Shown here: in pieces, positions 1 through 64,000 of the stretch
Layout: each line of letters starts with the position of its first letter
How positions within the stretch are numbered: position 1 is the first letter of the stretch
Assembly: GCA_013368325.1 (NCBI GenBank)
Contig: JAACJK010000236.1
Coordinates: 62,001 to 126,000, forward strand
DNA: 64,000 bases
Direction: 5' to 3'
Source: Ephemerocybe angulata
Taxonomy: Eukaryota; Basidiomycota; Agaricomycetes; Agaricales; Psathyrellaceae
Program-made: the position numbers and the translations under genes
Notes under the pieces: model-generated
Database searches by the model: none
What the model saw: the letters and a program-made list of their open reading frames with translations, nothing else
What the model was told of the DNA's origin: nothing

Positions 1-1
1 T

Positions 2-3000
2 ATGGAAGAGTTGACCGAAAAGCATGCGTCGATCATCAGGGCCGTTCGGTCAGTCGCCACTGCCATTCAAGAAGTGGTCAGCATTATCTCCCAGGAATAC
101 CTCAACGACCCATATGCCCACAGTGTGAGCTCTATCTTATCTTATCTTCATTTTGATGGATTACCTTATCATTTTCGCAGGGTGATGCTCGAAATGCATG
201 CCTCCTCCTCTCGTGCGCCGTGCAGCTGGAGGAGGTAGCCAATGCTATACCCTTCGACTTTTCACGGGGGCACGCTATTGCACGCTGGTTTTCCGACATC
301 CTCCCCAACTCCTCGGCGCTATTCTCCGGCGTCTCACGAGCTCTCGACGACCTGAAGCAGTTGATCTCACCCGCGCGTGGCTTCGGTTTGACTGAAGTAT
401 GGGAGTCGTTCTACGTCAAGATACCTAATCAAGTCACCCTTGACCTCCAAAACTTCAGCCATCTGTCCCAATGCCTCAAAGACAAGGTCAAGATTCAAGG
501 TATGTGTTAGAATTTGACCAAGCTTGTTCCTCTCTCTAATCAGTAATTCCGACTCGAAGCCGTTCGCCGTCAAATTCTCGATACCGTCTCGGTTGCTTTG
601 TCGCACCCTGAAATGGTATCTTCAGGGAAGTACGCAGAGATGACCTCCAAATTGAATTCGGTATGTTCTAACCTGCTTTGGACCGTCCGGGTGTCTTAGC
701 TTTTCTCTAGTACTTCTCGGTTTCCACTGAGTCCAAGTGTTTGGAAGCTTCACCGACGGTTCAACCTCATGACCCATCGTGCCTTGGACTGGAACTGTCG
801 ATCCTTTCGGGCACTAACTCTAAGAAGGTAATGCACCGTCGTCTGAAGCAAATCAGTATGCTTACTTTATCCAGGCCGCAAGAAAATTGCAGAAGTTCGT
901 TCATAGCGCTTGTGGAGATGAAAATGTGCCATTGGGCCATCTGGTTCCCTATCAAAGCCTGACTTGGTCAATCGAAGAAGAAATGAGTGCGTTGTGCCCC
1001 TGCGTTCGTCAAAAGAATCAAAACCTAATGCGTCGTCGTCTAGGTCATGTGAAGGGAACTGTGCTGGCTAGTATCAGCTGGTTTGAAGCCACTTGGAAAC
1101 TGCGCGATAGTCGAGTACGTATTACCGCCCTGCACGCCTATCCCAAATATCTAACAATTGAACTCTTAGTCGGTTCCGGCGAGTATCGGTCCTGGATTCC
1201 TGAATAGGCCCATCTACCTTGTGGGAGCTATGGAAGCTTGGTCAGTAGTACCATCAGGACACTTCGAATAACGTCTGCTAACTTTAGGAACAGCACGCCA
1301 ACGAGCACCCCTCTTAGCCATCTTGCTGCGTACACGACGCAACTGGGCCTCCAAATGGAGAGGGTATATGCCGAATGCGACGATCAGAGACCCCGTTCTG
1401 AGATGCTGCGGTCTTTCTTCTTCAAGAATCTGGATCTGGTATGGTTTCTACTCTACCGCACGAAACGACGTTCTGATGGGCAATAGATTTCTTCTTGCTT
1501 CACTGGATCGCAAGAGGCTGGCGAAGAGGCGGGTTTGGATGCCACTCTCGCAGACCGTGTCCAGCTCTTCTTGCACTCAACCAATGCTCACTTCAAGGAC
1601 GCGGTAATAGCATACATCGAACCTCTGTGTCGAGAAGACAAACCGCATGAGTCTGGTTTGGGTTGGATCGGCCTCAGCAGGATGCTTCTCACTCTTACAG
1701 TTCCAAACATCCCGATTGACCCCGCCAGCATCCGCAACTCCGATTACAACCGCCTGACCAGAGAGCAGGAGCGTGTCGACGCGCAGCTCTCACTCCATCG
1801 CCACCTTGAAATCCTTCTGACTGGTCATGCCGACAACGAAGTCCTGCGGCATCTGCGACTTCAACTCGAGTCCATTCACCGGCAACTAGAGGTCACACCC
1901 CAGCTTCCTGAACGACATGACATTTCCCAACTACATCAGTTTTGGAACGAAGTTGGCCAATTCTTGGAAATGGTGCTGAATCCTGCGAAAATCGAAACCT
2001 TGATCAACAAAGTGCGCTCTGGCGATTCCCAGTTCCGACTCGAAGAAGAGGTTCTCCAGGAATCCCTTTCAAGCTTTTACCAGCGCCTTGACTCGCTTTA
2101 TCACGACTTCAGCGACCTGGTTGTCATATCCAAGCTTGCCATCCAGTACTTCCGCCTCGGACTACGTCTCTTCGTCAGCCATTCCTCCCAAGCCCTGTTT
2201 CCCCAAGGATCGCACCAAAACTTGATTTCCGCAGTCGTTGCATACCCCAAAGTTGCGAGCGTGGACAGGGTGCTCGGGCTGGTCAAAAGCCTCGACATCC
2301 TCGGGGGGAATGCATTCCAGGGCATCCTTATGGGGGCAGCTGCCATATCGACACGGATTCGTTCCGGCGCTGAAGCTGGTATTTGGGTCCCGGTTTTGGA
2401 TGAACTCTACCAGCAAGCCCGCGGCATGTGGAATATCGACCGAGCCAAAGAACGCGACGCTGTGGCTGCCTCAAGTACTTTGTACCGCAAGTCCAACCTG
2501 GACTACAGTGCCATGACGGACGCAGAAATCGAAGAGCATGAGTTTTTGGCCCTTTTCCCCAACTTCGAAGATGTGATGGAGGAGCAGGCGGGCCCTCAGG
2601 GAACGAAGCCGGTGTCATCTCTCATGGCAACACAGGACCAAGTTTCGATTCTCTGTGACCTTCACATGTCTTTGATGTCGTCTGTGCAAGAAACCCGCGT
2701 TGCCGACGTCACCTTCCAGGATCTTAGAAAGCAGACTCTCCAAACCTTGCTCGACTTACCAGCCGATTCCCTGACTGCCACCCTCGACCATGATTCCCTC
2801 CCCTTCCGCCTTTCCCTGCTACATGGCAAAATAGCATCGCTCGAAACATCGGGAGATTCCAACCTACGACCCAACTTTTATCTCGACTCCAACGTCCCAG
2901 AAGTACGAAAAGTCGTCCCGATCCTGACCCGCCTCCTCGAGCAGCTTGAAGCCCTCCAAATAGAGTGGCCTGATCAAGAAGTATTGCGGCATCTGGGAGA

Positions 3001-6000
3001 CCTGGTCAAAAAGGTTCTTGAGATCGACGGCCACAGCCCGATTGCGAAGATTTTGTCGGCGATCGAACAGCTCCTGTTGCGAACGGAGGATTGGGAGATG
3101 TACGCAAATCGAGACAACAGCCTCCGCATACACCGCGAGGCTTTGACGACCTTGATTGTGGATTGGAGACGCTTGGAATTGTCGTGCTGGAACGCTTTGT
3201 TGGAAGCTGAGACGAAAGAATGTCGTCGCACTGGGGCGAAATGGTGGTTCCAACTTTACGACTCGAGTATTCGAGGCGTTCTGATTGCCGCCGCAGAAGA
3301 AGATGACGGCCAGGGAGAGAAAATCACAGTCTACCTGCGCGATCTAGTCTCTATCTTGACCGACTTCATGACATCGAGCACGTTGGGAGAATTCGTGTAT
3401 AGGTTGGACCTTCTGGATAGCTTCTCGGCCTACTCCTTTGCCATGGCAAGCACCAAGCAAGGCAAGGAAAGTGATGCGTTGAAGCGCGTCGGTATCTTGC
3501 TTTCTTCTACGCGACAATACTTCCAGCAGTTTTCCGGCAAATCAGCTGCACGTCTAGCCTCCGAAAGGGCTGTACTCGAGAAGGAGATCAAGAACTTTAT
3601 CAAGCTCGCCAGTTGGAAAGACATCAACGTGCTCGCCCTCAAGGCGAGCGCACAGCGTAGCCACCACCAGCTGTATAAAATCGTGCGGAAGTTCCGCGAG
3701 ACACTGCGAACCCCCGTTTCCAGTCAACTGGTCCCCGAATTCGTCTCCAACCCACAGCAAATCTCTGTCGACTGTCCGCCAACTGTCGATCCCAACGTCC
3801 AAGCCATCCCGCCCCCCTCTGACTTAACCTCTCCCATTGACCATGTCGCGAAACTCCACAGGACGTTCGTCAAATTCGAGTCTTTGATTCACAACAAGAT
3901 TCGGCCCACCATCTCAAAACTCTCGTCGGATAGAGCAGAGGAGCTTGCCACTGAAATCATATCCACTTGCCACAGACTCGCTTCCATCTCTGTCCCCTCA
4001 GCACTCAGAGCAAAGGATCTGGGAGAGAAACGAGCGAAGTTCCTTAAGTCAGTGCAATCCCAAAAACGCAAGGCCTGGGCCGACTGGTTGAAAGAGATGA
4101 AGCACGCCGGAATCTCCCATCGACTCAAGCCCGAGTTGCTCAGCCAGAATATCGACCCTCTCTGGATCAAAGAGCAGCCCATACTGCATAAGGGTGACGA
4201 CCAAGTTCTTCTTGACAAACTCGAAGGATATTTCTTCAAGCTTCAAGTATGCCTAGCGACCTTGAGGGCCTCGTCTAGTGCACACCACGACGACATCTCG
4301 AGCCGAGATCTGGGCAAAGGAGTTGCTGTGGTTGAGTCTATCTTCAACACTGGAGTCGCATTACGCGCATCGTAAGTACAGTCCTAGCTCATTTCTTGTT
4401 GCTGTGCTCATTCTCTTCCAGGCTAGCAGGCTCGTCAACCATCAACAAAGACTTGATTAAGACTCTTTGCCGAATGAAGGAGTTCAACCTCTCAGCGGTA
4501 CTATTCTACGAGGAAGACCTCCCGGTTTATCTTTCCCAGAGCCGCGCATTCTTTTTCCAGGCGTCCGAAATGCTCGCAGAGCTGACTTCCGCCATTCGGA
4601 CCTTCCATCTTGCCAAGACTGCATCACTTTCCACCACCGTCGACCACCTGGACAAAATGAAGGCAGAAAGTGACAACTTCCGAAATGAGATCATGTGCAT
4701 CGAGAGGAGCGTCGACTCATCGAAGTTCCTCGCTTTACAAAAAGGTAAGTATTTGTCGCTATCGCATGGCCTCTAGTAACATGACTTCGTTCAGAGGAAG
4801 TAGACGCGCTTCAAAGGTGCACCGCATTCGCCAAATCTCTCGGGGAAGATCTACGATTGTCAGTGGAGCGTTATCCGCAACTGGCCCACCTTTTCGTGCC
4901 TTCTTACGACTGGGTGTCTGTCGCTGCTGCCGATCTCCCGCCCCTCCCGTCGCCTTCCAACAGCACTTCTGGAGATGTCCTCCAAAGCTTCGAAGCTCTC
5001 GTTAACACCCTTCTAATCACCATGCAATCGGCCTCTTCCTACTGCGACCAACAAATAGAGGCAACCCGCGAGCCTGAAGACGACGAACGCTACCTTTCCC
5101 GACTTATCGATTCCGTCCGCCGTTCTAACCAAGTGCTGAATATCTCTACCGTCCACTCTCAGCTGGAAGACATGCTTCGCATCATTCGAGACTCTTCGGT
5201 TGCGATGGAGTACCTGCCAAGGATTCTCCCTTTCCTCGAAGCCTATTTGCGTCTCTCTCAAGATCAACTGATCATGCAAACTCACTGGGTGAAATCCCTG
5301 TTCAAGTTGGATTATGTCCTCTGTTCCGTAGTGCAGACGGTCGCTACTCAAGGTTTCTGCAAAATTCCCGACGAGAACGAGGACGGTGGCAACGACACCA
5401 CGGAGACTAGTTCTGGAGGTGTGGGCCTCGGTGAAGGATCGGGGCAGGAGAACGTCAGCAAGGAGATCGAAGACGAGAGCCAAGTTGAAGGCCTCAAGGG
5501 CGAAGATGAGGACGAAAAACCTCGAGAGAAGGATCAGAACGAGAAGGAAGACGCTCTTGAGATGACCGAAGACTTCGGGGGTGACCTCGAGGATGTACCG
5601 GATGAAGGCTCTGACGAAGAGGAGGGATCCGATTCTGACGAGGGAAGTGACGTCGACCCAGAAGAACGAATGGAGGAACTCGACCCACTCGATCCAAACG
5701 CAGTCGACGAAAAGCTTTGGGGAGATGAAGACAAGGAGGAAGGACCCGACGAAAAGGATAACAACGACCAGACCAACCAGGACAACGCGAAGACCCAGGA
5801 TGGAAAGTCTGAAGTTGTGGCAAAAGAAGGGAATGATCGCGAGTCCGGCAAGGAGAAAGAGAACGAGCCTGCGCCTTCAGAGGAGACGGGCGAGCATGAC
5901 GAAGGGAAGGAGCAGGAAGAGCAGAAGGAACAGGAGGAGGAAGCGGAGATGGAAGATAACCCTGAACCCAATGCTTCGGGTGCCCCGATGGATGAGCACA

Positions 6001-8058
6001 TCCCAGAAGGTGATGTGCTTGACCTACCCGACGATATGGACCTTGGAGAGGAGGAGAACCGCGAGGACGCGCAGATGGAAGACTTAGAGGACGACCTGAA
6101 TGATATGGGAGACGAAGAGATGCCTGATGCAGAGGATCTTGAGGGTGACGATGAGGCGGTGGACGAAAACCATGCTGAAGGGAAAGACGGGGCCCCTGAA
6201 GACGATGGTGCCACTATCGAAGAAGAGCAGCCTGATTTGACGGCAGAAACGGAGGCGGGAGTTGATAACGACGAAGAGTCTGGGGAAAACGAAATCACTG
6301 GGAAGGAAGATATCTCCAACGGAGCTGACGGCGTCGATGCGGAGGACATGGGTGAAGGAGGGGCTGAGGAATCCACAGAATCAGGTCAAGCTGGTGCATC
6401 TCGCCGCGGTGGAGATCGCGGTGCTGAATCAGAAGATAAAGCGATCAATGACCAAGGGTACGCTATTTTCCTGCCTGTGTCTGACTCCAGTACTCATCTA
6501 TTGTCACAGGCCTGCCGAAAACCAAGACCAAGAAGACGATCCTGCGAAAACAGAGTCCGAGACGAAGGGTGCTGCCGCTGCTGATGGCCAAGAAGGAGAT
6601 AAATCCACTGAAACTGAGTACAAAGAGACCCCCAATCCACTCAGGAGTCTTGGCGACGCCCTCAAAGAGATCCAGCAGCGCTTCGATGAAATCCTCGATC
6701 AGGACGCCGATACTCCTCAAGTAAAGCCAGGAGATGTGGACTCGAAAGACGAACAACTTGAGTATCTCCGCCCTGACGATGAGGACGTCGAAATGCAAGC
6801 CCTCGGTCCCGCCGAGAAGCAGGATGCTGCGAAGCTCAACGAGCTGAAGATGGCTGATGGGGATGAGGACAACACCAACGACGCCCCGATGGATCTTGAC
6901 CACGAGATGGCTGAAGCCCCCGCAGAGCAAAACACCTTCGAACCACCCTCCTCTCTCGACCAGAAAACATCCCACTCTCAGAATCCCGACCTTGAAGGCG
7001 CAATCATGCAGCAGACGTCGAACCAAACTGGCTTACTGGACGCCCATCCTTCTGAGGACGCTCCGAAAGCCGAAGCTGAGCAAGAAGAATTTGATCACGC
7101 AGTCGAGGCTCAACTACGCAACTGGAGGGCATCGGATTACACTAGTGAAGGAGCCGAGCGTCTTTGGCGCCTTTACGAATCGCTCACTCACGACCTCGCC
7201 TATGCTCTATGCGAGCAGCTGCGTTTGATCCTCGAACCGACTTTGGCGACCAGACTCAAGGGAGACTACCGTACCGGAAAGCGGCTGAACATGAAGAAAG
7301 TTATCTCTTACATTGCCAGTGACTACACCAAGGACAAGATTTGGTTGCGCCGAACAAAGCCCAGCCAGCGAGAATACCAAGTCCTCATTGCAATCGACGA
7401 TTCCCGGTCCATGGCGGAGTCTCACTCAATCCATCTAGCTTATGAGACCCTGGCGTTGCTTGGAAAAGCACTCAATCGTCTGGAGTCTGGGGATATCTCT
7501 GTCGTCAAGTTCGGCGAGGCGGTCGATGTTGTGCATGGATTCGACGACGGACCTCTCACCGATCAAGCTGGATCAAAGGTCATCGATGCATTCCGATTCA
7601 ACCAGAAGGCTACCAACGTGCTGTCCCTCCTCGAAACAAGCTTGTCTGTCCTCGACCGGGCTCGCGAGCGCCGCTCTGCAGGATCATCATCGGCTTCCGA
7701 CCTCTGGCAATTGGAGATCATCATCTCCGATGGCATGTGCCAAGATCACGAAAAGCTGCGCACTATGTTGAGGAGAGCGGAGGAGAAGCGCATCATGGTC
7801 GTCTTTATCATTCTTGACTCCCTTCACACCGCACCGAAAGCCAACGACGACCCGTCTGCCGACGATGGAAAGCGATCTATCCTGCACATGGACAAGGCCG
7901 AATTCAAGAACGTGGATGGTCGTATGGAGTTGCAGCTACAAAAGTATCTCGATTCGTTCCCTTTTGAGTATTACGTCGTCCTTCGTGATGTCGAGGCTCT
8001 CCCCGATGTATTGTCCAGTACCTTGAAGCAGTTCTTCGAGCGTATATCAGAGCAGTAG
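2..8058 (+). CDS. MDN1: Midasin, C-terminal part (partial, 5' end outside window)
   Basis: Midasin (Rea1/Mdn1) is the giant dynein-like AAA ATPase that strips assembly factors from pre-60S ribosomes in nucleolus and nucleoplasm. Only the C-terminal 2,494 residues are here. They comprise helical linker (to about 5.36 kb), a very acidic Asp/Glu-rich stretch (about 5.37-7.1 kb) and the closing MIDAS domain. The metal-site motif DxSxS reads IDDSRSMAES at about nt 7395, followed by the substrate-binding VWA fold up to the stop at 8056-8058. Eleven introns fit with consistent phase: 125-180, 500-559, 661-710, 828-874, 987-1043, 1115-1169, 1241-1287, 1439-1486 (or to 1516), 4372-4421, 4745-4794 and 6458-6509. 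The AAA ring lies upstream of the window. Identity is firm; the alternative acceptor at 1486/1516 changes ten residues. Confidence 0.95.
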
Positions 8059-8225
8059 ATATAGTTCCTCGTAGATTGTATTATTCTATTCATCCTGTCT
8101 TTATATTGTATTGTTTCATTGGTTCCCCAATTCAGCCGCTTCATTACCTTAGCGACGAAAGGGATTTGGGAAGTATTAGGTGTACGTCAGCTAGCCAAAC
8201 CTCGGACTTTGGTTACCTAACTTTG

Positions 8226-8232
8226 TATATAA
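8226..8232 (+). promoter_or_regulatory. TATA box of epoxide hydrolase A
   Basis: TATATAA lies 38 nt before the ATG at 8270, implying a very short 5' leader or use of a later start. It is assigned by sequence and position only. Confidence 0.4.
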
Positions 8233-8269
8233 CCAAAGGTGTCGGTAACTATCTTTATCGCTATTGTCC

Positions 8270-9914
8270 ATGTCGACTGACTCAGAGGCCTCATTCACCA
8301 TAAACATCGCGCAAGGCGAAATCGAGTTTTTGAGGAAGAAACTTGAATTGACCCGCCTTCCGGATGAAATAACAGATGCAGGAAGGGACTATGGTGTTCC
8401 CCTTACTGACATCAGAAGGCTCCTCGCGCGATGGAAGGATGGCTACGATTGGAAGAAACACGAAGCCATCCTGAATGCTGAACTCCCACAGTTCACAAGG
8501 AAGGTCGCCGTCGATGGCTTCGACGAACTAGACATTCACTACGTCCACAAGAAGAGCAAGATTAAGGACGCTTTGCCGCTGTTGTTTGTCCATGGGTGTG
8601 AGTACAATGAGACTGCCAACGATGCCATTGTGGGTAGTCCTAACCTGTCCTTCAGGGCCCGGAAGCTTCATTGAAGTCAGGAAGATACTTCCACTCCTGA
8701 CTGCTCCGTCGGATGAGTATCCCAGTTTCCATGTCGTCACCTTCAGCCTTCCCGGCTACGGCTTCTCTTCGAATCCGACCAAGAGAGGCTTCGGTATGGA
8801 TCAGTATGCTGAGGTATGATTTGCATTGGCTTGCATGGTTCATCTAGATGTTGACTGGATAATCCTTGCAGGTGGGACATAAGCTCATGCTAGCATTGGG
8901 GTACCACGAGTACGGTCAGTCATCACTCATTAACCTTTGAGATTATCGGCAGACGCTGAATTCAGGGCTCAAACCCAGTCACGCAAGGTGGAGACTGGGG
9001 CTTCTATGTAAATCTAGCGATCCGTGCACTCCTCTCTGTGTCGTTCTCACTGTTTACCGCAGATACTCAGACGCCAGGCCAGTCTCTACGGTGGAACCCA
9101 CAACAAGGCGTGGCATACCAACTTTCCCCGTGCACTACCGTATGTATGGAGTAGGCAATTCACAAGTGAGCAATCTAACATATCTGGGCACTGTAGAGAC
9201 GTGGAGCCTCCGTCGTCCCTTCCAAACCCTTACGATGGGTTGACCGAGGTCGAGAGAAATGGTTTGGGGCGGACGAAATGGTTCAGGTCGGAAGGACGTG
9301 GTTACGCGATCGAGCAAGGAACTCAGCCTCAAACCTTGGGTTATTCGCTGGCTGACTCCCCCGTCGGCCTTTTGGGGTGGATATACGAAAAGCTTGTAAA
9401 TTGGAGTGACGAATACCCATGGGAGGAGGATGAAGGCCTGTTTCTTTCGGTATTTACATCAAGATACATGGCTAACTTCTCAGTGCCGACAGTGCTCACC
9501 TGGGTTTCTATCTATTGGTTCTCTCGTGCGGGGCCTACTGCATCTTTGAGGATTTACTACGAACGGATGCATGAGGGATCCTCACCAGAGGAAACTCATA
9601 TACCGATGGGATATTCCTACTTCCCGAAAGAATTATGGCGTGTGCCAAGCAGGTATGCCAAACGATGAGTTATAAGAGTCATCCAGGTTACAAACGAGTG
9701 TACCGCTAATCGTAACGCAATTTCCAGATGGCTCCAAGCACCCAACCTTGTGTTCGAGTCCGAGCATACAGAGGGTGGACACTTCGCTGCGCATGAGAAA
9801 CCAGAGCTCCTGGTTGGTGATCTTCGCACCATGTTTGGGAAAGGTGGGCCAGCGTTTGGAGTCGTGCCAGGAAAGACCGGTTACAATGCGGAAGTTAGAC
9901 ACCCTCCTTCGTAG
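8270..9914 (+). CDS. Epoxide hydrolase A (microsomal type, EHN + alpha/beta hydrolase)
   Basis: Opens epoxides to trans-diols by an alkyl-enzyme mechanism; in fungi usually linked to detoxification or lipid epoxides. The N-terminal EHN domain covers about residues 10-105. The oxyanion motif HGWPGS spans the first splice, the nucleophile Asp sits in GGDWG, and the catalytic His lies in EGGHFAAHE near the C-terminus. No signal peptide or membrane anchor is evident. Exons: 8270-8597, 8656-8813, 8872-8914, 8979-9007, 9063-9139, 9197-9435, 9493-9652, 9728-9914 (406 aa). The sixth intron (9436-9492) has a GC donor; it is 57 nt and stop-free, so retention would add 19 residues. Removing it gives exactly the DEVLTWVS junction of the neighbour. 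It is tandem with gene B, with all intron sites shared. ATG 8270 is the first in frame. Confidence 0.92.
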
Positions 9915-9956
9915 TTTCTCACTACTTTACTCTGCGTTGCCGCCTTCCTTAAGCGA

Positions 9957-9963
9957 TATAAAT
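9957..9963 (+). promoter_or_regulatory. TATA box of epoxide hydrolase B
   Basis: TATAAAT lies in the 228-nt spacer after gene A, 180 nt before the ATG at 10143. The distance allows a leader of roughly 150 nt. No other element stands out in the spacer. Confidence 0.4.
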
Positions 9964-10142
9964 ATCTGGGTCCACTGCGCTGAAAGCCTGTGGCCGAATG
10001 GAAATTGTTCCTACTGTACCTTCTTGTGCTTTGAAATCTTTCCGAGTCGCAATGGGTCCAATAACAATGACGTCGACGCTTCCCTTTCATGTCGTTATAA
10101 CACCAGCGACGGTGGCTCTCCACTCAGCCCTTCCTTTCAACC

Positions 10143-11789
10143 ATGCCAACCAACACAGCTGGACCAGAGATCCCATACACAATCAATGTCACGGAGGAAG
10201 AGCTCGGGCTCCTCAAGAAGAAACTTGAACTTGTGCGCCTTCCTGACGAGATAACAGACGCAGGAAGAGATTATGGCGCACCTCTCGTCGACATCGAGAA
10301 GCTCGTAGCAAGGTGGAAAGGTGGCTATGACTGGAAGAAGCACGAAGCCATCCTGAATGCTGAACTTCCTCAGTTCACGAGGAAGATCGCCATAGACGGA
10401 TTTGGTGAACTCGATATTCACTACGTGCACAAGCAAAGTGAAGTCAAGTCCGCCATACCCCTGCTCTTTGTGCATGGATGTAAGCGTGCACTCAACTAAT
10501 ATATGCTTGTGACAGTGAGAGCTGACTTCTATTGAACTCCACCAAGGGCCTGGGAGCTTCATTGAAGTGAGGAAGATTCTGCCGCTTCTGATCGCACCTT
10601 CAGAGGAGCATCCAAGCTTTCATGTTGTTGCTTTCAGCCTCCCTGGATTTGGCTTCTCCTCTAACCCAACTAAGAGAGGCTTCAGTCTCGACCAATATGC
10701 AGAGGTATAGTGTTTACAATTTTAACCTCGGGCCATAAGCTGACTAGGCTTTGTAGGTTGGGTACAAGCTCATGCTTGCTTTGGGGTATAACGAATATGG
10801 TTGGTTCCATTGAAGCGTTATGTGGCATCACAGTATAATGACTCTGTCTCCCTGTCAACAGTCACCCAAGGTGGGGATTGGGGCTATCATGTACGTCGCC
10901 GAATGCGTGCCAGTTGAGTAAGTATCTGACACGTACATCGAATCGGAACAGATCCTCAGGCGCCATGCTGTGACCTACGGAGGAAAGCACAATAAGGCAT
11001 GGCACACCAACTATCCTCACGCCAGGCGGTAAGAGGACATTTCACCGAGCGATACGACGTGCTGATTGTGACAATGCTATAGATCGCCCGGTCCCCCGCC
11101 ATCTTTACCCAACGCCTACGAAGGACTGTCCGAGGCGGAGAAGAAAGGCCTGGAGCGGTCAAGCTGGTTCGAAAAAGAAGGGCGCGGTTACTCAGCCGAG
11201 CAAGGAACGCAACCCCAAACCCTAGGATATTCTCTGGCAGACTCCCCTGTTGGCCTCTTGAGCTGGATCTATGAGAAACTTGTAAACTGGAGCGATGACT
11301 ATCCGTGGGAGGAAGACGAAGGTGCGTTTGCTTTGACCACTCCCTATCTCGACATAGGCGCCGGCCTCTAACCCCCATCTAATCATGGGCGCGTTTCAGT
11401 TCTCACTTGGGTCTCCATATATTGGTTTTCCCGCTCAGGTCCTGCGGCTTCTCTACGAATCTACTATGAGCATGTTCGCGAAGGCTATAAAGAGGAGGAA
11501 ACCCATATTCCGATGGGGTATTCTTACTTCCCAAAGGAACTCTGGCGCGTTCCCAGCAAGTAAGTCTTAGAGGCAAGGGCGACCATGAACCTTGGTAGCT
11601 GACATGTATCGCCCTCATAGATGGCTCCAGGCACCCAACTTGGTGTTCGAGGCCGAGCATCCCGAAGGGGGTCACTTTGCGGCCCACGAGAAACCCGATT
11701 ACCTCGTTGGTGATCTCCGCAAGATGTTTGGGAAGGGTGGGCCGGCGTTTGGAGTTGTTCCTGGAAAGACAGGCTATGCTGCAAAGTGA
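10143..11789 (+). CDS. Epoxide hydrolase B (tandem paralog of A)
   Basis: Same family as the upstream gene: EHN domain, HGWPGS, nucleophile motif GGDWG and catalytic-His motif EGGHFAAHE are all intact, so an active enzyme is expected. Exons: 10143-10479, 10547-10704, 10757-10799, 10862-10890, 10952-11028, 11083-11321, 11400-11559, 11621-11789 (403 aa). Exons 2 to 5 have the same lengths as in gene A (158, 43, 29 and 77 nt), showing a tandem duplication. Here the sixth intron uses a normal GTGCGT donor. The linker after 'PHARR' diverges most from A, suggesting altered substrate access. The product ends in YAAK, whereas A carries about nine further residues. Confidence 0.94.
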
Positions 11790-12806
11790 AGGGTGTTTCT
11801 CCGGCAACTAAATGAATGTACATGTATGAATAAGGGACTTCGTACCCCGACACATATTTACCTTGTAATGTAGCAGATGTCATCGCACTCTCAACCGATT
11901 ATCCCGAGCCTTCGCTTTATAGTAAACAACAGGAGTACGGCTCCATTGGTGCAGAGATCAGAGAGCAACCGTCTTCTCGAGTTAGTTCAAACGAGAGGCT
12001 GCTCTACCCCTGTCAACCATGATATCCTGGAAATCAGCCGACATAATAAGCTTGAGCGCTCACAAAGGTGCCCCAGGCACTAGAGTAGAGCAAATGCACA
12101 CTTCCCCATATTTGCAGCCACCCGGATTGGCAAGGCCAGAGCCATTCGTCAAGTGAATTGAGGTGAGAACAACTTGAAGGTGAGAAGCTTGGGTTACTCA
12201 CCATATGGACCCATAGATACCATCCTTACTCATCTGAGGTCGTCCTCGACGCCACTCCGGATTTGCACCAGCTTCCTCTCACTGGCTCTCGATATTTGCC
12301 TTCTGGTTGGTCGTGAATGATGGTCGAAAGGCGTACAACTTTAAGCACTGCTCAGGAGTGACCTGTTTAAGCGCCCGACGATTCAATGAGCAATTATGTA
12401 CAAAGCTCAAAGCCAAAGCTCGACCAGCTGATCGTTGCAGGCGATCCTGGGAACATTCGAGGAAGCAGAGACCGGCATCACATCTACCGTAATATGTAAC
12501 TGGCAACGACCAAGGCCACGCAGTGCACGCCAAGTGCACGCCCCTTCAGAACTTTTGATAAAAGGAATGAGGGTGGTGCCAACGATGGTTTCATCTCTTC
12601 CTTCCTCCTCATCCTCCTTCTCCCTCTCCTTTTCTTTTCTTTTGTTCTGATTCTCCCCCTCAGCGCTAGCCGCTCCAGAATTGTCGACAATTCTGCCGTC
12701 TTTCCAGCCAGAGGCCATTACTTCTTGAAATTCAACATTCATTTACTTACCACCCAACGGTTCTATCCATCTTTCAGTATCATCTTTGCACGTCGCAGAT
12801 ACAGTT
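11790..12806. other. Intergenic, 1.0 kb
   Basis: Spacer between epoxide hydrolase B and the secreted repeat protein. The last 150 nt are pyrimidine-rich on the + strand and probably hold the downstream gene's promoter and leader. No gene, repeat or transposon motif was recognised; the short open frames lack splice logic or known motifs. Confidence 0.6.
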
Positions 12807-14340
12807 ATGAAGTCGTTTGCCACCCTTTTCAGCCTTTCCTTCGCAACGTTGATTGCTGCAGCGCCTATTGAGCTTCAAAGACGCGCCGTTGATCCCGCCC
12901 TCGTTCCCGAGTTTGGGCTGAATTCCGGTGTTAACCCTACTGGCACGGGGGACTGTGACGGTATCACCAACGCAGCTGGCGTAGTGGTCAAGATTCCTTG
13001 CTTCTGCCCACCAAAGCGTCAGGACTTCATTGATGTGAGTCTCAGGAATAATTTAAACTACCATCCTCTCATGTCTTTATCATTATAGTCTCTAAACGCC
13101 AATGTGGCGGCAGGTCGCGCGGTCAACAACCCAAGCGTCTCCGTTTCATTCCCTGGAGGCAATTCCAAGGAGGATCAGCTCGCTAGAATCCAAGCTTCAT
13201 TGGTGACCCTGCAGAACCTCCGTGGTCCTGGAGTAGGGTGCCCCGCGGCATCCACCACGTTCCTTGCTCAGCAGAAGGCCATTCAAGAAGGCGGAGCTGC
13301 TCCCGCCCCCGCCCCGGCACCTGCCCCTGCTCCTGCCCCTGCCCCAGCACCCGCTCCTCAGCCAGCTGCTCCTGCAGGAGGTGTCGACCCAGCTCTCGTC
13401 CCCGACTTTGGTGTCAAGTCTGGCCAGAACCCCACAGGGACTGGCGATTGTGATGGCATTCGCAATGCCGCAGGAAACATTGTTAAGATACCCTGTGCAT
13501 GCCCTCCTGAGCGCGATGCCTTCATTGCTGTAAGTCCATTTCGGCTGGCTATCCGGAGACCCAGACCTGACAAGTATACTAGTCCCTCAGCGCCAATGTC
13601 GCTGCTGGCAAGGTCGTGAATAACCCAGGAGTCTCCGTTTCGTTCCCTACCGACAACTCCAAGGCCTCCAAGCTTGCTCGCCTGCAAGCGTCGATTGTCA
13701 CCTTGCAGAACCTGCGTGGCCCCGGAGTAGGATGCCCTGCCGCGTCGACAACGTTCCTCGCCCAGCAGAAGGCTATCCAAGACGGAGCCGACACCAGTCC
13801 TGCGCCCGCACCTGCTGCTCCTGCCACTCCTGCCCCAGCGCCTGCTGCTCCCCAGACCCCTGCTGCAGGAGGCGTTGACCCCGCCCTCGTCCCCGACTTT
13901 GGCCTCAAGTCAGGTATTAACCCCACTGGTACCGGAGACTGCGACGGCATTACGAACGCCAGTGGGCAAGTCGTCAAGATCCCCTGTGCCTGCCCACCTC
14001 CCAGGGATGACTTCCTCGCTGTTCGTCACTTACCTCTTACCTTCGTCATGAGTTGTCGGCTAATTTTATGCATTCCGATGTAGTCGCTGAACGCCAACGT
14101 CGCCGCCGGACATGCGGTGAACAACCCTACCGTTGCCGTGTCTTTCCCCCTCGATAATTCCAACCAGTCGAAGGCGGCGCGGATAACGGCGTCTCTTATC
14201 ACCCTGCAGAACCTGAGGGGGCCCGGCGTGGGCTGCCCCGCTGCGTCCACGACATTGCTCGTAAGTCTATCCTCCCTTCGTATTTCCAAAGGGTCCTCAT
14301 CAGACCACACTTGCAGGCCCAACTGAAGGCGCTGCAATAG
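12807..14340 (+). CDS. Secreted protein with three tandem four-cysteine domains
   Basis: Family not recognised; similar uncharacterised secreted proteins are expected in agaricomycetes. It begins with a signal peptide (hydrophobic to about residue 19, ending AAA) and a possible dibasic site QRR. Three repeats of about 110 residues follow, each VDPALVP-x-FG ... GTGDCDG ... KIPC-x-CPP ... NLRGPGVGCPAASTT, giving four Cys each. Repeats 1-2 and 2-3 are joined by Pro/Ala-rich linkers. Exons: 12807-13034, 13089-13529, 13583-14020, 14084-14260, 14317-14340 (435 aa). The first three introns are phase 0 and sit at the same codon of each repeat, just before 'SLNANVAAG'. The fourth occurs only in repeat 3. 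Most likely a wall or secreted-matrix protein; function unknown. Confidence 0.85.
12888..14340 (+). repeat. Three in-frame tandem repeat units with intron
   Basis: Units run about 12888-13291, 13383-13784 and 13874-14340 and code the same four-Cys domain. An intron interrupts each unit at the homologous codon. Linkers between units are Ala-Pro dipeptide runs (about 13297-13380) and Ala/Pro/Thr-rich (about 13795-13870). Confidence 0.85.
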
Positions 14341-14711
14341 AGCGCTTCGCTATGACGCGTCCTCACGGCTCGATGCCGTTGTCGACAGTCAGCACATATT
14401 GGCAGGGTAGAGCACACACTTTACATACATGACTTCTCTTTCACTTGGCTGTATCAATCCACTCACATCTAATGCAAGCTCCGATGATACCACGCAGTGA
14501 TTCGAGGACAACTTGAGAGAGAGAAAAAACTTATTTGTTGATCGATACAGCTACAAAAACTACGGATATCAGAAACAAGCAGATGGTACTGTACAAACGG
14601 CGAGGTGGAGCGTTGAGGGAGATCTGCTGAAAGTCAAGATTAGAAACATGTTCGTTTCGAGAAATGAAGATTATTCGAAGGTGGCACAAGGTTCAGAACC
14701 CATGAATTATT

Positions 14712-15015
14712 TCTGCATACTTGAGCAGCGATGTCTAGTCGCCTCTCAGAAACACGGACCATGGTATAGTCATCCGAGGTAGGGAGGGGGAGGAAAGGTC
14801 GATAGGTGGCACAAGGGAAAACGAGACCAACCTTGCAGAACCCTATTCCTTTGCCCAACAGTGTATTCGCAGGATTTACAAACCTAGAGGAGAGCATAGT
14901 TAGATTGACAGTCCATTCGAAGATTGAAACGAAAGAAAGATCAGATAGCATAGAAAATAGTTATCTGCATACTTGAGCAGCGATGTCTAGTCGCTTCTTG
15001 GAAACACGGACCATG
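14712..15015 (+). repeat. Direct repeat pair, about 50 bp, 250 bp apart
   Basis: Copies at about 14712-14763 and 14964-15015 share TCTGCATACTTGAGCAGCG, then GATGTCTAGTCGC and ACACGGACCATG, with a few mismatches in the middle. They lie in a gene-free spacer. Nothing around them looks like a transposase gene. Confidence 0.7.
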
Positions 15016-15835
15016 CATATTATTCATCAGAGAGAGAAAAAACTAGTGCAAGACTTACTGTGACCACCATATTCTACGCCCACAATCCACAAACAGCGCG
15101 AGAAGGTGACTACAACATAGAGAAAAAGAGGGAGAGAAGGAAGGTGGAAGACAGGAACACGGAACCGAGAGCCCGAGCGCGTCGAGTTGCGCAAATTTGG
15201 GCGTGGAAACTGATGACTAAGTGTTGTCGTGGGAATTCCGGAAACACGGTTCCGGTGTCCTAATGGCGCGGTGGCACTGCTCTTTGTCCTCCGACAACTC
15301 TTTTGCGGGCGAAACTCGCCCTCGTGGATTACCGCACCTGGAGATTCGAATTTCGCGGACTCTTGGATAACGATCTAACTTGGAGGCCGAAAAATCTCAG
15401 GGGTAGGCACACCCAGGATCCCGAGAGAACAACAACGAGAGACGAGTACAGCCTGTGCTACATCGATGTTCGAAGAGTGCGATCAGAGAACTCGGCGCGC
15501 TCGTTAACAGCAGTCCGTGTCTTCTCCATATCTAAGGTTCCCGGATAATTCGCTGCTGTGTAGGCGAATTCTAGAAGGTGAAGTCATTTGCCCATGGGCG
15601 CGTTGGTTCGCCTCATATCGACTCGGAGGTTGGTTCATGAAGCGATGAGTTTCCAGGTCCCAAGCGAAGTCGGTTCGTAAGGGAGTATAACACTGACATA
15701 TTTACCTACTTGGCATCGGAGATAAGGCACGGAAGCTGGACCGGTGGGACTACTATGTAACCCTGCCCATTGGGACCAATTGGAGGGAACGAAAGAGCAC
15801 GAAGGGGAGAGATTGATCATGAAATACCCAAGCAT

Positions 15836-15842
15836 TATAAAT
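15836..15842 (+). promoter_or_regulatory. TATA box of quinone oxidoreductase
   Basis: TATAAAT about 210 nt before the start codon. The interval includes a probable 5' UTR intron, so a transcription start near 15870 would fit. Confidence 0.4.
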
Positions 15843-15987
15843 GCATTGAGCGCTAATTATACTTTTGGGCCTCGATGTCAAGCCGATGACGCCATCGCTC
15901 AAGGGTGACTTTTGACTATATCAGCTGCTCAAGAACCTCTCACTTTCTACTATCCGCGTCTGAACCTGATATCGAGTATACAACTGA

Positions 15988-16043
15988 GTAAGTAATACGC
16001 AGAATCACACTTTGAGCGTCAGCTAATGTCGTTGTGGGGGCAG
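15988..16043 (+). other. Probable 5' UTR intron
   Basis: A GTAAGTA donor at 15988 and a GGGGGCAG acceptor ending 16043 bound a 56-nt intron immediately before the start codon of the quinone oxidoreductase. Its length is typical for this genome. Confidence 0.5.
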
Positions 16044-16044
16044 G

Positions 16045-17560
16045 ATGAAGGCTGTTCTAATTAAAGATGGTAGGGGTAGCGCCGAAAACCTGTATCTTGG
16101 AGAAGCGGAAAAGCCGTCTGTTGCTCCCGGGGAAGTCTTGGTACAGGTCTGTCCCAGAGCCCACCATTTCTCGTGAAACGGATCTGATATACATCGCGCA
16201 GATCAAAGCATTTGGTTTGAATCGCATGGACGTATTGCAGCGAGAGGGCCATTATCCACCTCCCCCCGGCTCCTCGAGCATATTAGGCGTTGAGTTCTCT
16301 GGTATCATCACTGAGCTTGGAGAAGGCGCACAACTGTTCAAAGTTGGAGACGCCGTCTTTGGCCTCGTTGGCGGGGTATGTCTGACGAAACATTTTTCAT
16401 CCATCTTGAATCTCAGGCTGCGTCTCTTCTGGTTGTCTGAACAGGGTGCTTATGCGGAATACATTAACGTTCCGGAGCCTCATATCATCAAGAAGCCTGA
16501 ATACCTCACGTGGGCTCAAGCCGCTAGTATTCCAGAGAACTTCTTGACTGGTGTGTTATTTCTCCAGACGTGTTGATTTGATTCTGACGAACACCATGTG
16601 CACCCGCTCTATGCTTTCGTAACGAAAGCTTTCCAGGCCCTTGTTGTAATCGGGCAGGTCAAGCAAGGCGACAACGTTTTGGTTCATGCCGGTGCGTCTG
16701 GCGTCGGTGTGGCTGCTATCCAGCTGGCTCGAGCCTATGGAGCGTGAGTGGCTTCTCATGCTGGTCTACTTCCCCGACTGACATACATGGAATACAGTCA
16801 AAAGGTGATAGCTACCACTTCCACGCAAGAGAAGATCGACTGGTTATTAAATCTCCCTAACGGAGCAACCCATGGTTCAAACTACAAGACGGAAGACTTC
16901 TCTGCCGCCGTGAAACAAATCACGGAGGGTCATGGGGCAGACGTAGTGATTGATTTTGTTGGGAGAACCCACTTCAACAAAAATGTTGACTCGCTCGCAG
17001 TCGATGGTCGGATGATTATACTGGCTCTTATGAGCGGTGAGGACCGATCGTATGGATGCCCTTTCTACACCCACTTACTCGAGGATTTCAACGTCTTCCA
17101 ATCAAGGTGCTGTGGTGGACTCTGTCAATCTGGCACCTATCTTCTTTAAGCGCTTGCACATAGAAGGGTCCACACTTAGGTCTCGCTCCACTGCCTATCA
17201 AGCAGATTTAATTGCGCGGTGAGCAGTCTGATATCACTTACTACCTGGGCCGACCTTACTTCCTGATCTGTAGATTTGGCAATGAGGTTCTTGATAAGAT
17301 TACTGGAGAAGCTGGGCAAGGACCCATTCGTCTCTTCATTCACAAGGTCTGCCATTATCTCTTCTAGACAGCTGTCTTCAAATGGCTAATTCCCATTTTC
17401 GTTACAATCGAAGGTCTACACTTGGGATCAAGTCGTCGAGGCACACAAGGAGATGGAAGCTAACAGTAACTGGTTCGTGATTCTTCGACAGAATCGTTCA
17501 AGGCACTTTCTAATAGTCTATCGCAGTGGGAAGATTGTCATTGAAATCCCTAGAGCATAG
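16045..17560 (+). CDS. NADPH:quinone oxidoreductase, PIG3/TP53I3-like (MDR superfamily)
   Basis: Zinc-independent medium-chain dehydrogenase that reduces quinones or enones with NADPH in the cytosol. The start MKAVLIKDG and the N-terminal GroES-like fold with [19 protein letters not shown] are typical. The Rossmann nucleotide site appears as VHAGASGVG. No structural-zinc cysteine cluster is visible, as expected for this branch. Exons: 16045-16146, 16202-16375, 16445-16550, 16629-16743, 16798-17036, 17107-17218, 17274-17346, 17414-17472, 17527-17560. They give 337 aa, close to the family norm. The acceptor at 16628 was chosen because it restores [13 protein letters not shown], the family's conserved turn. 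The product ends KIVIEIPRA. It stands alone between gene-poor stretches. Confidence 0.92.
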
Positions 17561-20500
17561 TAATGTCCTGAAGGATAGATTTGCCATGTGCTTTGCATTG
17601 TCTTTCACCTTCCAATTTGCCGAGGTACTCTAACCGGCGTCAGGCAAATTCTTCCTGTATTCCTTCGATTTTATTTGCGTTGAGCAAGCTCGATAGCGCA
17701 CGACCTTTTTTCTTGGCGGTGGTAAACCCTCGCAATTTCAAGTACACATCTTTCACAAACATCAATCACCCGAGTATAGATCAAGGCACGTCGACGACAT
17801 CACCCTACCCCTCTAGCTGTCCGTTTGTTGGGCACAGTTGCGGACCCAAGGATCTCATCATTACTTGAGAACGACGAATTCAAAACACGTTGACTGGGCT
17901 TATTTCTACCTTCGATCGCTGAGCCGTTTCAAGTACACCTCTCGGCTGACCCAGTGGAGTTAGTCAATCGTCGCCTGCAGGGTTACCAGAGTTGGCTCTC
18001 GGTTGTTGGATATTATAACGTTGTTTTCAAAGCTGTACCCTTAGAATTGCCGACCAAGGCTGATTTACGCTCGCATTTCTCCTAGATATACCGCAAGCGC
18101 CCATGTTATTGACGGAGAGACGGTTTCACTCTTTGATTTTAGCTTGGATGAGCATCCGGCCGATTCCGCTCTTATTGCATCTTATCAGCCATGGGATTAG
18201 GAACCTGACTCAGGACCGCATCCAATCCGAACCGCTGCGTCCATCCTGGTAAGCCATACAATGGATTGAAGGGATTGTGCTATCTTGGGGGAGTGTGCTA
18301 ATTTTGAGGTGGCGAGTCGCACGCCAATCTCCGACAGGTGAGTTGTGGGCGCATGGTGTTGCTTAGTAGGCGCCGCGCTCACTGTCAGCCAAATGATCTA
18401 CCCTGCATTCCTGCTCCGAGTCGCAAAATGTCTTTTGTCTACGCCCCACAAACCTTCGACTGTGGCGGACGATTCGGCCTGTTCTTGAGAATGTCCTGGT
18501 TTCTGGAAGTGCTTCCGCGATCTGTCCAAATCCCACAAGACCCGCACTCTCGTTTTCTCCAGCGACCAAGCCTTGCTAATGGACCTCAGCCGGGGCCGGT
18601 CAATTGTTTGAGACGTTGATGGTAAATAGTCTTTGGGTGGAGGTGTCTCAACGGCTTGATACCATCATGATGCAATGGTCATGATTTAGACGCCCGTTCG
18701 CGCGCATCCGCGGGTGTGTTTGTTGTTTGGGAGGCTGGGGGTCCATGTTTGTACTTCTCACTCATCTGAACAATTGCAGCTCCTTGCTTGAGGATTAACC
18801 TTGTAGGCACTTAATCTCACTTACCCGGACAAAGTAAATATATCTGACCGCGGCTGCGGAAAATATGACTGGAAAGGGACCGTACACTGAATCCAGAGGG
18901 CCTCAACGCAAGTCAATAGTTACCAATCTCCACACAGAGGACGAGCCTCGAGGTCCGGTTCGGGGGTGTGTGAATACCCGACCAGTGCTAATGAGATAAG
19001 CGCTAGACGCACTTAGACGTCAATCATCACGCAGTTCTGTTTTTGTCCCAAGTAAGGTTCACTAAATCTTTGGGGAAAATAAAGATGGTCCGCTCGGGTA
19101 GCACTGCAGTAGTTCTCTTGCCCAATACCGATACCCGCAGTGATCAGAGCAGTTCTATCTAGAAGAGGGTGGTTCAGCTTCTATCAGACGCGACGGAAGC
19201 GGGCGTTGGGGCTGGAAGGATACTAAACCTTAGTGTTAGTTTGAATCGGCAGGTACAGAGTCTGGTGTCTAGGCCTGCTCCCTGATCTACTGTAAGTACT
19301 AATCTTAACTCGTGAATGGATTGGCGAAAGAAGCCCTCGGGAATATAAAGGCTGTCAAACCTTCTCGTACATACCCTCTGCCAACTAAAGCCTTGTGCCG
19401 GTCCGGGGCCGATTAATTCTTGGCTCAATTGAACTGGAAATGGGTACAAACTGAGGCGACATGCCTGCCTCTCCGCGGGCTTCATGTTTGAGCTGTTTAT
19501 ATCAACAGTAGGATTACATTTACCTTTCGTCGATTACTGAGTGGTCAAGAGATGCGAAAGCATTACAGCAAGAACAATAGAAACCTGGACACTAGGTCCT
19601 AGCTTCACGGAGGTATACCTTCGCACTACGTCGAAGTGCGTCCTAGAGGTGCGGAGGTGTGCACAATGATGTTCGTGAACTACCGAAAATCTCACCGATT
19701 GTGAAGGTTTCATGAAGGGCTTTACTAAGTCAGTGTGGCTGATCGCGAAGGAAATAGACGCTCACAATAGAGCCAAAGCAAATCGCTGGAATGGGAATGA
19801 ACACGTCTCACTCAGGGTTTGGTATTCTCCTCCTCGTAGGTTGGTACCTCGAGGCTATTACCGAAAGATAGTAACGATAGAATTTCTAAGACGCCTATAA
19901 TTGAAAGACCCCCCGCTACTGATCCGATCGTCCTCGCCTTTGGTACCTTTGCCTCGGAAGGGGAGAATCCTAGCAGTGAAGGGACTCCCCGAAACCTCAT
20001 CTCACTTGGATCATGAATAGTTTGCTAAAGACAAAGCCATGCAATTGTCGGAATGCAGGCGAATCCATGTTTCGTTCCCGAATACAAACAGAGCTATGTG
20101 GAGAATCAGGAGAAAGAGGCGATCAAATAAGGCCAGGTATCCGACGTACCCGCTGAGAGTCGACAGAGCGTACTCAAGCATAATCTAGATCAGATGGATG
20201 GGCATCTATCCTCCAGTAGTCGCCTCAAGCTCGAGTCCACCAGTGGACTGTGCCGCCACGTAGTACCCGAGAAATGCTGTTCGAAAGCTACTCGCGGGGC
20301 TAGAAATTGGATATGTATCCAAGGTTGCGGAGGCGCAAGAGAGTATCTGCTGTGCAGCGTATTCCCGGTCGACTCAATATGACAAGGCGCCTAGCCTCTA
20401 GGTCCGTGTGATTACGCCCGAAGAGCTCCCAAGAGCGCTTGCAGTTGGAAGGATGCTGCTGTAGGTGCGCCGGGATCAGAGAGGGATAATCAATGGTAAA

Positions 20501-20885
20501 CACGCAGAATATGAGCGGTAAAAAGAGGCCGCCGAGTGGAAGGTAGGTTGTGGTCGAGTCACCTTCCGTATCTGCCGGGAGCGGTAGATGAGTATGGGCG
20601 GGGCAGTGCGCGCTCCGGTTCGCGGCGGGTAGAAACGCAAACGAGCCTGCAGTGCAACTTTGCGCGCTTGGGGGAAAATAGTGAAACTGATGTCCTGGTT
20701 TGAGCGTCGCGTCGTGTTGCCGCAATCAAGATCCAAATTCGAACCGTTCTATTTGTCTTCTCACCGTCACTCGACGCTTCGTGGGACGCCCAAACCTCTG
20801 CGCACTGGAGCGCTTCCTTTTGGGTTTCTTCCCAGTTTGACTCATATGTCCGTTTGCCTTTCTACAAATACTGTCTTATGAACAG

Positions 20886-20892
20886 TATATAA
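20886..20892 (+). promoter_or_regulatory. TATA box before a small open frame
   Basis: TATATAAG is followed by a C/T-rich leader of about 100 nt with CACTATCACTCAAC-like initiator sequence, then an ATG at 21006. This arrangement resembles strongly expressed fungal genes. Confidence 0.45.
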
Positions 20893-21005
20893 GCCCTACA
20901 TCTTTCTACTATGGCTCCCCACTATCACTCAACCCATCTCGCCTTCTCCGGTTCCTCATCTCACACTACCATTTCCTTCGTACCTCTCTTCATCATCCAT
21001 ACACA

Positions 21006-21272
21006 ATGAGCTCCGGTGGAAATGTCAAGGGTGGAAACAACGGCGGACAGGGTTCCCAAACCACAGTGAAGGGCGGCGCCTCTTCAACAGGAGCAGTTTT
21101 CTTCTGAAGACCTGCAAGGACAACATCGCACTCGACTCGCGCAAAGCAACCAGCCTGACTGGATTCCTTCCAGTTCCGCACGCTAATCATCTCCGAGGCG
21201 GCGACCGTACCCTATCATCCATATAGTCCATTCACACACCATAATACGCAAGGCTTCCACGGAGGAGCTTAA
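21006..21272 (+). CDS. Putative small Gly-rich peptide gene
   Basis: Not recognised. ATG 21006 opens a 33-codon frame (MSSGGNVKGGNNGGQGS...) ending at 21107. Alternatively a donor GTGAAG at 21066 and an acceptor CCTTCCAG ending 21173, with a CTGAC branch site, join 20 codons to a second exon 21174-21272, giving 52 aa that end GFHGGA. Support comes from the upstream TATA box and C/T-rich leader, not from homology. There is no signal peptide and no CaaX end. Without transcript evidence both forms are tentative. Confidence 0.35.
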
Positions 21273-22053
21273 TTATCAACCACGACGAGGAGGAGGAGGA
21301 GGAGAGCGAGTCAGACGACGCGGGAGGCGTTAGATCTGACTCTTGGACCTTCTGCATTGGCACCCATCAAGCACACACGGACCCACGCAATCATCGACCA
21401 TTCAACTGTAGCAATAGCATATCTATGTTCCACTCATGTTTCTATTTATCCCCTGGTTCCGAATCCCCCACAATTTGTTATTTATCATGCTCTAGCGGCA
21501 CCTCATTCTATAGAGTACATTAACTATTATCAGCACATTCCCCATTGTATTTATCAGTGCCATTCAATTGCCATGATGACTCTGGACTTCATTCCCTTCA
21601 TTGCTTTCTTGACATGAGAGCGCCAAAGAGCTCAGCCCGCTTGAAGAGGTAAGGTGGCATAAATGGAGAGAGCGAACCCCGAGTAAGGCGTTACCTCGTC
21701 GAAAGCACAGTAAACATTTTCCCCTCTTTCATATTACCGTTTCAGCACGGGCTGAGTTCATTGCCTGTCGTACCACTGCGTCGGCCTCTCTCGATATCTC
21801 CCACTGTACCCGTCTCACTCGTAGACGGTGCTGATCAGGATGATGAGGTTATGCCCTTGACTTCGAGCCCAAACAAGATAGCCTCGCCGGCACCAATCCA
21901 GATTCAATTGAGATGATATCAGTACAGACGCGTACCAGGGCCAGTTCTACTGGGTCCACATGATATCATCCCCTGATCATAGTTAAGAAATAGCTTCCCG
22001 GAAGCCTTCATGAACGACTGCGGCGGTAAATGAGAAGTCAACAGGATCCCAAT

Positions 22054-23338
22054 CTAGAGCTTGCAGTTCCCCGGGTGGATGTCTGTGACTGACAGTCCCG
22101 TCGTGAGCCCCCTCTTCTCCCTCACGTCCCACCAACGAAGGATGGCATCAACAACTTCATCCTGAATCCCTGTAAAGTTGTGGTCTCCGCGTTCGATGAA
22201 GTGCAGGGTATGCGTGCCGGGTGTTCTTCTGCTAAGCGCCTGGGCATAAATCACCGCGTCATATCTAAGATTGTTACCGAAGCCGGAGTGAAGACGGGTC
22301 AGACGGAATTCCAAGTATACACGAATAGAAGAGTTGTACGTACGGCGGGACAGTCGCATCCTGCAAGCCATGGACGGTAAGGACATCGATATGTTGGGGA
22401 AATTGATCCCACACAAACGAGGTATCCCAAGCAACGAACGAAGAGACGTCCTCGGGGGTGACTTTGGCTCGGAGTAGCTTTCTGGCTACAGTTACGTCCC
22501 AAGAGTGGTATCCTTGTTTGGCAAAGCTATCCATCCACACCTTACCCTGCGGGGAATCTAGGCTGCGGGGTCAGGTCCAGCGAATGTTCGAATCCGATTT
22601 GTGCGTACCGCGGATTTTCTGCGGTCGTTAGGCTTCAGAACCGCCCCGTACAATGAACAATGAATAACGTACTTCCATACGGTATCGACCAGAAGCATTC
22701 ACATACGCCCCAACCTTCTTCCCATCCTCGGAAGTCGCAATCCAGCGGAAAGCGATGATGGACCCTCTGGAATGGCCGACGACAAGCTCGACCACGTAGC
22801 CATAATGAGCCTTCAGGTAGTCAACCACAGCTTGCAGATCTTCGAGGTCTTCGTGCAAGGCACCTTGCTTCCAAGTACCCCCACTTTCATGATTTCCTCT
22901 GCGAATTTGGTAGCAACCATGCATCAGTGGCTTTGATTCACGGGTACCAGGGTGCCGAAACCGAAGGCAATAACATATGGTGACCTCACCTAAAGTCAAA
23001 CCGAAACGAGTCTAAGGGTATCTTTGCTGCGAGCCGTTTCTGAAACAGATAGTCTTTGTGCCTGATGAGGAGGACGACATATCAGCACCCTCTTAGCACG
23101 ACAACTGAGGCCGCTAGACGAAAGTAACGGAACCCTCACCCCAAAGTACCATGGAGGATCTAAGTGCAAAGTTTTCAGAGCAGATCTATGAATGAAAGCC
23201 GGGCAGATTCCTCACCAACGCGATCTTACGGCCTTTCGTTGATTCGTTAGGGGCTAGCTGCTCCAGAAGGCCGATCAGGTTGCAACTGGGGTCATGAGGA
23301 TGTGGTATCGAGAGTTTGGTCTGGACTGGAGTTGTCAT
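22054..23338 (-). CDS. Alpha/beta hydrolase (serine aminopeptidase/esterase type)
   Basis: A cytosolic-looking serine hydrolase: oxyanion motif LILHGTLGHKD, nucleophile elbow GHSRGS, acid in HGLQDATVPP and catalytic His in GDHNFTG. These match the Hydrolase_4 family. Substrate unknown. Exons in transcript order: 23216-23338, 23140-23159 (20 nt), 22990-23061, 22673-22898, 22609-22618 (10 nt), 22344-22557, 22054-22264, giving 291 aa. The 10-nt exon restores MEKIRDSPQGKVW; skipping it shifts the frame. It has no signal peptide. ATG 23338 is the first in frame. Its stop is followed on the left by the gene-poor stretch. Confidence 0.88.
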
Positions 23339-23628
23339 CTCTCTACTGCGGGTGATTCGGCCTTATCTTTAGGATGCAGGCGCCAGAGGTAGAAGGGGGG
23401 CAGAAAGCCGAACGGGTTCATTGTGGTTGGGAGCAGCTCACTGATATGCCAAATCCCCGTAACACCGGGTGAATCCAATTCCCGCAATCCCGGTCCCACG
23501 TGCACAACCGGCAATTAACTTGCCAATGCTAGTCCCTGTCCAAGTTCAAGTTGTCCAACGAGGAGGACGACAAAATGCCCAGTAAGACGAGATGGAATGG
23601 AGAAATACAGGTAGTGGGAATCTAGAGT

Positions 23629-25083
23629 CTACTCCTGGCCAGCTTTCTTTCCAAGAAGAGCACTCTTTGCGCTCTTGCCCGCCCGCTTGACCACCTTCAC
23701 CTTTTCCTTCTTCTTCTCCAACGCAACATTCGTCGCCTTCTTCTCTGCCTTAGGCGCCGGTGTAGCTACCTTTGACTCCTTGGGTTCGGGAGCCTTCACA
23801 GCAGGGGTCGCTTTCGCCTTCGGTGCTGACTTTGCAGGACTCGGGGCTACGGGCGACTCTGCCGACTTCGACGCCTTCTTGGCAGGCTTTGATGCCTCCT
23901 TCACCGGTGCTGGCTTATCGGCAGGCGATGGTTTTGTTGCTTTGCTCTTCGCGGCCTTGTCGGAAGAAGATGCCTTGGCAGGAGCGGCTTTTGGTGTGGA
24001 TGCGACCTTGGTCGCCGATTTCTTCGTTGAAGATCCGTCGGCATTCTTGGAGCGCTTCTTGGGCTTCTCCTCTTCGTCCGACTCCTCCTCGTCCGAGCTG
24101 GACGTCCGCTTCTTGCCCTTGGCAGCAGCGCTAACATCCTCCATCTCCTCTACCGCCTCCAATCCATGCCAACGTCCTTCCTCCGACGCGTCGAGGCTAC
24201 AGCTCCATATCGGCAGACTGACGCTAGAGTTGGTCTTGATGTGAAGAGCCTGGATATTCTCCCAGCCGTCCTTGATGTTGGCGGCAATGGTGGGGAGGGC
24301 TTTTTGGAGGTTGGCAACAATCTGTGCAGGGGTATGGGACAGGACACCAATTTTAATCGAGCTATATATCCATGCGAACGGTTAAGATGCTTCCCCGGTG
24401 AAAAGAATTGTTCGACGACGTACGTGCAGGTGCCCTGGTTTTGGTTCATGTAGGTCGATGAGACAGCACGCTCGAGCTCGCCCTTCAAGTCCTTTCGCGT
24501 GAGGCAAACGGGAATAGGCTGCCTGCATATTCGTTAGGATGCTGAATGTCAGAGAGGCCTTCACGACGTACTTCTTTGCCTCAAACCACTTCTTTCCCAA
24601 AAGCTTTGGCAGGAGAGGGATAATCCTCTCGTCAGCCAAGAACATGCCATTCTCCTTCAAGAGAGCGCGACGGGCTTCGAAAGGCTTGAACTTTCCCTTC
24701 AGTTTCTCAATTCCGACCACTCTTGATATGAACTTGATGTTGTTGGTTTCGAGGAGGTCCTTGTATTGGCGCTGAGGATCTTTGGTAATAAGGCAGATGG
24801 GGGTCGTCCGGGGGTCAACGAGGGGGTGCACGACAGGGCTAGGGTAGAGTAAGTAGACTGCCTGGTAATAGTACTATGGCACTCACACTTTCACAGGCTT
24901 AATTCGGTGACCAGGGGGGATTTTTTTGACCGTAACGTTAAGCCAGATGTTGGGTTCCTTTCCAGAAATGAGCTCGAGCTCGTCGATCTTGGCCTGCTTC
25001 TTGCTCTCGTGGGCGTGCAGAGCATCGATAGCTAGACGACACTGCTTGATAGAAACGTGCTCGTCGATAAGTTCGTTGGCCAT
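23629..25083 (-). CDS. Ribosomal L1-domain nucleolar protein (Utp30/Cic1/RSL1D1 type)
   Basis: Proteins of this type bind pre-rRNA in the nucleolus during ribosome assembly. The N-terminal L1-like fold starts with a helical segment (residues 1-40). It continues through VNV-type strand WLNVTVKK, LITKDPQRQYKDLLE and RVVGIEKLKGKF, and ends with TNSSVSLPIW. The C-terminal 170 residues are Lys/Ala/Ser/Pro-rich with an acidic SSSDEEESDEEE patch, a usual nucleolar tail. Exons in order: 24887-25083, 24572-24838, 24424-24522, 23629-24361 (431 aa). All phases agree. Whether it is the Utp30 or the Cic1 ortholog cannot be settled by eye. Confidence 0.85.
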
Positions 25084-27100
25084 TGCGAGGGACGTCGAGC
25101 TCTCACTGTAGCGGCGAAGACATTACTTGGCGTTAGAATCGAAAATCTGTGTTTGGCCTTGTATTGCAGTGGCTTTGAAAGCGTCCGACAATGATCGAAC
25201 CTTGATGAGTGCATTCCTTTTCTGTAACCCTATATTCGTTGCCAGTCCAGTGGCCACTGCCCACGGGCATCCGGTGATTTCGATTTCAAGGGGAGCTGAG
25301 ATGTGCCCTCTGCATCTCCAGACCAACTGGTGCGCACCATTTGGTAACCTTCTGTCTTCTAGTATCAATTTCTTCTAATTGCCATCGTATATCACGCACT
25401 GGTTATCTTGCACACCGAACATCTAATCGCCGAGTACGTCGGAGGCCTACTTAGGTGCGCTCCCTTTGTACCCGCTAAAAGTGAGGCGTCCAAAGGCACC
25501 CAAAGATACGGAAACCGGTACACTCCTCGGTGATTGCCAGCGTATACTCTTCACTAAGTTCACTTCCGTAGCCAGCGCGTGTGTTGCTCACGGCATTCTT
25601 GATGTTTTAAGGACGACAGAAGCGTATCTGTTTCTGTCCGGGTATAATGCGGTTTGGACGAGGCCATACAATCACTGGCCATGTTTTGATAGCTTGGAAG
25701 AACGCTCGCGGGCATGTCGCACACATACCAAGGCAAACCCCGGTCGGGTAAGTCAGCTTTGGTTTCTTGAGCCCCATGCGCCGGAGGAAGCTGGAAGCAA
25801 TGGTAGATCGGCGCAAAAATGGACGCGGTGATCACACAGAATTCTCTAAACTCAAAAGAGTAGGTTTGGAGCATGTCGTGCTTATTGAAATAGGAACGGC
25901 CTAAATTTTGACACCCTATCAACATGACCTACTGCTTTGAGTGGTGAAAATAAATGTCAAGTAAGCTTACATCGCTGGGCGAAGGCCCCGCGCATACTGA
26001 ATGAAGCATTGGTATCCTGCGCATTACATGAGGCTCGGCGCGAGACCTTCACCGACTGCGGATACTCAGAGTATTCTTGGGTCCAGCTGAACGTATGATC
26101 TTACGACTCTCGGTCAGCACTAGTATAGCTGAGCACCCGGTATCGGCCCACTTGCTGCGCTGACGCAAAGGAAGACGCCTTGTATAACCATCTTACAGTA
26201 GTTCACCGTGAAGGCCATAAATCCTAAAAACTCAGTGGCTAATTTCCCTTTTACGATTTAATTTGAATCCACCCGGCCACCCATAATCCCGAGAATTATC
26301 GGGTCGATACGAACCGTTTTATTGGCAAACGACTCGCGGCTTGGTCCAACTCCAGAGAAAACACTGGTTTCTGCGAGTCCAAAATTCTGGTGCGATGAAA
26401 CGACTGATCCTTGATAGTTTGCGAATATTCTCACCCTGGAGGGGACGACGAGTACTTGGGTTCTGCCCGCACTCTAATGACACTCGGCTCCCACGCATAG
26501 TCGTCCCTGGTACGCACTGCATGGGCTGAAGTCGCTACTTCAGAGTCGGCCGTAAACATCAGTAGGATATAAGTTACACATTACGGACATTTTTAACAGC
26601 ATTTTGCCTTTGACATTCGAGTTTCCTGGCTCCCGGTCTTCTGAGTGGGTGTGGATGGAGGCGTAAGCACTATTTTTAGAGCAACTGATACAAATGCGGA
26701 ACGGAAGCAAAAGCTGTGCCCCGACGCGATGATTCGCACAGGGGCTGATGTGGACCCGCGTCCGTGACTCACCTTGCCAGTGACGCTGACTGTTGAACCC
26801 AGTGGGCGTCTATTCGAGCTTCATGTTTATCTCTACCTCCGTGATCGCTAGTCTCATCCAGTTCGTCATCACAGTAGAGCTGGGTGTGCAAGGTAGCTCG
26901 AAACCGACTCTCAAACTGGCCAAGAGTTGATGCTTCTGGACATCGCACAGGTCATCCACAGCAGCCAACGAAACAAAGTCCCCAGGGTAGTTACCACCGC
27001 GCTTCCTGTGATTTTGTCGACGAAATCGTGGGTCAGCGAACACTTTATGACACTCATGACTGCAAGTGGTGTTCCGTTCCTCTGACAATGATCGTCTTAA
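25084..27100. other. Intergenic, 2.0 kb
   Basis: Lies between the divergent L1-domain gene and the M64 peptidase gene. It should contain both promoters and the missing first exon(s) of the peptidase. An ATG at 26823 opens a hydrophobic peptide (MFISTSVIASLIQFVI) that could be its signal peptide, but the 300-nt intron needed would be unusual here. Nothing else recognised. Confidence 0.5.
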
Positions 27101-29145
27101 CATATCCCTTGTTGGAAAGACCAGCGCCAATCACCTCTATGGGATCACAGTGGGCGTAATAGCGCTGGGTCTGTCCCAGCACCACAGCTGGAGCTGATCC
27201 CTCTAGGGCTATCTGGGTCTGCAGACAACAGGGTCGATCTGGTTTTCTTCTCTGACGGATGTGGGTCCTCATAAGCTCATCCTAGTACTCGGGATTCCCT
27301 GTTGACGAGATAACAGATCTCTCCTCAGAACGCGCCAAGTTCATTGCAGACGCTACCCGGCTCGCAGACGACGTGTCCAAGAACCAAACCTTCTACACCG
27401 TCAAACCACTTCTCAACTTCTGGGCTGCCTTTTCTCCGAGCAAAGAAGCGGGTATCTATCTCTGACCAAGAACCACGTTCCAAGCTGAGTAACTAACATG
27501 TCGCCCTTTCTTCTCTCTCTTGAAATAGAGCGGAATCGGAGTAGGTGGCGTCCCCAAGGAGTATGGCTAATTCTCGCTGAGTTCGCAGTGCCCTGATAAT
27601 CATCCCCTTGCAGCACCGTATACGGCCTTTACCGACAAGGGACCCAGCTCAGAGGAGTATACTACAGCAAGCCCGAAGTAGCCAGGGCGGCTTGCGCGTC
27701 TCTTGGTTCGCAATGCGACTACCCTATCCTCTTGGGTATGTTCCTCAAACTTACTTCTTCATTTCTATCAAAGCTTAATGAAGATCTTCATACAACCTGC
27801 ATAGCCAATGATCCACTGTACGGAGGTAAGCTTCGCGGGGCACCTTTAGAAATAAGCTTGCCAGTGTCCTGACTCGGATACTGTCTGCGTTTCCGCACAG
27901 GCCTTGGAGGTGAATTTACGTGAGTTAATAATACCAGCTCGCGCCGGTGGTTGAGATCGTGGCACTCAACTGTCCTCCCGCTCCAGAGTGATAACATCCT
28001 CCTATCTGAATGGACCTCTCGTCCTCCGGCACGAGCTGGGGCACTCCATCATCGAAGTCGGCGAAGAGTACGACGGAGGTTTCGCGTACTGCGGTGTAAA
28101 CGCAGCGCACGAATCGGAGCGCACCTCCGGCCTGCCCTGGAAGCAATGGCTGACCGAGCAGCCACTCGCCAAGGAGGCTGCAACCAGCAGCAACGGCAGT
28201 AGCCTATCCCAGCCGCCCTCGGCCCCCCGAGTCGAGCGGTCCATCATGCCTTTCCAGAGCTATCCTTGGACGATGCTGAAGGCACGCTCCCCGTGGATAG
28301 CGGAGTTCACGTCGTCCGGAGAGTATTCCCGATATCTCGTGAAGTTTTCGCTTTCAGGGGTCCCGGAGAAGTCGAACCTCAGGGTCGAGCTGGACGGGGT
28401 CGACTTGGGATGGGCACCCGAACCGCTTGTCGGAGTGGATCGATGGCACTACGATATTTTCGTGTCGGAGAAGCTTGCACCCGGTCCTCACGAGCTCAGG
28501 TTTGCTTTGCAAGACTCAAAACTTGAAGGTATTTCCCAGCTATGCAGTGTGGAAGTCTTGGAGTTCGGGGACGAATCAGAGTGAGCCATAGCGCAATTTC
28601 GTGTCGCAGGCATGGTCAACCAACGGAGCTAATTGTTCGTTGGACTTAGGTTTAATTCAACTCCAGGCCACTACAGCCTATACCCCACCTTCTCGCTATC
28701 CAACGAGACAAGTTACCGCCCCACAAATCAAGACTGCCTCATGCGCGCCGTCGTCAAGCCCAACTTTTGCAAGGCTTGCATGGAGACGCTCTGGCTCCAG
28801 CTTTTGAAACGGGTACACCTCATCGAAGGTCTAAACGAGTCGTGCAACGCACATGGAACCAAGACACTCGCCCTGGACCTCGTTCCTTTAGCCCACCTGC
28901 GCACGGGGGACGAGAGGGCGGTGGCCGAGATCTCTAACGAGAGTTACACTATCACCTGGACCAAAGATAGCAAACTGTTGGAGAAACATACCAACCAGAC
29001 ATCGATACACCTCAACAAGACGGATTCTGTCGGGAAGTATACAGTGCAAGTCAAGTTCGCGACAGATGCTGTCAGGTTGACGGACAGTAGTGCATTGGTG
29101 GATACTTTAGAGCATCAAATATCGTCGCCATGTCCCCATGCATAG
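27101..29145 (+). CDS. Zinc metallopeptidase, family M64 (5' end unresolved)
   Basis: M64 enzymes are zinc endopeptidases, often secreted in fungi. The active site reads HELGHSIIEVGEEYDGG (HExxH plus downstream Glu/Tyr of the family), and the N-terminal domain has the typical VDLVFFSDGY and VGGVPKD. A C-terminal domain of about 300 residues with several NxS/T sites follows. The frame is open from 27101 after a stop at 27098. Introns: 27261-27316, 27448-27528, 27561-27613, 27736-27804, 27826-27900, 27920-27986, 28581-28649, giving at least 524 aa. The second intron needs a GC donor to yield SPSKESGIGVGG. A GT donor at 27452 with an acceptor ending 27541 is also in phase but drops conserved residues. 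No start codon or signal peptide was placed with confidence. Confidence 0.88.
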
Positions 29146-29972
29146 CGTTGTCCAGACAATCAAGTCACTTCTCCATAGATAGAGTGCTGGTGAAGATAGG
29201 TTGTGGTTAAGGAAGGTGAGAGGAGACCGAGTAACACATTGAATTCCACTGTAGCAAATATTGAATCGAGGTCACAAAGTCCTAGAACCAATAGAAGGAG
29301 CAGCAGGGTAGACGTTCAGCAGGACTGACAGGCAGTATGAAGAGGGGCAGAATAACATGAATCGTAAAGTATGCAGGGGTTTTTACAGGGTACGCTAAGC
29401 AATGTACTAAGACTAGGACTAGGGGAGGAGAAAGGACAGGCAGCGGTCAGGTCAGTACCCTGCACAAAGGAATTAGAGAGGCGGCGGAAGGAAGGTGGGT
29501 GCAGGGGCGTATGGAGAGTATAGAGGAAGGGAATTGGGGAGAGGACGGTTTCAAGTCCGCGAATGAGATCCTGATGAATAAACGAATGTGGGGAGGTAGG
29601 CACGAGGTGGGAAATAGATAGACGGAAAGACGCTTATCGTTAGCGACAAGGATGGGGTTGACAGGTAGGCAGCCGAATGAGAACATAGAGTTGAAGAAGA
29701 AGGAGAAGGAGAGGATACCGAAAACGAGGATTAACTAGTAGTTGAGCTCATGACCAATAAAAGTACAGAAAGAGGAAGACAACGAATTGAAAACAGAGAA
29801 GGCCTGAAACGATGATTGAGACTAAAGCCGGGCGGGGGAAGTACTAATAGTTGACAACAAACACGACGCATGGAAGACAAAGGGCAGTAAACGTCGAGCA
29901 GGGTATGATGGGGTTGAACGAATTGAAGGAAGGAGACGGGGGAAAAGGAAGGGGTCGGAAGAGAGAAACAGT
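29146..29972. other. Intergenic, 0.8 kb, convergent 3' ends
   Basis: Both neighbouring genes end here. The + strand is markedly purine-rich from about 29300 to 29960, which fits a long pyrimidine-rich 3' UTR of the minus-strand gene. No gene recognised. Confidence 0.55.
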
Positions 29973-32453
29973 TCACATAATCGTGCACTTGCAGCACCCA
30001 GCACTTTCCTCCTCCGGTATCCGCTCCTGTCTCTGGTGATTCGTAGGAGGCTGAGCCACATGCATCGCATCCACACCACCTTTCTTCGGATTCGGTGCAT
30101 AGTGCGCAAACGGCGGCGGCGAAGGGGGTGGTGTGCCGCCCCGAGCTGGTAACCGCGTCTGCTCATGCTTGTTGTACGAGTCTTGTGGCGGCCAACTCGG
30201 GTGATCCTGATCCTGGTCGCCTTGTTCCTCCATCTGAGGCTGCCGTGGCCGTTCCTCTTGAACTTGGTCTGGCCGACCAAATTCATCCATGGGTATAAAC
30301 TCATCGCTATGCCGCATTGGTCGATACTTGAAGCCGAAGGTGCCAGGTGCCTGCGTTGACATTTCAGTTAAAATGTGCATATACGAAGGCTGCAGGTGAC
30401 TTACGGGGGCAGGGGTGTTGTCAATCTTCTTGGGTTGAGGACTACCATCAGCTGTCGTATACTGGCCATCCAGACCCTTATTCCGGGCGACAACGGGCAG
30501 TACCACCTATACCAAAAGTTTAATAAACAAAGGTCAGGGGATGTCCTAGGAGAAAACATACCTCGTCCCAATTTCCTGTTCTCGGCACCGGCTGTGTCCA
30601 TGTCGGGATAGCGTCTGCCATATCCTCGCCCTCTCCAGGCGACGGGTACTGCCCCACGCTTTCCCGCTGCTCTTTTGAAGGGAGCTTGACAGGAGTCTGC
30701 TTCCCCCTCAAAGATTTCACCGGCATGCGCCTCTTTGCATTCGGCGTAGCCGGGGAAACGCCTCTCTTTCCTGGCCCACCGCCCACCGATTGCCCTGACA
30801 CTGAGCGCTTCCCATTAGCAGATGGCGCGACCAGCGGTGGACTCGGTGTTTTTGAAGTAGACGACGTCGAAACATTAACGGTAGAGCGCGTACTAGTGTT
30901 CAGAGTCGAAGGTGTCTCTGCTCGAGTTTCAGTTGACTGTCGAGACTTTGAGGGCCCTGGTATTCGCGTGGGTGGGTATTGTCCTCGCTGCGATTGCGAC
31001 ATCGGGGTGGGGGTCGTACTTCGATCATCCATTCGGGGTGTTAAATGCATGTCCACAGCCACATCCGAGTAGGGGTTCGGCGCAACCACTGTCGTTGTCG
31101 TTGAAATGTCGCCTACGCCTGGGATATAGTCGTGTTCAACCCTATTGTAGGAAGATAAAGAGGCAACGTCCGAGGTGTAGTCGTCGTCCAGGTCAGTGAG
31201 TGGATTCTCGTCCAAGACTCGCCCCACCGCATCCAAATTCGCTTCATCAAAGTATACGCTTCCCCTCACCCTCTCTGCCTCCGTTAGCCCCCCAATACTA
31301 CCTGCACGTTTCCGATGCCGTCCCCTCCCAGACGAGTAGTGTTGTGATGTCCGTTCCTCTCTGTACGGGGCGTCGTTCTCCCACTCCCCAGGTGCTGCTT
31401 TACGCTTAGCATTAGCATTCGCGCTACGAATCAGGTGTCCGTAGTTGGCGATATCCAGCATCTCCTGTCTCTTTCCAACACGGAGCTCACCCACCCCACC
31501 ATTCCTTGACACTTCGCCGCGATACCAATGTTCGAAAGGCTGTTCCTCTGACTCCATCGACTGCCTTGAAGGTGCCGCGTCCATGAACTCTTCTGCCTCC
31601 CCGTGGGCGTGATGGTGGTACCCGTTTGTCGTAGGAGTATAGGCTAAAGAAGTCGCCGATGATGATGGGGGGAAGGGTGGCGATTCATGAAGGAGTCCCG
31701 GGTGCGTTGATCCTGTGAGGCCGACTATCGACTTGCTAGTCAAAGAACTCGTAGTAAAGTTCGACGAGTAAGTCCCGGACCTATGGTCATGGTACTGGCC
31801 AAACTCCTGTTCTGGGTGTGGGGGCGAGTTAGCGAAGCCGTTGGTCTGCGGCACAGTGGGAGTGTTGCCATTGCTGTAATTTCCGTAGGTTCGCGTTGAA
31901 GGCTTTGGGATACGTGTGGGTTTTGGATCGGGTGGACGCGAGCCGTTCGTACTTCTGTTCATCTTCAATGCTGAATCCGGCTGGGAATACGTTCTCGAGC
32001 GTTGGAATGCGGTGCCGTTAGGGGCGGTGGTAGAAGGTTTCTTTGCCGTATTAGGGTGACTGCTGGTGGTAGCAGACGCCGCGCCGGAGTGAGAAGAATA
32101 GTCCAGACTGTTGCTTCCGTTGGGCTGGCGGGGCTGGTAGTGGTGCTGCGGTGGGTTGGAGCTCGGCGTTGGTGTATTGTGCCGCGACGACATCGACTCG
32201 CTGCCGTTGTATGGCGAGAACGTTCCCCCCACACCAACAACCTCGTCACCGGAGAGCGAGATGGCGGACATGCGCTTTGAAAGTGTCCTGCTTTCGCTTT
32301 GGAGGCCTGTTTGTCGTCGAGCGAGCAGAATATCTCTTTGTCAATGAGACAAACGAATGCGGAGCTTATCAACATACGTTTTCTCAAAGCAGGCACGACC
32401 TCCTCGTCCCATGAAGGCCCCGGCAGTCGCAGAGCCGATTGGGTTAGCGCCAT
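29973..32453 (-). CDS. Large disordered protein with C-terminal CaaX box
   Basis: Function unknown. The start MALTQSALRLPGPSWDEEV followed by a basic helix (VPALRKRLQSESRTLSKR) is the most structured N-terminal part. The rest is long, Ser/Thr/Pro/Asn-rich and low in complexity, except HWYRGEVSRNGG...RQEMLDIANYGH around residues 275-310. It ends CCKCTIM, a CaaX box with Met last, predicting farnesylation, and two extra Cys that could be palmitoylated. A plasma-membrane or endomembrane peripheral protein is inferred. Exons in order: 32378-32453, 30562-32306, 30405-30506, 29973-30350 (766 aa). The first exon was added because it splices in phase and gives a clean start; translation from ATG 32271 would lose 37 residues. 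Confidence 0.85.
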
Positions 32454-33367
32454 TGTCCCGGTGTCGTCGACGAAGTACGCGGGTGTTGCTGGAGAGCGCA
32501 GACGGGGGCGGAGGAGGACTGCGCCTCAGTGAAGAGGAAACAGAATTGTTGGTGGGACCAGGGAGCAGAGATTCGTTGGGCGGCGGCGCGACGAGTTCGA
32601 CGGGCGACAGCAGAATCAAAACGTAAATATTTTGCCGGCACCCGTGCGAACCTCTCTTTCGGTTAGCCTCCCTTTCAAGCTACCTCCACATGAAATCCTT
32701 CGAAAGCTACGTTTGCACTGTATTCCAAGACGGCCACAAATTGATTTTTGGCAGCCTTCAGGGAGAGAGAGCGTCGAATGGGTCATGGGAACCGCACCGT
32801 CGACCCGACGGCACCATGGGACCATCTCACAAAGGAAAAAATCCTTCAACAGGTCCCCGAAAGATCAATGCTGCCGCCTTTATGAAGCGTTATCAGTTCG
32901 CGCCTTCATTCATGGCGTTCCGGGGACAGGGGCTCCGTTACGCGACGCGATCGATCGTGCGCCGCCCTTCGCGTCCTCGATATCCAGGTCCTCGTTGTAC
33001 AATGCTTTATATCATTCAAAGGTCGTAATAGGCTAGAAACAGAAGGTAAAAGGAATGGAGAACGGAACCACGTTCATCAAGTGTAATAAAAGTCTAGTAA
33101 AATCAAGCGTGATTCTGTAGTGTAACATCGGAGGTGATAGAGAAAGAGAATAGAAGATATTGGAAGAACGAAGCTGCGTAAGGAGGTGGATGAGGTGGGA
33201 TTCATGCAGCTCGCAGGCGATATATCGTGATTGAAAAAGAGAAGAAAAGAAGAAGAGGGGCCAGGAACAAAGTCTACTTACAAACATAAAGATAATCGAG
33301 ACTCCTTGCCTTTCGTCCTCATCACATCGTCCCCGCCTAGCGCGAAGGACGCACCAACTCCGAAGAG
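32454..33367. other. Intergenic, 0.9 kb
   Basis: Holds the promoter of the CaaX-protein gene (left) and the 3' UTR of mitofusin (right). Short open frames on both strands lack motifs. Confidence 0.55.
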
Positions 33368-36124
33368 TTAAGCAGTAGCCGTCACACCCTCCTTGATGTC
33401 GCCAGCCTTGACTGCAACATCGCCGAACCACTCCTGCGCCTTCCTCGCCTTCATCTCCGCCTCCTCAACGCTCTTCACATCCTTCGAGCGCTGATCCATG
33501 GACGTCCTGAACCTCTCCCTGAGGTCCCATCCAGCCAACCTCAAAACCTTCCTCGTCTCCTTGCCCACCCTCGTCGCATGCGCATCGACAAACGACACAG
33601 GCAACTCGGACCCATCGCCCCGCACAATCGAAGCTTTGACTCGGCGACCGACCGTCCTGGGGATCGAGCTTGGCAGCTCAAGGATAAGGTAGGCGGTTGC
33701 TCCAAGGGTGACAGCCCCAATGATAGGAGCAGCCCATTTCCTCGCAGACTCGTTCGAAAGGAGGTCAGTCACGCGCACGATACTCTCGAGGATTGCACGA
33801 GCACCGAGAGCTTGTCCACCGACCATCGTCAAAGCGCCGAGACCAACGCTCACGACGCTCAGAGCACTGGGCGTCATGGCATCAGCGTCCTCCGAGCTAT
33901 GCTTGCCATCACCGAAGTGCACGAAGAACTGGTGGTTAACATCGAAGAGGTCGAAGAAGGACGTCTCAGTCAGGTCGGGTCGTTGAGCGAGACCAATTCC
34001 CAGGCCGTGCAGACCACCAGCAACAATAGCGTTGCCAATGTGACTGTATGATCCCGACGACCTCCGGCTTTTAACACCCTTGGCACCCTTCCTCCTTGTG
34101 CTGAACATCGCCTCAGGCATGAAGACCCGTGTATTCCTCTCCACACCTGCGGGCAAATGCTCCTCACCAAGCTCTTTGACTTTCTCCACGCCGCTCTTCG
34201 TGACCGCCCTCGCCTCATCCTCCGCCATCCTCACAGCCTCGTCAACGCTCGCCAACAACACCCGACGAACATCTCGCGCGTAGTCCCAGATGCCCAAAAG
34301 GCCGGGGTAGGCGGGCATAGAGATAGACGAGACATCGACGCCAAGCTTCCCTTGCCCAACGCGCTCGATAGCCTGGGAGATCATTGATTTGGTAGTCTCG
34401 GACACCTTGGTGGTGGCGTCCTCCTCTACCTGCTCGATCGCAAGCTCCAAGAACTCCTTCGACTTCTTCATCTTCTCCAGGATGGGCTTCTTCTCCGCCA
34501 AATCCTCCAGTGCCCTCTCCACCTCCATGTCGGCGACGATGACGTTAGCACGAGCAAGGAACTCGATGTCGTTGAGGAGGTTGGTGAGGTATGTCGAGAC
34601 TGGCTGGAGCTTGCTCTTCGCCCGCTTGACCAGAACGAACGACCTGAGAGCGCTCTCAAGGTCATCGAAAGCGGGGTTGGCAGTGTAAGGCTGCAAGGCA
34701 GCAGCAGAGTCGACGAAGTGGACAAGGTCCTCGGCGTCCTCGTAGGTCGCGGGGCTCAACTGCTTGATCTGGTCAAAGACCGCCCGCCTACACCTCTCCT
34801 TATGCTTGATTCCTGCATACTTGTTGACAACAATAAAGATGTACGCTTTCTCGTTGCTGGCATTCATGAGGAACTCCTTCGCAGAGAGGGTGAAGTGGTT
34901 CTCGGCGCTGACGACGAAAACGACGACATCAATCTCCTCCTGGCGGGCGAAGACGGCAGTGGTCTTGACACTGTCACGGTTAAGCCCAGGAGCATCGATG
35001 AGGGAGATATCGACAACACCGTTGTTGAGGAGAGATTCGGAGGGAGCCCGAGTGTCGGCAAGATAGAGCTTGACGACCAATTGTTGATTCACGGGCTTAT
35101 TCTCGGTGTCCCCGACGATATCCTCCAAGTCCTCAAGGCTGGCCCGAGTGAAGGTAGATTCATCCTGCAGGTTGTAAGCGACACCCTCTTTGAGAAGGTG
35201 AACTTCTTCAACGCCATTGTTCTCCGCCGCGTCGTGGACTTCACAGAACGACGTCGTGCAAGGCTGCTGGTCCACCGGCATGACCTCCCTCCTCAAGAGG
35301 GCGTTGACGAATGTTGACTTGCCGGCATTAAGGTCACCGGTAACAAGAACCTTCGAAGATGTGTCTTCCACGCGGAGCCGGAGTTTATCGATGTGGGTGA
35401 GGGAAGAGGCAATCCGCTCGTCGAGGAGGTTGGCGATGGAGGCTTTTTCGAGTTGAGAAACGAGGGATGCGGCGGAGGAGGATGAGTTGTGCGCTCCAAG
35501 CTTGAGGTCCAGGCGGAGGACGTTGAAGTCGGACGCTGGGAGTAGGCGGACACTGTCGTCTTCCTTCTGCGTGTCATTCGATGATTCAGCCTCAGGTTCA
35601 TCGAGAATCACAGGCATCGACACGGAACGCTTGGGTGACGGTTTTGAGGTACCTATGACGACCTCGGCTTCGAAAGAGGGGTCATCTGCGAACGAGAGCG
35701 AGCGGCGCTGCTGCTTGCGGGGGTTGGGTGTGGATGCGGCCGGGGTCAACTCCGAAGGCTCGTCCGCTTCAGCAGAGGCAGCGACCTCAAGCTCCGGGGT
35801 CGGTTCCTTCAACTGAGGGTATCGCACGACCCAGTCGTCCTTGTTGAAATTCCGGATGGAGTTGAGGATAGACTTTGTAGCGTCGATAGCGTTCACCAGA
35901 CTGTATTCCAATTGTTGTCATTAGGAGAAACCGCAGCGGTATCAGCTCCAGCGCACGCACCGGTCTTTGCTCTCAATATACGCTTCCTCGACATCATCCC
36001 CCTTAAACTGCTTCTCCGCGAGCATGTCGCTGAAGCTGCTGAGGGTCGGCGACGTCGCTGCTGAATCTGCTGCTGAAACGGGCGAGGATGCGCCAGAACG
36101 GATGGAATCCTGTGACTGTGCCAT
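33368..36124 (-). CDS. FZO1: Mitofusin Fzo1 (outer mitochondrial membrane fusion GTPase)
   Basis: Dynamin-like GTPase that tethers and fuses mitochondrial outer membranes. The GTPase domain shows G1 GDLNAGKST (about residues 243-251), G3 DAPG and G4-like NKYA. Helical heptad segments come before and after. A paired membrane segment is visible as LSVVSVGLGALTMVGG and WAAPIIGAVTLGATAYLIL, then a C-terminal coiled coil. Two exons, 35961-36124 and 33368-35900, joined across a 60-nt intron, encode 898 aa, about the fungal norm. The N-terminal 180 residues are Ser/Pro/Glu-rich and probably regulatory. ATG 36124 starts MAQSQDSIRSGASSP. Confidence 0.97.
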
Positions 36125-36548
36125 TTTGCTGGTATTGTCGGTATGTGAGTTCTTGAGGGTGCCTCAACGGCTGTGTTGTTTAATTCGCCAGTTTCGGGGG
36201 AGATTTGCAGCGTCGTTCGTCGCGGTCGTCGTCGTGGTTGCCGGAGAAAATAGCAGAGACTGAGGTCCGTGGGTTGTTGACTCCCGGTTGTGGAGATGTT
36301 TCTCATGACTGCTTAGTCATCCCTGTTCCGTTGATGACCGATCGATCCGACCCCGCTCATCGCCCGCCGCGCGCTCGAGGCGAGTCGCGAGACTACCAGA
36401 CCTGACCAGGCCAGTCACAAGTATGATTGGAATACGAAATAACATGATGCGAACTGTCAATATGGAAAGGGACGATGGGGAGTAGTATCTAGTCTTGACT
36501 AGAAGGACACTCTTTGTTGCGATAGCCTCCGCACAAACGCGGCGAAAC
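36125..36548. other. Intergenic, 0.4 kb (FZO1 promoter)
   Basis: Upstream region of mitofusin and downstream region of the epoxide hydrolase pseudogene. No distinct element found. Confidence 0.5.
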
Positions 36549-37698
36549 CTAGTGGTCGTCGTACCCTATTATCTTACCGGGTACGATTCCGAAAGTGCGT
36601 GCTCCTTTGCCAAACATCTTGCGCAGGTCGCCTACCAAGGCATCCGGCTGCTCATATGCAGCATAATGGCCCCCTTCGTCGTGCCCAGACTCGAAGACCA
36701 GGTTAGGCGTTTTATACCAGCTACGTTGCAGATGGCCCGGGGTGAGAAATGCAACCTCACAGTAGAGCGCGGAATTATTCTCATCTCTGTGGCAACGGCA
36801 TGATATCATTCGGGAAGTAGGAGTATCCCACTGGGATGGGAGTGACCACTCTATTGGGGAGCGCCCAGTGCGGAAGAGCCTTGAACACCTCATAGTAGTA
36901 GATGCGTATGGAGTCTAAGGCTGCCGGCCCTGCCGTTGAGAACCAGTAGACAGATACCCAGGTTAGGACTGGGAGAATATTTAGTGAGGTAAAACGCAAA
37001 AAGGAGCAGGTCCAAAGCCCACCTTCATCGTCGGTCCAAGGGTAGTCATCAATCCAGTTCACTACCCCAGGGTCTGTGGTTGGGTCGACTGCTCGTAGTG
37101 ATACCCGCAGCCCCACTTCTGGAACCACTCCGTTCGTTCAAGCCCAGCTTTCTCCTTGGGTGAATATCCTGAGAAGATACGAGAAAGGAAGCTGAGCAGT
37201 CTGTCGGAGAGGATGAGAAAGCGCGCCACTGCGAAGCCAAGCGCCTGGATGTGAGCTCAGAACACACACGTCGGCATATTCGTGTGCTACGCTTTGGCAT
37301 TCTTTGGTATGCTTTGGGCCATAGGGCTCGGCGATCCTTCTGGTAATGTGTGCTCCCCAGGATTGGAGTGCTACTCACACCCGTGCACGAAGAGCAGAGG
37401 AATCGCGTCCTCCAACTTACTACTCCTCTGGTGGACATAGTGAATGTCGAATTTCCCGAACCGTTCAGCTTCACTGAGGCAACTCCTGGTTCAGTTTTGC
37501 TTCATGCTCTCTCCATTTAGGCAAGTAGGAATCCTTCCGGTGCACCGCAAGTCGTTTGACATCTGCCAGGGGAGCTCCGTACTCCAGCCCTGCATCGTCG
37601 AGCTCATCAGGAAAGCGCACCAATCCCAGCCTTGCCTTCAGGGTCTCTAGCTCCCGGTCAGGGATCGCAATGACGAACGGTGTCTCGCTGGTCATCAT
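36549..37698 (-). pseudogene. Epoxide hydrolase pseudogene
   Basis: A decayed copy of the neighbouring epoxide hydrolases. The N-terminal EHN part from ATG 37698 is intact to LNQELPQ, where an in-frame TGA follows at 37473-37471. A piece of the EHN domain is missing there. After the first donor (about 37380) the sequence jumps to the ITRRIAEPYG region (about 37350-37325), so the HGWPGS-to-GGDWG block with the catalytic Asp is gone. A third deletion removes the segment around LADSPVG and leaves a TAG near 37072. The C-terminal catalytic-His region (EGGHYAAYEQ) is still readable. No functional product can be expected. Confidence 0.9.
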
Positions 37699-38252
37699 GT
37701 AGGAGACTTTTTCGAAGGTTGGGTCGGGCAGGGAATGTGAGCGTGAAAGGTACAGTCGTTATCGAGCTCTTTAATGTGACGCCAGATGGGTGGAGTACAG
37801 AGACATGCTCTTGCGCGTCGGGCCTCGTGGCCTAAGAGTTCATAGAAATGGATGAGCAAGCAAAACCTCAGCGAGAGAGAGAAATTCGGTTCCGTCGTGA
37901 CAGATGCAGGGAATTTTCCATTGAGATAGCATACTTAAAAGGGGCTTTGAATTTGAGGGCCATAATCGTAGAGGAACGTCTTCAGCCAAGTGTCGAGGTA
38001 ATGGAGTGGAAGGAAGAGAGCGCAGGCAGCGCAGCCGCTGTGATGATGGCTGGCCAAATAGCGTGGGAACATACGAAACACGCCGATCCACCAATCATGG
38101 TCGGGCGCCTAAGCTCAAAGTCCGGTGATAATCGATAGGGGCTAATTCACCATTCATTAGCCGCGCTATTTAAGGGACGCAGGGGGTATGCAGGGGGTAT
38201 GCATGTAATACAGCGGCGCGCGTCCCCTGCAGCAGGCGCATCCATACATCCC
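37699..38252. other. Intergenic, 0.55 kb
   Basis: Spacer between epoxide hydrolase D (3' end) and the pseudogene (5' end). An ATG-led open frame on the + strand at 37848-38138 has no motif. Nothing else seen. Confidence 0.5.
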
Positions 38253-39759
38253 TCAAAATCCTGTCTTGCTAACGATGAGACCAAAAGCAGGTGATCCCTT
38301 GCCGAACATCTTCCGCAGGTCGCTCACCAGAGCCTCAGGCTGCTCGTAAGAAGCAAAATGGCCTCCCTTGTCATGCTCTCCGTGAAATACAACATTTGGT
38401 CCGGTGAGCCAGCTGTGCATGGGAGTAACGAGGGTCAAATGAGGTAGTAAGCATAGAACTACGATGTACTTGCCTTCGAGGAAGGACGACGTTATCCTTG
38501 GGAAATGCAGAAATGCCTTCTGGGACCGAGATGGCGACTGGTGTCGTAAAGATATCCGGAGTGGCTTTGATCACCTCGTAGTAGATTCGAATGGATGCCG
38601 CTGGGCCTGCTTCTGCGAACCAGTGGATAGAAATCCAGGTCAACACTTCAAGAGTGGATCTTCAGCATATGACCATAGAAGCTGAAACAGCTCGCTCACC
38701 CTCTTCATCAGTCCACTTATAGTCATCTGACCATCCCACTAGTTTCTCGTAAATCCATGCGAGCAGCCCAACGGGAGAGTCCGCGAGGCCGTACCCCAAT
38801 GTTTGGGGCATCGTTGTCTGCTGCGCAAAGAACCCCGTCTGTTCTTTCCAGAATTTCTGCGTACGGTCTAGTCCAGCCTGCTCTTTGGGACTATAATTAA
38901 AGAGCAGATGCTGAAGGAGGAGGAGAGGCCGACGAATGGGGTGTGGAGGGTTACCTCTGCAAAGCAAAATGTGAGTACAAACTGGTCAAATGATGATGAT
39001 GGCCTGGCGCACGTCGGGGTGTTGGTATGGTATGCTTTGCAGTGTTTTCCGCCGTAGAGTTGGGTAATTTTGCGAGTCGTGAGCATTCCCCAATCGCCGC
39101 CTTGTGTCACTAAGAGGTGTGTTAACACCAATCGAACTTCAGAGATGGGCGTCATTGCGAGCATACCATATTCGTCATAGCCAAGAGAGATCATTAGCTT
39201 GTGGCAGACCTCAGCGTACTGGGTGAGTTCAAATCCTTTGGTCTTTGGACCTTCTGAGAAACCGAAATTGGGCAGACTAGGGGCGACGACATGGAAAGAG
39301 GGATGGTCCGCAGAACCTTGGACGAGGAGTGGGAGCACTTTGCGCACTTCAATGAAGGACCCGGGCCCTATTTGAGTAGACCGGTGTTCTCAGCCTCTGA
39401 TGTTGTTCGTGCGACTTGAAGAGAAACTCACACCCATGCACAAAGAGCAAAGGGATAGCACCTTTGACCGCACTCTTCTGGTGCACATAGTGAATCTTCA
39501 GCGCTGAAAAGCCCTCGACGTTGATGTCTTTTGTGAACTGAGGCATGTCTTCGTTCAGCTTGGCTTCGTGGTCTCTCCACTTGGCAAGATATTCGTCCTT
39601 CCAGTACTTTGTCAAGCGCTGTATATCGGAGAGAGGGGCACCATACTCCCATCCCGCGCCCTCTATTTCGTTGGGGAGCTGAATCAAATCGAGTTTCTTC
39701 TTGAGAATTTCGAGCTTTGCTTCCGGGATGGAGACCTTGAAGGGAGTCTCAGCAGCCAT
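38253..39759 (-). CDS. Epoxide hydrolase D
   Basis: Microsomal-type epoxide hydrolase. EHN domain, HGWPGSFIEV (across intron 1), nucleophile motif GGDWG and His motif [10 protein letters not shown] are present. Exons in order: 39432-39759, 39167-39367, 39013-39109, 38700-38956, 38474-38645, 38253-38412 (404 aa). Compared with genes A and B two introns are absent: the one after QYAE (exons of 158 and 43 nt are fused to 201) and the one after GGDWG-x-x. The last intron (38413-38473) has the textbook GC donor AG|GCAAGT and restores [11 protein letters not shown]. The C-terminal end SKTGF lacks the longer tail of gene E. Confidence 0.93.
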
Positions 39760-40321
39760 AATTGAGGAGGAACTAAACAGGGAGCCTGGGGTGAGTCACT
39801 TGGGTATTTTGACACTGATAGAGCGCTGACCATCTTATTTATGCTCTTAGCACATAGACTTGCCCAATATATCTTTAGGTAAAAGATCACGTTCCACGGT
39901 GCGAGGCTGGAGAAGCGGTTCAAGTATGACTCCCATTGACTCAATGATCTACGTTACCTTTCTCAAGGAGCCAACGTAAGGCATCGCATCCTAGAAGATG
40001 TGTATAGGACGCGCGCTTTTGGAGGTGACAAGCCAGTCATGCCGATCACGTTCTCGTGCATGATTAACATACTCCATGAGACTACATGTCTCTCGTGTGG
40101 GGCTTGCTACTACTGTCGCTACCATTACTAATCTTTGGAGCATTTGAGAAGTGAGATTATGAGAAGCCTCGGCGCCTAGGAGCCGTGACGGCGTCGCCGT
40201 TATATTACTGGCAATAACTGGGAAGTGATTCATCGGATTTTGGAAATATTTTCATTTTTCAAGTTAACCTCTGAGTGGCTAGTGAAGTAGGCTTGGGGAA
40301 CACGCTGTTGACTCAATATCT
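39760..40321. other. Intergenic, 0.56 kb
   Basis: Promoter side of epoxide hydrolase D and 3' side of E. On the minus strand an ATAAATAA box sits at 39835-39842, about 75 nt upstream of D's start codon. No gene seen. Confidence 0.5.
39835..39842 (-). promoter_or_regulatory. TATA-like box of epoxide hydrolase D
   Basis: ATAAATAA on the minus strand, about 75 nt before the ATG at 39759. Position is appropriate; weak consensus. Confidence 0.35.
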
Positions 40322-41937
40322 TTAAACGCAGAGATCAGTATGTTTTTGATGGAATGGAGATAGGCGCCCATACCCAGTCTTGCCGGGCACAACCCCAAAG
40401 GCAGGGGAACCTTTGGAGAACATCTTGCGCACGTCATTGGCAAGAGCTTCTGGCTGCTCATACGCAGCAAAGTGACCACCCTTCTCGTGTTCGCCTGAAA
40501 ACACAAGGTTCGAAGACTTGAGCCAGCTGGAAAATGTGTTTGGTCAGGAGCGGGTAACGAAGGTGTGTCGAGCGCCGAAATTCAATCACCCTCGAGGGAA
40601 AGACGCGATTTCGCGCGGAAAGTGCGAGTGGCCGACCGGTATCGGCGTAGCGCAGTTGGTAATCAAGGCATTTGGCTGCGATTGCGTAATTTCGTAGTAA
40701 ATACGCACCGACGCAGCAGGACCCGCTTTAGAGAACCAGTAGATAGAGATCCAGGTGAGAACTGCGTAGTAAGGAGTAAGGAACAGTCGTGGTAGGCTCA
40801 AAGTGCCCTGACACACCTTCGTCCTCAGTCCAAGGATACTCGTCCGTCCAGTTGACTAGCTTCTCGTAGATCCAAGCCAGCAGACCAACAGGAGAATCAG
40901 CCAAGCTATACCCCAAGGTCTGAGGCTGGGTACTCTGTTCCTTGAAATAGCCGTCGCCCTTCTCTTGGAAATTGGCGGCCCGCGCCAAGCCCTCTTTCTC
41001 TTTAGCTGAAAGGCCGAATATGAGATACGACAGAAGGATAAGAGGCCGTCGGATGGGGTGGGGAGGTTCACAACTGTGGGGAATCAGTGTCTGCCAATAT
41101 GTCCGCGTCCTCGAAACGTTATCTGGCTTACAGTGGCATGTTTGTGTGCCAAGCTTTACTGTGCTTGGGACCGTAGTTTTGCGCGATTGTCCTGGTGATC
41201 AGGTAACCCCAGTCTCCACCCTGTGTGACTATACGATGATAGCTACAGGCGTCAGAAGGTGTGGTTAGAGACACTCAGCGTACCCCGTACCGTATTCTTC
41301 ATACCCGAGGGATATCATGAGCTTGTTACCCAACTATGATGCCGTTATTGACGAGTCCATGATTCAGCGATACTAGGAACATACCTCTGCATACTGTGCC
41401 GTTGCGAACCCTTTCTTCTTAGGGGCGTCAGAAAACCCGTATCCAGGAAGGCCTACGGCCACAACATGGAAGCTTGGATGATCTGGAGAGGCTGCAACAA
41501 GCAATGGAAGAAGTTTGCGCACTTCCAGGAAGCTTCCAGGCCCTTCAGGTCCAAGATGAGTACCAGCTAATGTGATAACTATGAGTGAATGCAAGGTAGT
41601 ACTCACAACCATGTACGAATAACAAGGGAATTGCATCGACAACAGTGCTCTTCTTGTGGACGTAGTGGATGTTAAGGACGCCGTGTCCTTCAATTTCGAT
41701 ATCCCTTGTGAATTGAGGGAGGTCTTCATTCAACTTCGCCTCATGCTCCCTCCACTTCGGAAGATACTCTTCCTTCCAGTGCTTCGTCAGGCGCTGAATA
41801 TCGGCAAGCGGGGCCCCATACTCGCGTCTAGCGTCCTCGAGCTCGTCTGGAAAGCGCGTTAGTTCCAGAGACTGCTTCAGGAACTGAAGCTCGCTGTCTG
41901 GAATGGCAATGGTAAAGGGGGTTTCTGTGAGAGACAT
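40322..41937 (-). CDS. Epoxide hydrolase E
   Basis: Complete microsomal-type epoxide hydrolase. EHN domain (to about residue 105), HGWPGSFLEV, nucleophile motif GGDWG and His motif [10 protein letters not shown] are intact. Exons in order: 41607-41937, 41385-41542, 41291-41333, 41132-41228, 40817-41073, 40590-40761, 40322-40526 (420 aa). It keeps the intron after QYAE that D has lost but lacks the one after GGDWG-x-x, so it is intermediate between D and A/B. The C-terminus runs about 16 residues past the usual KTGY end. ATG 41937 ([14 protein letters not shown]) matches the start of D and the pseudogene (M-x-x-ETPF). Confidence 0.93.
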
Positions 41938-41991
41938 GGTAAACGGGAGCGATAGACAAGAAGCTGGTGCTTCTATCATGGTGCGACTATG

Positions 41992-42000
41992 TACTTATAG
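41992..42000 (-). promoter_or_regulatory. TATA-like box of epoxide hydrolase E
   Basis: CTATAAGTA on the minus strand, 55-63 nt upstream of ATG 41937. Confidence 0.4.
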
Positions 42001-42463
42001 CCCATTTGCCCTCGGGAATCCGGTAAAGGACCTTATGTAAAAGGCCCTCCGAGAAGCCCTCCCCGCCCCACTTATAATCTAGCAGACAACAGTCATGAGA
42101 AGGGGGTTTCAGCCGAGCAGTATGGCGACCTCACCCGCCACGGTGCTATCAACGGCGCGGGGGCCACGCTTACTCAGCCAAATAAATTTCGGCAAGAAGG
42201 GCGCCTAAGTGTAGGAATCAGCTTGTAGTATTACTGATATTTGTATGTCAGGTATTCCTTTCGAGTTGAGTTCGTCAATACACTGGTGACTAGAGTTGAG
42301 TTGAGATATGCTCTACCATGGAAAATTGGGCGGAGAACTTCAAAGGCATGGCACTGGGCAGGTGCGGTTGCTCGGGCTGCGCGGTTGAGACCCCCCTTGA
42401 ATACGAAACACAGAACCGGAAATAGTTTCTCGTCCCTTGCTGGAGATAAGTACTGAGAGAAAA

Positions 42464-42473
42464 TATATAAAAG
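42464..42473 (+). promoter_or_regulatory. TATA box of secreted precursor gene
   Basis: TATATAAAAG at 124-133 nt before ATG 42597, followed by a C/T-rich leader. A canonical strong-promoter layout for fungi. Confidence 0.6.
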
Positions 42474-42596
42474 GGCCCCTGCACCCAGCAGACCCTTCCC
42501 CAGAGCCGGTCTCTTTTCCCGCATTTTTACTCGTCTCCACTTCGCGCTGGTCGCTTACCCTCCCTCCTCCAAATAATCCCCTACCCTCTTATCACA

Positions 42597-43086
42597 ATGA
42601 AAACCTCCACTGCTAGCATTGCGCTCATCGCTTCCGCTCTCCTCGTCCCTGCTCTCGCCCTGCCTGTCGACTTCCAATCTGAAACGTTCGTTGTTTTCTC
42701 TCTCCCATCATCGTCCCTTTCCTGACCTTGGGGAACCGTTCTCCAGGCGTGATCTTTCTACCATCGCAGCAGAAGGCCTCGAGCTTCGTGCGCCGGAACT
42801 CGCGTACGAGCTCACGAAGAGGGACCTCGAAGACGCGGAGGACTTTTTCGCCCGTGAAGACCTTGACGAGATATTCACCCGCGAGGAGCTCGAGGAGCTT
42901 GCGGAGCTCCAAGCTCGCGAGCCTCTCTTCGTCTTGAAGGCCCTCAAGATCGGAAGCAAGATCGCGAAGAAGGCGGGTAGCGCCGTCAGCCACGCCGTCT
43001 CGGCCAAGCAAAACCACAAGCGCCGCGACCTGGAAGATCTCGAAGCGCTTTTGGAGCGGGCTATGGAGCAGGATGAGTTGGATTGA
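42597..43086 (+). CDS. Secreted, dibasic-processed precursor with cationic amphipathic segment
   Basis: Family not recognised. A signal peptide (residues 1-21, ending PALA) is followed by an acidic, Leu/Glu/Asp-rich region with repeated [AT]R[ED][DE]L units and a KR site (54-55). Then comes a strongly basic helix-prone segment (residues 90-123, including LKIGSKIAKKAGSAVSHAV) closed by KRR (121-123), and an acidic tail RDLEDLEALLE. The arrangement suggests Kex2-type cleavage releasing a cationic amphipathic peptide from an acidic pro-part; this is inference. Exons 42597-42685 and 42747-43086 (142 aa). No Cys. The promoter has a strong TATA box. Confidence 0.82.
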
Positions 43087-44039
43087 TAGATAGATGGTGA
43101 ACGCCACGAACCATGTTGCTTTTCGACCTTCTTCCCTTGGTCGAAATCGTAACATGCAGGAGATTTACCTATCCAAGCTGATGATGAGGAAGCGGCCAGC
43201 TAGCGTACCGTCAGTAATGACCATATCAGTAGGTAGATGTTGGGTGAAGTTATGGCGATTGGAGTTACGGAACGCTGGTTCCAAAACTAAAGTACATTCA
43301 GTGATTATATCGAAAGCAAGAAGGGTTCTGAAAGCGAGGAGGTGGAGAGATGACGCAGATTCAAGGGGGTGAATCCCGAGAGCACCGGGCCCGCACAGAA
43401 AGCTCTTCGCACGACAAGAGGGAGTGTCCGGGACAAAAGAGTGAGATGTTGGTATGGGAGGATGGGGTGAAAGGCATTGGTTACGAAGCCAAGCAGGGTA
43501 TGGGCGTAGCTTGAGTTGTTTGTTGCAAGTTTGTTGTCTATGATGAGGGAAGTGGACGGGCTGCTCGGTTGAGACCCCCTTGACAGTGCCAAGTGGTGAT
43601 GCACAGAATTAGGTTGCACGTTACGAAAGACTTAGAAAGCCTCGGGTCGTTCACGTAGTCGAAGATGCGACAAGACATATCAAGGTGTCTGAGAAAATCG
43701 CGCGTTGAAGGCGACTTGACGACATTCAAGAATCACGAGCCAGTGTTGGTAGAGACTCGGAAGCCAGAAAGGTTTCGAGCCTGACCACTCGCTACAGGGA
43801 GTTCCTGTCTGAATTTGGGTCACCTCAGTCAAGGGGTATAGAGGTGCAGTCAGGCTTCAAGTTGGGAGCATCTGGCAACTCCACGAGTCTGAGTGACACC
43901 TGCGTGAGAACCTATTGCCCTTCTGGAAACTTGATGGTCCCAATCTGGGCGGCACCTCCTCTTGTTGAACCATCACGCAAATCCCCTCATACTCTCGAGT
44001 AATAGCCGTTTCCCGGCTCAACAGCATACCAATTGAAGT
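43087..44039. other. Intergenic, 0.95 kb
   Basis: 3' side of the precursor gene and promoter of the AT-hook gene. Contains the third copy of the dispersed motif at 43561. No gene recognised. Confidence 0.5.
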
Positions 44040-45184
44040 ATGCCTCCAAAACAGAAAGAATCGTTCACCTCGAACATCCCCTGGGACGATGTCAACGCCA
44101 ATATCCTGCGAACGTTGTGCGCGACCTGGGGAGTACATGGTTCAATGGCCAAAGCCAACATGATAGCGTTTCTGCATGACCTGGAGAAGAACGGATGTGA
44201 GCACTATCCCCTACCAGCTGGATCAGTCAAGAGAGTCCCGCTGGCATCTTTCCGAGCCTGTCCAATCGCAAGCGCTCAGATATATGCCACTATCGGGGGC
44301 TGGCGGTCCAGAGGAGTGAATCGAACACTTACACCAACCATTTTCTCGATCTAGTGGAAAAAGCCCTTGCTGCCCGTTCAAATCGTGAAGAGTCCCCGGA
44401 AATGGGGTCCCCATCTCAGCCTGCCGTGTCCCGACCTCGCACAACGAGTCTGAAGCGTAAGAAAGCCGACGCCGTCCCTATTGAAGAACCTGCCGCCGAC
44501 GGCCTGCCGTACAACACGAGGCATAAGGGACAAAAGCGTGTGCGTGTTACAGCGCCACCCCTCCCCAGAGCTTCTCCTGTGAGGCGGAAAGTTCGTCCCG
44601 CTACAGGCGAGACATCCGCAGGTTCGATATCAGCTGCGGGTGCGGCATCCGATCCACCAGTGAAGAGACCTAGAGGGCGTCCGCCAAAGTCCGCATCGGC
44701 CGCTGGGCTTTCCACTGCCAATACTACTGAATCTGGAACTGCACCTGTCAAGCGTGGACGAGGGCGGCCCAGGAAATCCGCTCTACAGGTCCCTCCAGCG
44801 TCGACTGCCACTGGGAAACCAAAGCAAGTTTTTGACGGAGTTGTGTTGATGAAGGCCCGGCGTTCTGAACCTGCGGAAGACGAAGATGCTGACGGGGAAG
44901 TGGACGATGAGCTTGAAGGCCATCTTGTGGTGATCCCCAGCGCCGAAACGTCGAGCCTTGGCAGCTCTAATAAGGGTGCGTACCTTTTCATTTTGCCTGT
45001 TTAAGTTAATTCCAAAACCTCAGCTCAGAAAACTATCCTGAACCCCCCGTTGTAGAAGGTAAGCATCCCCACATGCCCTCCTCTTCTGCCTGCTAACAAG
45101 ACTCTTTTAGCTGCCCCTCCCTTGACTACGGAAGAGTCCCTGGTCGACGCTCTGAATCGCGCCTCAGGAGCTTTACACAAGTGA
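44040..45184 (+). CDS. Nuclear AT-hook protein with SAP-like N-terminus
   Basis: Probably a chromatin or DNA-binding protein. The N-terminal 52 residues (MPPKQKESFT..., then LRTLCATWGVHGSMAKANM) resemble a SAP-like helix pair. The middle contains two AT hooks, KRPRGRPPKS and KRGRGRPRKS, plus Lys/Arg-rich and Ser/Pro-rich linkers; the tail is acidic (EDEDADGEVDDE) then VDALNRASGALHK. Supported exons: 44040-44196, 44355-44975, 45029-45058, 45111-45184 (293 aa). The first intron is 158 nt, long for this genome; an extra 36-nt exon at 44280-44315 is in phase and may be real. The AT hooks are certain, the specific role is not. Confidence 0.82.
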
Positions 45185-45518
45185 TCCTGTCCATTGGCCG
45201 AAAGCGCAAGTCGCTTTCGAGGAGGCTGCCACCAAACCAAACTCTCGCGTAGACTTGTGGGGATAATGAGAGCCACATGTCTCATTGATACTATCTCACT
45301 TCCTTTCTCTTCAATAGTAATACTATCATCTTTTTACCCTTTTGCTTGGTGTCAGTCTCGACATTCCATGATCGAACTTCGCAATGCTTTCTTGCGGGTG
45401 ATGTGGCAGGTCATATTTTTCGAGGAACCACCCCTGCTACTTATAATGGTAAATTTGAATGTACTAAGTAATGCTAACATAATAGTTTGCAACAAGAATT
45501 CTAGGGAAAGCCGAGGCT
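45185..45518. other. Intergenic, 0.33 kb, convergent 3' ends
   Basis: Shared 3' flank of the AT-hook gene and the minus-strand exonuclease gene. Nothing recognised. Confidence 0.5.
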
Positions 45519-47683
45519 TCACTGCGTATACATTGGAGCATATAAGGGCGGGTAGCTCGATGGGTCCTCAACGATATGCCGTTCTCCCGCTTCGCGAAGC
45601 CGGTTGGTGACTTGAGAAGTGTTCTCGCGAACGGTGAGCCAAATGAAGGGGACGTGGTGCTTGCGAACCATTTCCATGTAGTGCTGGACGCCATCGAGTT
45701 TATCGCAGAGCTGCTGCGCAAGATATGCGTCCTGGATAGAACATGTCGTTTATGAGAATCGTGCGAATGGATGTTCCGAAGAACGCAAGCTCACCTTCAT
45801 GCAATATATAGCTAAAGTCTTTCGTGTGTCAGGATCTCCCTTCTGCAAGACGGGAATCATATTGAATGATACCCCTTCCTTTCCGTCGCCCAAAAAGCGT
45901 TCAGATAAGTGCTGAAGTTTAAACGATCCGTCTGTGCCTGGGCAGTTCTTCCTACGCGCACAATGAAGAACGTCGACGTTCAATCGGCCGACGAAGTATG
46001 GCACATCCTGCCAAGTGTATGGGAGATCGTTTCGAAGGTATTTTATCGTTCCCTCTACGTCAAAAGGATGGTTAGACGCCAAGGAAGGGAGTTCAAGATC
46101 GAAAGCACCAACCTTTAAACCTTCCCAACTTCCCAAAATCAGGCAAACCAAGGATGCGGGCCCGTTGCAGGAGATAGGGCAAGTCAAACTTGAGGCTGTT
46201 GAACCCCAGAACAACATCTGGATCGATTTCCCTGACGAATCGGCTCCATTCCTTAAGGAGGATTTTCTCATCCGAAAAGCAATAAACCTTCGCCCCCGGA
46301 ATATCGGCACACTTGTCCAGGGCAAAGACGCAGCGAAGGAATGGCGGTTCGACTGTGCCGTCTGCGGAACCTGGAAGCCATGGACAATGAGCGGATGACT
46401 GACAGTTATCGTGAAAACGTACTATTTCGCCGAGAGACGGTACAACCAATCTGTATCACCGCCTCAGTCACCGCCTTAGGGAAGGGTCGCTCGTACTTCC
46501 CGTTAGGCTGCTTGACAGGCTCACCGACCATGGTTTCGATATCGAAGCTCAAGAAGCGCAAAGGCGCCATCGCCAACGTTAGCCTTTTCTGGCGCTCAGT
46601 TACTTTAACGTCTTCCGAGCTAGATCGTCTTGTTAGATAGGCTCACCAAAGTCCGAAAGGAAGTTTGCATACCTAGCAGAAAATTCGAGGCAATTGGATT
46701 TCCTCGCAGTTTCTTCAATGACCTCGTACTTGTTGCCTTCAACCTTCACCCATGCAAAGGGCATTATCTAGAAAGAATATCAGCATAAGAAAGGTATGAG
46801 GGTTATCCGCTGTTGCGCACCTTGGTTTCTAACATGAACCTAGTCAAGTACGGCACATCGCTTTCGTAAGTGAGCTCTGGATTCCTGAACAGCCCCTTGT
46901 AGTTGCAACGGCCAAGCTTGAGGATATGTGAAGACGGAAATTGGAGTCAGAATAGTGAGGTTGCGATATGTCCAAAGTGACTCATCTCTCGCTCTCCTCA
47001 TCATAGAAGGGTATTCCAACAATACCTTGAGGAACTCTCGCTTATCGGTACCCTGTTGAACCGATTTACGATGGATTTCTATCTCTCCAATTACACCTTC
47101 CTTGTCCGGGAACTGTGCCTGAAAGCGAAGGAAAGGGTTGGCACCTCTCTGACAGTGCAAATTGGCACATACGTACATTTAAGGAGTCCTTCAGCAGATT
47201 CAAATCCTCGGCCTTGAAGCCGTAAGGTTTCGGATAATAGAAATAGTGTTTGAATGTGTTCACTGTGAGCATAAGGGGGCAGCCACCCTGAAGCAGAGCA
47301 GAAGGAAGCGTTAGCATCCGTCACAGAGAGCGAAGAATAGTCCACGCGTACCTCAGAAGCACCGAATACATGTAAAAGCCCATGACCTTCGTCGTCAACC
47401 CCTTCTTCAACCTCGAGAGCCTGGAAGACTGGAGACCAGTCGTGTGGGGAGCGTGAGCAAGAACGCATAGGTCCAACCATTCATCGGTCCTTACCCAGCG
47501 GCTTCGACTTATCCACCTCCAGAGGCTTTCGTCCGAAGTCGGTAGCATATCCATTCTCTATGTGAGGGTGAGATGCGGTTGGAGGACTGCTTAGGTAGTT
47601 GGCGAACCTGGCATCGCGGGCAGGTGCTCAAGCACACCCGACACGAAAGATTCGCCAGTCTTGAGTTTCTTTGCGGAGACCAT
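45519..47683 (-). CDS. DNA polymerase delta-like protein, exonuclease domain only (copy 1)
   Basis: Resembles the N-terminal half of the polymerase delta catalytic subunit (family B). Exo I is SFDIETM (Asp about 241, Glu about 243), Exo II is GFNSLKFDLPYLL and Exo III is YCMKDAYL, so the metal-binding acids and Tyr of a 3'-5' exonuclease are kept. The protein stops about 70 residues later. Polymerase motifs A (DFxSLYPS), B and C (YGDTDS) and the C-terminal zinc/iron-sulfur modules are absent, and no remnant lies downstream. Exons in order: 47608-47683, 47495-47557, 47352-47428, 47177-47287, 46993-47118, 46821-46916, 46673-46767, 46423-46619, 46113-46370, 45795-46054, 45519-45731 (523 aa). The fifth intron lacks a GT donor in the needed place (GC at 46992 or GA at 46986). 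All other phases agree. Confidence 0.82.
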
Positions 47684-48267
47684 TGTAGTTGGGGGGAAAA
47701 GGCGATGATGGGCGAGGAGTATATATGCTGCGAAAAAAAAAATTGTTGACCAGGTAAATACTGCGGGAAGAGAGGGAATCCGAGAGCGACTCGATCAGGA
47801 TGACCTAAATTTGGCGCGAGCCAAATAGGGAATAATGCCGATCAAACGCGTCTCAGGGGTCGCGACGCGTCCTGCTTCCCCTGCTCGCCAGAATGAAGAT
47901 CAGCAAAAGGCTGTGAACGCCACCCTTAATCGTTAAGAAACCGAAACGGCAATGCATCGCCGCCCACTATCCAAATAAGAGATCGCCAGGAAGAGAAATT
48001 ATCTGAAACGGCCATCACGGGATGCCTGAGTTCAGCGCTCAGCACTGCATAACATTCAGCGTCAAGGAAAGCACGACTGGTTTTAGCATACCTCCCACCT
48101 TTAAAAAGGCGGAAGAGTCCACGCCTCATAACCTGTGCGTCAAAAAGCCCATCTTGAAGTGAGGAAGGGCATTCGAAGGAGAGGCGGGTGCTTATTCCAT
48201 CGAAACCCGAAAGTCAACAAAGGTGATTTGGTATCCGAGTCACACAACTAGGAGACTTGTTAGTATA
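47684..48267. other. Intergenic, 0.58 kb
   Basis: Promoter of exonuclease copy 1 and 3' flank of dynactin p62. An A-run (about 47730-47740) lies near the start codon. No gene recognised. Confidence 0.5.
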
Positions 48268-50152
48268 TTATAGATCCAATTTCACTTCCTCCCGTGGAAT
48301 GATAGGCCCCAGGTCCACAACGGTGTAGAATGAGAAGGTCTTGATCTCGGGGGCTCTAGCATTGTGCCCATCCATATCCCCGCTTTCTGAAGGGGCGGGG
48401 TCATCCGATCGATATGTGTATGAGACCAACATATTGAACTGAACCAGAATTAGCTGGGATTCAAGGGAATGAATGCAGTCGTACCTTCACGCTTCCTTGA
48501 GCTTCCTTCCCGATGACAATCTCCCCGCCAACGACCGTCTTGTTTGCTTTGCGCTCCAAAACACCAACAGTCTTTGGCCGAGCTCGTCCATCTTTGTCCT
48601 TCGTCGTCTTCACAGTAGCGGAAGTTGGTCCAATGCCCAGCTCATCGTCCTCCACTCCAAACATATCCTCGTCATCTTCGTACTCCCAAGCTTCAGCGAA
48701 CGGCGAAATGGGGAATTTGGTTGTCGGGAGAGATATAGCGAAAGGTGGCCTCTTCGCCTTTTCCGGAGACACTCCTTCTTTGGCAGGGGCTGTTGAAACA
48801 TGTACTCGTTGCACCGACAATCGGACTTCGATGGGGTCGTATAGCGGATTGGTGAGGTTCAACTGGAATTCATACGACCTGCCAGCGACCATTCCGACAG
48901 AGGGCTCTTCCGCTTGCGCTGAGACTGACTTTCCAAGGTTCCGTTTGAGAAGTTCTTCTTTAGCTTGACGAACATGAGGAAGGACGACGACGATCCCTGG
49001 GAGGTAATTGGACGCGACAAGTTTGATCTTGTATCGCACGGATTGCGATTTCTGTTCAGGCTTAATGAGAATGTGTGTGCATGCTGGACATCGTTTCGAG
49101 CGCTTCGAGTGGAGGGGTATGCGAATCGGCTTCAGATCTCTGCATAACAAATGAGTCAAGCCCGGCACCGACACTGGAAGCCACCCACTTTGTTTGCATA
49201 GAGCTAACCCAACTACTCTCCCATCGTTGGTCCAAGCTCGCGACCTCATCCACCTCCTCAAGCCCGTTCATCAGTTCTACATCGAGCTCGCCTCCACCGG
49301 CGGCCTGCGAGATCTCCGACCGACTACGATACTCAGTCATCTCGTCTCTGTTCACGCTCTTATCTTTTCCATATCCGCGATTGTTCGTGCTTCGAGCGAG
49401 TGGGTTATACTTTCCGACCCCAGGTATATCGCGCGCCAGGGCGGCAGACGCAGCGGCTGTGATTGAATTGGTATGAAGCGAATGTGAGTGGGTATGATGG
49501 GGATGGGTACCAGTCGTGGACGCTGCCAGTGCAGATTGCCGGAGGAATGCATCAAAGTGCTCTTTCAGACGGTCGAATTCGAGGGAGTCGGGTGCGGAGT
49601 CCTCGAACTTCTGGAGTTGGGCTGTTGGTGGGGAATCGGTTTTTGAAAAATGTGTTAGTGGGAGGAGAAAGTCCTACTCACCAGCGAGCCCGGTAGGTTT
49701 CTCAAAGGTAATGCCAATTTCGACGGAGTCCCACCGACAGTGGTTGCAGTAGAGGATGTAGGGACCTTCGTTGACGCTCCCGGATATTCGGCCATCGCTT
49801 GACTCTGGAGGATCCGCAGGCACTGCTGCCAGGGTGTTGCGGCAATTCGGGCACATGAAACAGTTTCTCGCACATCTGGGATGGAATTAGATGGAAACAA
49901 GAACGATGGTGACGCGTACCTGTTCTTCTCTGCTCGGACGCTAGCACTTGGCACCTCGAAAAGACAATTTGGGCAGTAGTAACTGCTCACTTCGACAGAG
50001 ACGCATTGGTTACAGCGCACGGCGTCGCATTCTTCACAGAAGAAAAGGGTATTGAGAGGGTGGAAACTATACGACGACGATGGAAGATGTGGTGGTGGAG
50101 GCACCGAGGACGTGGATAGGCATGGACAGTGGTAGAGGACGCTCGGCGCCAT
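48268..50152 (-). CDS. DCTN4: Dynactin subunit p62 (DCTN4)
   Basis: Pointed-end subunit of dynactin, the dynein activator for microtubule transport. The N-terminal part has Cys clusters typical of p62: CEECDAVRCNQC, YYCPNC, CARNCFMCPNC and YCNHC. The centre has the signature SKRCPACTHILIKPEQK then YKIKLVASNYLPGI. The C-terminal domain (LTNPLYDPIEVRL ... FSFYTVVDLGPIIP) is complete. Exons in order: 49920-50152, 49682-49875, 49189-49621, 48485-49139, 48268-48438 (561 aa). The fourth exon is joined through a 49-nt intron with a CTTGAC branch site, which gives SSMQTKDLKPIRIPLHSKR. It lies between the two exonuclease-only genes. Confidence 0.95.
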
Positions 50153-50478
50153 GGGAAGTTGAGGAACAGGTGCTCATTTAAGCGCCGATGTCACCACGCT
50201 GTTTGTCACTGGCCTTTGAACCACACGGTAGGCGTGGGATGACTGAGAGTGACGCTTTGATCGGGGCAACTGAAGCACTTGACCTTCGCGTTCAACGTCG
50301 TTACACTGCGCCCACCTCCTCAACTTCGGATCGACTCAGAAACTCAGAAACTTGAAGAGGTTTAAATTTGTCGGTGGCCAGTTATAGGTTAGAAAATAAC
50401 TTGAAATAACCCAAGCATTCACTGGTGATTTAGCCCTCGGAACTTGGTCTTGGCTGGTTTCTTTCGTCCGGTTATACC
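50153..50478. other. Bidirectional promoter region, 0.33 kb
   Basis: Only 326 nt separate the start codons of dynactin p62 (-) and exonuclease copy 2 (+). No TATA box is obvious on either strand. Confidence 0.5.
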
Positions 50479-52654
50479 ATGGCTAAAAGGCTTAAGCTCG
50501 ACGACTCTTTCTCTGCTGCATTGGAGAACCTCGCTCCTAACCAAGTCCTTACGGATGCATCCAACAGTAAGCACAACGCCAGTTTGCCCCGGTATCAGAG
50601 CTTGACGCGGTTCAGCAGGCAAGGGGAAGTACACAAGTGATTATGGAAGGCAATTCGTCTCTCCAGACAACAATTCAGACTCTCTGGGTCAGTTTAATAT
50701 ATCTCTTACATCCCTTCAATCTTTAAATGTAGTATTTGCTCAGTATTCCAGGCAATCCATCTGGAAGAAGGACTCAACGTTGACCGCCATGGCATCATAC
50801 GGGTATACGGGGTGACAGAAGTATGACTTCGGCCCAACCAGCAACCTTCCAACTAACCAGGCCTCCCTATTCTTCCTCACAGTCTGGCTATCCCGTTTCT
50901 CTTACTCTAGAGGGATTCGACCACTATTTCTTCTTCCCTGCTCCACCAGGTTTCGAGACAGAAGACCTCAAACCACTACAAGTCCATCTAAATGTAGGGG
51001 ACTATCATTTCCCTCATCTCCAATTGGCTCGCAGCTGACTTTTTTCAGGCAATTATACCAGGCGCACTGTCTGTAAAAGACATTGCGCTGCACCGTAAAC
51101 GCATCAGGCCCAAATCGACCGAGGTTCTATTCCTAAAGATCACACTTTGGACACCGTCGAGAGCGGAAGCCATGAAAGATAAGCTCTGCCTTCCGCTTCA
51201 GCATACTCACACGGAACGAATGATATCTTTGCACACATCTTCAAGCAAGGCCGCTGCACTTACCGTGACCTCTTCAGCAATCCTGACGCAACCTATGGAT
51301 GCGATCTTCCCTATGTCTCTAGATTCATGACAGACACTCAGGTAGACCACAGAATGCCTTTTTACTATTTCACGATGTGGCCTATACTCACCTCAAACAT
51401 CTAGATTCTACCTATGACATGGATTCGCATCCCAGCATCGAAATATACAGTCGTGGGAGACGCCGATCGGTCCTCGACATGTCAATTGGAACTCCTTTCA
51501 AGGTATCGACAGCTCGCGTACAAGACTCATGATAAATGCGACCTGACCTACCATCCCAGTTATGAAGATATCGAGCTAGTGTCTGGCGGGGACAGGTCCA
51601 CATTGCCTGAAATCGCTCCACTGCGCGTCATGAGCATGGACATTGAAACGATGGTTCCTCCATCGAACGGCTTTCCCCGGCCAACTCAAGAGCAAGTCAT
51701 TCAGATCGCCTGCACCGTCTCACTCCGTCGATGTAGGTCTTCCGGAACCTCGAACGAAGCTATAACTGGAGGTATAACTTATAATTCACGTTTAGATTCT
51801 ACAAACGCAGAAACAGCTGTTGAGATTGAGCAGCCCTTTTTCAGAAGCGTATTCGCTCTTGATTCAGTTGCCGAGATCCCTGGGTGCCAGATTTTCTCCT
51901 TCGAAGATGAAAGGGACCTCCTCAGCGAATGGAGGAAGTTTGTCATCAACATGGACCCCGACTTGATTGTTGGACACAACATTCTCAAGTTCGATATACC
52001 TTTCCTGCTCTTGAGGGCCAGTCATGTGGGCCTTAAGGATTTCGCTTTGCTGGGGAGACAGAAAGGTGAGTTGATTGATTTCACTCTTCAGTACTGCCAC
52101 TCATATCTCCTGCACTCCTGTAGACCGAAGATCGACGTACAGAGTAGAGTTCAAGATGGAGATTCGAGACAAGGAGGAAACCTTCAGCCCGGTCATTCCA
52201 GGCCGGCTCGTCATCGACATTCTCCATTGGGCTCGGAGAAATATCAAGGGAACGGGGACGGGATTAAGAACCCTCGAAACCCTTTCAAACAAGTACCTTG
52301 GCTCGAGCAAGGAAGGGATCAAGTTCCAAGAAATATCGGGCCTGCAGAAGGGTGAAACGGCCTCAGCGGAAACTCGGAGGGAACTCGCCCTTTATTGCTT
52401 AAAGGTATGTTAAGCCTACTTAATAGCTATCAGTTGATGCGATACATTGATGATTGTATACTCAGGATGCATACCTGGCTCAACAACTTTGCGACAAGTT
52501 ACGTTGTTTGGAGGACTTCTATTTGCGAACGTCCCTGGACCATCACATCCCGATCAACTGGGTCACTACACAGCTACCAGTATTCCTCCAGACGATGAAA
52601 AAGGTGGCAAATGCGAAGGGAGAGTACATCATCGCAGACAAGATGGGCGGTTAA
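50479..52654 (+). CDS. DNA polymerase delta-like protein, exonuclease domain only (copy 2)
   Basis: Paralog of copy 1. Start MAKRLKLDDSF, then the polymerase-delta N-terminal part (VFQAIHLEEGLNVDRHG). Exo I is SMDIETM (Asp about 251, Glu about 253), Exo II is VGHNILKFDIPFLL and Exo III is YCLKDAYL. All catalytic residues are kept and the polymerase domain is absent: the stop (52652-52654) comes 63 codons into the last exon. Exons: 50479-50566, 50616-50687, 50744-50820, 50883-50993, 51049-51177, 51246-51341, 51405-51502, 51560-51732, 51796-52065, 52124-52404, 52466-52654 (527 aa). Exons 3, 4 and 6 have the same lengths as in copy 1 (77, 111, 96 nt). The donor of the fifth intron is again not GT (GA at 51178, or GC at 51163). 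Confidence 0.82.
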
Positions 52655-53505
52655 CCTGAAACGGCACACAAGAGGACTCATTAAGGACCGGCGACATGAA
52701 CTCGGCTAGCTCAATGCGGGCGCTTAATTCGAGAGCCGGCGGAAGCGCCCGAAAGTGAACGTCGAAGCGGTGTGTCCCTATCAAAGATCTATGTTGGATC
52801 CATCACGCTGTTAGCACCGCCATACCCTATGTCTGGAAAATGCTCGACATGCTGTTCCTTCTCCCACCGGCCCACCCAAAGGAAGCCCAAGTCGAGTCAG
52901 ATAACTTCGAAGAGTCATCAGCCTGCCCGAGCAGTACGGGAGAGCGCTTTGTTTGTCAGTGGCGTAAATAGTAAGGATCACATTCAGTCGTCAAACGGGA
53001 TCCGCGGCTGCAGCTCGCGACTATTTCCTTGTGACCTTCATCCAGCGAATGCATCGGATCCTTCAGAGCGCCTTAACGCCCCAGCGCCGTTGTTATGGAT
53101 GGAAAGAGCTGCCCGTTCTCAACACAACTGCCTATTGCTGCCAATCTTCTTCCGAGCTCCAACAGATTTGTTGTTCTGGTCGCCGGTGGCTCTGATAAGA
53201 TTGCGACGAGTTCTGGTGGGTCGCTGGAACTTCTGATGAATTGGCCATTCTAGGATTCTTTCGTAAAGATTGCGCGGCGTACTATCTCGTACTATGTAGA
53301 GGTCAGTAATGAAGCATCGCGGCTTTCTTTCCTTCCTTGTTCCTGTTGATCCCCCCGTTCCTCCCCTTCACATTCTTCTCGACGTTGAGCAGCGCTCAAC
53401 TGTCCTTTTGGCTCCCCTTACTGCCCAGTGCAGTCTTTACTTTCCTTCATTCTTTTCAACATTTCAAGGGACCCCAGCAAGCTGGTAAATCAAGCAGATA
53501 AGGAA
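52655..53505. other. Intergenic, 0.85 kb
   Basis: Checked for leftover polymerase motifs after the exonuclease gene: none (no SLYPS, no YGDTD). The right end is pyrimidine-rich (53330-53460) and probably holds the promoter and leader of the membrane-protein gene. Confidence 0.55.
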
Positions 53506-54405
53506 ATGTCGTCGCCGAAAACGAAATCGCCACTGTCATCGAGGATGAGGGCGCTCCCTCCATCCTATGATAGAAATCAATCGCAAGCCAGGGCTGAGGG
53601 GAGGAGTCGCGATAACGGTCCTCGAGCGGACTCTCTGGACGCGTTGTTCTACGCCGGTCCCGCCCCAAGGACACCGGAGAGGAACCCTCATTCCGCTTCC
53701 CATCGGTCACCATCCTCGACCGGATCTATCGACAAGTCGGAAATCGTCAAGTCTTCAGCCTCCACTCTCAAGCCAATCTTCCATGGGATGCAAATCCCCA
53801 CCCTCCTCGCCTGCTTCGTCCAGGTCGTCGTAGCGTCCGTGTTCGTCACTGCCTGGATCATAAGCGCCAACAAGATCTCCGACATGTCGAAGGACGGAGG
53901 GAAAGTGCCAGGTGGTAAGGGAGCCACCATCTTCCTGCACATTGCCTTCGCCTTCGCCATCTCAGGCCAGCTTTTCTTCATCGAGAGGCGGGTGTACAGG
54001 CTGCGCGCGGAGCGATACGCGCACAAGCATGCGGGGGCTATATTGCCACAGTTCACGAAATCGCAAGGGGGTGGAGCGGAGTCTATCGCATATGCCCCAT
54101 GGAACAGGGCTCCTCTCGTCACCTACGCTGCGGCTCTCGCACAATCCGGTCATGCTACAGGGAGTGTCGATGATCATCTTATCGCCATCCCCCCTCCTCC
54201 TGCATATGGGAATACCCGTGACAGCACTTTACTGCTTTCGGGGTTCTCCACCGAAGCCTCGAGAGTCCAGAGGCCCCCTTCTGTTCATACTCATAGGGAA
54301 CGGGGTTTGGAACGTGGAGATGATGGAAATATTGGGTCCAGCAGGGAGAGCCACTTGCAGGAGAGCTTGGCCAGATTGGAGAGATCTAGGACGGGGAGCC
54401 GCTGA
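53506..54405 (+). CDS. Predicted two-span membrane protein
   Basis: Not recognised. Single exon, 299 aa. The N-terminal 100 residues are Ser/Pro/Arg-rich and probably cytosolic. Two hydrophobic spans are clear: LLACFVQVVVASVFVTAWII and ATIFLHIAFAFAISGQLFF, with a short Gly/Lys-rich loop between. A basic segment ERRVYRLRAERYAHKH follows the second span, which by the positive-inside rule puts both ends on the cytosolic side. The tail is Ser/Arg-rich and disordered. ATG 53506 is the first in frame. Confidence 0.75.
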   Translation: MSSPKTKSPLSSRMRALPPSYDRNQSQARAEGRSRDNGPRADSLDALFYAGPAPRTPERNPHSASHRSPSSTGSIDKSEIVKSSASTLKPIFHGMQIPTLLACFVQVVVASVFVTAWIISANKISDMSKDGGKVPGGKGATIFLHIAFAFAISGQLFFIERRVYRLRAERYAHKHAGAILPQFTKSQGGGAESIAYAPWNRAPLVTYAAALAQSGHATGSVDDHLIAIPPPPAYGNTRDSTLLLSGFSTEASRVQRPPSVHTHRERGLERGDDGNIGSSRESHLQESLARLERSRTGSR

Positions 54406-55211
54406 TGACTGAATAGGACCGGTCGCTGGTTAACATTCTGAAGACTGTCGCCCTCAATTCATGTGATCATTTGTAATGAACACTTGTCCCTCAGCATTCT
54501 GTGTGCTTGAGATAAAAGATTGTGGCGTTTGGCTTGAACGTAACTTCAATTTACCATTGACTGTGGTGTGTATCTTATCTTGTATAGTACCTTCTCCTCC
54601 TCTCCCATTTTTCTCCTCCCCGTTCTTGACCCGTCTCTCCTTCTGGGTGGCCCACTAGGTCATACGATGATGATAAACGCCTCGACGCGCCGTCACGTTT
54701 TTGCTGATCATTTGAAAGAATGATCAATGCAAAGTCGTGACCAGACGCGACGGGTTCTGCGGGCCCTTCGTCATCCAAGTCCTTAGTCCCCACTGGATCC
54801 GACCACCTTGTCGAGAAATCCGCACCGGTTCCTGATTTACAGGGGTCTGAGGGTCAGCTGGCGACTTTACCTGCTCGACAGACGCCCGCCAAGGGCACGG
54901 ATAGCCAATCCGATATTGTCTCGGACTTGATCTGGTCTTAGCACCGTAGGTGATATTCCAGGCGCTGCCATTACAGTACCATTACGACCCTCGATCAGTC
55001 AGCTTTTCCGAGCCCCGTGCCACCGTGGTGAAAGGAACGAGGCACCTTTCACACCATTTGGCAAGGATAGCCTTTCAGTAATGACTCACCCCAAACTTTA
55101 ATTGGGAGGCCTGCGTCGCGGGTATGTATAAAGCTACAAAGGGTGTAGGCGCTAGCCGCCGCTACGCGTTATTCGGACCCCCACTTTGCTTCGATTGCCT
55201 TAAAGGACGTC
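54406..55211. other. Intergenic, 0.8 kb
   Basis: Promoter side of the arrestin-like fragment. Open frames are short and without motifs. A weak GTATGTATAAAG box lies at about 55120-55131. Confidence 0.5.
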
Positions 55212-55547
55212 ATGTCCAACCTCATCGAAGACCTAGACATGAACACATCCTTTGACCTGCCTTCCTACTCGCCGTCGATCCCAGCGCCTCTCTATTCCTG
55301 CGAACCCTCGCTCGACGAACAAAGGCTTCAGCTCACGCCGGGTACCGCAGCTACTCGCCGAACACCGACTGGTTCTTACATCAAGAGAAACGGAAAGATC
55401 ACCGTCATCTTGAATGAACAGGAAGAGGGTATCGACTATCCGAGCTATGGTCGCCATGGCCCCATTAACGGAACCTGTGGGAAGCCGGCCGATGCTGCGC
55501 ACGGCAATGTGTCCGAGGCATTTTGGCTCCATTGTGCGGCTTCTTAA
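55212..55547 (+). pseudogene. Truncated arrestin-like N-terminal fragment
   Basis: The start resembles basidiomycete arrestin-domain proteins: a Pro/Ser-rich leader (DLPSYSPSIPAPLYS) followed by RTPTGSYIKRNGKITVIL and IDYPSYGRHGPINGT, the lead-in to the arrestin N fold. The similarity stops at about 55480 and the frame ends 20 residues later at 55547, before the beta-sandwich proper. Full-length members run to several hundred residues. It may be a pseudogene, or a short derived protein since it has an intact ATG and stop (111 aa). Recognition is from memory of the family pattern, without alignment. Confidence 0.55.
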
Positions 55548-55799
55548 TTGATGCCACGAATGCCGTGATGCCTTTCCAGTCAGGAATTAAAGTGCATGAT
55601 TGTACGCAACTCCCCTTTTGGAGCAATACCCCTTATACTCTTTAACAGGCCCGTATGTCTTATATTATGATGTGTAGTATGCCAGAAGAAGTGTATATAC
55701 TGGATCATGCAGGTAAAGGTGCGTTGAAGGGGAGGGTGAGGTTGAGACGGACGCGATGTTATGCCTCGCTGAAGCTTACTGTTGGTGCAGCTTGATGAG

Positions 55800-56281
55800 T
55801 TACAGCATCATATCATACGCGCGCAAACATACCATTCTATGGAGTTCCTCCGCTTCCAGGGAGTATCCACGTGCCCTCAGGTGCCTGGCAACGCAGTGGC
55901 GCGCTTTGTCTCCTAGTCCATACGCTACTTCAGCGTTGTAGAGGCGCATGCAGTTCATCATTCGGTGTGCCAGTTGCTGACACACGCCCGTGTGAATGAT
56001 CCCATCACCCAATCCAGCTTCAGCGCCGGCTACGGCGAGGAGGTGGGCCCAGTGTCGAAGTTCGACGGAGTCTTGGATCGGGCCCACATGCGTCCTCAAC
56101 TTCTGGGCCTCCTCCAACCGCTTCGTCAACGCCCTAAACATTTTTGTGGTGTAGTCGAACAGCAACTCAGGATCCATTCGGGCAAAGTATTCAGTTGGTG
56201 TCTAGATGGTTGTTAGGATCAAAGGAGCGGGTACCCGTAAGACGAACTCACCATGGTTTCCTCGTTCTGGGCGGTATTCAT
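55800..56281 (-). CDS. Small helical protein F1, unknown
   Basis: Not recognised. Exons 56252-56281 and 55800-56201 (143 aa), one phase-0 intron. The protein begins MNTAQNEETM and is predicted mainly helical (FRALTKRLEEAQKLRTHVG, HWAHLLAVAGAEAGLG, HRMMNCMRLYNAEVAYGLG, ARHLRARGYSLEAEELHRMV), like short TPR-type hairpins. It shares the start (M[ND]TAQ), the first phase-0 intron and the C-terminal helix pattern with the next gene upstream on the same strand. No signal peptide or membrane span. Confidence 0.6.
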
Positions 56282-56775
56282 AGCGTAAAGGAGAGTGGAG
56301 ATGCTAGAGAGTGTGTAACGCTAAATTCAGCGGAGAGTTGGGCAAGGGGTGCAGTGCCGTTTCCTATCCCACCCCAACCTTTATACAAGTAAAATGACCG
56401 CCGGTCCGCCCAGCTGTTCTAAAGTACATTTCTGATTGCAGGGTCCAACTTGTGACCGATCTCGTGGTCTCAGGCTGTCACCTCTACTCAATCCTTATGG
56501 AGCAGCCGCATCCGAAGGTCAATGCCGCCCCAATATTCAAATGTACTTAGATATGGTACGCCAGAACGTTAAGCTCCAATCGATAATCCCTTCTTATACA
56601 TATGTAGATATATTCGTAGAGTTCGCGTGGTAGAAGATAATGTAAATTAGCGACTGCGGCAATAGTATACGGACAAATAGTACGGTACGAAGATGAGGAA
56701 ATGTAAGGGAACGGTGGGAGAAGGGTAAACCGACCGGTCCTAACAGAACACAGATCTTGAAGGTGCAGCGGGTGC
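56282..56775. other. Intergenic, 0.5 kb
   Basis: Promoter of F1 and 3' flank of F2. AT-rich around 56570-56690. No gene recognised. Confidence 0.5.
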
Positions 56776-57543
56776 TCAGATACTGTGTCGTCGCTCACGA
56801 GGTGTGCCCACTGACGCCTCATCTTCGCTACCCTCGCTGGTGGCACCTAGGCGAACAGCACGGCCCTCAGTGGCGCCGACATCGTGCTCGCCGCGGCACT
56901 GAGGCAAGTCGTTGAGGCAGACGTTGTATTCGAGTTCAGGCCAGCCAAAGTCGTCGTCTAATTGCTCACGTCAGGGTCTATTAGTGTCTTTCCCTTGTCG
57001 AAGGTTACTCACCTATTTCTCGGACCTCTTCGTAAAGGTCTTCTGCCATCGCGTGCTCGTTCCGATCGACCAGGGTCTGCGCCAGCATCTGCACTGTATC
57101 TCTCGAGAACTCGAGGTGCATGCAGACGGTGTCGAATGCCGACCATGCTTTCTCGTATGCGACCTGAGTCCGATGGACCTCCTCATTCCTCCACCCCCTA
57201 TTGCGAGCGTATCCGTCCAGTCCAATGCCCGGGAGAGGGCCGCACGCCACGACCTTCTCATGACATACTTTCTTCGCCTATCGTCGCACTTCCGCCTTGC
57301 TTTCCTTTTCCTAGTACACAGTATTTTGTGCATGTCAATGGCGAGCGCGACGGCGTCTTCAGAGGGGAGACTTTCGATGAACTCGATCGTAGTCTAGAAG
57401 AGACCGTCATATTATTTAAGTAGCGGTAGTATAAAGGTTGTTGGGAGAAGGCAGCTTACTTCGAAGGGTATTGTCTCCCCGGTGGCAGCCATGCGAAGCA
57501 GCTGTTCGATTGCTGGGATGAGGGGATACTGTGCTGTGTCCAT
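56776..57543 (-). CDS. Small helical protein F2, paralog of F1
   Basis: Not recognised. Exons in order: 57460-57543, 57318-57393, 57013-57267, 56776-56957 (198 aa). Starts MDTAQYPLIPAIEQLL; a phase-0 intron is followed by TTIEFIESLPSEDAV. The central helix block (AYEKAWSAFDTVCMHLEF, MLAQTLVDRNEHAMAEDLY) matches the pattern of F1. F2 has an added acidic, low-complexity C-terminal exon ending RERRHSI. The third exon was placed with an acceptor ending at 57268 because the nearer AG would break the frame. Function unknown. Confidence 0.58.
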
Positions 57544-58897
57544 TGGAGAATAGTGGGTGGTTTAAGACAGAGATGTTGGTGCTATAAAGCGCCTAGCTTC
57601 TTGAATTTATATGGGGACCTAAAGGATCATTTGTGCAATCACTGTGCGGTCCCGTAATTCGGAGCAACCCATGCCGTCTTGTTAGGTGAGATCAAAGGGT
57701 CCAGGACAATCCCCAGCAACACGCCGCTTCCTTTCACCGCCCCATTCTGCCCCTTCCACGCGAAAAATTCCTCCTGCTTCTATAGGCATTGCCTTCCCCC
57801 CTTCCAGCCTTCAATAAAGCTATAGACGGACGCCCGGGTTGTCTGAAGGCATGTATGTGGGGATATACTATTTTAGGCAGCCCGACGGGCTGCTGTGACC
57901 TCCACATATGTCACGTCAGGAGTGGGACACGGCGAGTCCACAATTTAGGTAAGTACCGTTCATGTCCTGCCTTCTACTAGTCCGTTAGTCTAGGAGACAG
58001 GTGTGGACCGTCCCTACCGCTGAGGGAAATCACGGACACCGTACCATACGGCTTCTCGACGTACTTCAAGAGGATCGAATCGCATACCGCCCTTTGGCAC
58101 AGTTAGGAATGTTTTCGTCTGCACGGCCCGAAGTCTATCCCTCTGAGGTACGAATTGCAAGCTATATTACCCATGCGATCTGACCCACGACATACGCAGG
58201 TCAATTGGTAGATACCCGCCAGCCTGGGGTAAAGGCTGCGGTCGCGACACGACGACGCCAACACCCCTACCATCGGTAGTCGGAAGCGAATACTCCACCT
58301 CCTTCGACGCCGTTCAATATGCCTCTCGGGACATCCATATTCAGGTTCTTCCGCACACCTACCTACCCATGTGGCAGGCGCAGCCATCGCTCAGGCAAGA
58401 GGTTCTGCTGGGATATATCGGACGGTGATGGCCACTTTCAAGTCCCCAGCTGGTACAGGGATTCGTATGGCAAGGAGTACCAATACACCTAGGACATTCA
58501 TCGACAAGGACAGCGCGCTGCTACCAAAGCGCTGGAGCAAGTTGGTTTCGGACAGGCATATTTCGTCGTCGGGTGCCCATGAGGCTTGTACTAGCTGTCC
58601 TGGCGCACAGTGCCGATGTCACACATTCGGGTCAACCTCTTGTCTGGTACGTCTTTCCAGTACACGTACGACACTACGTCTAATATACTATTCACTCAGT
58701 ATTTCAAGGCGTTCTGTTCACCCTCCATGCCCTCCGCCATCCGATGGACACCACCCTTCATCCCCGCAAGTCCTTCGCAAATGATCCCCAATCATTGTGA
58801 TCATTGATGACAACACAATGGCGGTCACGCCTGGCGGGGCTGGACAGGTTCAAGGTTGGGTAAGCGAGCCAACCCCTGCTTTTCGTTTGCTTCCGAC
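57544..58897. other. Intergenic or unresolved, 1.35 kb
   Basis: Upstream of module gene G1. A + strand frame at 58371-58784 lacks motifs. The frame of G1 is open from about 58805, so an upstream exon of G1 may lie here. No transposon or RNA gene was recognised. Confidence 0.45.
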
Positions 58898-59652
58898 ATG
58901 GACCTCATCGTACACGAGGTGGGCGACGTAGACGTGGAGTTGCTCATCGCCGACGCGAAAGCCATATCTAGGGTATGCTCTATCGCACGGCTTACAGTCA
59001 TAGAACTAATGCCACGTCCATCGTAACATCGCAGGGTCAACGGTGGCCGATGACGAAGTGTGCCTTCTTTGGTTCTAGTTGTTCTAAGCCTTTCATAGTC
59101 CCAGCGGCTACCCAGTGCACATCCATTGGAAAGGGCCGACCTATGGACATATTCTTCAGATCGTATGTCAACGCGGCGATCCCCCGCTCGTCGTTGGTAT
59201 ACAACCTGGACGACTACTTCATAGAGGTCAACAGATACCCTGCGCACAGCTTGGTGGAGGGCCCATGGCGGTACGCCATATTCACGTCTCAAAACGTACG
59301 TGATTCGGTTACAAGCATGAACTTGAAGAGTATTCTAAAATCATCTAATATCCGCGCCTTGTAGTGCAACGACGAAGTGAACAAGTTGGTGCGACGCCTG
59401 TACAAAGGTCAAGACCTGCACGTCCATGGCTGTGTGCTAGTCGCCAAGGCTGACCACATGGGCATCGTCCATCCGGTACACGAATCCGATTTGTCGCAGA
59501 TTGAGACCATGCTTGTCGAGTAGGTCTCCGCCTTCCAGTTCATGAGATCTGTGCCCTCTAATCGATTACGATCCAGGAACCTAATCACACAGTATCAGGT
59601 GGTGACAGTCAACCCTGACATGCGATCCACCGAAGCGATCAACGTATTTTGA
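58898..59652 (+). CDS. Module gene G1 (unknown, small)
   Basis: Not recognised. Exons 58898-58972, 59035-59295, 59365-59519, 59577-59652 give at least 188 aa; the N-terminus may extend upstream because the frame is open from about 58805. Landmarks: ELLIADAKAISR, MTKCAFFGSSC, RPMDIFFRSYV, WRYAIFTSQN and CVLVAKADHMGIVHPV. Its paralog G4 on the opposite strand has introns with the same phases (0, 0, 2) at matching places and the equivalents IDLYVEQYL, NWAIFTATKA and IVVVKTDRMGEV. The last intron (59520-59576) was preferred over reading a TAG at 59521. It sits 235 nt upstream of G2 on the same strand. Confidence 0.6.
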
Positions 59653-59887
59653 GGAGCGGAATTTTGATGTATCCCCGCGCGTATACCCCCACCACCATCT
59701 CTTCGCGTGGACGCGGGACGTTGGGGAGACGATTGGGGCTTAAAGGTCCGACTAGTAATGTCGAAGGTCCCCGCACCTCACATTCCTCCCCTTCGCGCGA
59801 TATATCCCTCTCTTACTCTCTCTCACTGTCGTTACATGCCCCAATACCATTCCTTTCACTACCCCCGATAACTTAGTCCCAAGCATA

Positions 59888-61081
59888 ATGTCCTCTCCCC
59901 TTTCAAACTATTCGTACCCCTCCACGCCTCCCGCCAGTCCCAGTTCGATTCGAAATACGCCATGGGCACCGTCGCGCACCCCTACACGAACATCTGCACG
60001 CCTGGCCATCAAGAACACTCGGTTTCCGTCGTTCCCTCGGTTGGACGAACCCGTTACGCTCTTCGCGCCGAAGATAAAGGACCGCGCAGGTCCACGCCGA
60101 TTCAACAGCGCCGAAGCCTTCTACTATTGTACGGAGCTCATGGGTATGGCACTGTCCTACTGCGACTGGCACACCATCCAAAGCATGTCACGCACTAATC
60201 GACACGGGAGAGGGTTGGCTCAAACCGCGACCGAGATCATCCTGAAACACATATTATGCCCTTTCATCCTCCTCCACCAGTTCTACGACTTCTTGGAAAA
60301 GATGAACGATACCGGCGCCGGCATCATGGGGTCGGTTGCCAGAAGGATGCTCGCTACCAACTCGATGATGATGCAACACGCCATAAAGGTCAAGGACTTT
60401 CGGTACCTCAGGTCCAACGACCTGAACATCGTGGTCCCCAAAGGGAGCTTGGACGCGATGGTGGAGTGGTTTACAGCACACAGTTACGACGCCTGGGACA
60501 CCGAGGTGGTATCAAAGCCGTACGTCGGATCGGTACGCAGGATGGTCTCCGCGACCCGTCAGCCGCAGAACGGAGTTCCGGTGGGCATCTCGATTAATGT
60601 TATGTGGGAAGCGCGTTGACCCTCATCATGCCAACAGCGCGCGAGAATTACGATTAGCGAAAGCCTAGGGAATGTGATGCAGGTCATCCTTGCATCCAAC
60701 ATGACCTGCCAAACCAACTTGGTGACGTCCACACGCGTCTACGCAGTCTACCCCACGCTGGTGACAGACCAGCACGCCCTCAAGACGGACATAACGAGTC
60801 TCATCTCTCCGCGTCGACCGAGACCCCCTTACCTCCTTCGCACCTCGAACTTCAGGTGGACCGGACCCTGCGGATTCCACTGCCCATCTCTACCCAGGAA
60901 AACAGTCGGGGACAAAGGGATAGCTTCTTTCCTATGGAACACGAGGTATCCTATCCCGGAGTCTAGGTACAGCGACACAGACTCCCTCTTGGCCCAATCC
61001 ATCTTGCAATGGCGCTTTGCTAAACGCTGTGGAAATCCCAAGTGCAAGCGGTTCATGCCCCCGCGGTCATTAGTAATGTAA
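59888..61081 (+). CDS. Module gene G2 (unknown, NTase-like signature)
   Basis: Not recognised by name. Exons 59888-60598 and 60683-61081 (369 aa), one phase-0 intron. The N-terminal 60 residues are Ser/Pro/Thr-rich. The core has GIMGSVARRML then, about 30 residues on, SNDLNIVVPKGSLDAMVEWF, a pattern like the hGS...DxD region of nucleotidyltransferase folds but with Asn for the second Asp. The C-terminal part has RWTGPCGFHCPSL and RCGNPKC, possibly metal-binding. Its paralog G3 shares these as VGSVVREVL, TNLNITTSF, HWTSPCGLQCPA and RCHNDHC, and has the intron at the same place and phase. Confidence 0.65.
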
Positions 61082-61747
61082 GCACGGTTATTGGGACCTC
61101 CAGATACCTCTGAGCGTCGACTTTCTCCCCACGCTGAGGCTTTCGCTTCCCCTTCGAAGATTCCCCAACTCTCTTTAGCGGCGCTTATTCCTTATTCCAT
61201 TACTCTAACGTTCGTGTTTGTCGTTTCGTCCAAGTGAGGCCCCAACATTCTCAACCTGGAACGGTTACGTATATACCCCTTCAGTACCCTTTACCTCTTG
61301 GACAGTTCATCGCCCATCTCCCTCCGTTTCTACCCCAATCCCGGTCTATTTGCGTCATGCGTCCCTCCTCGCGCTTGTATACCCCGACCGGTCGTCATAT
61401 GTCATATCATCCCTTATACTCTACCTATACCTCCCACCCTCTTTCATCCTTCGAGTCCATCTTCTACAAATACGACACGCTGTAATAGGTTCCAACTATC
61501 GTCACTCATTTGCATGCCTATGTCTCAGCCCGTCGGGGGGAAGCAATTAAGTCGTCATACCGCGGTACACGGACTGGTGGCAGTAAGACCCTTCCACTAT
61601 TGGACGGTGGACACCCTCGTAGCCGCACGCTGCAATACTTTTGCGAACTTAACACCACATCATACCGCGGCGGTGAGACGGCGGATACTCAAGGTCGAAC
61701 GAGATGGGTATCGATTAGATAACTAATCAGCACTACGTACAATAGAG
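61082..61747. other. Intergenic, 0.67 kb, centre of the inverted module
   Basis: Separates the convergent 3' ends of G2 (+) and G3 (-). It is the symmetry axis of the duplicated module. Short open frames only; no terminal repeats or target-site duplications were noticed. Confidence 0.5.
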
Positions 61748-62702
61748 TCAAGGGCGTAGATAGCGGCTGCGATCCTCGAACAACACCTTATTGGGACAGT
61801 GGTCATTATGGCACCTGCTATGTACCCTCCATATAAGAGGCTCGCTGCGCAAGAAGGATCGTCCATCGTCCTCCACCGATCCCCATGATGTAAACTGTCC
61901 ATCATCCATGGACCAGGAGTATATAGCGGCGCCATCGTCGTCGGGTGTTTTCCTCCAAGTTGCAGGGCATTGTAATCCACAGGGACTGGTCCAGTGGGAG
62001 TTGTTGGGGATGACGGAGAACGTAAGATCTTCCGCATTGGAACTGGCGGGCGCTCCTTCGACGACTAAGCTTTCGTTGGCAAGAGTTGCACGAGGAAGCA
62101 TGCACACCACGCTGTTATGGGTAATAGCGCACATTTGAGCTGAGTACGGGGTGCAGAGAACAACGCTGAGTGCTCTGGTCGCGCTGACGGACAGGAGGAT
62201 GGTCCTGGTCTGAGAAATGTGTCACGGGGTACCGAGAACGGTCGAGATGTAGGACACTGACCTCGCATGGGGTTCGTCGATCGAACCTCTCTATAACGTC
62301 GACGCTCGAACTACGTCGTTCGGAGGGAGGAAGAGCTCTCGACCGATATCCCTGCGAGCGCAGGAACGAGCGCATGACTCCTTCCATGCCGAACGACGTT
62401 GTAATATTGAGGTTGGTAGCCTTCCGTCTGGGCTGAGTTGGCCCGTTCAGAAGGAGGACTTCTCGGACGACTGAGCCTACTATCGCTCCCTCAGACGCAC
62501 GGAGGTACTCGATGAAGTCATCGAACGCGGTCCGCTCGATATACGGCTCGATGGCGTCCTTGATGCGTTGACGAAGCTCGTACTGGGCGACATTGGGTGC
62601 CGCGTTGGGGAAGAAGGAAGCTTGTACTAGGCGATCGATGGGCAAGAATCGAGCGACTTCGGCAACGATATCGGATGGGAGGTCTCGGGCGGTAGGGCTC
62701 AT
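61748..62702 (-). CDS. Module gene G3 (paralog of G2)
   Basis: Exons 62262-62702 and 61748-62209 (300 aa), one phase-0 intron as in G2. The start MSPTARDLPSDIVAEVARFLP resembles an F-box-like helix pair, which G2 lacks. Then come GAIVGSVVREVLLLN and TNLNITTSFGMEGVMRSFL, the same spaced pattern as in G2. The C-terminal part HWTSPCGLQCPATWR and RVHSRCHNDHCPNK matches the Cys/His end of G2. ATG 62702 is chosen; the frame continues upstream to 62768 but that would overlap gene G4. Only 44 nt separate it from G4's stop. Confidence 0.62.
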
Positions 62703-62746
62703 GATTCGTAGATAGGGATTGGGATGAGGATGTAATACAAACAATA

Positions 62747-63511
62747 CTACCAAGCCTGCCATCCCCAATACGACTTCGGTTTAGGGCTGACTAACGGATT
62801 TACGACTAAAGGATGGTTGTATTTGTTGTCGTCCTCAAATAGGCTACAAATGGCAGTGAGCCCCCTCTGGTAATGAGCTGTGAAATAGTGATCATGCGCA
62901 CCTGTAGATGAGAAGCTCCGCCACCCCTATGTCCTTTTCCACCATGTCGCAGACTTCGCCCATACGATCTGTCTTCACTACGACTATGTTACCCCACACT
63001 GTACGGACGCCGTCCTCGCACTTGTAGGACTCGTACAGATCGTTCACCGGCAGGTCTATAGGTCCACGACCCTATCGCGGAACCAAAGAGAGGTGAGAAG
63101 CTGAAGGACCATCTAGAGCTGTGGAGCAGGAGCGCTTACCGCCTTAGTGGCCGTAAAAATAGCCCAGTTATTACGCTGAAGGCGAGGGGCACCATGAGGA
63201 TACCTCCTGATGCAAGACCCCGCATGCTCGAGGTTCCTGGGTGCTGCAGGCGCTGCATAGGTGGGCGGGTACAGGTATTGCTCGACGTAGAGATCAATGC
63301 TCCTTGGCGCTGCCTCGTACCCAGGGTGCACAGCAATTGACACGAGGTGGGCCTGAGTACATCGGGCACCGACGACACACCCCTTTACTGTAGAAAACAG
63401 CCCTTCCTAATGGCACTATGAGTACTATGAACCGAGAAAGCGATGATAACACACCTGGTGTGCGGTATCGAATCTGGACGAGATCGCCAGAACATCGCCG
63501 TCGGAGAACAT
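62747..63511 (-). CDS. Module gene G4 (paralog of G1)
   Basis: Exons in order: 63455-63511, 63140-63352, 62902-63071, 62747-62843 (178 aa), with intron phases 0, 0, 2 as in G1. Landmarks are GDVLAISSRFDTAHQ, RSIDLYVEQYLYPP, NWAIFTATKA, DLYESYKC and GNIVVVKTDRMGEVCDMV. The last exon ends SYWGWQAW. The N-terminus is short and might be extended by exons upstream of 63511. Function unknown; pairing with G3 mirrors G1 with G2. Confidence 0.58.
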
Positions 63512-64000
63512 GAGTGGCCCTGAGCAGTCGACCGATCTATACCAAGATGAGTTCGAGGGTTGTTTTCGCTTTTCTTTTGTCTTCCACCGTGAAGGCTAAG
63601 TCCGAATGGATCGTGTCACGATGCTAGGAGACATGATTTCAAGTTGATGCTGACCGGAACATGAAGCAGACACCGTCGCATGGAATGGGGTGCGGGTGCT
63701 GTCGCGCTCTGATTGGAAAACCACCTGAGTCCGAATGCGACATGGGCAGCATACCACTGCGCAGAGCGATACTCCCTGTCATATCCACCTACTCGACGTC
63801 GCTCCAAACGCGCCCACGGCGGTCCGAGCGGATCTACAGGACGTTACCGGGAGACGCACCTGGCAGGGTGGGGCGGCATGGTTAGACTGGAAAAAGGTGG
63901 AGCGTCAGGACGGGGACCATGCGAGAGCCTGCGAGAGCGTACCGAATAAGCGCCCGAGCTTACCCGTATCCTACGCATAAGCGACCTCCAGATGGTGCAG
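63512..64000. other. Right edge, unresolved
   Basis: Upstream of G4. Open frames on both strands between 63616 and 63980 have no motif I can name. An additional first exon of G4, or another family member running off the window, may lie here. Confidence 0.4.

What the first reader, a model, noticed from the sequence alone, without database searches (positions are those of the whole stretch)
45519..52654. Two polymerase delta-like genes that end after an intact exonuclease domain, flanking dynactin p62
Both genes (45519-47683 minus, 50479-52654 plus) encode about 525 aa resembling the N-terminal half of the polymerase delta catalytic subunit. Exo I (DIE), Exo II (N-x-x-x-FD) and Exo III (Y-x-x-x-D) are intact, but both stop at about the same place and have no polymerase motifs or remnants. 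The proteins differ strongly, yet all intron positions correspond and several exon lengths are identical (77, 111, 96 nt). So the truncation predates their divergence and both frames have been kept. Inference: free-standing proofreading-type exonucleases, perhaps acting in trans on the replisome or in repair.
Basis: partly seen in the sequence, partly recalled or inferred. Interest (0 to 1): 0.78.

Follow-up and report, generated by a model that had tools for sequence, protein, structure and literature searches.

The report
Mushroom proofreading nucleases without a polymerase
Two neighbouring mushroom genes make only the error-erasing half of a DNA-copying enzyme; related mushrooms carry the same shortened gene with its cutting site intact, so it looks like a kept, free-standing DNA-end trimming enzyme whose job is still to be tested.

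Summary
The window lies in an Ephemerocybe angulata (Agaricales) genome that also has a full-length POL3 on another contig. Genes A (45519-47683, minus; 529 aa) and B (50479-52654, plus; 530 aa) each splice through 10 introns into the N-terminal plus exonuclease half of DNA polymerase delta. They stop about where POL3's intron 11 begins, and no polymerase remnant was found. All 10 intron positions agree between A and B and 9 with POL3, including a rare AT-AC intron. The B model equals, letter for letter, a database protein best read as a spliced transcript. A and B belong to an exonuclease-only family seen here in nine Agaricales genera. It forms one clade (100/98) apart from Pol delta, so one truncation predates the A/B split. 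All seven catalytic positions are kept (7 of 7, against 23 of 73 other Pol-delta-invariant positions), while the beta-hairpin motif and much of the palm-side segment, which serve polymerisation, are lost. AlphaFold2 models close without the palm. Best reading: a conserved, free-standing 3'-5' exonuclease. Activity was not measured; proofreading in trans is plausible and untested. My literature searches listed no description of this family.

The parts
45519..47683 (-). Gene A, exonuclease-only Pol delta paralog, 529 aa. Exons (high to low): 47683-47608, 47557-47495, 47428-47352, 47287-47177, 47118-46986, 46927-46821, 46767-46673, 46619-46423, 46370-46113, 46054-45795, 45731-45519.
   Evidence: Hand-spliced model, one terminal stop; PF03104; deposited model D9611_014024 = P0021 differs at intron 5.
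50479..52654 (+). Gene B, exonuclease-only Pol delta paralog, 530 aa. Exons: 50479-50566, 50619-50687, 50744-50820, 50883-50993, 51049-51178, 51235-51341, 51405-51502, 51560-51732, 51796-52065, 52124-52404, 52466-52654.
   Evidence: Hand-spliced model identical to database protein P0001; PF03104; deposited model D9611_014026 = P0002 differs at intron 5.
46928..46985 (-). Intron 5 of A, AT-AC type (AG|ATGAGT...TTCAC|AT), shared with B and POL3.
   Evidence: the deposited sister-strain protein P0022 has the same join.
51179..51234 (+). Intron 5 of B, AT-AC type (AG|ATAAGC...TTTGCAC|AC).
   Evidence: P0001 has exactly this join.
46113..46619 (-). Gene A, exons 8-9: Exo I (D247, E249) and Exo II (N344, D349).
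51560..52065 (+). Gene B, exons 8-9: Exo I (D254, E256) and Exo II (N346, D351).
45519..46054 (-). Gene A, exons 10-11: fourth carboxylate D400, Exo III Y456 and D460, and C-terminal end of the protein.
52124..52654 (+). Gene B, exons 10-11: fourth carboxylate D406, Exo III Y465 and D469. The stop codon lies where POL3 has the donor of its intron 11.

Best explanation
A and B are functional members of an Agaricales gene family that arose once, by a DNA-level partial copy of POL3 ending at its intron 11. The proteins keep the N-terminal and DEDD exonuclease domains of Pol delta and lack the palm, fingers, thumb and C-terminal parts. They most likely work as free-standing nuclear 3'-5' DNA exonucleases that remove 3'-terminal nucleotides, best from single-stranded or frayed ends: mispaired primer ends left when a polymerase lets go (proofreading in trans), or 3' ends in repair. 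Shown here: gene structure, single origin in the sampled set, site constraint, kept catalytic residues, closed fold models. Strong inference: splicing and expression of B. Inferred only: activity, substrate, nuclear location, pathway.
For: Exo-only relatives in nine Agaricales genera (taxonomy), one clade at 100/98 and 100/100. Seven of seven catalytic positions fully kept in 12 rows against 23 of 73 other Pol-delta-invariant positions, p 6.4e-4. Constraint after truncation: A against P0022 8/87 against 90/442 (p 0.008), Galerina against Gymnopilus 11/80 against 190/442 (p 1.6e-7). pS saturated, pN 0.37 between A and B. B equals database protein P0001. Fold models with pLDDT 83 and 82; best solved match yeast Pol delta. 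Beta-hairpin motif lost in 13 of 13, a part that Pol delta does not need for proofreading (PMC6153641, passages). Pol delta can proofread errors made by other polymerase molecules (PMC4351087, section 15 part 1).
Against: No activity, expression or genetic data. No transcript-like copy of A was found. Pol3's C-terminal recruitment parts are absent, and a simple PIP pattern was found in 0 of 13 exo-only proteins. Fast sequence change (A 81-82% identical between two deposited E. angulata genomes) and a patchy list of genera fit a non-core role better than an essential replisome part. The B pair of the two genomes is too similar to show constraint (p 0.54).
Confidence: 0.7

Rival explanations
1. 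An active nuclease but not a replication proofreader: it trims 3' ends in repair or recombination, or degrades ends of mobile or extrachromosomal DNA; its fast change and patchy spread reflect such a non-core or defensive role.
For: Fast change between two deposited genomes of one species (A 81-82% identity), long family branches, nine genera only in the hit lists (which are capped), no known replisome contact motif.
Against: The active site is that of a replicative proofreader and the N-terminal domain is kept. Nothing in the neighbourhood suggests defence.
Confidence: 0.35
2. A non-catalytic role: the N-terminal/exonuclease half serves as a scaffold or competitor that binds partners of a replicative polymerase.
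For: The matching Pol epsilon fragment Pol2(1-528) binds the Ctf18-Dcc1-Ctf8 module in vitro (PMC7641331, passages).
Against: Catalytic residues are the best kept part (7 of 7 against 23 of 73), which a scaffold would not need.
Confidence: 0.12
3. Decaying partial duplicates of POL3 whose frames are open by luck.
For: The same genome does hold a broken partial copy of the POL3 5' region on C147, so such copies arise. A has no transcript-like support.
Against: Ten introns each spliced into an open frame, relatives in other genera, catalytic residues kept, fewer changes at Pol-delta-invariant sites.
Confidence: 0.04
4. A gene-model artefact: the polymerase half is joined from elsewhere by splicing, or lost by misassembly.
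For: None found.
Against: Both genes end alike in a second deposited E. angulata genome (P0003, P0022; same longest-contig length 729,505, so probably one contig) and relatives in other genera end near the same place. P0001 ends at the same residue as B. No PF00136 hit on C199.
Confidence: 0.02

Closest known systems
DNA polymerase delta catalytic subunit (POL3/POLD1)
   Same: N-terminal and exonuclease domains, catalytic residues, nine shared intron positions with own POL3; best solved matches are yeast Pol delta.
   Different: No palm, fingers, thumb or C-terminal domain; beta-hairpin motif and much of the segment after Exo III lost.
Pol epsilon fragment Pol2(1-528), a laboratory construct (6s1c)
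   Same: N-terminal plus exonuclease half standing alone; purified and crystallised (row 47; PMC7641331, passages).
   Different: Man-made piece of another polymerase, not a natural gene.
Bacterial DnaQ (epsilon subunit of Pol III)
   Same: Proofreading exonuclease on its own polypeptide (recalled).
   Different: Not compared here; a different exonuclease lineage that sits in the holoenzyme (recalled).
Bacterial stand-alone PolB-like exonucleases (PF10108, PF13482)
   Same: PolB-related exonuclease without a polymerase (recalled).
   Different: Pfam reports neither family for A or B; only PF03104.

Membership tests
DNA polymerase delta catalytic subunit (functional polymerase) | Exonuclease domain with Exo I-III carboxylates | tested here: met
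   PF03104 in both; catalytic positions kept.
DNA polymerase delta catalytic subunit (functional polymerase) | Palm/fingers/thumb polymerase domain (PF00136) | tested here: not met
   Absent from both proteins, from C199 and from the window by tblastn.
DNA polymerase delta catalytic subunit (functional polymerase) | C-terminal zinc-finger domain (PF14260) that links to partner subunits | tested here: not met
   Only PF03104 is found in either protein; the role of that domain is recalled.
Exonuclease-only Pol delta paralogs of Agaricales (family described here) | One clade apart from full-length Pol delta | tested here: met
   100/98 with 13 and 12 rows; 100/100 with 10 and 10 rows. P0011 and P0012 were labelled Pol delta by choice.
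Exonuclease-only Pol delta paralogs of Agaricales (family described here) | Ends near POL3 residue 557 | tested here: met
   11 of 13 end between POL3 position 555 and 24 residues past 557; the Mycena and Psilocybe models stop earlier, at 536 and 532.
Trans-acting replisome proofreader | 3'-5' exonuclease activity | not testable with these tools
   Needs an enzyme assay.
Trans-acting replisome proofreader | Lowers mutation rate when the resident polymerase cannot proofread | not testable with these tools
   Needs a genetic assay.
Trans-acting replisome proofreader | A recruitment motif such as a PIP box | tested here: inconclusive
   One simple PIP pattern found in 0 of 13 exo-only proteins; other contacts were not tested.

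The most novel reading that the evidence does not exclude
Mushrooms evolved a dedicated proofreading exonuclease on its own polypeptide, split off from Pol delta by one ancient truncation, that erases polymerase errors in trans: a eukaryotic counterpart in function of bacterial DnaQ, and an extra fidelity layer in long-lived mycelia.
Probability: 0.3. Interest if true: 0.88.

Novelty: new variant of a known kind. Interest (0 to 1): 0.72.

Why it matters
Eukaryotic replicative proofreading domains are known as parts of their polymerases (recalled). A natural, conserved, polymerase-free version would show which parts of Pol delta serve excision alone: here evolution kept the catalytic site and dropped the beta-hairpin motif and much of the palm-side segment. 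It would give a ready tool to test proofreading in trans, and may bear on how mushroom mycelia keep their genomes. Database entries that call these proteins 'DNA polymerase delta catalytic subunit' mislead.

Tried and rejected
A polymerase half elsewhere on the contig: rejected. A third intact copy in the genome: C147:30528 was first taken for one, but it is a broken copy of the POL3 5' region in three blocks of 87, 91 and 89% identity; searches with P0001 and P0023 gave hits only on C199 and C147 (only the best candidates are scored). dN/dS between A and B has no usable value: pS 0.83 is past saturation, pN 0.37, dN 0.51. dN/dS between the two deposited genomes could not be done, as no DNA of the second is held. 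The site-constraint test says nothing for B against its sister-strain protein (2/82 against 13/415, p 0.54). The first splice models had wrong acceptors and broke the frame; one search mends the model, not the gene. Frame-keeping GT-AG choices for intron 5 do exist (8 in A, 4 in B, 9 in POL3), but each shortens or alters the segment that matches Pol delta without gaps; the AT-AC join is preferred because P0001 has it exactly and because it restores that segment. For POL3 this rests on homology alone. PIP-box scan negative. NCBIfam gives only weak matches to B-family polymerases, far below cut-offs, for five members.

Literature: ten searches. Those aimed at the family or at trans-acting exonucleases listed no paper on an exonuclease-only Pol delta paralog in fungi, by title and abstract; two searches returned nothing. 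Most subscription journals are not in the library.

Rows left out or labelled by choice: P0002 and P0021 (deposited models of B and A, differing at intron 5) are not in the trees. P0026 (a second Agrocybe model, fused to an unrelated N-terminus) is not used. P0011 and P0012 have PF03104-only stored models of 599 and 597 aa, but I labelled them Pol delta, since they have the canonical motifs and group with Helicosporidium and P0053; if they are real exo-only genes they are a separate origin. P0004 and P0050 are fragments. One search leaves out five rows (Hymenopellis, Mycena, Psilocybe, Aphelenchoides, Parelaphostrongylus). The catalytic-retention test leaves out Psilocybe (12 of 13 rows). The hairpin pattern was written after looking at Pol delta sequences. 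The protein searches scored only the 7,996 candidates sharing most words, so the list of genera is a lower bound.
Full report
WHERE IT IS. The window is C199:62001-126000 of a genome of 58.7 Mb in 232 contigs. The deposited models of the two genes are D9611_014024 (P0021, A) and D9611_014026 (P0002, B) of Ephemerocybe angulata, on a contig of 129,606 bases, which is the length of C199. The species is in Psathyrellaceae, Agaricales.

GENE MODELS. Hand splicing gives A 529 aa and B 530 aa, 11 exons each, one terminal stop each. Intron 5 is AT-AC in the preferred model. Frame-keeping GT-AG choices exist (8 in A, 4 in B, 9 in POL3), but the AT-AC join restores the segment that aligns to Pol delta without gaps. 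For B it is also the join of database protein P0001, which equals the whole B model letter for letter. P0001 comes from source 'lgn', on 3 contigs, longest 3,568 bases. The genomic frame is broken by ten introns, so such a protein most simply comes from spliced RNA. I infer expression and splicing of B; I saw no reads. The deposited models P0002 and P0021 differ from mine at intron 5; the deposited sister-strain A protein P0022 has the same join as my A model. No transcript-like copy of A turned up. PF03104 is the only Pfam domain in either protein. The gene between them is dynactin p62.

PARENT GENE. Own POL3 lies on C147, from 18126 downward. I modelled its first 12 exons; tblastn pieces of the P0041 polymerase half cover nearly all of its 528 residues there, and PF00136 matches the locus. 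On a three-way alignment the 10 introns of A and B agree in phase and in column (one is a column apart). Nine of the 10 agree in phase with POL3, two of these nine being 1-4 columns apart. A and B share one phase-1 intron that POL3 lacks, and POL3 has an extra first intron. Intron 5 is AT-AC in all three. AT-AC makes 0.019% of annotated splice sites in fungi (PMC7072748, passages), so common inheritance is the simple reading. The copy was therefore made at DNA level, introns included. POL3's intron 11 starts after residue 559. B ends 2 residues past POL3-557 and A 12 past. B's last codons, GGC GGT TAA, lie on the place of POL3's donor G|GTGAGT. My inference is that the ancestral copy lost everything from intron 11 on and took its stop there.

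NO POLYMERASE. The 13 PF00136 matches in the genome lie on C18, C28, C140 and C147. tblastn of the polymerase halves of P0041 and P0042 gives nothing better than E 0.57 in the window, while both find the POL3 locus.

A FAMILY, NOT A PAIR. Three protein searches brought exonuclease-only proteins named to nine species in nine genera: Ephemerocybe angulata (A and B in two deposited genomes), Coprinellus aureogranulatus, Crassisporium funariophilum, Galerina marginata, Agrocybe pediades, Gymnopilus junonius, Psilocybe cf. subviscida (fragment), Mycena rebaudengoi and Hymenopellis radicata, plus P0004 from an unnamed source. All nine are Agaricales, in suborders Agaricineae and Marasmiineae. The lists are capped, so this is a lower bound. 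In a tree of 13 exo-only and 12 Pol delta rows the exo-only set is one side of a branch at 100/98; with 10 and 10 rows, 100/100. Holding the six Psathyrellaceae-type exo-only rows together with own POL3 is rejected (log-likelihood 47.6 lower, p-AU 0.0001). Hymenopellis, Mycena and Psilocybe have long branches (2.55, 2.19, 2.14), so their places are unsure. Eleven of 13 rows end between POL3 position 555 and 24 residues past 557; the Mycena and Psilocybe models stop at 536 and 532.

KEPT AND LOST. One search lists 81 columns (Met1 included) that are invariant in the Pol delta rows and filled in at least 8 exo-only rows; 29 are fully kept in the exo-only rows. The catalytic set in B numbering (D254, E256, N346, D351, D406, Y465, D469) is kept in 13 of 13 rows, except D469 in 12 of 13, where the Psilocybe model breaks off. 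Leaving out that fragment and Met1, 7 of 7 catalytic positions are fully kept against 23 of 73 others (Fisher p 6.4e-4). Invariant residues are kept at 0.77 in the N-terminal part, 0.73 in the exonuclease part and 0.44 after it, towards the palm. A pattern for the SSKAxG segment is found in 9 of 12 Pol delta rows and in 0 of 13 exo-only rows. By my count on the 7kc0 alignment this segment holds yeast G447, which lies in the beta-hairpin that contacts DNA during polymerisation (PMC5394481, passages). [quoted passage not shown] So the family lost what polymerisation uses and kept what excision uses. I predict a preference for ssDNA or frayed ends.

SELECTION. Between A and B pS is 0.83 (saturated) and pN 0.37; differences by codon position are 219, 161 and 337 over 505 codons. 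A against its sister-strain counterpart P0022 differs at 8 of 87 Pol-delta-invariant sites and 90 of 442 others (p 0.008); Galerina against Gymnopilus 11/80 and 190/442 (p 1.6e-7); B against P0004 20/70 and 102/238 (p 0.02); A against B 23/79 and 261/422 (p 6.7e-8); B against Coprinellus 24/81 and 269/427 (p 2.6e-8); B against its sister-strain protein 2/82 and 13/415 (p 0.54, no information). These differences arose after the truncation if the tree is right, so the truncated proteins were under constraint. A real dN/dS needs DNA that is not held here.

HOW IT MOST LIKELY WORKS. As a free nuclear 3'-5' exonuclease with the Pol delta active site. B begins MAKRLKLD, which resembles a Myc-type nuclear signal (recalled, not tested). 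In yeast, more than 90% of errors by a proofreading-deficient Pol delta are thought to end in dissociation that lets a wild-type Pol delta molecule proofread, and Pol delta appears also to proofread Pol epsilon errors (PMC4351087, section 15 part 1; also PMC6153641 section 13). A free exonuclease could act at that step. Against this, the proteins lack Pol3's C-terminal parts and a simple PIP box, change fast, and show a patchy list of genera; a role in repair, recombination or defence against foreign DNA ends is a serious rival.

NOVELTY. Known: domain, fold and, by inference, chemistry. New as far as I can tell: a natural gene family of several genera that carries only this half. Database names seen are 'DNA polymerase delta catalytic subunit', 'delta DNA polymerase', 'ribonuclease H-like' and 'hypothetical protein'. 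The paper searches listed nothing on it, which is no proof of absence from print.

Noticed in passing
window 46928-46985 (A) and 51179-51234 (B); own POL3 at G000 C147:17309-17257 (in L017): An AT-AC intron with a U2-like donor (ATAAG/ATGAG) sits at the same place in POL3 and in both paralogs; the deposited E. angulata models of A and B differ there.
   Followed up: partly
G000 C147 about 30.5-33.8 kb (locus L019 4029-7322): A broken copy of the POL3 5' region and its upstream flank, in three blocks of 87, 91 and 89% identity, 14 kb from POL3: the POL3 locus does throw off partial copies.
   Followed up: partly
P0026 (Agrocybe pediades D9613_005965, 890 aa): A second Agrocybe exonuclease-only model, joined to an unrelated N-terminal stretch that looks like a membrane protein; probably a gene-model fusion.
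   Followed up: no
P0011 and P0012 (599 and 597 aa, source ena): Stored Pol delta-like models that end after the exonuclease domain but keep the canonical Pol delta motifs; partial models or a separate exonuclease-only case.
   Followed up: partly
window 44201-45001 plus strand: Reading frame with an AT-hook match (PF02178, E 1e-4) next to gene A.
   Followed up: no
window 53389-54402 plus strand: 338-aa open frame downstream of B without any Pfam match.
   Followed up: no
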